Source of the DNA: Odontocerum albicorne
Lineage: Eukaryota > Arthropoda > Insecta > Trichoptera > Odontoceridae
Length of the DNA: 64,000 bases
Reading direction: 5' to 3'
NCBI GenBank assembly: GCA_949825065.1
Contig: OX463856.1
Location: 1,588,702 to 1,652,701 of the forward strand
Shown: positions 1 through 64,000 of the stretch, in pieces
Layout: each line of letters starts with the position of its first letter
How positions within the stretch are numbered: the stretch's first letter is position 1
Made by a program: the position numbers and the translations under genes
Notes under the pieces: generated by a model
The model's database searches: none
Told to the model about the DNA's origin: nothing
The model's input: the letters and a program-made list of their open reading frames with translations, nothing else

Positions 1-135
1 ATTGAAAAATATGCACAGTTTATAATTTATCAATATATACAGTAAATACGGGACCATCTCAAGACAGGCAGTCCGCACTGCATCACACCAAACGTCACTC
101 GTGACATTCATGCAGAAAGAAAAGTACAGTCGCAT
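1..135 (-). repeat. LINE 3'-UTR-like dispersed repeat, fragment
   Basis: Bases about 48-130 match 52780-52860: both contain gggaccatct, agacaggc and caccacacc-like blocks and then a run of a/t-rich sequence. In the longer copy the reverse complement ends in AATAAA-like, T-rich sequence, as a LINE 3' UTR would. No coding remnant is visible here. Confidence 0.4.
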
Positions 136-785
136 ACAAATACAATTACAATAAAAAAATAAAAAGAATCAACATATTTAATGTTTATTTTAGTTATAAA
201 TACGAACATACGAGTAAGTAGAGTTGTGATAGAAAGGTCCATTATAATAAAAATATTGTTTGATCGAGTGATTTTGAAAGAAGGAAATAAAAGGAATAAG
301 ATAAACCATATCAATTGTATGAGAGGATGTGTGTTGAAGAGTAGATGGAGAAAGTATGCCGAGGAAAGTTTTGCGGTGTCGTCTCTCATTAATAATATCT
401 AAAATAATAATAAAACATATGTAATTTGAACCTCCCTCGTAAAGCATGGCACAGATATGATCGGAAATGATCTTAATATCTCTGAAGGTGTGATGCGACT
501 CAGTGTGAACTCCTGGAGCCAGGAGCGTCCAACCGTTTCATGTTGAAGGCCCATTAAGGTCCAACATTTAAACGGTCTAACGGTTGACTGCCCAAGCGTT
601 GGCCCAGACTGTTAGAATTAACAATATTTATGGTTCCCTTTTGTTACAATTTTTGTGTCCTAATTAAAACCAGCATTTCATGTAACTAACATGATAATAA
701 TAATAATACAATAATTTTGAGAAAAGACTCTCCTCAATGGTATCTAACTTGGAATTCGAATCCACTATTATTATATTTTTTTTCC
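136..785. other. No recognisable feature
   Basis: AT-rich sequence with only short, low-complexity open frames. I see no conserved motif, repeat structure or RNA gene in it. Confidence 0.6.
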
Positions 786-966
786 ACTTGGTGAGTTTAT
801 TGCCATGTGGCAATCTCTTCCAACCAACCAGAAAGGTGTTTTAAATGGGCCCTAAGTGAAAACCAGACTGGAATTCCATTTAAAAAAATCTTGATTAAAG
901 CGGGGATCGAACCCGCAAACTTTCGGATCGGCAGACAAGCGTCTTACAACCAGGCCACGGAGGTAT
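786..966 (-). mobile_element. tRNA-derived SINE (family S1), near full length
   Basis: Read on the minus strand, the element opens with a tRNA-like head. It has an A-box-like block at the high-coordinate end (tggcctggttgtaagacg) and a B box (gggttcgatcccc). A body containing ccagtctggttttcac follows, then a tail containing ggttggttggaagagattgcc. The same head, body and tail recur throughout the window. The tail is shared with the 3' end of the LINE copies at 42118, 47535, 56398 and elsewhere. Head sequence is diverged, so this is not a functional tRNA gene. Confidence 0.8.
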
Positions 967-1325
967 TATTGACGTATTATAAAATAAATACATTTAAAAT
1001 GAGTGTAAAAAGATGGAAGGTGGTGACTATGACCATAAGATAAGATATTTTTTGGCATCTGCATACGTTTAGAAAAACAAATATGCATTAAAATAACCGC
1101 AGAAAGAGTTTTCCTTACCAAGGGAAGAAAAATAATTACAAAAAAGCTTTGTAGATCTTCCGATACCTGGTAATAACGCATTCAACTTCCGGTGTAGCGT
1201 TCATATATTCTAAAAGCTGCACATGCAATCCATATATTTAATACTTAGATGTAGACCATTACACGCCATAGGACCAACAACGTCAACAGCCCTGTCATAA
1301 TACCCCATCTTATTGAGTATGTTGT
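967..1325. other. No recognisable feature
   Basis: AT-rich sequence between a SINE and a foldback half-copy; nothing identifiable. Confidence 0.5.
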
Positions 1326-1625
1326 TTATAGCTAAGGCATTAACGTTGTGGAGGTTTAAAGACATTGTAATTTATTTTTATCAAACACTGTTTATTCCAC
1401 TTTTTGTAACGGTATAACCCTACCGCTTTCAAGGCTTTCACCTCATCTTCAGGGGAGCACAAACAAGACTTAATTCTGTTCGAACTGGTACCGATATACA
1501 CGCTTCAACGGTTGGGGACTGAGGGGTAAGGGAGACATGGGACGATTTCGTCCACGAGCGGAGAGATATTTGGGATATAACTGTTTACCAGATGTTCGGA
1601 TCGATGCACTTATTGAATCGACACC
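1326..1625. mobile_element. Foldback/hairpin element, one arm only
   Basis: The arm matches the left half of the complete foldback element at 5078-5785: tagctaaggcattaacgt, then tatcaaacactgtttattcc, a ccggt/cgct block, cctcatcttcaggggagc and the inner section down to the gttcggatcgatg block. The opposing arm is absent, so this is a half element. Confidence 0.65.
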
Positions 1626-2445
1626 ATCTTATTGAATCGATTCGGAACAATCAATTTACTACGAATAAAGTATGAGGAGATTAGCGTAGAGCGCTGAGGA
1701 TGTCTGGATCTCAGTGCATAAACCGTCTTGAAACAAATATGTTGGGCTATCTAAATGGCACCTTCCGAGTGGCTGATCCGATCGTTTGTAACAACAACAA
1801 TTTTTCTACGGAGAACTGAGAACATTAAAACTTTCAAGAGACTTAAAGTTGATGAAATGTTAAAAATAATCATGGAGTAGTGACATAGGTCACTTATGGG
1901 CACTGTACAAAAGAACGCTTGATTTATTGAAAAGGAAATAGTACTCTTTGAAATTATAACACATGTAACGCTGAATATGAAGAAAAGTGCATTGACATGG
2001 TATGGTTACGTAAAAAAATTGATGAAAGATTTTTGAACGAAATTGTAGAGATGGTACGAGAGCTTACAAGTGATAACTGAACTAAATTAAGAAAAGGAAC
2101 GAGTGATTGGTCATTAAGGGACGAGTGATAAATCAATGTCATGGATAGAGTAGACACTTAAGTATTTCAGAATATAAACAGTTACACATTTAACCATGTC
2201 CTTAGACGATTTTTATGTGTCGCTCAACTCCTTCAAGGGAAAAATGAAAAAAAATAGTATAAAATTGTAAATTGTTTCATTTTGATGTTAATAAATTATT
2301 ACTTTTATAATGTTATATAAATGACTGCGGCAGCGAAACAACGTAATTATTAGCCCATCAATCGTTCTTCAATTGCATGGTGCACATCTGACGAATCTCC
2401 TGCAAACAAAAATCTAACAATAACCCTGTCGTCGAACTAAACCTT
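1626..2445. other. No recognisable feature
   Basis: AT-rich sequence without a frame longer than about 70 codons and without a match to the repeat families seen elsewhere in the window. Confidence 0.5.
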
Positions 2446-2449
2446 TGAG

Positions 2450-2506
2450 GTTCATGGCCGTGCGGTAACGCACTGGACTTCCCTGCGGAAGGTCGTCGGT
2501 TCTCCG
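2450..2506 (+). mobile_element. tRNA-like SINE head (second type), fragment
   Basis: The stretch atggccgtgcggtaacgcac, followed by ggtcgtcggttc, resembles a tRNA-derived head with A-box- and B-box-like parts. It abuts the 3' end of the LINE reverse-transcriptase remnant at 2506 and is cut off there. It differs from the S1 head. Confidence 0.4.
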
Positions 2507-3500
2507 TCATTCTTCGCCTCCAACTCCTCCTGTCTTTCGCCTCGATCCTCCAATCCTGCGCCTGTAGCAGCCGGGTTGCGTCCCTCTCAACTTCATCCTC
2601 CCATCGCAATCTTGGCCTGCCCACTCTCCTTCTTCCACCCGGGTGTCCCTCCAGGATTCTTTTGGGTGCTCGCGATGACGGCATTCTCTGCACATGTCCG
2701 GCCCATCTTAATCTGCTCAGTCTGACATGTACAGATAGCCTGGGAGCTTTGTATATATTATATAGCTCATCGTTGTATCGTATTCGCCAGGTTTCGCCGT
2801 CATTCACGGGTCCCAGGATCCTACGTAGTACTCTTCTCTCGAAGGCATCTAGCAACTCTGCGGATTTGGCTGTCAGTGTCCATGCTTCGCATTCATATGC
2901 CACCACTTTTCTAATACTTGTTTTGTACAGGGTGACTTTGGTTTTTCTATGGACACTTCTGGACTTGAACACCGGCAGTAGGGAGAAGAATGTTCTGTTC
3001 CCTGTTGTGATTCTTCTCTTAATCTCAGCATGCTCCTCGTTTTCCTTCGTTATAGTTGAACCCAGGCAGGTGAACTCTTCTACTACCTCAAAGTCATATT
3101 CATCTTTGAATCTAATGTTACCTTGTGGACCATTGTCTATTCTCCTACTCTGTTTCATGATTATTATCTTATTTTCATTAATTTCCAGTCCAACTTCTTT
3201 GGTCGCTGTCTCCAAAGTTCCAAATACTTTTGAATGGCTGTCAGGGGTCTTCCTACTATGTTGAGGTCATCTGCATACCCAACTACCTGTCTGTTTTGGG
3301 AGCATATATTAGTGTTTGCATTATTATGGTGTGTCTTTCTGATGGCATACTCCAGACTCAGATTGAAAAGTGTAGGGGCCAGTCCGTTCCCCTGTTTGAG
3401 ACCTTGAGATACGATAAGCTCATCTATGAGCTCTCCTCCTATCTTAACTCTACACTTTGTGTTGGTAGAACTAGGAAGAAGAGATTCGTTCAAGAGTAAG
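2506..3500 (-). pseudogene. Non-LTR retrotransposon reverse transcriptase, 5'-truncated and frameshifted
   Basis: Two overlapping minus-strand frames form one broken reading frame. The upstream part (3493-3164) holds reverse-transcriptase blocks GLKQGNGLAPTLFN and VGYADDLN, with the catalytic YADD box. The downstream part (3215 to about 2510) holds the thumb and C-terminus: EFTCLGSTI, SVHRKTKVTLYKT, FERRVLRRILGP, RLRWAGHVQRM and GRPRLRWEDEVERD. A frameshift lies near 3164-3215. The endonuclease and the front of the RT are missing, as expected from 5' truncation. A second copy of the C-terminal part lies at 44630-45190 on the plus strand. The family is an insect LINE of the RTE/CR1-like broad group; I do not assign a clade. 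Confidence 0.88.
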
Positions 3501-4110
3501 GAAGAGAATCACAGGGAAATTTGGAAAAAAAAATACTCTGAATGATGTAATATTTTTTTCGATTCTCATATATATTAAGTGTAAAAAAAATATCTGATAT
3601 CTGATAAATCTTGGACTTATTTAGAATTCAGGTTTCCATAGACGGCTATCGTTTTGGTTAAAAAGTAATTTTTTTTCTTACAATAGTTTTAAGTGGATAA
3701 TCCCTGTCTTAGAAACAATGTATGTTAGCAAAAACAAATAAATACATACAACCTGCACAATCAGATAAATGTGTCCGTATTGTTCTGTCTCGGGAGTGTA
3801 CATCTAAATTACATAGCAGAGGCGATGCCGCCTGACGTAATTACAGTTCCGTCGGCCTACACTGCCGCCTCAATTATTGGGGACACCAAATGAACACTTC
3901 GCATCGGAATAAAATTATTTTTATTTCTTATTGTTAGCACTGAAGGAATGAGGGTTGGTACGTGTGACATCCGGAATACTTAATGCGTCATTTTATTTCT
4001 TCATCAAAATGTTAATTAATTTTTTTTACAGCGTGTTTATACGACACTTGTGATTTACTCTTCTAGTATAGATTTTGTCGTCTTCTGCGAAATATTATAT
4101 TGTGTCACGT
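3501..4110. other. No recognisable feature
   Basis: AT-rich sequence with no long frame; no match to the dispersed families described here. Confidence 0.5.
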
Positions 4111-4111
4111 T

Positions 4112-4187
4112 TTCGTTGTATACAGTAAAACCTAGCGGGTGTATTGCCATGTGATATACGAGTATGTTTGAACCAACCAGAAAAATC
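4112..4187 (-). mobile_element. SINE S1 tail fragment
   Basis: Begins cgttgtatacagta and continues through the common tail (ctagcgggtgtattgccatg, then gaaccaaccagaaaaatc). It lies immediately next to a plus-strand S1 copy, giving two S1 pieces head to head. Confidence 0.7.
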
Positions 4188-4188
4188 T

Positions 4189-4390
4189 CCTTACCTTAAT
4201 TGGTAAGACACCTGTCTTCCGACCTGGAGGCTGCGAGATTGATTCTCGTTGGAATCAAGGTTTTATTAAAAAAATATTATGGTCTGGTTTTTATTAAGGA
4301 ATTTTTAACATCTTTCTTGCTGGTTGGAAGAGATCGCCAAATGATAATAAGCCCGCCAGGTTGTAATATATACAACAAATACGTATTGAA
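4189..4390 (+). mobile_element. tRNA-derived SINE (S1), full length
   Basis: The plus-strand copy starts with a tRNA-like head (ttggtaagacacctgtcttc), has a weak B box (gagattgattctcg), then the tctggtttt body. It ends with gctggttggaagagatcgcc, the cccgccaggttgta tail and atatacaacaaa. Order and length agree with the minus-strand copy at 786-966. Confidence 0.8.
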
Positions 4391-5077
4391 ACAATTAAAA
4401 TATTCAAGAAGTCGTAACAAAGCGGTTAATTTGAAGCCCTTGGTACGACTCCATCTGGGATTTTTTTACATAAAAAAATTATTAATCGGTTATATACAAA
4501 TAAATACAAAAAAATGTTTATTACAGGAACTGCCCGTCTTTTGTTTACCACTATATAATACGATCGTCGTTCTGCAGGTACATATTACATTGTTTATTTA
4601 CTGATTGAGGCGTTGAGGGTACCTCTACACTTCAATCACTTGTATAAGACAATAACATTTATACTACAATTAAGGAATGTTTGTAAACACAACCACATAA
4701 TTTACATTTGTAAAAAATACTTTTATTGCGATTGTTCACAATGTGAATAATTTATTTGTGGCTGTTGTTTATCATTAGAAAAACTTGACAATAGTTGACA
4801 GACCGTCAGCATCAAGATGATCATAAAAATAACACCTGTGAAATAACACGTCGTGTTTGAAGCTATGGCCAAACGCTTCACCAAAAATAATGTAGTTAAA
4901 AAATAAATTATATTTCTAATCGGTTAACGGAATAAAAATATTCGGTTTTTCAGTTATTTGAAAGTTGTAAACTTTGGAAGCCCTAGTCATACCCTGTAAC
5001 TTGCTAGATCGAAGGAACTATTCCCATGATCACTAGTTACCAAGTAACTAATCAAGCCTGAAAACACAACAAATAGT
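4391..5077. other. No recognisable feature
   Basis: AT-rich sequence; short open frames only. Confidence 0.5.
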
Positions 5078-5785
5078 TGTTTATAGTTAAGGCATTAACG
5101 TTGTGGAGGTTTAAAGACATTGTAATTTATTTTTATCAAACACTGTTTATTCCACTTTTTTGTATCGGTATAACCTTACCGGTTTCAAGGCTTTCACCTC
5201 ATCTTCAGGGGAGCGCAAACAAGACTAAATGCTGTTCGAACTGGTATCGATATACACGCTTCAACGGTTGGGGGCTGAGGGGTGGGAGAGGCATGGAATG
5301 ATTTCGGCCAAGAGCGGAGATATTTTTGGGATACAACTGTTCACCAGATGTTCGGATCGATGTACTGACTTAGAAATTTCTAGAGCCTCTAATCTGTCCA
5401 ATTTATTTCCGTTACTACTGATATGTAAGAATTTGGCATCACTTGGCATACTTTTTCTGTCGATGATGCCAAATTCTTACATATCAGTAGTAACGGAAAT
5501 AAATTGGACAGATTAGAGGCCCTAGAAATTTCTAAGTCAGTACATCGATCCGAACAACTGGTGAACAGTTGTATCCCAAAAATCTCTCCGCTCTTGGCCG
5601 AAATCATCCCATGCCTCTCTCACCCCTCAGCCCCCAACCGTTGAAGCGTGTATATCGGTACCAGTTCGAACAGCATTTAGTCTTGTTTGCGCTCCCCTGA
5701 AGATGAGGTGTAAGCCTTGAAACCGGTAGGGTTATACCGTTAGAAAAAAGTGGAATAAACAGTGTTTGATAAAAATAAATTACAA
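5078..5785. mobile_element. Foldback element with very long inverted repeats
   Basis: The sequence is almost entirely two inverted arms of about 320-330 bases meeting near 5455-5465. The outer arm carries tatcaaacactgtttattcc, then a ccggttt block, then cctcatcttcaggggagc. The inner arm carries atatgtaagaatttggcatc and its complement. Arm identity is high, so the transcript or single strand would form a near-perfect hairpin. The arms have no transposase. Shorter relatives at 6255, 19206 and 52015 keep the outer parts, consistent with a non-autonomous foldback/MITE family. Confidence 0.85.
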
Positions 5786-6254
5786 CAACAAATAGTGTAT
5801 AAAATAAGATACACACTACAGTAGTGGCTCTATCCGATTGCATAACGCCACGCCATATTGAGGTGTGCTAAAAAAAGTCATTAACAAAGTTACATATGTA
5901 CATTTTTTCGACATGAAATCAAATCGATTAGTTTGATTGCACGTCTCCACTCGTTTCGATTATGAATAATCCACCGAGACGCCGGAGTGGGCATGTTGAG
6001 AGGTGCAGATAATAATACGTCTTGCGGGTGCCAGGCATCGGGAATCGAACTGATGGGACGGGCCGATAGCGGCCGGCAGGCGAGACTTGTATAAGTAATG
6101 ATCGAATTAAGTACTAATTAAACACCCACCAACACTTAAGGTGCCCATTGTGATTTATCTCAGTCAACTGAGATCAGATCAGTGGTGGAGTTTTGATTAG
6201 ATGATGATGCTGCAGGGATTTTCAGCGTTTGTGTTTTATTACGACTTTATCAAG
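5786..6254. other. Unassigned sequence with a tRNA-like patch
   Basis: Around 6025-6085 the reverse complement reads like a SINE head with a B-box-like block (agttcgattcccga). The rest of the interval has no identifiable element. Confidence 0.35.
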
Positions 6255-6415
6255 TCTTATAAGATATTATAATTTATTTAGTCAAACACTGTCATGTTTG
6301 TGCTACCCTGATAATGCGGTGAAAACATTGAAACCGGTAAGGTTGTACCGTTATATTATATAAAGAATAAACAGTGTTTGACTAAACAAATAAGCCTTCA
6401 AAGTTTTATAACCTT
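6255..6415. mobile_element. Short foldback MITE
   Basis: Left end ttagtcaaacactgtc and right end gacagtgtttgactaa-type sequence (acagtgtttgactaaac) are complementary. The inner block tgaaaccggtaaggttgtac is the same as in the long foldback at 5078-5785. The hairpin is shortened to about 130 bases. Confidence 0.75.
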
Positions 6416-6419
6416 GACT

Positions 6420-6660
6420 ATTTTTTATTTATTTTACACATGGCAAGAAATATACATAATTTGCGAGAAAACAACAGGTTATTTAATTCGGACACACAAT
6501 TTTAATGGATCTGGGTTTGTTGTCTTTCATTTGTCGTGTCCCCAGTAAACTAAGCTTTTGGTCGTATCTCACTGAGGACATATAGCATGAAAAAATAAAT
6601 CGATACTTCTTTCCGATTTTGGATTATGTAAAACCTTGTTGCACATTCTCATCCACCTGA
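6420..6660 (-). mobile_element. LINE 3' UTR copy (family F), truncated
   Basis: Matches 34495-34760 in the same orientation and the complement of 60430-60690: cacatggcaagaaatataca, then the gtcccca/gtaaactaagcttttg block, then tctcactgaggacat. The T-rich low-coordinate end is the 3' terminus on the minus strand. The copy is joined at about 6660 to a mariner fragment. Confidence 0.7.
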
Positions 6661-6870
6661 CAAACAATGACACCTTCTGATTTCCACTTGTTTCGATCGA
6701 TGACGCATGACCAGTCTGAGCAGCACTTCACATCATATGAAGATACCAAAAATTGGGTCGATTCGTGGATAGCCTCAAAAGATGATGATTATGACCGACG
6801 CGGTATCCGTATGCTGCCAGAAAGATGGGAAAAAGTAGTGGCAAGCGATGGGCAATACTTCGAATAAAAC
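6661..6870 (+). pseudogene. mariner transposase C-terminus (cecropia-like), fragment
   Basis: The 66-residue frame begins TPSDFHLFRSM and ends LPERWEKVVASDGQYFE then stop. In mariner transposases the first block surrounds the third catalytic aspartate and the second is the usual C-terminus. The preceding catalytic aspartates and the N-terminal DNA-binding domain are absent. No inverted repeats were found around it, so it is a relic rather than a complete element. Confidence 0.85.
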
Positions 6871-6974
6871 ATGAGGTTCCGTTCTTTCACAATAAATGCC
6901 CAATTTTTGATAAAAAAACGGCGGAAACTTATTTGTTCACCAATACATATGTACACATGACGCGAAATCAAAAT

Positions 6975-7061
6975 CCTCACACTTCATCACTCCAGATAGA
7001 CTATAAATTATATATACATTTATAATTTATAGTCTATCTAGAGTGATGAAGTGTGAGGACT
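6975..7061. repeat. Long palindrome
   Basis: Two arms of roughly 40 bases, from about 6978 and ending about 7060, are complementary (cttcatcactcc... and ...gagtgatgaag) around an AT core at 7015-7020. One mismatch/indel site is visible. It could be the remains of a hairpin MITE. Confidence 0.85.
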
Positions 7062-7394
7062 TTGAAGACTATTATACTGTTTAAGTCTAAATAGATAAAG
7101 CAATCTATTTTCTAATTTTTATTCTTCAAGGTTCCTTTTTCCGGAGGTAGGCCATCATCATGAGTGTCTCTTGAGGCAGCAGCTTTAACACGATATGGTA
7201 TTCCAATCTTTACTCAGAAGAACCAAAAACATTGTGATGAAATCTTTAGTATCCTCCATAACATTATGGAATGGATACATGGACGATGAGAAGTAAGGAA
7301 ATAAATATGATTTAAGATGTGATGATGGAGGGGGATGCTGTGTATCCCATGGACCATAAGACACACTAAACGTCTGTATCATTAAAAAAATAGT
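7062..7394. other. No recognisable feature
   Basis: No repeat family or coding motif identified. Confidence 0.5.
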
Positions 7395-7735
7395 GACTTT
7401 TAATTTATTTAACACTTTTATCGCAAATACAATCTGGCGGACTTATTGCCAGGCGGCAATCTCTTTAGTAAATGAAGCAAATTAAATGGTCGCAAAAAAC
7501 ATTCAAATGACTATCCATCCCCATGAAATCCATGCACACATACGTGAAAATATAACCACAAACCCCACAAAGACGGACAGTCAACCGAACGTTTATTTTC
7601 ATATAAAGTGAGATATCATCAATTAAAGGAAAAGGAAGGGATGGTGGAGAGGAAATGAATAAAAATCAGGAATGAAACACGTTATGAAACATCTTAAAGC
7701 ATGCCAAAGACGGAGCGAGTCTAACATTAAAATTA
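7395..7735 (-). mobile_element. 3' end of SINE-partner LINE (family L)
   Basis: Read on the minus strand, it ends in the tail shared with the S1 SINE (cgcaaatacaatctggcgg, then ttgccaggcggcaatctc on the plus strand). Sequence up to the aagcatgcca and cggagcgagtctaac blocks matches 42118-42480, 56398-56770 and 61305-61600. Only the 3' UTR region is kept. At about 7776-7810 a short plus-strand SINE-tail-like piece follows (ggttgtaatgtatacgaca). Confidence 0.75.
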
Positions 7736-7935
7736 ACTATCGAAAGGCTCTCGACAATTTACAAAAAAATTATCTGTCCGGTTGTAATGTATACGACAAA
7801 AGAGTTATACAACAATTGAACAATACAACTTTTAAACCAGATGATGTCCGTTGGTTCGATTTGCAATTTAATTACTAATTTTGATTTTAATTTCATATAC
7901 CTGTCAACTATATTAAAATATAAAGTTTCGCCTCT

Positions 7936-7984
7936 GTTATGAATGTAATTTATTTATTGTTTGATAAATAAATTACATTCATGA
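7936..7984. repeat. Short palindrome
   Basis: The arms atgaatgtaatttatttat and ataaataaattacattcat flank a short tgtttg-type loop, a perfect hairpin with 19-20 base-pair arms. Confidence 0.9.
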
Positions 7985-8035
7985 AATTCGGTGAAGTGTA
8001 AAAATTTGAATGGGCTATTCTGAGAAGTGGTTTTT

Positions 8036-8133
8036 GTTTAATTGTAGTCATTGTTTATTGCGAATACTGATTTATATAATAAAATGATTATTGTAGTCAC
8101 TGTTTATTGCGAATATTGATTTATATAATAAAA
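8036..8133. repeat. Direct duplication, about 50 bp
   Basis: The block starting attgtagtcattgtttattg is repeated immediately downstream with two substitutions (cactg for cattg, attga for actga). Confidence 0.85.
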
Positions 8134-8269
8134 TTATTATTAATTACACATAGAAAAACGTTCAACAAACTTATTGCACACGATTTTCGGTGATGAGACG
8201 TACTGACTACTATTTGTACGTGGTATTGCTTCATTATATGCATAAAGTAGATCATGTATTAGAACGAAC

Positions 8270-9203
8270 GGTGTTTTGACTGAGTGGTTTGATATTTCAA
8301 AAGGAGTTAACCACGGATGCGTTATGTCACCCTGGTTGTTCAATATTTATGTAGATTAATGTGTTAAGGAAATACATAAGACAAATGTCGACTTAAAAAT
8401 GTTGAATGTGGACGTACACAGATTACTGTATGCTGATGACATGGTAGTGTTGGCGAAGAGTGAATATGTATTACAGATTTTGAAGTAAATTGTACGAGAG
8501 ATGCAAAGAGAAAGATTTGACAATGAATGTTGCGAAATTCAAGGTAATGGTGATAATAGTGTGAAAGTAAATGTGATATATGGGTGAATAATGAAAGATT
8601 GGAGTAAGTTCAGGAATTCTGCTATTTGGGTAGTATTTTCTCAGATAATGGAAGAGTTAAGAGAGATATCTAACAACGTGTAAGTCAATGGGGCACTAAT
8701 TCATAAATACTTGAACCGGGTATTATCAAAATCTGCTAAGATAATAGTGTTTTGGCGCCAACTTTGTTTTATGGGAGTCAAATGTGGACATTGAAAATTA
8801 CTGATAGCAATCGAATGAGTGCTGTAGAAATGCTTGCATTGAGAAGAATACACGGGGTGACAATGTATGACATATTTACGGATTGAAGTGTTTAAGGATG
8901 TGGCTTAAGGCTTAGGTGTTGAGTAAAATGAAGAAGAGCAAGTGGAGATTTGAGCATGTGGAACGAATGGGAGAAAGACTAACAAAACAAATATGTAGTG
9001 CAAATGAGAGTGAAAGGCGTGTAAGAGGAAGACCAAGGAAAGTATGGTTGTATTAAGTTAACGAAAATTTGAAAGAAAGAAACGTAGAAAGTCAGAGAAA
9101 TAGTAGAATTTGTATAGATACGGAGGAGGCTAAGGATGTGTGTCGTGATAGGAAAGTCTGGCGCTCTGTTCTCTATGCCTACCCCGAGAGGGAAATGCTG
9201 TGA
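8270..9203 (+). pseudogene. RTE-like LINE reverse transcriptase, decayed
   Basis: Across several frames the plus strand encodes recognisable reverse-transcriptase pieces. In order these are GVNHGCVMSPWLFNIYVD, RLLYADDMVVLAKSE (catalytic YADD), WTLK followed by NRMSAVEM and LRRI, and then EHVERMGER, LTKQICSANES, GRPRKVW and a terminal EEAKDVCRDRKVWRS block. Stops and frameshifts interrupt it many times. The order and spacing fit an RTE-type ORF without its endonuclease. Further copies of the terminal part lie at 18180, 21835, 29340, 38590, 39915, 48715 and 63334. Confidence 0.88.
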
Positions 9204-9282
9204 TGATATATACGAGTATTTTAATGACTCATTTTAATGATAATGTATATATAAATCGCGCACACCTGATTTAATAGATATC

Positions 9283-9577
9283 CCTTGATAATTACCAATT
9301 ATATTTGAGGGAAACGTCGAACATAAAAAATAACATACAGACAGCCGTTGATAATGACCAATTATATTTGAGGGAAACGTCGAACATAAAAAATAACATA
9401 TAGACAGTCCTTGATAATGCCCAATTATATTTGAGGGAAACGTCGAACATAAAAAATAACATATAGACAGTCGTTGATAATGACCAATTATATTTGAGGG
9501 AAACGTCGAACATAAAAAATAACATATAGACAGTCCTTGATAATGACCAATGATATTTAAGGGAAACGCCGAACATA
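9283..9577. repeat. 63-bp tandem array, about 4.6 copies
   Basis: The unit contains ataatgaccaattatatttg, then agggaaacgtcgaacataaa and a caga.gt.c junction. Copies begin near 9283, 9346, 9409, 9472 and 9535 and differ by a few substitutions; 63 is divisible by three, so the minus strand stays open across the array. It follows directly on the RTE remnant. Confidence 0.95.
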
Positions 9578-9811
9578 AAAAAGTTAGTCGAGTAAATCTC
9601 GGCGTCTCCTACTCACGAAATATTCTGGGAGTTGCGACTTGAGATTTTCCGCGATAGGTGGTATTTCTGTTAAATGTACCAAAACGTGTTCCACTCTAGT
9701 TTCCACTTATGTCCCCTAAAATGTTTCCGGTTGTAGAAGAGTTACTTGATAATACGGTTTAATATTATAGTTACATAGCAGTAAGCCCACCCCACCAGAT
9801 GCAGATACTAT
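9578..9811. other. No recognisable feature
   Basis: No family or motif identified. Confidence 0.5.
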
Positions 9812-10061
9812 TACAGTAAGTCGTCGACTTACGACCCATGCGACTTACGATATGATATGATAAAGAAAACAAAGAAAAACTCGAATAATAATAAAAAAGA
9901 AACCATAGAGAAACCCGATAAATGACAGTGGTGATACACTGATTATAAAAAGAACATAGAAAATATGCACGGAAATTATTGCATAAGCCGACTTACGACC
10001 AGATCAACTTACGAACGGTTTATCGGAACCGAGTGCGGTCGTAAGTCGACGAATATCTGTA
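9812..10061. mobile_element. MITE with imperfect terminal inverted repeats
   Basis: The left end (tacagtaagtcgtcgactta) and the complement of the right end (tacagatattcgtcgactta) match at most positions and both continue cgacc. The motif cgacttacga recurs inside at 9850 and near 9990-10015, as subterminal repeats often do. No coding sequence. The LTR retrotransposon begins six bases beyond its right end. Confidence 0.65.
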
Positions 10062-10067
10062 TATGTT

Positions 10068-10650
10068 TGTACCTGCCTGTATACCTACCTAAATGAATTG
10101 TCAAATTAACGAGTGAATTGTTAAAACACAAATAAATTAAATTAATTATTGTTGATCATAAACATACAGGGTCATTGACCGATCAAGTATTCATAGATAG
10201 CTACACGTCAAGAACGGCGACAATGTTTACTATTTTTATAGTACCCGCGATTTGTCCAGTCATCTCCAAATATAAATAATTAACCTACCGCCAATTTACG
10301 TGCCAGAGCGAGACGGAGCATGTAACGCGAACTGGTTCACCCATTTGTATAAAAGACCGGCGCTCCGATAAATAAAGATATATTCGTATTGTCATTCAGT
10401 CAACTGTCAAGACTTTGTTATTTATTTACCTGCTGTCCACTTATCGATTTATATCCGCATTCCTGAGTCCATATTTATTGACAACAAATCAAGATCATCA
10501 TGACTTATAGAAATAAGCAATTCGCTATATTGATGATTCTGTACGAGAAGTAACGCAGAATCAGCGAAAACGAAGATAACGATGTCGATATCAAGATCAT
10601 CAGCACGTCCTAATAGGACACGTGCTACACTGATCTACACCACCGTTACA
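10068..10650 (+). repeat. 5' LTR
   Basis: Starts TGTACC and ends TTACA. Contains TATAAAAG at 10348-10355 and AATAAA at 10371-10376, the order expected for promoter and polyadenylation signal in a compact LTR. Differences from the 3' LTR include gtcaaattaa/gtcaaaataa, gttgatc/gtttatc and four to five others. Confidence 0.92.
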
Positions 10651-10668
10651 TTGGTGACTCCGAAAGAA
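10651..10668 (+). promoter_or_regulatory. Primer-binding-site-like motif
   Basis: TTGGTGACTCCGAAAGAA immediately follows the 5' LTR, where minus-strand DNA synthesis would be primed by a tRNA. The tRNA species cannot be named without a tRNA set. Variants of the same motif recur at about 10708 and 10754 (cattgctgaacccgaacg, cattggtgaacccgaacg). Confidence 0.6.
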
Positions 10669-10917
10669 AACAGAACACGTACATCGACGAACTACACCAT
10701 CGTTACATTGCTGAACCCGAACGAAAATCGAACATCGCCACATTGGTCATCGCCACATTGGTGAACCCGAACGAAAATCGAACATCGCTAAATTGAGCCC
10801 GCACGAAAACTGAACCCGCACGAAAACTGAACCCGCACGAAAACCGAACCGCACGAAAACTGAACATCGCTACGAATACATACCTCGACTATATCGAATA
10901 TCGCCGACTCGACAGCA
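10655..10917 (+). repeat. Reiterated PBS-like leader
   Basis: The leader consists largely of imperfect repeats of gaacccg.acgaaaa.cgaac, at least seven times, with cattggtgaacccgaacg embedded in some. It looks like local slippage or repeated strand-transfer products involving the primer-binding region. A 60-codon frame crosses the LTR end but shows no similarity I recognise. Confidence 0.7.
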
Positions 10918-11166
10918 ATGTCAAAACAATTGCAACTCGACACCGGCATCAGCAGCAACGCGATGAGCATCATGAACAATTTCGTCAACGAGATTTTCGA
11001 ACGCACCGCCGCCAACGCCAACCGCCTCGCCCACTACAACAAGATGATCATCATCACCAGCAGAGAGATCCAGACAACCGTCAAGATTCTACTCCCCGGC
11101 GAACTGGCCAAGCACGCCGTCAGCAAGGACAGCAGAGCCGTCACTCAGATACAACACTACATCTGA
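10918..11166 (+). CDS. Histone H2B-like protein, N-terminally truncated
   Basis: The uninterrupted 82-codon frame starts with ATG and ends TGA. Residues 2-82 align without gaps to the H2B histone fold from the end of helix 1 to the C-terminus. Conserved blocks are [26 protein letters not shown] and [12 protein letters not shown]. The N-terminal tail and most of helix 1 (about 42 residues of a 123-125 residue H2B) are missing. At the C-terminus the lysine equivalent to human K120, the ubiquitination site, is glutamine (AVTQ), and acidic-patch E113 is lysine, while E105 (PGELAKH) is kept. Codons are G+C-rich at third positions, unlike the AT-rich surroundings but as in animal histone genes. It lies in the sense of the LTR element, 268 bases after the 5' LTR, so the LTR promoter could drive it. 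Upstream ATGs may limit translation. H2B identity is firm; function is unknown, and it may be a captured gene piece. Confidence 0.88.
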
Positions 11167-11355
11167 TTTGGACGAGCCCGACGCCAGCTCATGTGAGGTC
11201 AGTCCTGGCGATCAGCCACACGATTTACAGGATTGCCTCCATCGACGAACTACTGACCGACAAAATGCTGGAGCAGACAAGCATCGCTACAACATCGATA
11301 CAACCACGGACATCGATACAACCACGCTACAACCACGCTGCAGCAACGAGCACCG
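11167..11355 (+). other. Interior of LTR element, unassigned
   Basis: G+C-rich sequence continuing from the H2B-like ORF, ending in short aca/tcg-rich repeats (catcgatacaaccacg). Two overlapping frames of 75-107 codons run through it, but neither shows a motif that I recognise as gag or histone. Confidence 0.4.
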
Positions 11356-11356
11356 C

Positions 11357-11710
11357 AGACTCCACCATCATCAAGCATCTGCAGATCAACCGTCCACATC
11401 GGACGCCATCTGCAACTTGATCTCCGCCATCACCATCATCATCAAGCCACCGCATATCAACCTTCCACATCGGAAGCCATCTGCAACTTGATCTACATCA
11501 CTATCATCATCATCAAGCCACCGCAGATCAACCTTCCACATCGGAAGCCATCTGCAACTTGATCTACATCACTATCATCATCATCAAGCCACCGCAGATC
11601 AACCTTCCACATCGGAAGCCATCTGCAACTTGATCAACATCATCACCATCACCATCAAGCCACCGCAGATCAACCTTCCACATCGGATGCCATCTGCAGC
11701 TTGATCCACA
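11357..11710 (+). repeat. 71-bp tandem array inside the LTR element, 5 copies
   Basis: The block tccacatcgga.gccatctg recurs at 11393, 11464, 11535, 11606 and 11677, exactly 71 bases apart. Units end in catcatcatcaagccaccg. Since 71 is not a multiple of three, the reading frame shifts with each unit, so the array is probably not coding. Confidence 0.95.
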
Positions 11711-11789
11711 CAACCAATCATCGACGATCAGCGCAACAACCAACCAAGCACCGCAGACAATCCAAATTTAGTGAGAGACGACCAAGCCT

Positions 11790-11966
11790 ACCCCTGTTTC
11801 CGCATCACCCATCTGACCGACAGATCTGGGAAAAAACGCCACGCGCTGTTGTTATCCACGTACCTACTTCGACACGGGGAACGGACGACCAGCCCGACGT
11901 CAGATGCACTGGAACCTATCGTTCACGCAAGGCACGCGCCCTCTGCGTTCACTAGGAAGGGAGCTA
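11790..11966 (+). pseudogene. Possible gag-pol 3' tail and polypurine tract
   Basis: A G+C-rich stretch carries two overlapping frames, one ending in an arginine-rich run (TYRSRKARALCVH) just before the purine tract aggaagggagc at 11955-11964. Ty3/mag-like pol genes commonly end with basic residues close to the polypurine tract, so this may be the only pol remnant. The similarity is by position and composition only. Confidence 0.4.
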
Positions 11967-12549
11967 TGTACCTGCCTGTATACCTACCTAAATGAATTGT
12001 CAAAATAACGAGTGAATTGTTAAAACACAAATAAATTAAATTAATTATTGTTTATCATAAACATACAGGGTCATTGACCGATCAAGTATTCATAGATAGC
12101 TACACGTCAAGAACGGCTGCAATGTTTACTATTTTTATAGTATCCGCGATTTGTCCAGTCATCTCCAAATATAAATAATTAACCTACCGCCAATTTATGT
12201 GCCAGAGCGAGACGGAGCATGTAACACGAACTGGTTCACCCATTTGTATAAAAGACCGGCGCTCCGATAAATAAAGATATATTCGTATTGTCATTCAGTC
12301 AACTGTCAAGACTTTGTTATTTATTTACCTGCTGTCCACTTATCGATTTATATCCGCATTCCTGAGTCCATATTTATTGACAACAAATCAAGATCATCAT
12401 GACTTATAGAAATAAGCAATTCGCTATATTGATGATTCTGTACGAGAAGTAACGCAGAATCAGCGAAAACGAAGATAACGATGTCGATATCAAGATCATC
12501 AGCACGTCCTAATAGGACACGTGCTACACTGATCTACACCACCGTTACA
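11967..12549 (+). repeat. 3' LTR
   Basis: Same length as the 5' LTR and about 98.8 percent identical to it by eye. TATAAAAG and AATAAA are retained. Followed by tgtt, the target duplication. Confidence 0.92.
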
Positions 12550-12654
12550 TGTTCATAACGAAATAATTTCACCCACCAATTTGTACTTTAATGAAAGTGT
12601 AATACATTATTTAAACTAGTTTAGGATTAAGCTATTAAGATAGGCTAAATGAGC

Positions 12655-12934
12655 ACACATTTAAATAAATAAATATAGGTTTATTGATGGCAACATTGTA
12701 TGTACATAATACGAGTATATTTAACTACACTTCAAAAAACGCATAAATTGCAGAAAATACATTAAATACAGAATCTATCAAAATGTATGGACTCATCTAA
12801 TACTATCCCCTCGGCCAAGATACACCCCACCAATATAGGGCGAGCCCAGCCACGGGGACACATGATATTTTTCACCCTTGCACATGTAGAATAAAAAGAA
12901 AAAAACAGAAAATAAATATATGGCAGAAAAAAAG
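12655..12934 (-). mobile_element. Dispersed repeat family C, minus copy
   Basis: On the minus strand this ends in tcaataaacctatatttat, preceded by a block with gctgggctcgccctatattg and ggggtgtatcttggccgagg. The same order is seen at 14015 (minus), 54780 (plus) and 59110 (plus). AATAAA-like sequence at the end suggests a retrotransposed 3' UTR or SINE. No coding part is visible. Confidence 0.7.
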
Positions 12935-13460
12935 CAATTCACAAATACCACCTCAGATTAATTCAAACAAACAGATAAAGGTTCCTTGACAGCAACACAA
13001 TGTGTACATATACTCGTATACACTCGTATATACTCGTATAATAAACAATTCACAAATACCACCTCAGATTAATTCAAACAAACAGATAAAGGTTCCTTGA
13101 CAGCAACACAATGTGTACATATACTCGTATACACTCGTATATACTCGTATAATAAACAATTCACAAATACCACCTCAGATTAATTCAAACAAACAGATAA
13201 AGGTTCCTTGACAGCAACACAATGTGTACATATACTCGTATATACTCGTATAATAAACAATTCACAAATACCACCTCAGATTAATTCAAACAAACAGATA
13301 AAGGTTCCTTGACAGCAACACAATGTGTACATATACTCGTATATACTCGTATAATAAACAATTCACAAATACCACCTCAGATTAATTCAAACAAACAGAT
13401 AAAGGTTCCTTGACAGCAACACAATGTGTACATATACTCGTATATACTCGTATAATAAAC
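12935..13460. repeat. Tandem array, 101/111-bp unit, 5 copies
   Basis: caattcacaaataccacctc recurs at 12935, 13046, 13157, 13258 and 13359. The first two units have an extra 10 bases (an additional actcgtatac block), the later three do not. Part of the unit (gacagcaacacaatgtgtac) resembles the end of family C, so the array seems to have grown from a family C copy. Confidence 0.95.
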
Positions 13461-13494
13461 ACATTCCGAGTATCGCACACACATCTCAAAACAA

Positions 13495-13660
13495 ACTGCA
13501 GAAAACATATTTAAGATAGAAGACACTAAAAGGTTCATCCGACTAACATTCCCCGGCCGATATACACCCCATTAATGCAGGGCAAGCCAGACCGCAAGGA
13601 TATCGGTGGGCTTTCAGCTCACACCCCTATACATCTAGACTAAAAAAAAACAAAATATAT
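13495..13660 (-). mobile_element. Family C partial copy
   Basis: Contains the cattccccggccgatataca and cacacccctatacatctaga blocks seen in the other family C copies. Ends are indistinct. Confidence 0.6.
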
Positions 13661-14014
13661 GGCAGAAAAAAATTACAAACGAGTACATGCATATGTGTGA
13701 GCCCGTTTTAAAAATTGTTTCGCAGCACCGTGTATTTTTTACGGTTTATCTATTATCCAATATCTATATCTGGCTCTGCTTCTATCTCCGCTGCTGAAGT
13801 AGGTTCAAAAAGACGATCTTTAGAAGTACTGATCACAAAGAAGTACTCACAACCAAGATGTATGCACGCACCATCAAGAAGTACCCATCACCAAAAAGTA
13901 CTCACCAAAAAAATATCCATCGCTAACAATTGCCACCACCAAGATGTACTCTCCACTAAAATGCGCTTCTGAAAAGATATTTCTTCCGAAATATCGCTAA
14001 ACAGTAAATTTACC
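13661..14014. other. No recognisable feature
   Basis: Includes a loosely repetitive stretch of aagatg and aagtact-type motifs at about 13800-13970 but no identifiable gene or element. Confidence 0.5.
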
Positions 14015-14460
14015 TATAAATAAATAAATAAATAATAGGTTTATTGATAGCAACATAGTATGAACAGATTATATTTAAATAACACTTCTAAAACACACAA
14101 ATTGCAGATAATACATTAAATACAGAAGCTATCAAAAGGTCTGGTCTCATCTAATAGCATCCCCTCGGCCAAGATACACCCCACCAATATAGGGCGAACC
14201 CAGCCACGGGGACACCAGATGTTTTTCAGCCCACACCCTTGAACACGTAGAACAAGAGTATATAAAAAAAATAAACACAGAAAATAAATAGATGACAAAA
14301 AAAATACATTCAAGAGAGAAGACACTAAAAGGTCCGGGCTCATCCCACAAACATTCCCCCGGCCGAGATACACCCCACCAATGTAGGGCGAGCCCGACCG
14401 CAAGGGCATCAGGGGGCTTCCATCCCACACCCCCGCATATCTAGATTAAAGAATAAATAG
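14015..14460 (-). mobile_element. Family C, two adjacent partial copies
   Basis: The first copy (14015-14300) has the complete order of blocks, from the aataggtttattgatagcaa end to tttttcagcccacaccc. A second piece (about 14303-14450) repeats ggccgagatacaccccacca and its neighbours. The two plausible 90-100-codon minus frames here are repeats of one another, not genes. Confidence 0.7.
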
Positions 14461-15035
14461 AAAAAAAAAGAAAAAAAACAAAAACGTATGACAGAAAACA
14501 AAATAAAAAGTAAACCCACATATACCACATCAGGTTAACTATCAGCAAGAACGAGAAAAAAAAAGAAAAGAAAAGCCTCAAAGGAGTCCAAATTTTACAT
14601 AATGACAAATGGGAAGTAAGATAGTTGAGAGAACATTGAAATAGTTAGGCATAATTTGACAAATACCACCCAAATGCCAAAAATGTCGTACAACTCGGGA
14701 TATATTGTATGTCCCTGGTGATCATTAAACCTTCAGGGCTAGGCCGTTGACGCGTTACGCTTTCAGGTTCAATAGTTTTATTGCGTGTTACGACGCGTAG
14801 ACTCAAAACGACGACATGTTTTGATTCGGTCGTAAAAAAAATAAAGTTTCTACTTTCTAACTTTTACGACTCAAGGACAAAAAAATATTAAAATGTAACT
14901 TTTTATTACCCGTAAGAACAAATTTCCTTGTCTTCCCAACGGAAGATTCGAGTTTGAATACCGATGGTACTTAATTTTTTTTATCATCTTTAGAGCCGAC
15001 TTCGGCATGAATATAATATGTTTTAGGCACATTGA
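14461..15035. other. No recognisable feature
   Basis: A-rich then AT-rich sequence. I see no repeat family or coding motif in it. Confidence 0.5.
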
Positions 15036-15044
15036 TATACAAGT

Positions 15045-15292
15045 ACCCGGCGGTAAGTAATATACATCGGGCTTGAGAAATATACTGTCGACCATAATCG
15101 GCTAACTTCGGCTTTGTAGAGCGTCGTCTCTGTCATTCATACATGTGATCCGTCGCGATTTGGAAATCGATGTCAAGCGATTTAGGGACAGAGACGACGC
15201 TCTACAAAACCGAAGCTAGCCGATTATGGCCGAGAGTCTCGTTCTTAAGCCCGATGTGTATTACTTACCGCCGGGTACGGTACCTTGTTATG
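15045..15292. mobile_element. Hairpin MITE (family B), full length
   Basis: Left arm gtacccggcggtaagtaat, then catcgggctt and tcggctaacttcggctttgt; right arm is the complement, ending tacttaccgccgggtac. Arms are about 90-100 bases around a short, non-palindromic centre. Other copies lie at 30115 (left end degraded), 43926 and 50692. Confidence 0.88.
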
Positions 15293-15399
15293 TATTTTTT
15301 TTCTGAACCCTTACACCCGCGGTCTCTCACTCTTATTTACAATACTATTAATTAGAATTCATTGCGTTATCTCAGTTAATACTTTTTCTACTTAAAAGT

Positions 15400-15764
15400 G
15401 AGATATGGGTGGCGTGTGCAGGTTTAGGAACTACTTGAAGACACTTTTTTTGGAGCTGTTATCAAAATGTATGATTATGTATAAAAATTACACCCATACA
15501 TTACACTTCAAGTTCACCTGAAGTTGAATGTGTTACTAAAACATATCTGAAGATTTACTAAAGTTTCTTTGAAGTTCGTTTTCTCTTCGAAATCTTTCTG
15601 CGGTTTTTGGCTAAATATGTTATTCTATATTCCCCGCATCTGCGTTTCTAAACGTTGGGAATTTCCAAATTTAATAGCCGCAGCCACCACTTTCCTATCG
15701 TTACAATCAATTTGGCTTTTTTGTATTGTTTTTAATCTGTCAAAAATAGTGTGTTCGAAATTTA
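15400..15764 (+). mobile_element. LINE 3' end (family G)
   Basis: A short frame resembling the tail of a LINE ORF2 (GGVCRFRNYLKTLFLELL) is followed by a 3'-UTR-like segment. That segment has gttgaatgtgttactaaaac, tctgcggtttt, aatagccgcagccaccac and aatctgtcaaaaatagtgtg. Related segments are at 25640-25773/26288-26440, 30715-30835 and 33640-34050. It ends where the 33-bp array begins. Confidence 0.6.
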
Positions 15765-17412
15765 AGATAGAGCGAGAGTCTGCTCTGCTCAGTATCAAGA
15801 TGGAGCGAGAGTCTTCTCTGCTCTATATCAAGATGGAGCGAGAGTCTGCTCTGCTCTATATCAAGATGGAGCGAGAGTCTGCTCTGCTCTATATCAAGAT
15901 GGAGCGAGAGTCTGCTCTGCTCTATATCAAGATGGAGCGAGAGTCTTCTCTGCTTTATATCAAGATGGAGCGAGAGTCTTCTCTGCTCTATATCAAGATG
16001 GAGCGAGAGTCTGCTCTGCTCTATATCAAGATGGAGCGAGAGTCTTCTCTGCTCTATATCAAGATGGAGCGAGAGTCTGCTCTGCTCTATATCAAGATGG
16101 AGCGAGAGTCTTCTCTGCTCTATATCAAGATGGAGCGAGAGTCTGCTCTGCTCTATATCAAGATGGAGCGAGAGTCTGCTCTGCTCTATATCAAGATGGA
16201 GCGAGAGTCTGCTCTGCTCTATATCAAGATGGAGCGAGAGTCTGCTATGCTCTATATCAAGATGGAGCGAGAGTCTTCTCTGCTTTATATCAAGATGGAG
16301 CGAGAGTCTTCTCTGCTCTATATCAAGATGGAGCGAGAGTCTGCTCTGCTCTATATCAAGATGGAGCGAGAGTCTTCTCTGCTTTATATCAAGATGGAGC
16401 GAGAGTCTTCTCTGCTCTATATCAAGATGGAGCGAGAGTCTGCTCTGCTCTATATCAAGATGGAGCGAGAGTCTTCTCTGCTCTATATCAAGATGGAGCG
16501 AGAGTCTGCTCTGCTCTATATCAAGATGGAGCGAGAGTCTGCTCTGCTCTATATCAAGATGGAGCGAGAGTCTGCTATGCTCTATATCAAGATGGAGCGA
16601 GAGTCTGCTATGCTCTATATCAAGATGGAGCGAGAGTCTTCTCTGCTCTATATCAAGATGGAGCGAGAGTCTGCTCTGCTCTATATCAAGATGGAGCGAG
16701 AGTCTTCTCTGCTCTATATCAAGATGGAGCGAGAGTCTGCTCTGCTCTATATCAAGATGGAGCGAGAGTCTTCTCTGCTCTATATCAAGATGGAGCGAGA
16801 GTCTGCTCTGCTCTATATCAAGATGGAGCGAGAGTCTGCTCTGCTCTATATCAAGATGGAGCGAGAGTCTGCTCTGCTCTATATCAAGATGGAGCGAGAG
16901 TCTGCTCTGCTCTATATCAAGATGGAGCGAGAGTCTGCTCTGCTCTATATCAAGATGGAGCGAGAGTCTGCTCTGCTCTATATCAAGATGGAGCGAGAGT
17001 CTGCTCTGCTCTATATCAAGATGGAGCGAGAGTCTGCTATGCTCTATATCAAGATGGAGCGAGAGTCTGCTATGCTCTATATCAAGATGGAGCGAGAGTT
17101 TGCTCTGCTTTATATCAAGATGGAGCGAGATTTTGTTCTGCTCATTATCAAGATGGAACGAGAGTCTGCTCTGCTTTATATCAAGATGGAGCGAGAGTCT
17201 GCTCTGCTCTATTTCAAGATGGAATGAGAGTTTGCTCTGCTCTAGAACAAGATGGAATGAGAGTCTGCTCTGCTTTATATCAAGATACACCGAGAGTTTG
17301 CTCTGCTCTATGTCAAGATGGACCGAGAGTCTGCTCTGCTTTATGTCAAGATGGAGCGAGCGTCTGCTCTGCTCTATGTCAAGATGGAGCGAGAGTCTTC
17401 TGTGTTCTATAT
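15765..17412. repeat. 33-bp tandem array, about 50 copies, open on both strands
   Basis: The unit agatggagcgagagtctgct plus ctgctctatatca (33 bp) is repeated with very little variation, mainly tct/gct and ctc/ttt/atg switches. In the plus frame it reads KMERESALLYI, and a frame of 552 codons runs from 15569 to 17227. The complement also stays open for 516 codons. The last units are more diverged and lose the frame. The 65 upstream codons come from a LINE 3' end, not from a recognisable gene, so the frame is probably a by-product of a period divisible by three. The 11-residue unit is compatible with a hendecad coiled coil if it were translated. Confidence 0.95.
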
Positions 17413-17530
17413 AAATTGGCCTTTTATCATTATTATTTACTGATTGCGACTGAAACAGCGATTGAAAAAACTCTTAATTTGAAATCAGTAGTACTACTCG
17501 CATGCGTTAAATCTTTGATTTGCCTTTTTT

Positions 17531-18036
17531 CTCCAGCATAACTTCTTTTCCCATGGATAGATGATATCTCCGTTTTCTCCAGCATACCTTCTTTTCCCGT
17601 AGATAGATGATATCTCCGTTTTCTCCAGCATACCTTCTTTTCCCATGGATAGATGATATCTCCGTTTTCTCCAGCATACCTTCTTTTCCCATGGATAGAT
17701 GATATCTCCGTTTTCTCCAGCATACCTTCTTTTCCCGTAGATAGATGATATCACCGTTTTCTCCAGCATACCTTCTTTTCCCGTAGATAGATGATATCTC
17801 CGTTTTCTCCAGCATACCTTCTTTTCCCATGGATAGATGATATCTCCGTTTTCTCCAGCATACCTTCTTTTCCCGTAGATAGATGATATCTCCGTTTTCT
17901 CCAGCATACCTTCTTTTCCCGTAGATAGATGATATCTCCGTTTTCTCCAGCATTCCTTCTTTTTCCATGGATAGATGATATCTCCGTTTTCTCCAGCATA
18001 CCTTCTTTTCCCATGGATAGATAATATCTCCGTTTT
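17531..18036. repeat. 46-bp tandem array, 11 copies
   Basis: ctccagcataccttcttttc starts each unit, at 17531, 17577, 17623 and onward to 17991. The main variable site is ccgtagatag versus ccatggatag. The array lies 120 bases after the end of the 33-bp array and has no sequence relation to it. Confidence 0.95.
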
Positions 18037-18179
18037 TGCTGTTATTTTGTATTGTTCTTGCATTTCGTACAAATTAACAAATAGGCTTACTACAATGATA
18101 ATTTAAACCTTAAACTTCGACAACGCATAATTAAGTGTTGTATGTACATCGTATATTTTATTTTAAGCTGTTGAAACTT

Positions 18180-18312
18180 AGACCAGAATGTTGAGGTTTT
18201 ACAAGACTTATTTGGCTCCATTCAGTCTTTTTCCACGTTCACGTTTCATTCACATACATCAAAATTGGCGCCAAATTACTGTTGTGGAATCTTAGCAGAT
18301 TATCATCATTGT
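18180..18312 (-). pseudogene. RTE-like LINE fragment
   Basis: The complement of cattcacatacatcaaaatt and of ggcgccaaatt.ctgttgtgg matches the region upstream of the WTLK block in the copies at 8740 and 21840. Only about 130 bases survive. It abuts a SINE. Confidence 0.65.
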
Positions 18313-18317
18313 ATAAT

Positions 18318-18450
18318 ACTTTCGTTGTATACAGTACAATCTAGCGGGCTGCCACGAAGCAATCTATTCCAACCAACCAGAAAGATGCTATAGAGGCCTT
18401 TAATGAAAACCAGACTGGAATCCTATTTAGTAAAATCTCGAGTTCCAGTG
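18318..18450 (-). mobile_element. SINE S1, head missing
   Basis: Tail (cgttgtatacagtacaatct), ccaaccaaccagaaagatgc and the aaaaccagactggaatcc body are present in minus orientation; the tRNA-like head is lost. Confidence 0.75.
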
Positions 18451-19074
18451 TTATTGAGCGCAAAAGGGTTTTTAAGATTTTGTTGAAATTTAGTAGTATG
18501 TTCAACGTGTGGATTGATATTTAACACTATATTTTCAGATTTACTGGCCAATTCAAGAATTCCAGCAACAGTTTTTGCTGTCTGAATTTCTAATTTACAT
18601 GATAAGATTGTGGAATTCGATTTTTTTAAACAACGCTAAAGTGAAATCGCGTAAATCGAGAGATAAGCAAAAATAGTTGTAACAAACAAAGTACGAATCT
18701 GAAATAAAAGAAATAAAATCAAAATAAATAATAACTTTCACAGCGTGTTGATTCTTTCCCAAAAACCTTGGTCCACTACATCAATACACGTACTTGACAT
18801 ACGTAATAACATGTTTGAGCTCCTAAATATCAGTCTGTCGTGCGTAGTCTTAACTAGTTTCGTGGTCTGCGATGATAGCAACAGGCAGGAAGCCTGTTCT
18901 GGTACTCAATACGAGAGAGGAGACGAGATCAGTCACTTTGATGGATCTGTGAGATGATGACAGTGTTTTGATGGACTGTCTGTACATCTGTTGAACGTCC
19001 AGAGATGAAATAGTAAATTCGGCAGAAATTCGTTTTATTTATATAAAGATTATAAAAAAATTAGCATTGCATTA
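18451..19074. other. No recognisable feature
   Basis: A 70-codon plus frame (18745-18957) has no motif I recognise. The remainder is AT-rich. Confidence 0.5.
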
Positions 19075-19075
19075 C

Positions 19076-19205
19076 TTTCGTTGTATACGGCATAACCTGT
19101 ATATAATGAAAGTATGGTACAAAAGAAGATATTGTCACACGGTTTAACTTTTCTGGTTGTTACCAAAAAAGTTAAAAAAGCTTTAAATGAAAACTAGACT
19201 ATTAT
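19076..19205 (-). mobile_element. SINE S1, diverged, head missing
   Basis: Begins actttcgttgtatac and includes the aaatgaaaactagact body block. The tail is diverged and the head absent. Confidence 0.6.
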
Positions 19206-19455
19206 TAATTTCTTGTTATTTGTTTAGTCAAACACTGTTTATTCTACTTTGTACCTATATAACGGTATAACCCCACCAGTTTTAAGATTTACATCTCATC
19301 AGGGGAGAGTCTTGTTTGTGCACCCCTGACGATGAGGTGAACACCTTGAAACCGGTAGAGTTATACGTTATATAAAATAGAATAAACAGTGTTTGACTAA
19401 AAAAAATTCAAAGTCTAAATCTCCACAGTGTTTATGCCTTAATTGTAAATAACAT
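19206..19455. mobile_element. Foldback MITE
   Basis: Ends are tttagtcaaacactgtttat and its complement ataaacagtgtttgactaaa. The inner arms carry gtataaccccacc and the aaaccggtagagttata block. The outermost arm (ctccacagtgtttatgcctt) corresponds to the longer element at 5078. Confidence 0.8.
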
Positions 19456-19770
19456 ATTATTTCTTTATTTATAAACACAATAAACTATACTTAAGTGTCT
19501 TTTACAAAACACAGTAAAACATAAAAATCAAAAGATGCAATTTGGTACATATATTGATTGTTCCGTTATATAAAGGTAAAGGCGCAAGAATGAAGTGTGA
19601 ACGTTACAGAGTTTCTGGCATCACTTTACTGAGTTTTGTAAGTAAACTGTAAGGAAAAATATGTGATAGAAATAGTGAAAATATCTGATAGAAAGAGTGA
19701 AAAGAAAGAATAAAAGTGTGGTGCCTTATGATACCTTTTACTCCGGGTACCTTTTCAAGTGGAAGAAGAT
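19456..19770. other. No recognisable feature
   Basis: No motif identified. Confidence 0.5.
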
Positions 19771-19960
19771 GCTAACAGTGCGATATGCTAACATTCAATA
19801 TCTATTTAGTGAGAAATGCTAACATTCAATATGTATTTAGTGCGATATGCTAACATTCAATTGTCTATTTAGTGAGATATGCTAACATTCAATATCTATT
19901 TAGTGCGATATGCTAACATTCAATATCTATTTAGTGAGATATGCTAACATTCAATATCTA

Positions 19961-20883
19961 CGAGGGTCATCTAGAAAGCAAGGTTACAAGGGCTCCTGAA
20001 GCCGAGGGAAATTTTTTGTTTCGAAGTTGGCGTACCTGGCGTGTAGGGGGGATTCTAACGGTCTGTTTGTTTGGTCCCGCGTGTTTGTCGGCCATTTTGT
20101 TCAGTCACAGTAAATTCTTCCGATGGAGAAGTCGTCGCACGCTCCCGCCACCTCCCGTCCGTTCGAGATCCGTGCGGTCATCCGTTTATTGACCTTACAA
20201 AACAATACCGCCGCGAATATCTATCGGAAGCTCGTGGAAGTTTATGATAGTGATGTGATGAGTCGACAGTATTACACGAAGTGGGTTAGGTTGTTCAGAG
20301 AAGGCCGTGCTGATACTCACGACGAGGCAAGGCAGTGATTTCTGACGAACTTGTGCAAAAAATTGAAGAACAAGTGCGAAATGACCGCCGTGTGACGCTT
20401 GACAGCCTTCACGAAGAATTTCCTGACATTTCTTGAAGTCTCCTTGGTGATATTGCGTCGGAAAAACTTGGTTACAAGAAGCTGTGTGCGAGATGGGTGC
20501 CCAGAATGCTCCCGGAGCCCCGTCAAAATCGCGTGACCGCCGCGCTTGAATTTTTGGATCGTTTTGCAGATGAGGGAGAAGCTTTTCTGGACTCTATCGT
20601 GACGAGGGATGAGACGTGGGTGTGTCACTACACCCGAACAATTTTCCAACGATCAGGAGGTCGAGGAAGCTGTAAAGAAGTGGCTGAAAGAGCTGGCAGC
20701 GGAGGTCTATGACATTGGCATACAAAAGCTGGTGCATCGACTGCAGAAATGTCTCGATTTCGACGGCAATTACGTTGAAAAATAGTTAAATATATTTGTG
20801 AAGTATCCTGTGAATTTCAATTAAATGCAAGCATTTTTCGAGCCTACATAAATGTTGTAACCTTACTTTCTGAATGACCCTCG
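19961..20883 (+). mobile_element. mariner element, internally deleted, with TIRs and TA duplication
   Basis: The left terminus cgagggtcatctagaaagca and the complement of the right terminus cgagggtcattcagaaagta match over about 25 bases. TA lies at 19959-19960 and 20884-20885. The target is a 31-bp tandem array. The 923-bp element is shorter than the usual 1.3 kb because the middle of the transposase is missing. Confidence 0.95.
20123..20785 (+). pseudogene. mariner transposase, catalytic core deleted
   Basis: The N-terminal part reads FEIRAVIRLLTLQNNTAANI and continues to DTHDEAR, including the paired helix-turn-helix region. A frameshift and a stop in DIS* follow. The stretch around RDETWVCHY holds the first catalytic aspartate, with arginine instead of the usual glycine before it. 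The reading then jumps to EVEEAVKKWLKELAAEVYD and ends GNYVEK. The second and third catalytic aspartates are deleted. The family is the SETMAR/Hsmar1-like mariner group that is common in insects. It cannot be catalytic. Confidence 0.92.
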
Positions 20884-21084
20884 TATTTAAGGTAACGTTC
20901 AATATCTATTTAGTGAGATATGCTAACATTCAATACATATTTCGTGAGATATGCTAACGTTCAATATATATTTAGTGAGATATGCTAACATTCAATATCT
21001 ATTTAGTGAGATATGCTAACGTTATATATCTTGCATGATATAGACCTTTGAATTTGTTTTTATATATTGTTTTAAAATTTCATT

Positions 21085-21255
21085 CTATACAGTTAAGGCT
21101 GGTGGGTTTATTGCCATGCGGCAATTTCTTCCAATTTCCCGGAAAGAGGGTAAATAGGCACTGACAGAAAACTAGACTGGAATCCTTTTTTTTTTTAAAC
21201 TATATTCCAACGGGAATTGAAACAAGCGTCTTACTAAGTAGACCACGGAGATCAT
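21085..21255 (-). mobile_element. SINE S1, near full length
   Basis: Tail tattgccatgcggcaattt, body actagactggaatcc, then T-rich linker and a degraded head with aagcgtcttactaagtag and gaccacggag at the high-coordinate end. Confidence 0.75.
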
Positions 21256-21834
21256 ATGTAAAGTTGATAGATATAGTAATTATTAAAACGTAAATGGAAA
21301 GAATAAGGCCACGAAAATGAATGATTTTAGTGAATTTTTCCAAGTATTAAAAACATCTTCCTTAGTACTCTAGTCCATCCCTGTCGATCAGTCATCAACT
21401 CTGAGCTGTCACCAATACAAAATATCATTAGTTACGGGTGCTTCCCGGAAGAGGCAACACATCAAGAACTCCAGAACCTGTTGGTATTTGGAGAGTGGTC
21501 AATAGGTAAGCGGTCAGATCAGCTGCAGGAACAGTTATCATGAAGTCTCTACTGATGATGGATATTATTGACTCTCTAAAGAGTTGACAGAGATACAGAA
21601 GATATTTATCTGCTATCTTACGAGGGAACATGCAAGTATTGAGCTTGTTACCAAGATGTATGTGAATAACAGTGTACTATGAGATAATGGGTATTGGATT
21701 TGGTGGGATTTTTTTTGAGAGGATGTTTCTTTTATTTTATTTTACATTTGATGCAGGTTTTACCCGATTAGATAAATTAAATGCATATCATAAGAAAAAA
21801 AATAATAACACAATATGAACTATGATAATCTGCT
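21256..21834. other. No recognisable feature
   Basis: No repeat family or motif identified. Confidence 0.5.
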
Positions 21835-22305
21835 AAGACAATCCACAATAGTATTTTGGCGCCAATTTTGATGTATGTGAGTGAAACGTGGACGTAGAAA
21901 ATGACTGAAAGGTGCCGAATAAATGTTATAAAAATATACACTTTGAGAATAAATAATTCATGCGGCGCAATGTATGCAAAATATAGAATGAGGTGATGAG
22001 GAATGAATGAGAATTTAAGACTGATGTGTTGAGTGAGATGAAGGATACGGTTTAGCCATGTGGAACGAATAAATGAAGAAATACTAACAAAATAAATATA
22101 TAGTGAAAATGCGAGTGGAAGGTAAGACCAAGAAAAGTATGGTTGGATTAAGTGAATGACATTTTGAAAGAAGAAAACGTGGAGTCAGAGAAATCGTAGA
22201 AGTTGTATAGGAGGTGTGTGGATGTAGAAGAGGCCAAGTATGTCTGTTGTGATAGGAAAGTCTGGCACTCTGTCCTCTCTCCCGACAGGGAACTGGCGTG
22301 ATGGT
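21835..22305 (+). pseudogene. RTE-like LINE C-terminal fragment
   Basis: Starts at the ggcgccaattttgatgtatg block and runs through the gtttagccatgtggaacgaa, gtaagaccaagaaaagtatg and gtctgttgtgataggaaagt blocks, in the same order as 8750-9200. Heavily frameshifted. Nothing upstream of the thumb region is retained. Confidence 0.8.
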
Positions 22306-22674
22306 ATGTATGTAGGAAAAATAGTATACATGCTCCCTATGATGTGGTTTAAGTATGCCTACAAAGTTTTTTAAGAATGTCAATTCTCAATTTATCCTCT
22401 GAGTTATATAAGATATCGTCCTCATCCTCGTTTCTTAATTTGGATCTATGGTCTGTTATCATTAGAACCGTTGTTGAAATGCTGACTCTCAAAAATTATT
22501 CCATCGCTTTGGAGACCTTCATGGGCGACGACTGCCAGTATTTCATAAATTACCTCTTTTGCCATCCATTCTTTCACATTGTCTCGCCAGTATCTTCTGC
22601 GGTTTCTTCTCCATCTCATAATATATTTTATTTCACATACCTACATCTCGGATACGGGAACTTCAAACTCTATT
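22306..22674. other. No recognisable feature
   Basis: A 100-codon plus frame at 22377-22679 has no motif I recognise and overlaps pyrimidine-rich sequence. Confidence 0.45.
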
Positions 22675-22980
22675 TCTAAGGCTAAGGCCACACTTAAGGG
22701 CTTCGCTAGGCACTACGTGACTAATAGACTGGGTGACTTCATGCTTGGCCACACCAAAGTGCTTCGCACAAATTCATTTGGCATTTGGGAGCGGTTGAGT
22801 CAACAAACGATGCCTAACCTAATCTAACATAACCTAACTCTATTTCTAAGGCCACGCCAAAGTGCTTCGCTAGGTACTACGTGACTAATAGACTAAGTGA
22901 CTTCATGCTTGGCCACACCAAAGTGCTTCGCACAAATTCAGTTGACATTTGGGAGCGGTTGAGTCAACACACGATGCCAC
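22675..22980. repeat. Tandem duplication with TTAGG-like spacer
   Basis: Two copies of a roughly 150-base block share ctatttctaagg, gtgcttcgctaggtactacg, gacttcatgcttggccacac and ttgggagcggttgagtcaac. Between them lies cctaacctaatctaacataa, a degenerate run of the CCTAA/TTAGG type used in insect telomeres. Confidence 0.85.
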
Positions 22981-23334
22981 TCTTAAAACTAACCAATTTC
23001 ATTACAACTTACCATCTTCATTTACTTCCTGTGCAACTTCATTCCAAAGTAATTTTATTACAGGTACATTTTTGTATAATTTGCTCGATGGGTTCCACAA
23101 AGGCTCCCTTTTATACACAGCTGTTATTAAAACTTCCGCCATCTTGTAAAATCACTTGGTGACACAATAAAATTAACCAACACGTCTGTTCGCTAGGAGA
23201 CTCATTAGGTGACTAATCGTCATGTAACGTGGCGCGAAGCGTGCAGTGTGGCCATTGCGATAGTATTCGGTGCGTTAGTTCGCTAGGATATGTCGTCTAG
23301 CTCGCAGCTTAGCTCTAAGCATCAAGCGAGGCTC
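22981..23334. other. No recognisable feature
   Basis: Contains scattered gctagg and cgttcgctagga motifs related to the preceding duplication, but no element boundaries. Confidence 0.4.
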
Positions 23335-23601
23335 CTACCTGTGTGGCCGAGGCCTAAGTGTTTTGCCTGCAATGTCTCTGATGGTTTTCATTTCATTAGT
23401 TCTGAGTATAATTTCTGGTTTTGTTGTATCTACTGTGGACTCTATTCCATAAATCATGATTGGCCTCGCACAGGTTTTGTAAATTTTAACCTTACTATCT
23501 ATTCTCATGAATTTATTTTTCCAGGCAATATATTTAAGGCTTTTGGAGAAAGTAGTGACTTTATTTACTTGACCTCGTATTTTATTGTGGAGATCATTCA
23601 T
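23335..23601 (-). pseudogene. LINE reverse-transcriptase C-terminal fragment
   Basis: The 88-residue minus frame contains VKIYKTCARPIMIYGIES, then DTTKPEIILRTNEMKTI and AGKTLRPR. These correspond to the thumb region downstream of the catalytic box in insect LINEs. There is no catalytic box or 3' terminus. It is distinct from the families at 2506 and 8270. Confidence 0.82.
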
Positions 23602-23728
23602 TATATCGAATGAATTGACACCTTGATGTTTGAATTCTATTATACAATATGTTCCGTCGGTTTGATATCATTATCGGCAAGTTCGATCGAGAAAGTCATT
23701 CAGTGTGTGTGTGTGATGATTTTATTAA

Positions 23729-24342
23729 CCCTTCCTTCCCTGTGATATGTAACTAGTACCACATTGCTTCTAAAAACTTTAATATGTCTTTAAATAAAAT
23801 AAATACTGGATTCAGTTTTAGGTATTCCTCCGTAACACATTTACGCATTGAATGAAATAATAATATTAATAATATTTAGCACTTATCGGCCACATCAGAG
23901 ATATTTTGTGAAAATTGGGAATAAATTCACCAATACAATCAAAGGTGTGCCAGTGTGTGACGTAGGTATATTCATTCTAAAAAACCGCTATGGGTGAGGA
24001 AGCGACACTATTCACGTCTCACTCTCACTCTACATCGGTATATAAGAACGCAAGAAATAGAACATCAGTTCGCTCGCTTCTCTCGCATCAGTAGCTCTGG
24101 GGCATCCATTTGAGGTGGTCGCTTCGCCCGTTTTGTGAACGTCGGCCGATGTTTTTTTCATGTTTTCAGCAATTAAATTTCAATTATTATCACTTTTGCC
24201 TTCAAATTTAATTAATTTAAGCGATTGGCTATGAATATTCTTATTTTTTCGATTTTAAATCGCTGATTTTTACATATGTATTGATGTGTATTAAATACAC
24301 AGCACCGAAACGAGCGGTTTTTTTAGCATAGGAAGGGAAAAA
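23729..24342. mobile_element. piggyBac-type non-autonomous element (copy 1)
   Basis: The element is flanked by TTAA at 23725-23728 and 24343-24346. The left end is cccttccttccctgtgatat; the complement of the right end is tttttcccttcctatgc. A second copy at 62731-63329 aligns end to end. TTAA targets and C-rich ends are typical of piggyBac transposons. No transposase is present. The middle contains gtatataagaacgc followed after about 25 bases by atcagttcgc, which looks like a TATA box and initiator. Confidence 0.85.
24040..24085 (+). promoter_or_regulatory. TATA/initiator-like core promoter in piggyBac-type element
   Basis: gtatataagaacgcaagaaa followed by acatcagttcgctcg has the spacing of an insect core promoter. 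The equivalent region of the second copy (about 63040-63080) keeps gtatatg and ctcagttcgctcg. It is probably the former promoter of the parent transposase. Confidence 0.4.
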
Positions 24343-24346
24343 TTAA

Positions 24347-24890
24347 AAGCTCAGTTCGTGAATATGGAACTGATTGATATACTATTGATATACTAGGTGG
24401 AAAAAATACGTCATGTGGAAAAAATACATCGCGTCTCGAGTCACCTGTTTTACTATCGACATACAAAGTGGAAAAAAGACGTATCGAGGAAAATTCCAAT
24501 ATCAGTTTACATTTGTTAAAAAATTAACATAAAAACTCATAAAAATGTTCATATCATGATACTTTATTTGAAATATTCACTTAGTAGTTAAAGTTGTATC
24601 CTCTGTGCGCATAAAATAACGAGTATGCATTTTTTTTCTCTCAAATCATCCCAAAATTTGAGTTCGATCCTTTTTACATATATGTGATAATTTCAACTTT
24701 ATGGTATGCAGTTGAAGTCTTACTGAAATTGTATTCTACTGAATAAATGGACTCTCCATTCTAATGTCACAAAAATTTAAAATGTATATCTCACATAAGT
24801 ATTTTTCTTAATTCTTTTCTTTCCCACCCATTGCATCAATTATGAAGATTAATAAAGCAATAATGCATATCGACATGTAACAAGCTTTAG
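24347..24890. other. No recognisable feature
   Basis: AT-rich sequence with a few short direct repeats (gtggaaaaaatac near 24400). Confidence 0.5.
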
Positions 24891-24894
24891 GTAA

Positions 24895-25290
24895 TGTATC
24901 CTAGATGGAGAGATGATGATGATTTGTTGATAAATAAAACACGTTTTTCGATCGCAATGCGGAAGAAGAAATTTTATTAGTAAACGTAGGTATTTATACT
25001 ATTTCCGCGTGTGTGCAAGATATCCTTCGTCTCGTTTCTGCATTAGCAAAACGATTAATGTCGTATGTAGGTGATAATTTATTTACGGAACCGGCGCGAC
25101 AGACGTGGTGCGTTCTCGCTTTGGCATGGAATGCGGTCCGCTGCCGGCTACGGGTTGAATGACCGGCGTGTGAACTTCGGACTTATTTGTTTTGAATTGT
25201 CAAGGAGTGCGAAGGTCGCATCGCCGGTCATTGACCGGGTCGAATCGCCGGTCATGCTTCGCCAGTAGCACGTTTGATACCCGCCAACGA
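24895..25290. repeat. Diverged dispersed repeat, pair with 32225-32640
   Basis: Blocks shared with the other copy include ataaaacacg/ataaaatacg, tttatta.cg.aac.g, gtgcgttctc followed by tggaatgcg, and ccggtcattgac/tcggtcgttgac. Relative order is the same. Composition (G+C-rich islands, TATA-like tatttatacta) would suit an old LTR, but no paired LTRs were found. Confidence 0.4.
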
Positions 25291-25429
25291 GACCCGGTTC
25301 TAATCTAAAAAATATGTAAAATGAGACATTGAGAAAATGTCTCACAAAGACAACAAAACCATTGAGAAGATTCTCAGCATGATACACTCTCTAAGCGGCG
25401 CTATATAAATTGTTATTTTTTTATAATTA

Positions 25430-25520
25430 TGACAAATTCTTATCATTGGAAGTCGCAAAGTATGGGGTTCGAACCAGTGACTTTCCGTATGTAAGTCCGG
25501 CGCGATCATGCCCTTCGATC
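25430..25520 (-). mobile_element. tRNA-like SINE head, fragment
   Basis: The complement contains cactggttcgaaccccatac, a good B box, preceded by a diverged A-box region. The left block gacaaattct.atcattg also occurs at 48610, in front of a similar head-like segment (about 48610-48700). Confidence 0.45.
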
Positions 25521-25773
25521 AACTGTACATTGTAGAATAAAGTGTTTAAATAAATAAATGGGTTAAACTGGTCCAGAATATGTATAATCTCTCAAATTTC
25601 GGCGAAAAATAAAAATCAATATCGATAATTTGGACATTTCTTAATTATACTCCACCTAAAGTCGAATGTGTTACTATCACATATCGTATGATCTTCAAAG
25701 GCATCATGTAGGAGTGGTTCGTCGTCCCTTGGTAAGTTTTCTTCGGTTATGTTACTAAATATGTTTTTCTTAA

Positions 25774-26287
25774 CACATTGTTTGCGGGAAATGATAAAAC
25801 TCGTTCTATCCCGTCTTATGGTAGAGAGCGGGAGACGAGTTTACTCGTTTTGGTTTGCCAAGCGGTGGTATGCGGGAAACTTGTAAACACGGTCGCCAAA
25901 TGAGGTGGGAACTGCGCGTTATCTATTATAAGAATCTTATAAGATCTTATAAGATCTTATAAGATTCTTATAAGATCTATTGAAAATTTCGTAATTATAT
26001 TGTAATTTTATGTGAATAAAATAATTTTGATGGTGAAAGAGTATTTTTTTCTATGTTTACCTAGAATGTAGTAATTTTGTGTGAGTAAAAAATAGAGCAA
26101 CCCATATTTTGCATAATAAAGATATAGATAGTTCTATTCTTAGTAAGATACAAAAAGTTTTTCGAAAAAATACTAATTAGTTTGAGAGATATGGTTTTTT
26201 TACGAAAGTCTAATTTTGGCGCAAAAAAGTCTAAAAGTACCCGCATTGCGTCATCACTTGTCGCGAAAAGTACCCGCAAAAAATGTG
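25774..26287. mobile_element. piggyBac-type element, second family, in LINE G
   Basis: TTAA lies at 25770-25773 and 26288-26291. Left end cacattgtttgcgggaaatg; complement of right end cacattttttgcgggtactt. The host repeat is family G and its sequence joins cleanly when the 514 bases plus one TTAA are removed. No transposase is present. Confidence 0.9.
25925..25978. repeat. Self-complementary 10-bp repeat
   Basis: The motif ttataagatc is repeated about five times with the variant ttataagaatc. Each unit is itself near-palindromic, so the stretch can fold in many registers. It lies in the middle of the piggyBac-type element. Confidence 0.9.
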
Positions 26288-26473
26288 TTAACATATGCAG
26301 ATGTAGGAAAGTACCTAATATAATGGCCGCAGCCATCCCCTTCCTATCCTCACACTCAACTGATACGATTATTTTGAATCAGTCAATAAAAGTGGGTTCG
26401 AATCCCGAACAATAGCGTCCTTGAGGTAAGTCCTTTTTAAATTGTGCTACATAAATAGTGTATTTATTATTTT

Positions 26474-26632
26474 GCTTAAGTAGGCTGAGTGCAAATCACA
26501 ACTGTACAATTTGTTTAAGTAGGCTGAGTGCAAAGTACAGCTGTAAAATTCGTTTAAGTAGGCTAAGTGCAAACCACAACTGTAAATTTGGTTTAAGTAG
26601 GCTGAGTGCAAAGCACAACTGTAAAATTTGAT
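26474..26632. repeat. 39-bp tandem array, 4 copies
   Basis: ttaagtaggctgagtgcaaa recurs at 26476, 26515, 26554 and 26593. It begins about 35 bases beyond the end of a family G LINE copy. Confidence 0.95.
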
Positions 26633-26867
26633 CAAATCCAAAAAAGTCAAAGACCACATGTCAAGCAGAATTCACTGAGCGCGGTGATAGCGATATCTCC
26701 ATAGCAGCAGTTAATGCGGCTATCGATAGCAGGGACTGCCCTGTTATCTCTACTTGCCCGCATCTGTCACTGACACTGCCGTATGAGCATCAGCTGTCCT
26801 GGCTTTTGAGGGGAGGAAGTCGTCTGGAATATGTAATTTATCGTATTTAATAATTACACACACTCTA

Positions 26868-27228
26868 GACAACGGGTTCTCAATATTTTTTGAGTCGCTA
26901 TCTCCTTTTATAATAAACAAGCAACCTGCCACCCCTGCCACATTCGCATAAAAAGGCATTTTTAATGGGGTGAAGAAATGGCATTCCAAATATATTTTAT
27001 AGAATATAATTAAAATTTAATGCGATGATTGTACTTGCATCTGAACTTAAAAAATATCTGCTCAGAGTTCATTAAAGGTAACCTCATTTCATTCTCAACA
27101 TTCAGTCTGTTTCTTGCCTTTGTTTTGACATGCATGAGCGTTGAAAAATGCTTAGAAACATGTAGAAGCAAATTATAGTAAAACTCGAAAGGTAAGCATG
27201 GTGATATTTGTATATGACTGATATATAG
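26868..27228 (-). mobile_element. hAT transposon, 3' half, minus strand
   Basis: The low-coordinate end is gggttctcaatattttttga, a typical hAT terminal repeat (consensus-like GGTTCTCAA). The transposase C-terminus lies inside at 27015-27180. The 5' half is missing; the sequence is cut at about 27228, where another hAT terminus begins. Confidence 0.65.
27010..27180 (-). pseudogene. hAT transposase C-terminal (dimerisation) fragment
   Basis: On the minus strand, HVSKHFSTLMHVKTKARN followed by RLNVENEMRL is the conserved hATC region of the GTF2IRD2/EPM2AIP1-like branch of hAT transposases. In that branch the block reads F-S-x-M-x-x-V-K-x-x-x-R-x-R-L. Residues after MRL are diverged. No catalytic residues are retained in this stretch. 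Confidence 0.7.
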
Positions 27229-27480
27229 CAGGGATGTCCAACAGGTCGAACGCGACCATCTTCGTAACTTACAATATGGCGTGCGATGATATTTAATCTC
27301 ATTACGCGCATACAATTGTAAACGCAGTCGGCCCTCTCTGCTCTCGGAGTGTGTTGTTTGGTTCATATTATGTATTTTTCCCGGTGAGCATCATAATATA
27401 AATAGGCCAAAGCCCGTACGGTTGTCGCCAAAGAAAGAATACGAGAATTGAATTTTAAATACAAGAGAGCGAGAGAGGAA

Positions 27481-27888
27481 TACTTCGAAACAGATTGAAG
27501 TTATACTGAACGAACCGGTGTAAAAGGGGACGGTGCCAATTTATTTTGAATTATAATTCATTAAATAATTAATTTATTTCCTATTATATTGAACCTTATA
27601 ATAACTTGTGTTTACTAATTCGAAACAGATTGAAATTATATTGAACGAACCGGTGTAAAAGGGGACGATGCCAATTTATTTTGAATTGTAATTCATTAAA
27701 TAATTAATTTATTTCCTATTATATTGAACCTTATAATTACTTGTGTTTACTACTTCGAAACATATTGAAATTATACTGAACGAACCGGTGTAAAAGGGGA
27801 CGATGCCAATTTATTTTGAATTGTAATTCATTAAATAATTAATTTATTTCCTATTATATTGAACCTTATAATTACTTGTGTTTATTTA
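27481..27888 (+). repeat. 135-bp tandem repeat inside Helitron, 3 copies
   Basis: cgaaacagattgaa recurs at 27486, 27621 and 27756 (135 bases apart), each followed by ccggtgtaaaaggggacg and an AT-rich tail. The copies are about 95 percent identical. Confidence 0.95.
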
Positions 27889-28073
27889 TCTTACGCTCTT
27901 TTTTTGAATGCAGACAATTATATGTGGCTTTTTCAAGATGTCGGAAACGCGAAAACATTACAGTCGATATATCTGAAACAAGTTTTCAAGGAAAACTTTA
28001 TCAACGATTTAAATTGAACAACAGTAATGTTTATACACAAAACATCGTGTATAAAGAGATTTTTGAGAATTAA
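27876..28073 (+). pseudogene. Helitron helicase C-terminus
   Basis: The 65-residue frame contains QLYVAFSRCRKRENITVDI, which is helicase motif VI of Helitron-encoded Pif1-like proteins, usually QLYVALSR. The frame ends with a stop at 28071-28073, 148 bases before the 3' end of the element. Rep domain and all other helicase motifs are absent. The start codon is arbitrary because the protein has been cut by a deletion. Confidence 0.9.
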
Positions 28074-28801
28074 ATAATTCATCAATCAAGATGTACCTTT
28101 TTTATTTTAAACTTTAAACATTAATGAACCCAAAAAACTTTAAGCTGATCTTGCTCCATTCGATATTTCAAAAATTTATAATTTGTTTTACTTCCGTGAA
28201 TATTTCACGGGTTGCAACTAGTAAGTTATATTTGAGTCTAATAATAATACTCAGCTTCTCACACAATCGATTGGAATAAACTTTATTAACTTAAGTTTCT
28301 AAGCTGTGGTGAAAAAAGTGTACATTCCTTTATTTTGGGAATTTTAAGACATTTCCAATTAAAATTAAGAATTCGAAAAAATCCAAAATTTACCATTTTC
28401 ACGAAGAATTTTAAATACGCTTTCTTTTTTACAATGGTAAAAGAAAAATGTATTTCTTAATATGTCATTCACCTGGAGCCATAACTAAAAAAGGTAATTT
28501 TGAAAGACGTGTTGTATTTCTCCATAGTAAACATCAGTCGGAATACATGTTCACCAGTGATTAAGGAAGAAATTAAAGAGTTTAATACTATATTGCAGTG
28601 ACCATTGCATCATTCAAAGTCAACTATCTTTAATAAAAAAAAATGTAAATAATTTTCTGATGGAGAATTCGTAAAGGAAGCTTTCTTGGAAATAAGTATG
28701 CTATATTTTAATGTGGTCAATTTAGTGAATTTGATAGGTAGGTCGCGACTATTTTTTTACGTAAAAAGTCGATCGCGACAGCGAACAAGTTGGCCACCTC
28801 T

Positions 28802-29335
28802 AATGTATATCAAATCAGAACGGAGTCAGCATTTTAAATATATGTTTCTTCTCATATCTCGTATAATTTGATAAAAAAATACAAGACAATGTCAATCACT
28901 AACCCAAGATCGTACCATCGGGACCTTTTGGCACTTTGGATTATAGTTCTTGGTCATGTATGTCCGGACAGATTGGATAGCGAGATTTGTTGCATAACAA
29001 ATTACCTCATTCGACATTTGTCAATAGGACATAAATCATTGGCCACGAATGTCACCGCCGGGACATGAACCAGCGTGATAAACCACGAAAAGATAACATT
29101 GACAGACCTTATTAGACAACCACCCATCGATGAGGCCACTTTTTTAAGTCTATCTGACGCCAGACCTCACAAGCGAGACTCGAGCAAGTTTAGATTTAAA
29201 ATGTGATTGAGTTTTTGAAATAGAAAAAAATGTTCATCGTTTGATTATATGATATATTTAAGAACCGCAAACACAGCTATTGGTCGATTGTACATGGTAT
29301 GTGAAACAGTACAGCCTTCAACAGCATTTTTGCAT
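28802..29335. other. No recognisable feature
   Basis: AT-rich sequence with short frames only. Confidence 0.5.
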
Positions 29336-29339
29336 CAGC

Positions 29340-30020
29340 TTAAATAATACATAAATACATTACATCGCGTCGTTTTGCTGTTGAGGTAGGCAACCAAGAT
29401 AGATCGACAAACTTTTCCATCTTGACACACATCTTTCGCCCCTTCCAAATCCATACACGCACTGATAAAAATCTTACTATTTCTCTGATAATTATAATTT
29501 CTTTCTTTCAAAATATAATTCACTTGATCAACCATACTTCCCTTAATCATCTTCTACTATACTGCCCTCATAAGCAAAAACGCAGCTAATGGCAAAAGTT
29601 AAGTTTTGAGAAAACTGCGCTTTTATGTTTTTCATTGCTGCTTAAAAATGTCGTGATTCATAAACAAAAAAGCAGTAAAAGGTTATTCATAAGCAAAAAC
29701 GCATACACTTGCTGTTTTTTTGCTTATGAATCACATTTTATTATATTGTTGCTTAGAAAAACCTAGTATTTTGTAAAATTAAAAAAGACATTATGTCGAT
29801 TTTTGTATTGAAATAAAAGGTTTTCTGTATTTTTTTTAATTTATGGTTCAGAATTTGATATGGAATATTGCCTCATACTTAGTTAAATTTCTGTTTTTTT
29901 CCCGTTAGCTACGTTTTTGCTTATGACGGCAGTATACTCTTATTGGTATTTCTTTATTCATTCATTATACATGATCAAACCATCTCCGAGTGCTCTTTTT
30001 TATCTCAATATGAAACATTA
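29340..30020 (-). pseudogene. RTE-like LINE C-terminal fragment, interrupted by a MITE
   Basis: Minus-strand residues ILKERNYN and MDLEGAKDVCQDGKVCRS match the terminal block of the RTE copy at 8270-9203. The matching sequence resumes at 29937 (cattatacatgatcaaacca corresponds to the HVERM region) after removal of 29560-29934. Confidence 0.75.
29560..29934. mobile_element. Tc1/mariner-like MITE with TA duplication
   Basis: Left end tactgccctcataagcaaaa; complement of right end tactgccgtcataagcaaaa, and the match continues through acgcagctaa/acgtagctaa. TA lies at 29558-29559 and 29935-29936. The motif cataagcaaaaacgca also recurs in the middle (about 29690). No coding sequence. Confidence 0.9.
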
Positions 30021-30114
30021 ACCATACAAAAATTTTATTATAAAAATAATTAACAAGCTTCCTACCCGATATCACACAGCGGAGATTTTTAGGGAGTATC
30101 GGGTTCTAAACGTA

Positions 30115-30352
30115 GCCAACTTACACTTCAAGTCGGGCTTAAGAAAGGGACTGTTGGACATAATCGGTTAACTTTGGCTTTGTAAAGCGTCGTCTCTGTC
30201 CCTAGAACGCTTGACAACGACTGACAAATCGCGACGGAACACGTGTATGAATGACAGAGACGACGCTCTACAAAGCCGAAGCTAGCCAATTATGGCCGAC
30301 AGTCTCTTTCTTATGCCCGATGTGTATTACTTACCGCCGGGTACTGTATGTA
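30115..30352. mobile_element. Hairpin MITE (family B), left end degraded
   Basis: The right arm is intact to ttaccgccgggtactgta. The left arm starts only at the cgggcttaagaaagg block, so its outer 20 bases are lost. The centre (ccctagaacgcttgacaacg) matches the copy at 50692. Confidence 0.85.
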
Positions 30353-30394
30353 CATATTTACATTCCGAAATCACATATACTCGTATAAATCAAG

Positions 30395-30545
30395 ATAAAT
30401 ATCAGAAAATACATTTAAGACAGAAGCAATCAATAGGTTTGGGCTCATATCATAACAAACCCCCGGCCGAGATAAACCCCACCAATATAGGTCGAGCCCA
30501 GCCGCGAGGACATCAGATATTTTTCAGCCCACACCCTTGTGTTTC
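30395..30545 (-). mobile_element. Family C partial copy
   Basis: Contains gggctcatatcataacaaac, ggccgagataaaccccacca and tttttcagcccacacccttg in the order seen at 14015. The 3' terminal block is missing. Confidence 0.65.
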
Positions 30546-30552
30546 TATAATA

Positions 30553-30711
30553 TAGGGTAGCGCAACAAGAACTACAATTTGCCACCATTTTACAGCTGAT
30601 GAATACTATTTATAATAGACACGTCATCTAAATGTAAATTAATCATGCAGCGGTACACGATTGCAAAACTTAATTTAAAGTTTAAATTGCAGTTTTTTTT
30701 GCGCCACCCTA
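30553..30711. mobile_element. Small MITE with TA duplication
   Basis: Left end tagggtagcgcaac; complement of right end tagggtggcgcaaa. TA lies at 30551-30552 and 30712-30713. At 159 bp it is the smallest TIR element in the window. It lies between a family C fragment and a family G fragment. Confidence 0.8.
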
Positions 30712-30714
30712 TAT

Positions 30715-30835
30715 ATCGGAAGATTTGAAAAGGTTTCTTTGTAGTTTATAAGTTTTCTGCAGTTTTCTTACCAAATATGATTTTTCACAATATATGTGGA
30801 TGCTGGAAAGTACCTAATGTATTGTATAAGAGTGA
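30715..30835 (+). mobile_element. LINE 3' end (family G), fragment
   Basis: tcggaagatttgaaaaggtt, gttttctgcagttttcttac and ggatgctggaaagtacctaa follow in the same order as in the other family G copies. The distal third is missing. Confidence 0.6.
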
Positions 30836-30989
30836 ATTATCTAAGAATTCCGACGTTTACGGGATGGATATTTTTGCATATACACTCATGAGCTTTTTAG
30901 CATAAATATTTTAGGTGTGTGTAAATCAAAATACGCCTTGGGCATGTTTAAATGTTCAACCCATTAATTACAATTGTTGTTGTTCAACA

Positions 30990-31097
30990 TGAAGCCAAAC
31001 AAGGCTTGCACGAAAAAAATCTGGTATCCAGCGGGATTTGAACTCGCAACTTGAGGGCTGGAAGACAGGCGTCTTACCAACTAGGCCACTGAGATCG
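30990..31097 (-). mobile_element. SINE S1-type head
   Basis: The complement reads as a well preserved tRNA-like head: the ggcctagttggtaagacgcc A-box region and the gcgagttcaaatcccg B-box region. The adjacent body (gttgttcaacatgaagcc) differs from that of S1, so this may be a related SINE subfamily with the same head. Confidence 0.65.
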
Positions 31098-31232
31098 TCA
31101 TTCGACTTCTTCTTCTTAATGTGCTGTGTCCCGATCCTCTGACGTTAGCGATCATCCTTCAGAAAATATTTCTTTCTTTGGCAGCACGAAACAGCTCATC
31201 AACTGTCTAGATATTATATTATTTTATATTAC

Positions 31233-31435
31233 ACTTTCGTTACGTATACAATACAATCTGGCGGGCTTATTGTCATGTGGAAATATCTTCCAACCAACCA
31301 AAAAGATGTTTAAGAGGTCTTTAGTGAAAACCAGACTGTAATGATTTAAAAAAAAAACATGGTTCCGACGGCTATCGAACTCGCAACCTCTGAGCTGGGA
31401 GACAAACGTCTTACCAACTGGGCCATGATACCTGT
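31233..31435 (-). mobile_element. tRNA-derived SINE (S1), full length
   Basis: Complete on the minus strand: head with gcccagttggtaagacg at the high end, B box gcgagttcgatagcc, body ggttttcactaaagacc, tail ggttggttggaagatatttc, then cccgccagattgta. The best preserved S1 copy in the window along with 4189-4390. Confidence 0.85.
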
Positions 31436-31479
31436 CCATTCGCGAATATTGTGTAACTTAGACAGACGCCTTCCACCGA

Positions 31480-31765
31480 TTTAGCCTCGAATCTCAATTT
31501 TGCCTATAAATATTAATATTAGGAACTAGTATTTTTCTCCACTCAATATATGACTAACATAGGCAATTGTTCAGCATTTTATGGTATTCAAGAGCTCTCG
31601 ATTTACACTTGCTCGATTCCGTGTCGAATCTCAATTTTGCTTATAAATATTAATGTTAGGAACTAGTATTTTTCTCCACTCAATATAACATATGACTAAC
31701 ATAGGAAATTTTATTGTTCAACATTTAATGGTATTCAAGAGCTCTCGATCTACACTTGCTCGACA
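31480..31765. repeat. Direct duplication of about 150 bp
   Basis: Two blocks share tcgaatctcaattttgc, ggaactagtatttttctcca, gactaacatagg and ttcaagagctctcga. The second has small insertions (ataaca, ttttat). They are nearly adjacent. Confidence 0.9.
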
Positions 31766-32021
31766 GAAAAACTCGGTGTTTGAAATATGATGAATCCTTG
31801 AAATTCTAAGCATTTCAATCAGTTAGTAGAAAACATTATAATTTGCCGATCATCTTACTGGAGAGATACTCTTTAAAAAATACATTTTTGCAGATCATTT
31901 TAATTTAAGGATTAAACAAAAAAAAATAGTGTTAAATATAAATTAATGACTTGAATTATTTTCCCGATTTATTGTAATTTTGCCCTTCAAGTCTCCGTAT
32001 TGTATTTTTATAATAAATCCA
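31766..32021. other. No recognisable feature
   Basis: AT-rich sequence. Confidence 0.5.
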
Positions 32022-32090
32022 AATATTGTAACCAGTACAACCTGGTGGGCTGATTGCCATATGGCAATATCTTTCGACCTTTAGCGTGTG
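32022..32090 (-). mobile_element. SINE S1 tail fragment
   Basis: attgtaaccagtacaacctg then gtgggctgattgccatatgg. The body and head are lost at about 32078. Confidence 0.65.
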
Positions 32091-32224
32091 TCCTAGTAGG
32101 ACGTACTGATGATGATGTTGTTGACATCTCTTTATTCGCTTTAGTCGAATTCTGTGTTCCTTTTCGTTCGGGGTCATCAATTTAGCGGGGTGCTTGATTG
32201 ATAGGTCGTGATGATTTTGATTTG

Positions 32225-32640
32225 TTTTGTATTTAAAATAAAATACGTCGATTCAGGAATGCGAAAAAGTGAGAGTGAATAATCGATAAATAGTAAACAG
32301 CGATGAATGGTCAAGTGAATAATAACAAGTGCCCTTTATTCATCGATAAGTAGGTATATATAGAATTTCAGAACGGGGCGCGTGAATGCGTCCGCAGTAT
32401 ATCTTGATCTCACTCCTGTGCGTGCCGAGGTGGTCGCAGACGTTGCCAATGATATAGTGGGTAGAATATTTATTACCGAAACGGTGAGACAACGCGATGC
32501 GTTCTCTTTCTACCGTGGAATGCGACGTAAATATTATTTGCGTGTAAACAATATTGACGTTCTGGTATGTGATCTTTGTACATATTCAAAGGTTGATTCA
32601 TCGGTCGTTGACCTTGCATGTTGACAATATTTAGGGACGT
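32225..32640. repeat. Diverged dispersed repeat, pair with 24895-25290
   Basis: Contains the shared blocks listed for the other copy. An 80-codon plus frame crosses it but matches only the corresponding 65-codon frame of the other copy, so it is not evidence of a gene. Confidence 0.4.
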
Positions 32641-32649
32641 GGGTATTCC

Positions 32650-33095
32650 CTACAGACCAATTAAAAATATGCTAAAGGGGCTATAAGTCAAAATCAGCAT
32701 CGAAAAATAAATTAGGTTACAACGAGAATCAAATCCGTAGCCCCCCGGGATAGAAACAGGCGTTTTACTAAAAAGACCACAGAGGTCATCAATTTATCGC
32801 AACATAAAAAAAATACAGTTGTATGAAGAAAAAAAAATTCCATTTTTCAACTAATCGTGGTGGTGGAAAAAATGTTATTTAAAAAAAATATTATCTAAAT
32901 AATAATTTTCTCTATTTCGAAGGCACGCGCTTTATAAATACATAACATATTGATATTGAGTTTTTAAAAGTTGTATAATATAACATTATCCTTTTTTCTA
33001 TATAATGTGATTCGGCGCGGTTTTTACCATATGGCAATCTCTTCCAAACAAGCAAAAAATCTAAATCAGGCTGGAACCACTGTTAAAAAATAGAT
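32650..33095 (-). mobile_element. SINE S1, two partial copies
   Basis: 32650-32790 keeps body and head (aacaggcgttttactaaaaa, gaccacagaggtc). 33000-33095 keeps a tail (ttaccatatggcaatctctt) and the start of the body. The interval between is AT-rich. Confidence 0.55.
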
Positions 33096-33635
33096 ATCAA
33101 TAATATTATTTTTTATCAAGCGTTTTGGCTTTGACTTTTTGTAAGTCTAAATTAGAATATTAGACAAAACTTTATTATTCAACGAATAAAATTAATCCCC
33201 ACTACACGTATGTATATCTCCTATTATTTCGCCTATAGAGAGCCTCGGGTCAGGAGGTAGAATAGTAGAATAATAAAGTAATTTATTGTATATTTTAATA
33301 TTATTTTCTTCCAAAATGAAAATTCGGGACTGCAAGGGTTAACCGATAAATGTATCACTAATGTATATTAGTTTTTTTGCAATAAATTGCATCTAGTAAT
33401 TTTACTTAGTCTATTACAGAGATAATGGCTGCTTTTAGTGTCAAGTTTATGATAAACTGCGTCTGTTGGTACTCGGCCTTTTCCTAGCTCACAAGATATA
33501 TGATATGCATTTTAGTGTTGCATATAATTGCAGTGCTAATTTATTTTCTGCAATCAATCACTAGTAATTGGCTTTATTATAAATAGCCAGGAGAACTAAA
33601 TCTAGTCTAATCAAAATTTATGATTATAAATGAAT
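33096..33635. other. No recognisable feature
   Basis: AT-rich sequence. A single gcaagggttaac at about 33333 looks like a piggyBac right terminus but no partner was found. Confidence 0.45.
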
Positions 33636-33639
33636 ACAT

Positions 33640-34050
33640 CACACTTAACACTTCACTCCACATAAAGCCGAATGTGTTATTATCACATATTGGAAGATCC
33701 ACAAAGGTTTATCTTCTCTTGGAAAGTTTTCTGTAGTTTTCTTACCAAATATATTTTTCTGAACATATTCAGATGCGGAGAAGCATCTAATTTAATCTAA
33801 TATATCCTCAGTGAGATACAGGCAAAATCCTAGTTTACTGGGGATATGACAAATGAAAGGCAACAAACCCAGATCCATTAAAGCTGTATGTCCAAATTAA
33901 ATTACCTGTTGTTTTTTCGCAAATTATGTATATTTTTTGTCATGTGAAATAATAAATAAATAAAAAATAATGGCCGCAGCCATCAGCTTTCTATCCTTAC
34001 ACTCAACTTATATGTTTATTTTGAATCTGTCAATAAAAGTGGGTCCCGAG
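33640..34050 (+). mobile_element. LINE 3' end (family G), interrupted by LINE F 3' end
   Basis: 33640-33808 holds ccgaatgtgttattatcaca, ttttctgtagttttcttacc and gaagcatctaatttaatcta. The match continues at 33968 with taatggccgcagccatcagc and ttgaatctgtcaataaaagt. The insertion (33809-33967) is the last 160 bases of family F in plus orientation, ending in an A/T-rich aataaataaataaaa tail: a classic 5'-truncated LINE insertion. Confidence 0.75.
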
Positions 34051-34494
34051 TAGGAGTACCTTTGAAAAGAGTTTAGTCTCTGAATGGCGCTTTATAAAGC
34101 AACAATTATTACAATCACACTATAGCGCCGTTTTAACGAGCCCAAATCATTTCAAGATTCCTTTACACATTTACGAGTATTCCATCTCAATCGTGTTGAC
34201 AGCACCTTATCTACGACACCTCTATATCTTATCAATCCAAAAATACGTAATTTTATCGGCATTGTTGCTTCCCTTCTGTATGTCTTCTTTCGAGCAGCTA
34301 ACGGGTCACTGTCAACAATACATCAGAGTGACATTGGTTGAATGTCACCACACACACCAAGTGGTGGGTCCTCCAATCCTTTACCTGAGGAGATTCTCGT
34401 TTGATCTACTCACATTTTTATTCTTACTAATTTAGTAATTGTTGAGATATGCCGTATATTGATTTATTTTATAATACGAGTATATTGTATAAAG
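34051..34494. other. No recognisable feature
   Basis: An 80-codon plus frame (34193-34435) is not similar to anything I recognise. Confidence 0.45.
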
Positions 34495-35240
34495 ATATTA
34501 TTTTTTATTATTTATTATTACACATGACAAGAAATATACACAATTTGAGAAAAACTACAGATAATTTGATTTGGACATACAATTTTAAAGGATCTGGGTG
34601 TGTTGCCTTTCATTTGTCGTATCCCCAGTAAACTAGGCTTTTGCCTGTATCTCACTGAGGATATTTAGCATGAGAAAAATAAATCAATACTTCTTTCCGA
34701 TTTTTTATTACACAAAAACAAAACCCCGTTGCACGCTCTCATCAACCTGACAGTGACACTCAACTACAAGTGGAAACATCTTGCGAAATTCAACTCCTCA
34801 CACATCATTACTTCAGAAAGACCAAAAATATTCATCCCACACTATACCGCACGCAATCATAAGAATAAAAATTTAAATCAAAACAAAATTAAAACAAAAA
34901 AAAATACACAGAAACACAAATACAAACACAACCAAAATTAAAACAACAAGAAGAAACCCACACTCACGAGCTCACATAAATCCCTTCCACTCGTCATTCA
35001 TCCTGAAAACCCAAGTACTCAAAATCCTGTCGCAATAACAACCACGCTCCGATCGACTGTCTAAATGGTTTTCCTACCTTTACCTTTATTGAAGTCGGCA
35101 CGCCATTGTATGTAATGAGAGCCAAATAAGCATATTGCCTTTGGGCAAAAGAGGTTTTAACTCTAGGGATGGTGAACATTTCATTAGTTGCCATGCGTGT
35201 CATGTGTGTCTGCTGAGTCTGCATCTTCCCTTCCTCTCGA
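34495..35240 (-). pseudogene. CR1/L2-like LINE, ORF2 C-terminus and 3' UTR (family F)
   Basis: On the minus strand the sequence starts with the last part of a LINE ORF2 (FTIPRVKTSFAQRQYAYLA, then YNGVP and GAWLLLRQDFEYL, stop near 34997). A 3' UTR of about 490 bases follows, with aaagcctagtttactgg-type and caacaaacc-type blocks, ending in an A-rich tail at 34495. The R-x-x-T-S-F...YN-x-x-P pattern is the usual end of CR1/L2-like reverse transcriptases. A near-identical plus-strand copy lies at 59995-60700. Confidence 0.8.
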
Positions 35241-35319
35241 TGGTAGTGCCAGAGAATGGATTTGAGATGTAAATTGACTATGTTCAGGACCTGATACTCT
35301 ATATAATACGAGTATATTG

Positions 35320-35420
35320 TATAACGATATAACCCGACGAACTTATTGTCACATATTAATTTTTCCAACAAACTAGAAAGACCTTATGGAAAAAATTAAA
35401 CTTGTACCATTTTTTAGGTT
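35320..35420 (-). mobile_element. SINE S1 tail and body, diverged
   Basis: gtataacgatataacccgac, then ttattgtcacat and caaactagaaagacc. Head absent. Confidence 0.5.
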
Positions 35421-36735
35421 CTATTAAGAAGTCAAGAGTTTTATCAACTAGGTCAGAGAGTTCGTCGTAATGTTCATAATTTTTATTGCATTTATTGAAC
35501 CTCTCTGTTATATTACCTTCTTCAATGTGTTGCAACACCAATTTCCTGGCACCCTGTAGAAGTAAGTTTGTTGTGACCGTGTTGTTTAATTTCGGGTGAC
35601 ACCGTGACGGTCCGATTAGGCACGGTGTCTGTAACACGGAGCTAACGAGTTTTGTATGGTAGTCCGACATGGACACGTAAAGCAGGCCGCACATTTAGCT
35701 GATTATTAAAAAATGACAAAACATACTGTTACTTTTGTTATAAAATGCTTAGACATAGTGAGGCAGGCCTGTCACAGATTTTTTTTCACTTTTTATTGAA
35801 AAATCTTCAAGTCTGTGGTTTAAATAAAACTAGTGGATATATATTAAGAATTTCATAATTTTTATAAATACAAAAATGGTGACGCGTTATTGTACGAGCA
35901 TTGTTGCCTGTCCACGTGAGGTAATATTTTCAACTCGTGCGTTGACAAACTTTGAGCTACTTGTCTTTTCTAATCGTTCTTAACTCGAAGGAACGATTAT
36001 TGGAGCTAATGACAATATTGTTTCCCGCCCACGCTCTTTAACATGTACACATTATGGTTTTGTATTTATTGGGCGAAGGATTATTCGAATGATTAGAATG
36101 CTGTACATCCTTTTGTGATATTTAAACAATTTATTTTAATACAAAAAAGTCGTAAAAAACATAACGTTTCAGTTTCTATAATATATTCCTTAGCTGTTAA
36201 AAAACGTTGTTTGTTTTTAAAATATTCACGTTAGCTACTTATTACACTTTTAAATACATTTTACATGAATTTCTCCAATGAAAAACATTTAGCTGTCAAC
36301 TGATGTGGCAGGGCAGTATTGTTGTGTTTTATTGCCCCCCCGACACATCAACTGGCATCTGAATGTCAAAACTATAAAACCTTCACTTGGGACTAATATT
36401 TATTTAACACAACATCAGGACTAGTAAAATTAAAATTTTTTAAATTTTATAGTTGCATTAATATCTTATTTTATTTACAAAAGTTAAAATAATAGTGCGA
36501 CATCTGTTATTACAAATCAGAAATATCTAAATTATTATCGACAATATGTGCTATTAAGGTGACATCTATGTTTAAATTTTACAATTTATTATCCACTTTT
36601 GACTAGCGTTTCGAAATGATCGGGGTAAATATTATTATAATTTTCTTCATAAGTGTCACGCTAAGCCAGCGTTACTCAAGAAGTTATTTTAAAGAGTGCA
36701 AAATTTTAGGCTCTCGTAAGGTTGCTACTAATGTT
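35421..36735. other. Unassigned sequence
   Basis: A 112-codon minus frame at 35356-35694 (MCGLLYVSMSDYHTK, then CHPKLNNTVTTNL) has ordinary amino-acid composition but no family I recognise; it partly overlaps a SINE tail. The rest is AT-rich with nothing identifiable. Confidence 0.4.
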
Positions 36736-36739
36736 TACG

Positions 36740-36870
36740 TGGTGTGAGAGCTGCCTGGTAGCCCAGTGGTCACGCCGCAGTTGAGAGCACAGAGGGTACT
36801 TCCTCCGAGACTAATCTGCCCCAAGCATTACTCACCGGTAGCGCGCGCTCTTCGCCAGCACCACCTGGAG
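36740..36870 (+). mobile_element. tRNA-like SINE head, third type
   Basis: tgcctggtagcccagtggtc is A-box-like. The following sequence is G+C-richer than its surroundings up to about 36870. No clear B box, so the assignment is weak. Confidence 0.3.
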
Positions 36871-37447
36871 ATGTTGTGACCATAAGAATTTATTATTACA
36901 ACTTCAGTCGATATGATGACACATGTCTTCCAATTGAGCATTTGGTGAATAATTTAGATGATAGATATCCCTCAACATATCCAAATTAGTGATGAAGATA
37001 TGTTGACGACTGAGGTTGTAGGCTAAGACCCATTGAACTATGCATGTAACTTACAGTACATCACTGTGAAATTCTAGCGCAGGATGACAGATAATTCTCG
37101 CATACGTCTAGCAAGAGCCAGCATTGTTATCGGATGAACTCTCAAATCAGACTGGAACTTTTTGTTTTTTTAGGTTCCATCGGAAATCGGACCAAGGATC
37201 TACGGGTGAAAAACTACTAGACTGGTATTCATCAGAAATGAAGGCTTCAATTTTCAGTCGTACTTCTCAATATATTCAGTGGTACTGGTATGCACCTATG
37301 TTGCAATTTATAAGTCTATATTATTTTTTTATCTATAGCAAATTCGTTAACTATACTGCGCTTTTTCAACAAAACAATGCCTTTGTTCTGTACATTGTAG
37401 TCTATCACAAAAATGAATTATTCGTTCGTTATTCCACCATTGTCATG
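36871..37447. other. No recognisable feature
   Basis: A 109-codon plus frame (37124-37453) has no recognisable motif and runs into a mariner end. Confidence 0.45.
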
Positions 37448-37449
37448 TA

Positions 37450-37843
37450 TTAGGTGTTAACCTAATACAGGATCTTCATGAATAATATGGTTTAAGCGGT
37501 CCTCATCGAAGTCCACTGTCCTTTCATTCATAGCATCTTCACCATACACTTCGCAAATATCGCGAGCAGCTTTGGCAGCTTTATTCCATCGATTGAACGC
37601 GAACAGAAGGAGGTGTCGAAAATGCTCACTTTCGTCTACTTGACATTCCATTTTGAAGGCTTGTAATCAAATAAAATAATATATATAACGTAAAAGCAAA
37701 CACAATATCTTGTAGAGCAGAAATTTTTTCTTTCGAATGACGTATACCATTTTGTTTTACTTTTACCTTTACCATTTTGTTTTACTTTTGGTACTCATTT
37801 TTAAATTGGAAAAAAAATGGACACAGCTTATGTTAACACCCAA
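37450..37843 (-). mobile_element. mariner element, strongly deleted, TIRs and TA duplication
   Basis: Left end ttaggtgttaac; complement of right end ttgggtgttaacat. TA lies at 37448-37449 and 37844-37845. The 394-bp element keeps the start of its transposase on the minus strand (37651 to about 37455): MECQVDESEHFRHLLLFAF, then ARDICEVYGEDAMNERT and DEDRLNHII. This is the N-terminal DNA-binding region of a mariner transposase. The whole catalytic domain is absent. Confidence 0.88.
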
Positions 37844-37931
37844 TATAATATTGTATGATACCTTCTTATAAAAGCGAAAAAAAGCGACACGAAGACAAAA
37901 GGTTTATAAGATAGATACTAAAGTTTAAATA

Positions 37932-38008
37932 TCAAGGATCGCACCACCAGGGGGAGCTTCACACACTCTCGGGGGTGCATGCATCCCTGGTTAAGAACCA
38001 CTTATCTA
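37932..38008 (-). mobile_element. hAT terminus, fragment
   Basis: The complement begins agtggttcttaaccagggat and continues gcatgcacccccgagag, a pattern common at hAT ends. No partner end or coding part found. Confidence 0.4.
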
Positions 38009-38164
38009 TACGGTGGTTAATAGGTAATCCGTCGTAATCATACTCGATCATGACGGATTGCGGACATCATTAATGAAATAATTTCTAAAAAAATAAATGT
38101 TGGTTACCCCAGTCAGAAAAAAGCATTAGATTTTGGTGTTGATCTTATGGATCATGCCTCACTT

Positions 38165-38470
38165 GCTCCGTTCCACCTTTTGTGGTTGAGTGGTTTGCGA
38201 TTCCAAGACCCATGTCCGCGTCTCGAGTCCCTCAGAGAATGGCCAATCATTTCACACTCTTTTGTGTTCTCTTGTGTTGTTTTGTGTTGCCTCGTATTAT
38301 GTCGTGTTCTCTCCTGTGTTTTATTGTAGTTGCTTTGCGGCTAATAGCCGCTGTCTTTGTTGTTTTTTTCTTTATGTCTTGTCTTATTGTCCCTTTTTGC
38401 TGTTTTTAAGAATCCTGTGAAAAGGATCTGAGTCTGGATCAAGGGCACAAAGTTTTGCTCTCCTTTTGAT
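38165..38470 (+). mobile_element. tRNA-like SINE, possible
   Basis: tgtggttgagtggtttgcga followed by ccgcgtctcgagtccc has the spacing of A and B boxes. The downstream body is pyrimidine- and gt-rich (tgtgttctcttgtgttg). Three overlapping frames of 60-76 codons run through the body; they are hydrophobic by composition and not convincing genes. Confidence 0.35.
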
Positions 38471-38589
38471 GATCTGATTTGTTTCTGTGTTTTATCGAAT
38501 ATTATCGTTTTTTTTTAATTTGAATAAATTATTACTCATCATGATACTATATTTTTGTTCAGTCTAGCAGAGAGGATACAACGTCAAAC

Positions 38590-39000
38590 TTTTATATGCT
38601 GGCATACTTCCTTCGCCTGAAATTAATTAATGTTTTTGTAACAAAGCAAAATGTCTTAGATACATTACAAAAGGCCATTTTCTGTTGGGGTAGGCACAGG
38701 GGACTGATCGTCGAACTCTCCTATGACGACGTACTTCCTTCGTCTCCTCTGCATCTATAAATATTCTTATATATAATAGCTCCTACAATTTTTCTTACTC
38801 CTTACCTTTCCTTCTTTCAAAAACTCATTATTTGTTCAGTCATAATTTTTATAGATGTACTCAATCACGACTTCCGCTTATGCCTGCATTATCACGACTT
38901 TCACTTATGCCTGCATTATCAATTGATTTATTTTGTGACCAATTCGTTCAACATGTCCAAACCATTTCAACGCGCTCTTTTCTCCCCAATTGAATTTGAA
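38590..39000 (-). pseudogene. RTE-like LINE C-terminal fragment
   Basis: The complement of ggggtaggcacaggggactg, ttacctttccttctttcaaa and caattcgttcaacatgtcca matches the C-terminal part of the RTE copy. A short direct duplication (atcacgacttccgcttatgc versus atcacgactttcacttatgc) sits inside at 38867-38915. Confidence 0.7.
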
Positions 39001-39099
39001 TAAATTATTAATAATGATTATCGAAATGAAATTAATTTGAGAATCAAATTAAAATATTTGATACATAAGTATTATTTTGCATAACAACGTTTTAATTAT

Positions 39100-39290
39100 T
39101 TCCGTGGTGAAGTTGTAAGAAGTTAGACTTTCGATCCGGGGATTATGGGTGCAATTTCCGTTGGTCTCCTATTTTTTTTAAAAAGGGTTCCGGTTTGGTT
39201 TTCATATTTAACCTCTTTAACACATTTCTGGTCGATTGGAAGAGATTGTCACATGACAATAAGCACACCGGGTTGTATTTTATTTAACGA
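39100..39290 (+). mobile_element. SINE S1, near full length
   Basis: Degraded head, then ccggtttggttttcatattt body, tggtcgattggaagagattg and a tail ending gttgtattttatttaacg. Confidence 0.7.
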
Positions 39291-39644
39291 AAATTTGATA
39301 AAATACATTCAATTCAGCGTAACATGAGGTGCAGAGCAACGCTAGACTCGTTAGACTTCGGTAAACTCGTTAGACTTCGGTTTCCAGTTCGAAACTTTTG
39401 CTGTGCTCGGGTAAGAATAATAAATTATTTTCTGATTTATTTTCAAGAGTGTAAATATATTATAGTTATGCCCTCTACAATGTCACGTATACATTTTTTT
39501 AAAAAGACTGACAGCAAATAAATTAATATAATCTAATGGTAACTAAAAAAATAAGGTGTCTAATTAAAACCTCAATTAACCCTCTGCGTTAGGTGCTTCT
39601 TCCTGTGTACTGGAAATACGTGCAAAAAGTTAACAGTTCGAATT

Positions 39645-39840
39645 ATGTTGTATAAAGTAGAACCTGGCGGATTTATTGTCATGTGGTACTGTCATCCAAC
39701 CACTCAAAAAAGTTTTAAATAACTCTTAAGTGAAAACCATACTGATTTTTTTTTGTATATCCCTTTGGTACAAAGATTATTTTTACAAAATCTATAAACC
39801 AAATGGAATTGAACCCGTAACCCCGCGCTGGAAGACATTG
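39645..39840 (-). mobile_element. SINE S1, diverged copy
   Basis: Tail agtagaacctggcggattta, body agtgaaaaccatactg, head remnant attgaacccgtaaccccg near 39808. Confidence 0.7.
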
Positions 39841-39914
39841 ATACAGTATTTATAATGTCTATAATATAATTGCTTACACACTGATCTATAATATACATAC
39901 ATAAATACCCATTA

Positions 39915-40360
39915 GTCATTTATTTGCTAGGGTAGGCAGAGAGAACACAGTGCCAGGCTTTCATTTCTCGATACACATTTTCCTTCTCTTCCACATTCAT
40001 TCACCATCTTACACGATTTTATTACTTCTTACTTTTCCTTCTTTCAAAATATTATTTAATTAATTCAACTATACTTTCCTTGGTCTTGTTCTATCAAGCC
40101 TTTCACTCACATTTGCACTGTTTCGATAGTATTTCTTCATTCATTAGTTTCACGTGTCCAAACCATCTGACTGCTTTTCTTCATATTATTTAATACGTCA
40201 GCCTTAAGTTCACATTCATCCATAGTAAATTATATTCCTTTTTTTGTCATAATTTGTCACTCTATATATTCTTTCGAATGCACACATGTCTACGTAATTT
40301 ATTTCTTTTTAGTTTTTCATCCACATCTCAAACATCAAGGTTGGCACTAAATTTCTTATG
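39915..40360 (-). pseudogene. RTE-like LINE fragment
   Basis: The minus strand repeats the C-terminal RTE blocks in order (tgctagggtaggcagagaga, cttttccttctttcaaaata, tttcacgtgtccaaaccatc, catcaaggttggcact on the plus strand). Many frameshifts. Confidence 0.75.
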
Positions 40361-40429
40361 TGGAATATTATTACCGTAAACATATTTATATTGTCCGGCT
40401 CGACTGCCTATTTTATCGACAAAAATTCG

Positions 40430-40508
40430 GATACCAATACCGGGGAATCGAACCCGCCTGCCCCGTGTTAGAAGACAAGTGCCTTATCAATCAGGCTACG
40501 AGGTTTGT
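40430..40508 (-). mobile_element. SINE S1 head
   Basis: The complement contains the agcctgattgataaggcac A-box region and the gcgggttcgattccccgg B box. The body is replaced upstream by RTE sequence. Confidence 0.65.
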
Positions 40509-40537
40509 TAATTGTATCTATAATATCACTGTATCTA

Positions 40538-41435
40538 TTGGGTTGATGCAAAAGTTATGACCGTTTTTTATGATCCCAGGTAAAAAAAAACCCAGGTAAG
40601 AAATTATGAATAGTATCTTCTTTTAAATGATTTCATTGTATAAAGGATGCTTTCCCTCTACTTTCTATTTAGTTTTGGCCTGGCCAAAGTACAGTGAAGA
40701 GCCCTTGTATTTTTTCAAAATGTCGGTCGATAAAGTTCATTTACGTCATTGTTTACTTTATGAATTCCGTAAAGACAATACCGCGAGTGTGGCAACCAAA
40801 AACATTTGCGAAGTGTATGGAGCAGATGTCATCAAAGTTCGACAGGTACGAAGATGGTTTACAAAATTCCGATCTGGGGATTTTTCACTAATTGTTTTTC
40901 ACAAATTTTTCACAAATTTTTCACTTTTGTGTATTTTGAACTCTTGGAACGCAATCAGACAATTACAGCAGAACGATATTGTCAGCAATTATCCAAATTG
41001 AACATCGCCCTTCAAAAGGATAGACCAGAATTGGTAAACAGAAAAGGGGTAGTGTTTCATCACGACAACGCGCGACCACATGTGGCTATGATGACCCAAC
41101 ACAAGCTAATTGAGTTGAAATGGGATGTTATCAAGCATCCACCGTATTCTCCAGATCTTGCTCCTTCCAATTTTTATTTATTCCGATCACTGCAAATTTT
41201 TTTGAATGATAAAAAAGTTGATACAATAGAGCAGGTAAAAACATCCCTTACTACATTTTTCGCTTCAAAATCCACGGAATTTTACACTAAGGTATTGATA
41301 AGTTGATAGAAAGATGGGACAAGGTTATAAGAACTGATGGAAATTATATAATTGATTAAATAAATAATACAAATCTAAAAAAAGTATGTTTAATTGTATA
41401 TGTAAAAAACGGTTATAGCTTTTGCATCAACCCAA
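40538..41435 (+). mobile_element. mariner element with TIRs and TA duplication, internally deleted
   Basis: Left end ttgggttgatgcaaaagtta; complement of right end ttgggttgatgcaaaagcta; the match runs on into accgttttt. TA lies at 40536-40537 and 41436-41437. Length is 898 bp against about 1.3 kb for an intact mariner. Confidence 0.95.
40720..41306 (+). pseudogene. mariner transposase, deleted and catalytically dead
   Basis: The N-terminus reads MSVDKVHLRHCLLYEFRKD up to WFTKFRSGDFSL. A deletion of roughly 350 bases near 40880-40925 (bounded by short tttttcacaaa repeats) removes the first catalytic aspartate. The frame then continues with ERNQTITAERYCQQL, VFHHDNARPHVA (second aspartate) and YSPDLAPSNFYLFRSL. 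The third catalytic position is asparagine where mariners have aspartate. The C-terminus is truncated by a frameshift near 41300. It cannot be active. Confidence 0.93.
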
Positions 41436-41819
41436 TATAATGCAATATATATCTATAATGTTATACATTGTACATCACACCGTATATGTGTAAAGAAAAA
41501 TACTTGAAAAGTGACCATTTTATTCATCAAACATTTCAAACCGGATTTGGGCGAAATCGTTACAAGTCACTGATTCCAGAACTGACCGCACTAAAAATAG
41601 GCAAGAAAAGGGTTTTTTCCATTTAGAAATTCACAGAAGGAAATAATGATTTTCTTCGCTCTTGGAAGTTAAGCTGGCATTTTGATTATTTCATGTTTTA
41701 TTGGTAGGTATATCTCGCTTTACGAGCCCATACCTCGCTTTGCGAATATTTTTTTAATAGAATTTCGCTATAACGAAATTGAAAAGAAAACAACAATGAA
41801 CAAATTCGCTTTAAAGAAA
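41436..41819. other. No recognisable feature
   Basis: 41705-41760 carries a repeated cctcgctttgcgaata-type motif that resembles the complement of about 43720-43750 (ccgtaaagtgaggtatgg). The two might be ends of an old element. Confidence 0.35.
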
Positions 41820-42075
41820 AAAATCGATGCACGGAATATTTGTATAAGTAATGGCTTTTAAAGTAATCGATAAATCGATGCACGGAATACTTTTCTAAAG
41901 GTTTTAAAGCAATTGATAAATCGATGCACAGAATATTTTTCTGATGACTTTTAAAGCAATGAATAAATCGATGCACGGAATATTTTTCTAATGACTTTTA
42001 ACGCCATTGGTAAATCGACGCATTGAATATTTTTCTAATGGCTTTTAAAGCTATTGATAAATCTCGATTGGAATC
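41820..42075. repeat. 47-bp tandem array, about 5 copies
   Basis: taaatcgatgcacggaatat recurs near 41821, 41872, 41918, 41965 and 42012 with spacing 46-51 and internal cttttaaagcaattga. Units are 80-90 percent identical. Confidence 0.9.
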
Positions 42076-42117
42076 CCGTTATTTGGAATTGAAATTAGAA
42101 AGATAACAACTGTTATA

Positions 42118-43200
42118 TTTATTTATTTTAACACTTTTATTGGAAATACCACCTGACGGGCTTATTGCCAGGTGGCAATCTCTTCCAATCAACCAAACAA
42201 AACTAAATGAAGCAAGTTGCATGGTCGCAAAAACATTCAAATGACTATCCATCTCCATGAAATCCATGAACATATACGTGAGCATACGCCCATAAACTCC
42301 ACAAAGACAATCACCCGACCATTCCTTCATATAAAGTGAGATATTATAAATCAAAGGAAAAGGAATAGACGGTGGAGAGGAAAGAAAAAATCAGGAAGGA
42401 AGCACGTTATATTATTAACTAGAAATTTAGAGTTTTTTCAGTCGCTTCCTAAAGCATGCCAAGGACGGAGTGAGTCTAACTTTGGTGTGTAACTGATTCC
42501 AGAGTCTCACTGCATGGGCAGTAAAGGACTATGTAAAAAAGGAGAGCGGTGAACTGGGAAGGCCACAAACAATCTGTTTAAGCGTAGCGCAAGTCCATGT
42601 TCGGAAAGACACTGAGCATTTTCGGGGAGATAAGAGTGGTGGCGGGAGAGTTAAGGATATTATACAATAAATACAATACAACATTCAACCAGTTCAATGA
42701 CTTCTGGTATGAAGTGATATGATCGTACTTTCTTAGGTTAAAAATAAATCTTGGGCAAACATTTTGAAGACGGTGTAATTTGTTCCACCGTAATATCCAA
42801 ACAACAGACGTCCGCATAGTTTAAAATCGGAAAGAGTAGAAATTGTACTAGTCAAATTTTGGTTTTAGTAGGCTGGAATCTTTGCAACACTTTAAGGGAA
42901 TGAAGGCTGAAGAAGATCATTTGGCTTATCTCATTTAATTGATCTCGCTATGAGAGAATGTTATCCATTACCACTTCTAAGTTTTTAACAGTTTTATTTA
43001 ATGATATGATAGAGCCATTGAGAAATATTGAAGGAAGTAAGTCAGTGTTGAATTTACTGAGAAGCAGAGCACTGCTAATGAGGATCGCTTCAGACTTCGT
43101 AGGTTTAATTATTTAGTAATGCTCCTTAGTCCACTCTGAGATCAATTGAAGATCCGCGTTTAGATTGCATTCATTTAAATATCGGTTAAAAACTTAATTC
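42118..43200 (-). pseudogene. CR1/Jockey-like LINE, C-terminal half and 3' end (family L)
   Basis: Read on the minus strand from 43200, broken frames give LNADLQLISEWTKEHY, SEAILISSALLLSKFN, then PILNYADVC and LHRLQNVCPRFIFNLRKYDH. These are the thumb and C-terminal part of a CR1/Jockey-like reverse transcriptase. The 3' UTR ends at 42118 with the ggcaatctcttcc-containing tail shared with SINE S1. Upstream RT blocks including the catalytic box are missing. The same 3' region occurs at 7395, 47535, 56398 and 61305. Confidence 0.85.
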
Positions 43201-43925
43201 GAGAAAATATTTTTTATAAAGTAGCAGATTTTAGATAGATATTTCCACCTCATTCTTACTTCCCAATGAGAAGATGCTGTATTTTTTAAATATTTAAACT
43301 GCTGTACTTATACATACCAGAATACGCTTTAGTCTTTTTTCAAATACGAGTATATCAGCTTTCTTCGATATGACACCCTTCTACATATCCAAATTGGTGA
43401 TTCGGACGTGTTGTAGAATGTGGCCGGGAGATAATCTTGTCTTCAGTCCCAGTACACAAGTATCAACGTTATAAACCACTGGAATCCACAAGCATGGAAC
43501 TCGTGGTTCGTCATTACACTTTTTGGTAATATTACCTCATGTAAAAAAAACAACAACACTCGCACACATACTCGGCAAGTGCGAGTTTTGTTACCGACGA
43601 ATTTAATATTTCATTGAAATATTTTTTTACGGAACACGTCATGCATATTTAATACGTATTTATAGGGAGAGAAAAAATAATTCGATTAACGAAATTTCGA
43701 CTTACGGACAACTTTTCTGAAACGTAACTCTTCCGTAAAGTGAGGTATGGATTAGTGCAAGGATTCACAACATGTGGCTCGTGAACAACAATAAAACATT
43801 TGCCATAACCTAAAGACTGCTGGGCTTGCAAAACTAGCCTCATTACACTCATCCTTTCATCATTCTCGTCTTCATAGCGTGCTCAATTATGAGCGTCTTT
43901 TACTATGACTGGAACTTCACGTACA
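43201..43925. other. No recognisable feature
   Basis: AT-rich sequence. The block atatccaaattggtgat at about 43387 also occurs at 36980, hinting at another dispersed repeat. Confidence 0.4.
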
Positions 43926-44118
43926 GTACCCGGCGGTAAGTAATACACATGGCTTTGTAGAACGTCGTCTCTGTCGCACGATGCGCTAATAGTCCAGTAC
44001 GCGAGAACGCGACGGAATACGTGTATGAATGACAGAGACGACGCTCCACAAAGCCGAAGTTAGCCGATTATGGCCGACAGTCTCTTTCTTAGCCCGATGT
44101 GTATTACTTATCGCCGAT
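43926..44118. mobile_element. Hairpin MITE (family B), internally shortened left arm
   Basis: Left end cagtacccggcggtaagtaa is intact but the section from cgggctt to cggct is deleted (cacatggctttgtag). The right arm is complete except that its last bases are changed (cttatcgccg). Confidence 0.85.
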
Positions 44119-44625
44119 TCCATCCTTTTCGGTCCTGAACCATGTTGAATGAATCGTTTAAATATTATCTTGTTAACTCCTTTACTTGGTCTGTTTATCT
44201 TATAATAAACCTTTATCTTGCTCGTGTTACCTCAACAAACCCTGTGATCACCAGTTTCTCAAAACTTTCTTGTTATTTTTTAAATCCTTTCTCGAGGCAT
44301 TGCAGAGTTTGAGAGAATATTATAGGACATTGGGAAACAGTGGTGGGGATCTTATTGTCCATGGATGGTTACATTCAATACAGAATTATTGACGTTTTTT
44401 GCACCATTTACGAATATTAAGTGTGGTAATTTTTTTGTTTGTGACAAGTGTCTACTATTGTTTATTCTCTTTTTTTTTTATTTAACTGATAAGTGTAAAT
44501 CTCGTATATTTCTGGAGTATCTTTTTTAATGTTCTTTTCAATGATGCGAGTATTAAATTGACACACGTGATAAGCTGGTCGGAATTTCTAGTTAACTGGC
44601 AATTAGGTCTACAGTATCTGACCGT
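44119..44625. other. No recognisable feature
   Basis: No repeat or motif identified. Confidence 0.5.
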
Positions 44626-44629
44626 AGAA

Positions 44630-45190
44630 ATTAAGTATGCTAGGAGAAGGAACATTCTTCTCCCTACTGCCGGTGTCCAGAAGTGTCCACAGAAAAACCA
44701 AAGTCCCCCTATACAAAACAATTATTAGAACAGTGGTGGCGTATGGATGCAAAGCATGGACACTGATAGTTAAATCCGTAGAGTTGCTGGGTGCCTTCGA
44801 GAGAAGAGTACTACGTAGGATCCTGGGTCCCGTGAATGACGGCGAAACCTGGCGAATACGACAACGACGAGCTATATAATATCTACAAAGCTTCCATGCT
44901 ATCTGTACATGTAAGACTGAGCAGATTGAGATAGGCCGGACATGTGCAGAGAATGCCGTCATCGCGAGCATTCAAAGTAATCCTGGAGGGACACTCGGTG
45001 GGAGAAGGAGAGTGGGCAGACCAAGGCTGCGATGGGAGGACGAAGTTGAGAGGGACGCAACCCGGCTGCTACAGGCGCAGGATTGGAGGGTCGAGGCGGA
45101 AGACAGGAGGATTTGGAGGCGAAGATTGACGGAGGCCAAAGCTCGATATGGGCTGCAGGACCATCGAAAGGAGAATAAAAGAAAAGGGAA
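44630..45190 (+). pseudogene. Non-LTR reverse transcriptase, C-terminal part (second copy)
   Basis: Plus-strand frames read FFSLLPVSRSVHRKTKVPL, FERRVLRRILGPVNDGETW, VQRMPSSRA, GRPRLRWEDEVERDATRLL and AEDRRIWRRRLTEAKARYGL. Two frameshifts interrupt the reading (near 44860 and 45000). It is the same family as 2506-3500 and extends a little further downstream, to a point near 45190. Nothing upstream of the thumb domain remains. Confidence 0.88.
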
Positions 45191-45750
45191 AGGGATATGT
45201 TTTTTTATGTGATTATTGAAGTGTGTCTCTTTAAACTGGCGCTTTGTTATTCGCATAGATTTCCTTTCCATTTAAAAACTCAATTAAGTATAAGTGAGGC
45301 CATAGTGTGATGGCATGTATATACTCGTATATATTATTAAAAAAGACTTTTACAAGTCATTCTGAAATACATTTAAAAAATTACGACCTTGTTTAAATTC
45401 CTTGAAGTAGATTGACACTAAAGCAATGGGTATGCAAATGAAATGTGTCTAAGGAATGCAAATTTTATCGCGAGAAATTAACAGATCCAATATTATTGTT
45501 TAATGTGCGATTGTATGGCGATGGGACACCATTTAAAGAGCAGTTAAAACGAGAGTTGGTCCAGCGGGGCACTAAACCTGTCAGCCTCTCTGTATAATAT
45601 AATATTGGTATTTTTTATACGAGTGTAAAACTTTTGTCAAATGAAGATAAATACATAAAATATTCAACCATAAAATACATGAATTCCTTGGTACAGTTGG
45701 CAAGATGCACGTTTTGAACCCGGGGCAGGGGGCTGATGCTTTAAAAAAAG
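45191..45750. other. Unassigned sequence
   Basis: Near 45685-45730 ttggtacagttggcaagatg followed by ttttgaacccgg resembles a tRNA-like SINE head. Nothing else is identifiable. Confidence 0.4.
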
Positions 45751-45754
45751 TCCA

Positions 45755-45895
45755 AATTGGTTTATCTAGCTTTTGCCGTTGCTGGTTCTGTGTCGTGGAA
45801 TGATCTACCTCTTAACATTAGAGATAAAGGTGGCGTGTTCAGCTTTAGGAAACACTTGAAGACAACTCTTTTTGGGAAAGTTTTGGGAAAGCAAT
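45755..45895 (+). pseudogene. LINE ORF2 C-terminal tail
   Basis: GSVSWNDLPLNIRDKGG followed by FSFRKHLKTTLF matches the W-N-x-L-P...F+x-x-L+x-x-L-F signature at the end of CR1/L2/Jockey-like ORF2 proteins. Only this tail is left; the rest of the frame to 46005 does not belong to the family. Confidence 0.75.
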
Positions 45896-46185
45896 GCGCA
45901 CTCCCTCCCGCAAATGTCACAGACATGTGGACCTTGCTGAGCCGCCTGGCAATGTTGACGCATGTTCGCAGCGCACTGACTGTTTCTCACACGTCTAGCC
46001 GCTGAGACGCTATCAGCCAGAGAGTATACTGCTCTCTACCCCTCACGGTCCCGAGCCACCCGCTCCCAGTCTTTAGGCGCGCCGAGCGTTTCGGTTTGCT
46101 CGCTCTGTTGCAAAGCGAATCCGTGCCACGGGGTTTGTTTAAAGTGAGTGGGCCGTTGCATACCAGCAAACTCACCGGCTACATC
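45896..46185. other. G+C-rich island without recognisable gene
   Basis: Composition changes sharply from AT-rich to G+C-rich (cccgagccacccgctcccag). Several frames of 60-120 codons are open on the minus strand, but they overlap each other and the adjacent tandem array, and I recognise none. Confidence 0.4.
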
Positions 46186-46350
46186 GCTGCACTGAATGGC
46201 ATTGGCGATGGTACACCGAGGTGAGACGCTGCACTGAATGGCATTGGCGATGCCACACCGAGGTGAGACGCTGCACTGAATGGCATTGGCGATGCCACAC
46301 CGAGGTGAGACGCTGCATTGAATAGACGGCACACCGAGGGGAGACGACCG
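46186..46350. repeat. 42-bp tandem array, about 4 copies
   Basis: gcactgaatggcattggcga recurs at 46189, 46231 and 46273, with a fourth shortened unit at 46315. The unit length is divisible by three, which keeps all three minus frames open. Confidence 0.95.
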
Positions 46351-47534
46351 GAGCACACCGGCATGTTGGGTGCCATCGTGGATAGGGATGGGGCAAAATA
46401 TAATGAGCAAGTAGAGGATTGAAGGCCGGGGGGGTTAATTTACAGAAAAGGGAAGGAACTTAGGAAAGGAGTCCCTCCTCCTCTATCCGGGCTTGGGACC
46501 GGCTCCGTCATTCGATAAAGGGCATTCGTCTAGTACGGAGGCGGAGTTAAATGCGTTTTGGATTATTATGTATTTCACGCCACATAACAAACCACTACAT
46601 TTTACGTCTTGCTTTTTTTCCACAAACGTATATACTATGTCATAGAAGCTCATATTCACTTTTTATCTTTTAAATATATTTATAACCTATTTGGGATTTT
46701 TTGGGCGTCCCCTTTGACTTGGTGTCACTAGGCAAATGCATAGGTTTGCCTGTTAGGAAACGCGGCACTGCATATCCCTCCATATTAGTGCTTATCACAC
46801 ACATCTTATGTAAAATATTATACAATCACAATCAAATCGTTCTTAGATTGCTATTTTTAAATGAATATTATACAATCACATTCAATTCGTTCTTAGATTG
46901 CTATATTTAAATGAATTTAAAAACATTAATGAATATACTTTTTCTCACAATTTTTAATTCTCAGGAAAAAGCATTTTACGAAAAATATTCTAACCCATTA
47001 TGTTTTTATATTTTCAAAGAATATTTAATATAATTATCCATATTTTAGCAAATATAATACGTGTCCTGTTGATTATATTGTCTTTTTTTTTTGGTTAAAA
47101 AATCTTTTGTGATCGACTCAGATCCTTGGTGCGGTGTTATTTAAAAGTGGAAAAATTACCGACTTATTATTTACCATAACTATTCCTTGTGTGGTATTTA
47201 GACATTTTTTAGAAATTATCTTTACGTAATAATTTTTTTAAGGATTTTTAAACATTGTTAGAGATTTGACATCAATTCTTAAATATATTTTCGTTCACTT
47301 GAGTCTCATGCCATAGGAATGTGTGCCTTGAGAAAAACCATTTGTTATTACAATGTATGATATATTAAAGCATTGTCGAATAAAGATTAACTGTTTTCAA
47401 GAATAGATATGACCGAAGTCTTATGCTATATTCCCGAATACTAGTCGGAAAAAATCCCGTGTCATTTTATTTTGATTTTTATTTAAAATAACACTTACAG
47501 GGAATTAATCAAGACTTTCATATGAAACATATTT
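46351..47534. other. Unassigned, with a 50-bp direct duplication
   Basis: attatacaatcaca.tcaa.tcgttcttagattg is present twice at 46829-46914. The remainder is AT-rich with no recognisable element. Confidence 0.5.
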
Positions 47535-47765
47535 ATTTATTTAACACTTTTATTGCAAATACAATCTTGCGGGATTATTGCCAGGCGGCAATCTCTTCCA
47601 ACCAAATACCCAAAAGTAAATGAAGCAAGTTACGTGGTCGCATAAATCATTCAAATGACTATCCATCCCCACGAAATCCATAAACACATACGTGAGCATA
47701 TGCCCACGAACCCCACAAAGACGGACAATCACCCGAACATACCGTTTATAAATAATACCAAGGAT
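47535..47765 (-). mobile_element. 3' end of LINE family L
   Basis: tttaacacttttattgcaaa, then ggattattgccaggcggcaa, acgtggtcgcataaatc and cacaaagacggacaatcacc match the other family L 3' ends. Truncated at about 47760. Confidence 0.75.
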
Positions 47766-47849
47766 TAACATTTCAGTTGCCAGTATTCATTTCGTGTATA
47801 GTTCTGTCATGTCAGTGGACCAGTAAAAATGATACAAAGTACTCGTCTG

Positions 47850-48180
47850 TATAATTAATTATGTTCGTAAACGCAATGAGTGGATACGCGCCCAAACAAA
47901 AGATGTCGATGCAATCGAGGCTGCAAACAGACTGAAGTGGAAGTAGGCTGGGCGCGTCGCCCGAATAACGGACCATTGTTGGACGTATGAAGTAATCTAG
48001 TGGTATCCAATAGGTAGAACTAGGTCTGTAAGAAGACTAAAGGTACATTGGGTGGACGAAATACGTAAGCAAGCAGCGATTATGTGGTAACAATCCGCAA
48101 ATGACAAGATTTCTTGCAAACACCTTGGAGAGGCCTATATCCTGCAATGGATGAATGTAATCTGACGATGCACAATATAT
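47850..48180 (+). pseudogene. LINE reverse-transcriptase C-terminus (third family)
   Basis: The plus strand reads NYVRKRNEWIRAQTKDVDAI then EAANRLKWK, AGRVARITD, VHWVDEIRKQA and HLGEAYILQWMN. This is the typical end of an insect LINE ORF2 of the RTE-like type (R-L-K-W-x-W-A-G-H-V-A-R, and Q-Q-W at the end). Two stops interrupt it. Confidence 0.82.
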
Positions 48181-48299
48181 GGAGAAAGAAAAAAAACTTA
48201 TCACTCAGTCAATTCAGTCAATCTACTCATAAATTCTAAATGTTGAATTAAATATACCCATTCCCAAATCATCTACCACAATGTGTTGTCGGTAAATTA

Positions 48300-48540
48300 T
48301 TACTACTGGGTTACAGAAACCGATGACGATACACTTAAATAGATACTTTCAAGAGTCGCAGGTGAGTTCGCAAGACCATTCAAGACGTTATAAAGATCAA
48401 AAGTACGTCTACGAGCCTCAAACGATTGGAGATCGAAAAAAGACAATCTATCACTATACCAAGAACATTTAGCAATCCCTTGCACTTATGCTTAAAAAAA
48501 TCTGTGGCACTTCTTCAACTAAACTAATGTACAGCCTATA
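48300..48540 (-). pseudogene. LINE reverse-transcriptase fragment (Jockey-like)
   Basis: The 60-residue minus frame has RLSFFDLQSFEARRRTFDL then YNVLNGLANSP. The L-x-x-L-E-x-R-R-x-x-x-D-L-x-x-x-Y pattern is common downstream of the thumb in Jockey/CR1-like proteins. Confidence 0.65.
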
Positions 48541-48609
48541 GGGTTCCATATTACAGATGCCTACTCCACGTTGCGTCATACCAATGACTTATACAATATC
48601 ATTAATGAT

Positions 48610-48700
48610 GACAAATTCTTGTCATTGAAGGGGAGAGTAGCAAAGCATGGACCTTCCGCACGGAAGCCCAGAGGGCTACCACACGATTATGAACATCGAT
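48610..48700 (-). mobile_element. tRNA-like SINE head, fragment
   Basis: The plus strand has gacaaattcttgtcattgaa, the same left block as at 25430, and cgcacggaagcccagagggc, the complement of an A-box-like region. B box degraded. Confidence 0.35.
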
Positions 48701-48814
48701 TAACTGTTTGTTAAATACGGATCTTATAGTTATTTAGATTCATCATTCACTCGATTCAACCTTATTTTCTTTGTTTTTTTTTCTACCACGCCTTCCATTT
48801 ACATTTGTACTATA

Positions 48815-49715
48815 CTACCTTGATCAAAAAGTTTTAGGACCGGCCACTGTGTGGCGCTGTCAGTCACTCGATTGGAATTCTTTTTTTTTGTTAGGTTACC
48901 ACATCTATCATTAACACTTTCCCTTAAATTTCAGCGTCATAACTTGACATTTGTAAAAGTTACGCTGTACTGAGTACATCTACCTTTGTGCGTGTTTTCG
49001 ATTTTTTACAAGTTTGAAAATGGCATCAACGAGTTAGCATTAAATTTTGTGTGAAAAACGGATTTAACGGTCCACAGACCTTGGAAATGTTGGAGAAGTG
49101 TTTTTTGGTGGCACGGACGCTTCAGAAAAGGTCGTGAGTCGGTCGAGGATGACGAACGCAGCGGCAGTCGAAAAGCGACGAAAACATCGATAAAATCAAA
49201 GAAATGTTGGCCGAAAACCGCAAATTGACCATCAGAGAGCTGGCAGAGGACTTGAACATCGCTTATGGATCCGCTCAAGACATTTTGGTTAGTGATTTGA
49301 GCCTCAAAACTGGTGCCGAAAGACCTCAATTTCATTCAAAAAAAGGACCGTGTTGAAATCGCGAAAGACATGATTTCCATGAGGTTTTGACCAAAAACAA
49401 CACGACTACTATCCAGCAGCCTTTGAATTCACCTGATCTGGCTCCCTGCGACTTTTTCCTGTTCAACCGACTTAAAAAACCGCTTCGCGGAACGTGTTGC
49501 AGCACCCGAGAGGATGTCATGAAAAAATCGAAGACGGCTCTGATGGACATACCGAAAATTGAGTACCAGCGGTGTTTCGAGGATTGGATCAAGCACTGGC
49601 GTAAGTGCGTTGCAGTCGATGGGGAGTACTTTGAAGGGGACCATATCGATTTTGATGAATAAACTTGTATTTTCGATTTTATGAATAAAGTCCTAAAGCT
49701 TTTTGATCAAGGTAG
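48815..49715 (+). mobile_element. mariner element with TIRs and TA duplication, internally deleted
   Basis: Left end ctaccttgatcaaaaagttt; complement of right end ctaccttgatcaaaaagctt; about 25 matching bases. TA lies at 48813-48814 and 49716-49717. It sits inside an RTE-like LINE copy. 901 bp long. Confidence 0.96.
49015..49662 (+). pseudogene. mariner transposase (mellifera-like), catalytic centre deleted
   Basis: The first part, over two frameshifts, reads GRESVEDDERSG, KIKEMLAENRKLTIRELAED and IAYGSAQDIL, the helix-turn-helix region. At about 49380 it jumps to NNTTTIQQPLNSPDLAPCDF, then FLFNRLKK, IEYQRCFEDWIKHWRKCV and DGEYFEGDH, ending at a stop at 49660-49662. The third catalytic aspartate (APCD) is kept. 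The first two and about 120-140 residues around them are missing. Not functional. Confidence 0.93.
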
Positions 49716-50584
49716 TATATTTGTTTTGTTAGTCTTTCTTCAATTATTTGTTCTATATGTCCAAACCACTTCATAGTACTTTCTTCATCTAACTTGACAC
49801 ATCAACCTTAAGTTACAATTCGTCCCTAATCACTTTCCTCTGTATTCTGTCATTAACTGTCACTTCATGTAGTCTTCTCAGTCGATGCTATTCTAGATAA
49901 TTAATTCGGCTCCTTTCAGTATTTTTCGAAGTCTATGTTTTACTTCCATAAATTAAAGTTGTTACTAGAATACTGTCGTGGATTATCATCTTAGCACATT
50001 TTGATACTGTCCAGTTCGAGTAATATATATTTCAGTACCCTAGTGCTATGTCGTTCGACATCTCTCGTAACTCTTCCATCGTCTGAAAAAATACTGCCTT
50101 TTCATAATATCAGAATTCCTTCACTTCCTCTAATCTTTCATCATTCACCGATATATCGGATTCATTTTGTCTTTCATACTATTCTATCACAATAACTTTG
50201 GATTACGCAACATTCATTCTCAGATCTTCCATTTCACTAATCATACTCTGTAATTAATCCTCATTCTTCGCTAATACTACCAGGTCTGCAGCATGACAAT
50301 AATAAACCAAGATAACCACCTACGAAGATTTTGTGTAAAAACATATAACTTCCCTGAGGTACTCCAGCACTAAGACTAAATCTCCTTTTACTTACAATAG
50401 GTGATACATCAAGGGCAACCCACGCAGCGGAGCCCCTTTGTGCCATCCGTAATGAGAGACTTAAGACAATGCTGTAATTAAGTCCTGCATTTAATATACA
50501 TAAACTTAGTGTAACTGCACTAGATACTGCCTTTCTATTACTTAAAAGTTCAAGTCTCGTTCTTGGAAAAACTTTACATCTGTA

Positions 50585-50650
50585 GAGAATATAAGGTCAT
50601 TAGAAAAAAATATAAATGGTATTTTTTTCTAATGACCTTATATTCTCAGT
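50585..50650. repeat. Perfect palindrome
   Basis: gagaatataaggtcattaga and tctaatgaccttatattctc form the ends of a hairpin with about 28 base-pair arms and a 7-8 base loop (taaatgg). Confidence 0.95.
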
Positions 50651-50691
50651 TTTTTTTCTTCAGTCCAGTTTAGTTTTATCCCACCATCACT

Positions 50692-50937
50692 TACAGTACC
50701 CGGCGGTAAGTAATACACATCGGGCTTAAGAAAAAGACTGTCGGCCATAATCGGCTAACTTCGGCTTTGTAGAGCGTCGCCTCTGTCGCACGATGCGACC
50801 CTAGAACGACTGACAAATCGCGATGGAACACGTGTATGAATGACAGAGACAACGCTCTACAAAGCCGAAGTTAGTCAATTATGGCCGACAGTCTCTTTCT
50901 TAAGCCCGATGTGTATTACTAACCGCCGGGTACTGTA
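50692..50937. mobile_element. Hairpin MITE (family B), best preserved copy
   Basis: Left end tacagtacccggcggtaagt; right end is its complement (with ctaaccgccgggtactgta). Both arms hold gcccgatgtgtatta, gactgtcggccataat and the ttcggctttgtagagcg block. The centre contains cgcacgatgcgaccctagaa. At about 245 bp, this copy can serve as reference for the family. Confidence 0.9.
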
Positions 50938-51239
50938 CGGTATTATGGGGCACAAAATTAATCCCCATCCAGCACGATCTTCACTAGAAGATTAAAATCT
51001 TCTTTATTTTTTTTCAATGAGCGTGACGTTACGTTGTGACGACGAGGAAACTGCCCAATACGCCACCTCCTCCGGTGGCGACACACCTGAGTATAAAAAT
51101 AATAGTAGCGACGACGGACTTAAGGTACCACATCACGGGAGAAGGAAAACAACTCGCAGCGTAGTAAATTTACTTATAAAAAATAAAGATTAGAAGATAC
51201 TGGGTAAATTATGCAGAAATACATGTAATGTAGTAAGTT
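50938..51239. other. No recognisable feature
   Basis: Contains a short G+C-richer stretch (ccacctcctccggtggcgac, itself a small palindrome) but no element. Confidence 0.45.
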
Positions 51240-51430
51240 CATCTAAGTGTGACCTCTGTGATTTAGAAGCCTATCTTTCAATCTGGGGGTTGCTGGCTGG
51301 ATTCCCATTAGATCCCATATTTTTTTTAAAAGACTACACTAATTATTTTATTTCCACTTAAGGCCCTTTTAACATATTTCTGGTTAGTTGTACGATAGCA
51401 GGCCCTCTGGTTGTACTGTATACAACGATA
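51240..51430 (+). mobile_element. SINE S1, near full length
   Basis: Head gacctctgtgatttagaagc with B-box region ctggctggattcccat, body cacttaaggcccttttaaca, tail ccctctggttgtactgta then tacaacg. Confidence 0.75.
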
Positions 51431-51664
51431 ATCTTATACTATACAATATGTTGAGATACGATGTAAAACATAATACGGAAAGAAATAATTCTAGTAAGTT
51501 CGTATGGCATTAATTTTTGTCAGAAAAAGTAGATTACAAGATTAATGATCATTCTGGAAAAAAAATTTATTCAATAATGACCAACATACTGTGGTGGTTG
51601 ATTCGATTGTCGTTGGTACAAAAAAAAAGAATCAGTCTAGTTTTTCAAGTACGATCTTTTAACA

Positions 51665-51950
51665 TGACGACTTCTATGACATAGTTATGATGCCTCTCTT
51701 CCAGCCAGGTTGTTGCGAGTTCGATTCTATGACATAGTTATGATGCCTCTCTTCCAGCCAGGAAGTTGCGAGTTCAATTCTATGACATACTCGTAGCTAT
51801 GATGCCTCTCTTCCAGCCAGGAAATTGCGAGTTCGATTCTATGACATAGTTATGATGCCTCTGTTCCAGCCAGGAAGTTGCGAGTTCGATTCTATGACAT
51901 AGTTATGATACCTGTCTTCCAGCCAGGAAGTTGCGAGTTCGATTTCCGTT
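51665..51950 (+). repeat. Tandem array of SINE S1 heads, 53-bp unit, about 5 copies
   Basis: ttctatgacatagttatgat starts units at 51672, 51725, 51778, 51837 and 51890; the fourth interval is 59 because of a 6-base insertion (tactcgtagc). Each unit contains gcctctcttccagcc (the A-box to anticodon part of the S1 head) and gttgcgagttcgattc, a B box. After the last unit the S1 body starts (ggtcttactttgtt). So one SINE copy carries about five heads. Confidence 0.92.
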
Positions 51951-52435
51951 TGTACGCATTTTTTAGGGTCTTACTTTGTTATTTACTTAATATTCTTTAA
52001 CATATTTTTAGATATTGTAATTTGTTTTATCAAACACTGTTTATTCTACTTTTTGTAACGGTATAACCCTACCGGTTTCAAGGCTTTCATCTCATAATTA
52101 TGGGAGCACAAACAAGACTTTTTTAAATATATTTTTGACTTATACGAGTATTATGTATAGTTAATGCATTAACATTGTAGAAGTTTAAATACATTGTAAT
52201 TTGTTTTATCAAACACTGTTTATTCCATTCCCCTGATGATGAGGTGAAAGCCTGGAAACCGGTAGGGTTATACCGTTACAAAAAGTGGAATAAACAGTGT
52301 TTGATAAAACAAATTGAAATGTCTTTAAACCTCCACAATGTTAATTAATGCCTTAACTATAAATAATATATTTTTAGATGGTTTGAAAATATTTCTACTT
52401 GGTAATATACACGATAGTTTGTAATATATACAACG
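51951..52435 (+). mobile_element. SINE S1 body and tail split by a foldback element
   Basis: The S1 body continues to about 52014 (ttaacatatttttagat) and resumes at 52370 with a duplicated atatttttagat, then ggtttgaaaatatttc and the gtttgtaatatatacaacga tail. Confidence 0.7.
52015..52368. mobile_element. Foldback element, rearranged copy
   Basis: Left portion has tatcaaacactgtttattct, the ccggtttcaaggctttcatc block and acaaacaagac. A second copy of the outer sequence (gttaatgcattaacattgta) follows at 52155. The right arm then runs cctgatgatgaggtgaaagc to taatgccttaactataaata. A 12-bp direct repeat (atatttttagat) flanks the whole. Confidence 0.8.
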
Positions 52436-52529
52436 AATAATAATACAATTATTTTCGGTTGGTTGAGATAAATTGTTACATGGCTATAATCTCCCCAGAT
52501 TGTATTGATTACAGAGTGTACATTTTATT

Positions 52530-52880
52530 TATTTATTTATTTTGATCAACGGTACAATGCACATTACAAAAATATTTAAAAAAAAAAACAGTAGTGAGTG
52601 CTTTATTCATTAAAAAATAGTGAGTGCTTTATTTATTACAAAGAAAAATATTCCTTAAATAAAAAAATTACAATAAAACCAAATAAAAATGTACAATAAA
52701 GTAATTGAAATGACATAATTACGCAAGTAAAAATTAATTAAAAAATATAAACAATTAACCATATACACACTTGATTATACGGTACGGGACCATCTTGAGA
52801 CAGGCCACCCGCATTTCACCACACCGAGAGTCAGTTTTGACATGCGGAAAGAAAATATGGTGAACAATCAAATGAAGACA
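52530..52880 (-). mobile_element. LINE 3' UTR-like repeat
   Basis: On the minus strand this ends in a T/A-rich tail with aataaataaa. The block ggtacgggaccatcttgaga recurs at about 48-75. A 30-base direct duplication (agtagtgagtgctttattca) lies at 52590-52640. Confidence 0.5.
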
Positions 52881-52886
52881 TATTAT

Positions 52887-53280
52887 CTACAAGATCCAAA
52901 GATCCATCGATCGATCGAACAAAGTGTTAATAAATTGTATGGGATATTTATTTTGCAATTTTTCATTTTGCACACAATAGCACCGAGATCTCGCGGACAG
53001 GAGCAGACCACCTAAGATCCATTGTTGCCACGGCTCCATTATAAACCAGGAGTTGCAGTCTCCGCACAATGGATACCATAAAGTCTTCGCCGGATGCTTT
53101 ACCTGTCAGGGATGCTGAGTGATGAGACTGCAGAACAAATCGTGGTGGAATTCCATTCAATACGAAAATATTAAAATGTTTCAAGATATTTTTATATAAA
53201 CCGATTAAGAAGTTAATTGATATGATCAAGACATCGTCGGCATTGGTGGCTTTATGCAAAATACTCTTGGGAAGCAATCT
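52887..53280 (-). other. Unassigned minus-strand open frame
   Basis: A 104-codon frame (LPKSILHKATNADDVLIISI and further RFVLQSHHSASLTGKASGED) lies directly upstream, in minus sense, of the LINE 3' UTR-like repeat. By position it could be the end of that element's ORF, but I see no reverse-transcriptase motif. Short and unproven. Confidence 0.3.
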
Positions 53281-53852
53281 GGTATTCTAAGTTCCTTCTT
53301 TACCTGGAAGGTTTAAAAGGTCGAGTCATCACCGATCATTTTCAATCTCAATAATGTTTCAACTGAATGTATATTTTACTCTGCACGCCTTCTGAAAGTT
53401 AATATGTTGAGCTAGTTAGGAAGCGTTCTTGATGAGATCTTAGTATGGCGATTGTATTTATGGACTGTGCTTTTTAAAAAAGTTGTAAATATTACAAAAC
53501 GCTTGTTGTAGATATTATTTTAACGTCCCTTCCAAATGACGTACCTCTCTTTTTATGAGAACTTTAAAATTATTGACATGAAACAGAGACGGTTCTTTCA
53601 CTTAAACGTACTCATGCATAAATTATCACAATAAAAATGTCACCTTATCTTTTCGACTACTGGGCTAGAGATTTTTATGATTATGAAACTAGAAGCAGAT
53701 AAACTATTTTAATCATTCCGAGTTATACAAGTATTCAACATTATTCGAGGGACCTTTACATACTCAGCCAAATGCAAATGCTGAAATGAGTTTCTCCTGC
53801 TCTTGAAAGAGCGGCTGAATAGTCGTACCTTCAGAAATGCATTGATACTTTC
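53281..53852. other. No recognisable feature
   Basis: AT-rich sequence. Confidence 0.5.
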
Positions 53853-53856
53853 TTAA

Positions 53857-54465
53857 CTCTTACAGGCTTAGTGGTCCCCGTTATGTACCACCTTTTTTTG
53901 ACGCAGTACTGCACAATGGTACACGCAATGTACCACTTATTAAACCTCTCTCTATTGCTGCACGAACGCTCAGATTATGTACCACTTCGTATAATATAAT
54001 ACTTATGACTCATATCCGCACAGCTGCAGGTCTGGTCCTGCTCAAATTCATTTATCTTCTAATATTATTGACAGTTAGTTGTTCTTGGTGTGCCAACTTG
54101 TGCGTATAAAAGAAAACGTTATATATTTGTATTTAATTTTAATAAAAAATAGTTGTGTTGTGATAAAATTGACTTCAGTGATTGTGGTAAATTTATATTT
54201 AGGTTAAAACATAATTTTACTTGGATGTATTTCGGCATTATTTGGTGGTACATTAGAAGTACCAGTGGAAATATGGACTAGTGGTACATAAGTTGTACCA
54301 CCTCACCAGGAGTTTCTTGACCTACTGAGGAAGTAGAAATATGTTAATTTAGCATTTGTATGTATCATTTTTCAAACACGTTAGATGAAATAATAAGAGA
54401 CTTGACTTTTTATTTTTTGTACAGCCTGAGTAAAAATAAGTGAAGTTTACCTGTGTCTGTAAGGG
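53857..54465. mobile_element. piggyBac-type non-autonomous element, third family
   Basis: TTAA lies at 53853-53856 and 54466-54469. Left end ctcttacaggcttagtgg; complement of right end cccttacagacacagg. Subterminal repeats of atgtaccac occur three times in the left part and as gtggtacat/gtaccacc in the right part. A gtataaaag box is present at about 54104. No transposase. Confidence 0.85.
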
Positions 54466-54779
54466 TTAAATAGTTAGTGATTTTTTTGTTGTGATTCTGA
54501 CTATTATTTGCTTTCGTCTTTTTGCTGGCGATGAATGGAGGATTGTGTGTGCGTCCTCTTGTCATTAAAGTTAATATTACTGCTTATTTATTTTTATTAT
54601 TCGTATTGTGATTTGTATGTCTGAACTTCATTTTCTATGATATTTGTAATTTTATTTTGACACATTTTGGACTCCAATCAGCTTTCTTTTTTCGCCGACA
54701 GTTAATCTGATGAGGTATTTATGGGTTAAATTTTTTATTTCGCCTGTCGTTTATAAATTTTATGTTTTTTTCTTCATAA
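54466..54779. other. No recognisable feature
   Basis: T-rich sequence with no element identified. Confidence 0.5.
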
Positions 54780-55010
54780 TCTACATGTACAAAGGTGTGG
54801 GCTTAAAGAACATCTGATGCCCTCGCGGCCGGGCTAGCCCTATATTGGGGAGTATATCTCGACCTGGGGGATGTTATGAGATGAGCCCAGATTTTTTGAT
54901 AGCTTATCTGTTAAATGTATTTTCTGGCATTTATCTTGAGTTCTATACTTACGTATGTGTAATTTCGGAATATGTTTATATACGTACATGCTGTGTTGCT
55001 ATTAATCTGT
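54780..55010 (+). mobile_element. Family C, plus copy
   Basis: gtgtgggcttaaagaacatc, ctcgcggccgggctagccct, gatgagcccagattttttga and attttctggcatttatcttg occur in the order seen in the other copies. Ends at tgctgtgttgctattaatc, losing the polyadenylation-like end. Confidence 0.7.
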
Positions 55011-56397
55011 TCACCGCGTTAAAAATCAAATTCCTCGAATCCTGTGCGCGGCACAATTTCGGTGTTTTTTAATTTCTAAGTTTAAACGCGTATTTTGTTT
55101 AGAACCACTGATATTTGATTACAACACCAAGTACACATGACATTCAAGTAATTTTCTGATAATAAATAATAGTCATTACTCTTAAGGAGACTAATTAAAT
55201 AAAGGAGATAAACTAAACATTACGTAAAATAAACAAAGAAATGCTACGATCAAAGCAATAATTCATTACACTCACCCAATCAAATGCATATATAGTAGCA
55301 CTAGTATTGTTTATTTACGTAAGAGAGACTTAGTAATGTTTATTTACGTAAGAGAGACTCATCGCAGGACTCGATCCGCGCGACAGGTCGTTACATGTGA
55401 CGCAATAGCTGGAAATATTGAGAAACCAAAAAAAATCGGCGCTCTGTTTATTCAACAATATCTCATAAACTAATATATTATTTGACAAGGTTTTCAGAGA
55501 TGTCGCTAGGATAAAGATTATTTTAAATTTTAGTTTCATTTTCATTCCGGTTTTGTGTCATTCTTTTTAAGTATTTGTGATTTGAAATTTGGATTGTCGT
55601 CAGATCAAAGGCGTTTGTGCTTCCCGCGAGGAACACGTTAATACACCTATATTTATTTAATGGTTGTAAAACAGTGATTATCTTAAAATTTATATTAAAA
55701 AAGGCGTTGAGCCTAGTGAGACGGCTGTAATGTCTTCCGTAAAAAATGCATTGTTCCAGGCAACTCCCAAAGGAACACGTCCAATGGAATGGGTAATAAG
55801 GAGGTAGAATTGGCAGATAAAGGGACTGGCGCTATTACATAAAAAAAATCGTATATAATCGTAATATAACGTATGTCAGTGTTTTTGATATTTGAAAGTT
55901 TAAAAACTATGTATAGTAAATAAAACTAAAAAAAAAATGAAATAATACACGTAAGAGTAATTCATCGAACAATTCAGTGTTCAATTTCTTGATTGATTCG
56001 AGAAATAGTTGAACAGACAGCGCTATAGAAAGCAGCTGCAATTACTTAAAGATATAAATTCAAATGTATAAAATCAATAGATTGCATTTACGAAGTTATT
56101 CGAAAACGGGAAATAAATTCTAGAATCAACTTAATAATTCAGAACATGGATAACATAGCGATGATAAGCTAGAACCGATATTTATGGAGCTGACAGCACA
56201 GAGCTTGCCGCCATGCCCGAGTTGACGCAATCAAATGAAAGCTTAATGGAAACATTGTATTGTATCTAGCGGTTTAATGTGCGGAATCTGTACTATTACT
56301 AATAACTGTTATCTGTATTAACATAAATGAAAATTCATCTGGGTGTGCGTCTGTGTACCTGTTACGTTTTTCTTCAATGTTTATTTTTATTTTCATT
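55011..56397. other. Unassigned sequence
   Basis: AT-rich. A 32-base direct duplication (gtttatttacgtaagagaga) lies at 55308-55360. I found no gene or known repeat in the rest. Confidence 0.5.
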
Positions 56398-57060
56398 TAT
56401 TTAACACTTTTATTCCAAATACAATCTAGCGGGCTTATTGCCAGGTGGCAATTTTTTTCCAACTAACCAGACAAACGTAAATATAGCAAGTTACGTGGTC
56501 GCATCAATCATTCAAATGACTATCCATCCCCACGAAATCCATAAACACATACGTGAGCATATACCCACAAACCCCAAAAAGACGGACAATCAGCCGAACA
56601 TTCTTTTTCATATAAAGTGAGATATCATCAATCAAAAGGAAAGGAAGGGATGGTGGAGAAGAAAGGAAAAGAAAAATCAGGAATGGAACACGTTATTTTA
56701 CTGACTAGAAATTAAGAGTTTTTTCAGTCGCTTTTTAAAGCATGCCAAGACGGAGCGAGTCTTACATTGGTTTGTAACTGATTCCAGAGTCTCACTCCAT
56801 GGACAGTAAAGGACGACGTAAAAAAGAGGAGCGGGGAACTGAAAAGGCCAATAGACAATTTCTGTTTGAGCGTAGCGCTAATCCATGATTGGAAAGCCGC
56901 TGAAAATTTTCGGCGAGATAAGAGGGGGTGGGGGAACAGTTAAGAATATTATACAATAGAGACAGTATGGGAATTTGGCGTCTATTTCTAACATTCAGTC
57001 AGTTCAATGTATTTTGGTATGAAGTTATATGATCGTACTTTATGGATTGTCTCATAGCTT
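56398..57060 (-). pseudogene. LINE family L, 3' end and ORF2 tail
   Basis: Aligns with 42118-42760 over its entire length: ttaacacttttattccaaat at the 3' end, cataaagtgagatatcatca, the aagcatgccaagacggagcg block, then gagtctcactccatgg and gttcaatgtattttggtatg. The coding part is the extreme C-terminus of ORF2 with frameshifts. About 660 bases survive. Confidence 0.82.
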
Positions 57061-57224
57061 TACTTTAAAAATGGTTTAATTACTAACAAAGTTACAACTC
57101 ACTATTAAGTACACATAAGAAAAAAACATTTCGGTTTGATTCCCAACATCCACGCTTTTATGGGGGACAAAATATGCCCTCCCAGTTCGAATTCAGCAAA
57201 ACTATCATTAGACGCCACTAGGTC

Positions 57225-58850
57225 GAGTAGATAGTTGATCCGAAGATGTACCGATGTAAGGCTGAATGGAGATTCGAATAGCTAGTTGGTCCGAAGATGT
57301 ACCGATATAAGGCTGAATGGAGATTGGAGTAGCTAGTTGGTCCGAAGATGTACCGATCTAAGGCTGAATGGAGATTCGAATATCTAGTTGGTCCGAAGAT
57401 GTACCGATGTAAGGCTGAATGGAAATTCGAATAGCTAGTTGGTCCGAAGATGTACCGATATAAGGCTGAATGGAGATTCGAATAACTAGTTGGTCCGAAG
57501 ATGTACCGATGTAAGGCTGAATGGAGATTCGAGTATCTAGTTGGTCCGGAGATGTACCGATGTAAGGCTGAATGGAGATTCGAATAGCTAGTTGGTCCGA
57601 AGATGTACCGATGTAAGGCTGAATGGAGATTCGAGTATCTAGTTGGTCCGAAAATGTACCAATGTAAAGCTGAACGGAGATTCGAATAGCTAGTTGGTCC
57701 GAAGATGTACCGATGTAAGGCTGAATGGAGATTCGAGTATCTAGTTGGTCCGGAGATGTACCGATGTAAGGCTGAATGGAGATTCGAATAGCTAGTTGGT
57801 CCGAAGATGTACCGATGTAAGGATGAATGGAGATTCGAGTATCTAGTTGGTCCGAAGATGTACCGATGTAAGGCTGAATGGAGATTCGAGTATCTAGTTG
57901 GTCTGAAGATGTACCGATATAAGGCTGAATGGAGATTCGAGTATCTAGTTGGTCCGAAGATGTACCGATGTAAGGCTGAATGGAGATTCAAATATCTAAT
58001 TGGTCCGAAGATGTACCGATGTAAGGCTGAATGGAAATTCAAATATCTAATTGGTCCGAAGATGTACCGATGTAAGGCTGAATGGAAATTCGAGTATCTA
58101 GTTGGTCCGAAGATGTACCGATGTAAGGCTGAATGGAGATTCGAGTATCTAGTTGGTCCGAAGATGTACCGATGTAAGGCTGAATGGAGATTCGAGTATC
58201 TAGTTGGTCCGAAGATGTACCGATATAAGGCTGAATGGAGATTCGAGTATCTAGTTGGTTCGAAGATATACCGATGTAAGGCTGAATGGAAATTCGAATA
58301 GCTAGTTGGTCCGAAGATGTACCAATGTAAGGCTGAATGGAGATTCGAATAGCTAGTTGGTCCGAAGATGTACCGATGTAAGGCTGAATGGAGATTCGAG
58401 TATCTAGTTGGTCCGAAAATGTACCAATGTAAGGCTGAACGGAGATTCGAATAGCTAGTTGGTCCGAAGATGTACCGATGTAAGGCTGAATGGAGATTCG
58501 AGTATCTAGTTGGTCCGGAGATGTACCGATGTAAGGCTGAATGGAGATTCGAATAGCTAGTTGGTCCGAAGATGTACCGATGTAAGGCTGAATGGAGATT
58601 CGAGTATCTAGTTGGTCCGAAGATGTACCAATGTAAGGCTGAACGGAGATTCGAATAGCTAGTTGGTCCGAAGATGTACCGATATAAGGCTGACTGGAGA
58701 TTCGAGTATCTATTTGGTCGGAAGATGTACCGATGTAAGGCTGAATGGAAATTCGAATAGCTAGTTGGTCCGAAGATGTACCGATGTAAGGCTGAATGGA
58801 GATTCGAGTAGCTAGTTGGTCCGAAGATGTACCAATGTAAGGCTGAACGT
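57225..58850. repeat. 51-bp satellite array, about 32 copies, with higher-order structure
   Basis: The unit gatgtaccgatgtaaggctg, then aatggagattcga.ta.ctagttggtccgaa (51 bp), is repeated about 32 times. The minus strand is open for 573 codons with a 17-residue unit of the form HRYIFGPTSYSNLHSAL. A 164-codon plus frame is also open. Variants (rare gaaaatgtaccaatgtaa, aacggagattc, ggtccggagat) recur in the same order near 57640-57830 and 58405-58600, about 766 bases (15 units) apart. So a block of about 15 units has been duplicated. No gene-like flanks were found. Confidence 0.95.
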
Positions 58851-59109
58851 TTGGATATTACTGACTCGATTATCATCGCAGTACCACAAACTGTGATCTG
58901 AGGATTAATCCAGAGGGTGGCAAAAAATATAGGAGACAAGATCCTAGGACAACTAACCGAGGAAAATGTAACTGGATCAAGTGAATCAGATATTAAAAGG
59001 AAGTAAAATAAGAAGTATGAATAATTGAAAATTGTGCAAGACGAGCTTTATGAATGTGGAGGAGGTGGAGGTTGTATTTGGATAGAATTGTTTAAAGATT
59101 TGATCTGAA
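58851..59109. other. No recognisable feature
   Basis: Purine-rich sequence beyond the satellite. Confidence 0.5.
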
Positions 59110-59665
59110 ATAATGAAAGGGTGTGGGGGGAAAACATCTGATGTCCTCGCGGCCGGGCTCGCCTTATTTTGTGGTGTATCTCGACTGGGAGCATATTATT
59201 ATTCGTAGATGAACCTTTTGATAGCATCTCACTTAAATTTATTTTCTGCTATTTAACTTGACTAGTTGCAACCCGTGAAATATTCGCGGAAGTAAAACAA
59301 ATTCTACATTTATGAAAATATATATTCATAAATGTAAAATTTGTTTTTATATATCATTTATACATCGTCCCCTTTTACACCGGTTCAAAAATTGTAAGCT
59401 AGGTATTTAAAATTCGTTCAGTATCACGGACCCACCGAGCTTCAAATTTCGAATTACTTTCGGAGAGAATCCAAGTATTCCTCTCTCGCTCTCTTGTATT
59501 CAAAATTCAATTCTCGTATTCTTTCTTCGACGACAACCATCGTATGGGCTTTGGCCTATTTATACTATGATATATATAATTTCGGAATGTGTTTATATAA
59601 GTGTATGTATTATACATACTGTATTGCTATCAATAAACCTATATTTGTTTATTTATTATCTATCT
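59110..59665 (+). mobile_element. Family C, plus copy, split by a Helitron
   Basis: 59110-59261 has gtcctcgcggccgggctcgc and attttctgctatttaacttg. 59571-59665 continues with tatataatttcggaatgtgt and ends in tgctatcaataaacctatat, the family 3' terminus. Removing 59262-59570 restores the order seen at 54780-55010. Confidence 0.85.
59262..59570 (-). mobile_element. Small non-autonomous Helitron
   Basis: On the minus strand it starts TCATAGTATAAATAGGCC (after host A) and ends with the CCGCGAATATTTCACGG hairpin, gttgcaaCTAG and host T. Both ends match the larger Helitron at 27391-28221, as do the internal agagcgagagaggaatac and accggtgtaaaaggggacga blocks. No coding sequence. It inserted between A and T of a family C repeat. 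Confidence 0.95.
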
Positions 59666-59689
59666 GTATACATCACAATTATTACTGCA

Positions 59690-59870
59690 CCTGATCATCC
59701 AAGGGCAAATAGAGGGTCGAAGAGGTGTTGGCAGGAGGCAAATCTCCTGGCTCCGAAATATACGTGATTGGACCGATATAAGAAGCGTCGGGGATCTTTT
59801 TCGGGCAGCCGGGGACAAAGATGTCTACTCTCAGGTGATATTCAACGTTGGGGGGAACTGACATGACACA
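59690..59870 (+). pseudogene. LINE reverse-transcriptase C-terminus (fourth family)
   Basis: The plus strand encodes QGQIEGRRGVGRRQISWL, then RNIRDWTDIRSVGDLFRAA and a stop soon after. This is the typical end of a widespread insect LINE ORF2 (G-x-I-x-G-R-R-G-x-G-R-R-x-x-S-W-L). A short tail with acacagggaagaagaagaag follows. No other part of the ORF remains. Confidence 0.82.
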
Positions 59871-59994
59871 GGGAAGAAGAAGAAGATACATCGCAAGGGA
59901 CTCAGCGTTATGATATGTATAGTCACTACTCGAAATATGTCCAAATAGGGCGTATTTACGGATATCGGACCCCAAGAAACGGGGAGAGAAAAAC

Positions 59995-60700
59995 AGGAAA
60001 GAATTCACCATCCCTAGAGTTAAAACCTCTTTTGCCCAAAGGCAATATGCTTATTTGGCTCCCATTACATACAATGGCGTGCCGACTTCAATAAAAGTAA
60101 AGGTAGGAAAACCATTTAGACAGTCGATCGGAGCGTGGTTGTTATTGCGACAGGATTTTGAGTATTTGGGCTTTCAGGATGAATGACGAGTGGAAAGGAT
60201 TTATGTGAGCTCGTGAGTGTGGGTCTCTTATTGTTGTTTTAATTTTGGTTGTTTTTGTATTTGTGTTTCTGTGTGTTTTTCTTTTTTTTCTTCTTTTTTT
60301 TTGTTTTGAATTTGTTTTTGTTTTTATTCTTATGATTGTGTGCAGTATATTGTGGGATGAATATTTTTGGTCTTTCTGGAGCGATAATGTGTGAGGAGTT
60401 GAGTTTCGCAAAATGTTTCCAGTTGTAGTTAAGTGTCACTGTTTGTCAGGTTGATGAGAGCGTGCAACGGGGTTTTTTGTGTTATCAAAAATCGGAAAGA
60501 AGTATCGATTTATTTTTTCATGCTAAATATCCTCAGTGAGATACAGGCAAAAGCCTAGTTTACTGTGGATACGACAAATGAAAGGCAACAAACCCAGATC
60601 CATTAAAATTATATGTCCAAATCAAATTACCTATTGTTTTTTCTCAAATTGTGTATATTTCTTGTCATGTGTAATAATAAAAAATAAATAAAAAAAAAAT
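59995..60700 (+). pseudogene. CR1/L2-like LINE, ORF2 C-terminus and 3' UTR (family F)
   Basis: Plus strand: RVKTSFAQRQYAYLAPITYN, VKVGKPFRQSIGAWLLLRQD and a stop near 60186, then a 3' UTR ending in tgtgtaataataaaaaataa. It is nearly identical to the minus-strand copy at 34495-35240, indicating recent activity. A 24-bp tandem array starts just beyond the A-rich end. Confidence 0.82.
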
Positions 60701-60702
60701 TG

Positions 60703-60853
60703 CAAATATTCGGATCAAAGAAAGCACCAATATTCGGATTAAAGAAAGCACCAATATTCGGATCAAAGAAAGCACCAATATTCGGATCAAAGAAAGCACC
60801 AATATTCGGATCAAAGAAAGCACCAATATTCGGATCAAAGAAAACACCAATAA
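60703..60853. repeat. 24-bp tandem array, about 6.5 copies
   Basis: caatattcggatcaaagaaa plus gcac, repeated with one substitution in the second unit. It stands immediately after the A-rich tail of a LINE F copy. The unit length is divisible by three, so frames stay open on both strands. Confidence 0.95.
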
Positions 60854-61304
60854 TACGAAACATATCTGAAAATGACAATACTGAATTTAATTGAGATGAG
60901 AGCATTCTGACTTCGTGCGAACAACGCATAGATATCACAAAATATGATGACCAGAACATAATCAAGTGCATCTAAAGATTCAAACCAAAAAGATGGGAAC
61001 CGTTGGATCTGATGGAAGTATCGTCAAGAGATGAGATCCCGTAAACATCTAGTTAAGATGGCCAGTTATGGTAACAGAAAGACGGAAATTACTATAATTA
61101 ACCAGTACAGATGCTGTTACCGAGTTCTTTGACCGTCTGGATTAAGTAATTAGTAATGATCGATAAACTGAATGATCAATGGATTTTTCATCAGTTCGTT
61201 GTAATGCCAACATTACATCGTGTAGATTATCTGCCCTCGTGTTGATTTATTTGATCCTTTACTATATTAAGTATAATCGGTGAACTTATTTCCATAAGAT
61301 AATC
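60854..61304. other. No recognisable feature
   Basis: No gene or repeat identified. Confidence 0.5.
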
Positions 61305-61600
61305 TATTTATTTATTTGCTAGGCGGCAACCTCTTCCAATCAACCAGACGAAAGTAAATGAAGCATGTTACATAATCACTAAAATATTAAAATTATTATT
61401 CATATTTATGAAATTTATGAACATATACATATTAAAGGAAAAGTAAGATATCACCAATCAAAGGAAAGGGGAGGGAAGGTGGAGAGGAAAGAAAAATTAT
61501 TTACTGACTAGAAATTGAGTGCTTTTTTAGTCACTTCTTAAAGCACGCCAAGGACGGAATGTGTCTAGTCTATTCCAACTACTTATATAATATTTCCCTT
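61305..61600 (-). mobile_element. 3' end of LINE family L, diverged
   Basis: taggcggcaacctcttccaa, then agtaaatgaagcatgttaca, aaggaaaggggagggaagg and aaagcacgccaaggacgga follow the family L order. Truncated near 61570. Confidence 0.7.
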
Positions 61601-61810
61601 CCAGGCAGGTTTTACATTCAGACCTTTTTTCTTCTGAATTGACGCTTTGTAGCTTCTTAACACAGGATCTTAAAACCCTATTATAGTGTGCAGTGTTATA
61701 TAAGAGCTTGTTTGTATTTCACTTTAGAAAACGTTGTATGTATATATATTAGTACAGTATCGAGTTTATTGTCATGTGACAATTTCGTTGAACCAAGAAA
61801 TAATTGTATT
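61601..61810. other. Unassigned, with a SINE tail-like piece
   Basis: 61755-61800 (gagtttattgtcatgtgaca) looks like a degraded S1 tail. The rest is unassigned. Confidence 0.4.
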
Positions 61811-61940
61811 GCTACACTTAAGTTGTATATAATACAGGTTTTGCTACACTTAAGTTGTATACAATACAGGTTTTGCTACACTTAAATTGTATACAATACA
61901 GGTTTGGCTACACTTAAGTTGCATACAATACAGGTTTTAT
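61811..61940. repeat. 32-bp tandem array, 4 copies
   Basis: gctacacttaagttgtatac recurs at 61811, 61843, 61875 and 61907, each followed by aatacaggttt. Confidence 0.95.
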
Positions 61941-61959
61941 ACAAGTGGGTTTATTTTGA

Positions 61960-62280
61960 TAATGTTTGATACAGAGTACTCGAGTCCGATCATTAAAAAT
62001 TGGACTTTACTCACAGACTATATGCTTAGCTTTACTTTTTCGTTTGGATTATTTTTATTTCTTAAGAATTCCTCTACTCTCAGCTTCTTAAAGTTGTTTG
62101 ACAAATCCAGTCATCAGCATATAAAATATACCGTGGATGTGGTTGTTCTATATTCTGGGTTAGAGATAATTCATAATCATTTTGAGCAGAAAAGGGCTAA
62201 GGGTGGAGCCCTGGCAGACATCAATTCTAAGAGCGCTCACTTAAGACAGTGCGATTTTTTGTTTTTGATCTCACGTTATT
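61960..62280 (-). pseudogene. CR1/Jockey-like LINE reverse transcriptase core, decayed
   Basis: On the minus strand, CQGSTLSPFLF (the conserved Q-G-S-x-L-S-P block) is followed, after frameshifts, by YILYADDW, the catalytic box. Spacing fits a reverse transcriptase. It could be the missing core of family L, since the L-type 3' end at 61305 lies in the same orientation 360 bases away, but the two are separated by unrelated sequence. Confidence 0.7.
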
Positions 62281-62726
62281 GAACATGTCATGTAATACTA
62301 TATAAGTACACATTGTTCAGGAATACTTTACACCTAGCTACATTAAACGACGTGGCACTTTATATCAAAAGTAATTTGTTAGTCAATTCATATAAATTGA
62401 GGTCTTTATTAATTGTTCTTAATATTTCTGATAAGTTTCTGAATTATTTTTGATTAATTTTGCCAACTAGCCTGACAATTTAAGCGCAATCCACTTTTCT
62501 TCTCCATTTTTACCAATACTGAATTGTATTCGAAGAGAAAACATCGTATCGGTTGGTATAGGATTTTATGGAATTTGTATAGGATTTTAGGAAGTATGAT
62601 CTACGCATTTCACTTGCTTGATATTTTCACACATATTAGATAGAGATACGTTACTTTGATGGTTTCAATAAACCGAAACATGTGTTGTGTATTTTTTACA
62701 TAATTGCGTCCGTATATCCCTTTGGT
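62281..62726. other. No recognisable feature
   Basis: AT-rich sequence. Confidence 0.5.
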
Positions 62727-62730
62727 TTAA

Positions 62731-63329
62731 CCCTTCCTTCCCTGTGATGTGTAACGTGATGTGTAATTGCTTCTAAAAACGTTAATATCTCTATAAATAT
62801 AAGTAACACTGGGTTCAGATTTTAGGTATTCCTCTGTAATACATTTACGCATTGAATGAAAAAAAAGTATTAATAATAATTAGCACTTATCGGCCACATC
62901 AGAAATATTTTGTGAAAATCGGGAATAAATTCATCAATACAATCAAACGTATGCCAGTGTGTGACGTAGGTATAATTAATTCTAAAAAACCGTTATGGGT
63001 GAGGAAGCGACGCTATTCACGTCTCACTGTCACTCTACTTCGGTATATGGAAACGCAAGAAAAAGAATCTCAGTTCGCTCGTTTCAGTAGCTTTCGGGCA
63101 TCCATTTGAAGTGGTCGCTTTGCCCGTTTTGTGAACATCGGTCGATGTTTTTTTCACGTTTTATGCAATTCAATTTCAATTTTTATCACTTTTGACTTCA
63201 AATTTAATTAATTTAAGCGATGGACTATGAATATTCTTAATTTTCCGATTTTAAATCACTCATTTTTACATGTGTATTGAATAGACAGCACCGGAACGCG
63301 CGGATTTTTTTAGCACACGAAGGGAAAGG
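62731..63329. mobile_element. piggyBac-type non-autonomous element (copy 2 of first family)
   Basis: TTAA lies at 62727-62730 and 63330-63333. Left end cccttccttccctgtgatgt; complement of right end cctttcccttcgtgtgc. It is about 85-90 percent identical to 23729-24342 along its length. The right flank is an RTE-like LINE fragment. An 85-codon plus frame (62852-63109) is probably incidental, since copy 1 lacks it. Confidence 0.87.
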
Positions 63330-63333
63330 TTAA

Positions 63334-63590
63334 GCACGTGGCAGACGAAAAAAATAACAAAATAAATTACGAGTGAAAGGCGTGGTAGTGAAAGACCAAA
63401 GTATGGTTGAATCAATTGAATGATTTAAAAAAAAGGAAATGTAAGGAAGAAGATAAACCGTAGAAGCTGTATAAGATATAAAGATGTGGAAGAGGCGAAA
63501 TATGTGTGTCGTGTTAAGAAAGCTTGGCGTTCTATTCTTTCTACCTACTCCAGCTGGTAAACGGCGTGATAATATGTAATACTAAATGAA
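63334..63590 (+). pseudogene. RTE-like LINE C-terminal fragment
   Basis: gcacgtggcagacg, gtgaaaggcgtggtagtgaa, agaccaaagtatggttga and gtgtgtcgtgttaagaaagc follow the order of the RTE copy at 8940-9190. Upstream sequence is interrupted by the piggyBac-type element. Confidence 0.75.
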
Positions 63591-64000
63591 TACGTGTAGG
63601 TGAATTGAAGATGTGTAAGATTTCACAATATTTAGCCCAAACACTTAAGAAAACTTGATGTCATGTTATATTAAGAAAGCTAGAAATGAGGCATTATTTA
63701 GTAACTACCCCCTCTGATTGCTGATATATTAAATTAGACAACACACGGACTGATTTAGTTGACACTTCCAACATACAGAGATATCATAGTTCAAAATCGT
63801 TGATAACTCACAGATTTCTCAACTAAGATTCACCTCAGATTCGAGACGCAAGAGGAGCGATGTGACCTATCAGCCATCAGCTATCAGCCGTGTGCATGTA
63901 AGTATTTTATTATAACACTAAATTAGCAGCTTGGTCCAGGGCAGATCTTGCGATAAGTACCGCCCTGAAACAAGAATGCCGTCCGTTTAGATAGTAATGA
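63591..64000. other. No recognisable feature
   Basis: AT-rich sequence with no motif identified; catcagctatcagcc near 63875 is a short direct repeat. Confidence 0.5.

Follow-up and report, generated by a model that had tools for sequence, protein, structure and literature searches.

In a 64,000-nucleotide stretch of the Odontocerum albicorne genome (the window), an LTR retrotransposon of 2,482 bp (10068 to 12549; internal region of 1,316 bp without gag-pol frames) was found to contain a reading frame resembling the core histone H2B. The locus raises the question of whether a mobile element has captured a core histone and whether the captured frame is kept for its product or is only carried along. 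The features of the element were as follows, with positions counted along the window.

10064 to 10067, no strand: left target site duplication, TGTT
10068 to 10650, forward strand: 5' LTR, 583 bp, TGT...ACA
10348 to 10355, forward strand: candidate promoter TATAAAAG inside the LTR (consensus match only)
10371 and 10396 to 10401, forward strand: AATAAA and TCAGTC, respectively, both 3' of TATAAAAG (consensus matches only)
10652 to 10661, forward strand: primer binding site (PBS)-like TGGTGACTCC, 1 base past the 5' LTR
10698 to 10865, forward strand: leader with tandem repeats, partly of PBS-like units
10886 to 10929, forward strand: end of the leader with a gag-like start codon and the codons for MSKQ; 41 of 44 bases identical to the autonomous relative L083
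10918 to 11166, forward strand: 82-codon frame MSKQ...AVTQIQHYI, consisting of gag-like start, H2B and out-of-frame late gag tail
10930 to 11145, forward strand: H2B-derived part, host codons ~47/48 to ~119 (loop 1, helix alpha2 onward)
11146 to 11280, forward strand: late gag, joined out of frame, PAHVRSVLAISHTIYRIASIDELL in its native frame (by-eye comparison)
11362 to 11710, forward strand: 71-bp tandem array, copy number varying among elements
11954 to 11966, forward strand: polypurine tract AGGAAGGGAGCTA, abutting the 3' LTR
11967 to 12549, forward strand: 3' LTR, 583 bp
12550 to 12553, no strand: right target site duplication, TGTT

The hallmarks of an LTR retrotransposon (direct LTRs with TG...CA ends, PBS, polypurine tract and a target site duplication of fixed length) were present in the LTR type of the window. 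An initial annotation, made from the letters of the window, had described the insertion as complete and recent. The first part was confirmed by the LTRs, PBS-like site, polypurine tract and target duplication; as to the second, the window copy is less recent than the copy at C17:2764762, whose two LTRs are identical, whereas those of the window copy show 7 mismatches over 583 bp (98.8% identity; a difference of 1.2% versus 0). The annotation had also noted a contrast in base composition, and this was real, with a GC content of 0.526 at 11001 to 12000 compared with 0.285 to 0.471 in the remaining 63 kilobases. The PBS-like site was TGGTGACCCC in the 8 further copies aligned, as opposed to TGGTGACTCC in the window copy. 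No Rfam family was detected at the gathering threshold between 10000 and 12700, and none of seven further long frames in the window element and the related copy L059 contained a Pfam domain at E values up to 1. At 2,482 bp the element exceeds the size limit given for TRIMs in one description (<1,000 bp; PMC3532108) and is hence termed TRIM-like.

Tandem arrays of 63 bp (9283 to 9582) and ∼101 to 111 bp (12935 to 13454) flank the element on the left and right, respectively. Elsewhere in the window, two long arrays were observed at 15764 to 17412 (50 copies of 33 bp) and 57223 to 58847 (32 copies of 51 bp); since both units are multiples of three, frames of more than 500 codons stay open across them. 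A mariner-like transposase fragment (40773 to 41306, from the frame list) and a fragment resembling the C-terminal part of a non-LTR retrotransposon protein (2358 to 3266) were recognized by eye.

The 82-codon frame matched the Pfam Histone family with an E value of 3.1e-8, over the cut-off, and PDB H2B chains aligned to frame residues 3 to 77 without gaps, the chains consisting of a single H2B doing so at E values of ∼1e-30. The gapless alignment to H2B that had been proposed for this frame was thereby borne out. Sequence from loop 1 through helix alphaC was present, and homology began at codon 47, such that the N-terminal tail and helix alpha1 are absent from the product. When compared with a host H2B gene (L061) over 219 bases, from codon 47 (CAG) to approximately codon 119, the element sequence differed at 4 positions in L059, 6 in L060 and 32 in the window copy, with the changes from host to window copy distributed as 7, 11 and 14 over the three codon positions. 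The host H2B gene that was read is intronless, in one frame, and its sequence therefore cannot distinguish an mRNA from a DNA source. In two Artemia franciscana gene models annotated as "histone H2B-like" (P0001 and P0011), the H2B part was observed to start at VLKQVHP, near the same codon. These models were the best protein matches, but a brine shrimp host was rejected on mitochondrial COI, which was 95% identical to Psilotreta and 91% to Marilia, both genera of Odontoceridae.

Searches of the genome covered 1,287,057,991 bases. With the H2B part and its flanks as the query, the best 40 of 588 candidates all matched at 94 to 100% identity, and with the window 5' LTR the best 40 of 2,429 candidates were all 98 to 100% identical. 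An LTR was present on both sides in 27 of the 30 loci fetched from the H2B query, the window included, and on one side in L038, L046 and L057. Identity to the window 5' LTR ranged from 75 to 98.5% among the fetched loci outside the window, indicating several LTR subfamilies. When a moth H2B protein was used instead, the best 150 of 409 candidates comprised 9 full-length H2B rows, 3 divergent near-full-length frames and 138 truncated frames. The truncated frames started at H2B residues 32 to 46 and 129 had no internal stop, counts that apply to best-scoring matches biased to intact copies, with LTRs established at the fetched loci only. Among the full-length rows, four lay within 58 kb on C17 and one, on C20, had an extra stop. 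The divergent frames (C10:35832674, C10:35833948 and C10:11691929), with 56% identity to the moth query, are possibly H2B variants.

Six full copies had distinct flanks. Five of these were bordered by perfect target site duplications (TGTT, ATCC, GGTA, AATA and ACTG) and the sixth, on C12, by GTTA/GTCA, while their paired LTRs differed at 7, 0, 4, 2, 2 and 2 of 583 positions. Perfect 4-bp duplications were also found at 9/9 solo LTRs, a tenth (L016) having been left out for sharing its flanks with the C12 copy. The H2B-carrying element is a large TRIM-like family in O. albicorne and not a single copy. A lone copy or a chimera of the assembly was ruled out by the additional insertions elsewhere in the genome. 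The related idea that scattered host H2B genes had been taken for an element, or that the assembly had joined the two, could draw on a 153-kb contig, C14, on which L013, L014 and L015 have the left flank of the insertion at C12:45.47 Mb, one of them the right flank as well, and two of the three are cut within the 3' LTR. Some copies are accordingly segmental or assembly duplicates, and the three were counted together with the C12 copy. This idea retains practically no probability against the independent flanks, target duplications, LTR pairs and distinct LTR subfamilies, and against the location of the full-length host genes elsewhere, including the C17 cluster.

A second, older type of copy was recovered in the moth-query set, of which L059 and L060 were read with long flanks. 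L059 had direct repeats of 394 bp, 99.2% identical, on both sides of an element of ∼1.5 kb, although TG...CA ends were not clear; in L060 the 3' LTR was present and the 5' LTR was absent from the stretch read. In L060, 113 of the 126 bases after H2B corresponded to the late gag of an autonomous relative, entered out of frame, which accounts for the QIQHYI end of the frame. This alignment was made at base level for L060, and the window copy was placed beside the relative by eye. The H2B piece thus sits between the leader and an out-of-frame late gag. The initial annotation had the histone standing in place of gag-pol; the element is indeed non-autonomous, but gag is not wholly absent, given the gag-like start before H2B and the late gag after it.

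With the L060 sequence downstream of H2B as the query, 21 of the best 40 of 663 candidates adjoined an H2B row and 16 a gag-remnant row; one of the remaining places had a truncated H2B and two had neither (from a manual comparison of coordinates). We fetched six places at which no H2B was listed. L076 proved to be a truncated H2B copy, and L077 to L081, with the leader and downstream sequence unchanged, contained between them an early gag piece, starting from its AUG and open in 4/5. These five make up a sister subfamily of TRIMs in which the early gag frame is truncated. The gag remnant in turn matched all of the best 150 of 181 candidates, the first 20 being TRIM-like frames of 70 to 75 aa, with 90 of the 150 in frames of at least 200 aa, 31 in 306 aa and four in 1,335 aa. 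A 750-base piece downstream of one such relative contained RT_RNaseH_2 (E 4.2e-30) and RT_RNaseH domains, and the gag start resembled DUF7041 with a score below the cut-off. The leader with gag start and the late gag are common to these relatives, and the family appears to derive from a gag-bearing LTR element of Ty3/Gypsy type, a superfamily assignment inferred from the 750 bases of pol read, in which integrase was not among the domains. The autonomous-looking relatives were located via the gag query rather than the LTR; among the best 40 of 2,429, 3,277 and 2,358 candidates for three LTR queries, no pair at gag-pol spacing was found that would indicate an autonomous partner sharing the LTR.

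Because the sisters have early gag in the same place and gag-pol relatives exist, the border of H2B is a recombination junction, which probably came from a template switch. The longest word that the gag portion of L081 has in common with the host H2B gene was AAGCCGTCACC, 11 bases long, and it coincided precisely with the 3' junction. At this position AAGCCGCCACC is found in the autonomous copy read and AAGCCGTCACC in sister L081, so either the sister form or the H2B form may be older. Read by eye, the sequences allow two orders, each requiring one point change: H2B may have taken the place of early gag, at AAGCCGTCACC, in a TRIM with deleted gag, or the gag-TRIM may be a later recombinant.

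The start codon differed between the groups of copies. In L059, the first AUG 3' of the LTR TATA box lies in the H2B frame and would yield 67 residues, beginning with MSIMN. Of the 14 older-type copies, 13 had no in-frame AUG in the 53 to 75 bases of leader and one (L065) had two, while an out-of-frame AUG at -26 was present in 5/14; both observations argue against simple translation in these copies. In the window group, an in-frame gag-like AUG was found upstream of H2B in 25/25 rows. The 44-base start context of the window was identical to the autonomous gag start at 41 positions, with MSKQ in both, and it is probable that the window lineage gained a gag start in frame with H2B through a second exchange. 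In the window copy, the putative start site is separated from the AUG of H2B by three other AUGs, making translation uncertain.

The integrity of the frame was then compared across copies. The 52 element rows were reduced to 47 loci after repeat readings (L029 and L054) and the three C14 copies were dropped. A stop was present in 4/47 loci (L020, L045, L051 and L074), and one extra in-frame codon was present in each of L038 and L055. A 48th locus, on C9 and too short for the 52-row set, had a stop and a 108-base deletion. Among these copies, which are the best-scoring ones, the H2B frame was open in 43/48 distinct loci. Other copies with the H2B piece, the absence of which would have undone the initial annotation, were found; neither a frame broken in all of them nor a chimera was.

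Evolutionary rates were estimated by codon likelihood on a grid, using 39 distinct element sequences from the 47 loci, with identical sequences collapsed and L045 dropped for its stop. The dN/dS ratio (omega) between copies, proposed earlier as a check, was 0.40 (2dlnL 23.3, P 1.4e-6). By group, omega was 0.40 in the derived clade (n = 34, P 5.5e-5), 0.30 in the older type (n = 14, P 2.7e-5) and 0.60 in the window group (n = 25, P 0.04). As controls, frame +2 gave an omega of 2.2, and frame +1 had a stop in every sequence. Pairwise omega against one host H2B gene ranged from 0 (L059) to 1.5, exceeding 1 for L060, L064, L070 and L072. Since histone codons are C-rich, neutral change was simulated from the host sequence with flank-derived rates, on a tree and branch lengths taken from the same H2B data and scaled by 1.19. 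The ratio of 0-fold to synonymous steps was 0.65, compared with a neutral value of 1.05 (sd 0.17), and was as low in 1 of 300 simulations. Across 33 copies, 0-fold sites changed at 0.70 times the flank rate (55/144 versus 96/175 steps per site, P 0.03). The H2B frame thus shows moderate purifying selection, and the effect size is modest.

An excess of synonymous differences might also be borrowed, if the H2B of the element had been refreshed or recaptured from host genes or alleles that differ mainly synonymously. Over 73 codons, L059 is separated from the host gene by 4 synonymous and 0 nonsynonymous changes, and L059 and L063 are near the host genes in the tree, as such exchange would predict. 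We consider it improbable, as a single type of tail follows H2B in all 52 element rows (AVTQ in 51, a stop there in one) and the omega of the derived clade persists far from the host sequence.

At the protein level, 37 distinct translations were compared. The K120 position was Q in 36 and a stop in 1, the R86 position M in 27, the K57 position N in 30 and the E113 position K in 34. In our numbering, we take these to be the ubiquitin site, the minor-groove arginine, a DNA contact and an acidic patch residue, respectively. The initial annotation had suggested that the product could pair with H2A or interfere with nucleosomes, which it would have to do lacking helix alpha1 and the N-tail and with altered residues at the minor-groove arginine and K120 positions. 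An AlphaFold model of the product was poor (mean pLDDT 63.4) and was left out of the interpretation.

The initial annotation had considered a passive passenger the simpler reading: one capture that spread by hitchhiking, its frame still open because histone codons yield few stops and the copies are young. That reading has been weakened by the omega of 0.40 and the single neutral simulation in 300, yet it remains a live alternative that we regard as possible without favoring it. The constraint is moderate only, and 51/300 neutral simulations ended with no more than one stop-bearing copy, though the mean was 15.7. H2B-free siblings with a gag remnant have spread too, 5/48 distinct loci are broken, in most older copies no in-frame AUG precedes H2B, and the product has shed residues that, in the roles assumed above, are used in the nucleosome. 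Against hitchhiking stand the in-frame omega of 0.40 beside an out-of-frame value above 1, and the start codon gained by the window lineage, which fell in frame, itself a 1 in 3 chance.

The reading that we judge somewhat probable is a non-autonomous TRIM-like family with a captured H2B whose frame is kept coding and whose product is mildly helpful to the element. In the ancestor, host H2B codons 47 to ∼119 would have come to occupy the place of early gag, from leader to late gag, by a template switch while element RNA, packaged together with H2B mRNA, was being reverse-transcribed. The family would have been moved in trans by gag-pol relatives, candidates for which were found in the genome. 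The captured frame would then have remained coding through moderate purifying selection, with the in-frame gag-like start added afterward in the window lineage. A short H2B-like protein translated from element RNA could benefit the element mildly by binding H2A, by binding the nucleic acid of the element, or by tying its RNA or cDNA to chromatin. A more specific version, which we put forward tentatively and consider unlikely, is that the tail-less H2B, having taken over the position of early gag, forms pairs with H2A or keeps H2A-H2B chaperones occupied and so loosens silencing or tethers element RNA or cDNA to chromatin. Selection would then keep the dimer core and shed the DNA-contact, acidic-patch and ubiquitin-site residues.

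Transduction of host genes by LTR elements is established from Bs1 of maize and the acute transforming retroviruses, in which host coding sequence displaces part of gag or pol. The caddisfly element differs from these in that it carries a core histone and, once fused, has multiplied into a diverse family. Short LTR elements lacking gag-pol proteins are described in animals, including a bivalve TRIM (PMC6934838) and PbTRIM of a harvester ant, for which the published account gives a length of 480 to 781 bp, a PBS, polypurine tract, 4-bp target duplications, solo LTRs, a noncoding internal domain and supposed movement in trans (PMC3532108). The caddisfly elements are likewise small and without gag-pol proteins but, at ∼1.5 kb (L059) and 2.5 kb (window), include an H2B frame. 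Cassandra (PMC10853983) and Helenus and Ajax (PMC10886601) are reported as TRIMs with a piece of host 5S rRNA or tRNA, animal Helenus making 4-bp duplications (PMC10886601). In those elements a small RNA gene sequence with a polymerase III promoter lies in the LTR, whereas in the caddisfly family a protein-coding histone piece is internal and replaces early gag. A core histone in a viral genome is described for the Cotesia bracovirus, whose CpBV-H4 (PMC5423620) keeps its N-terminal tail and acts in the parasitized host; the caddisfly element has a truncated, tail-less H2B in a genomic LTR element. A captured core histone in an LTR element was not found in a literature search with little coverage of subscription journals, and the word histone is absent from the main text of the O. 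albicorne genome paper (PMC11112305).

These findings warn annotators that, in such genomes, a gene model resembling H2B may be the frame of a transposon. A single genome here displays how a retrotransposon can pick up a core histone, since it contains H2B-free sisters, the junctions, relatives with gag-pol and copies that form a graded series. Should the protein be produced, the family would reveal, as a natural experiment, which portions of H2B a selfish element retains, and its product may be an element-borne chromatin factor.
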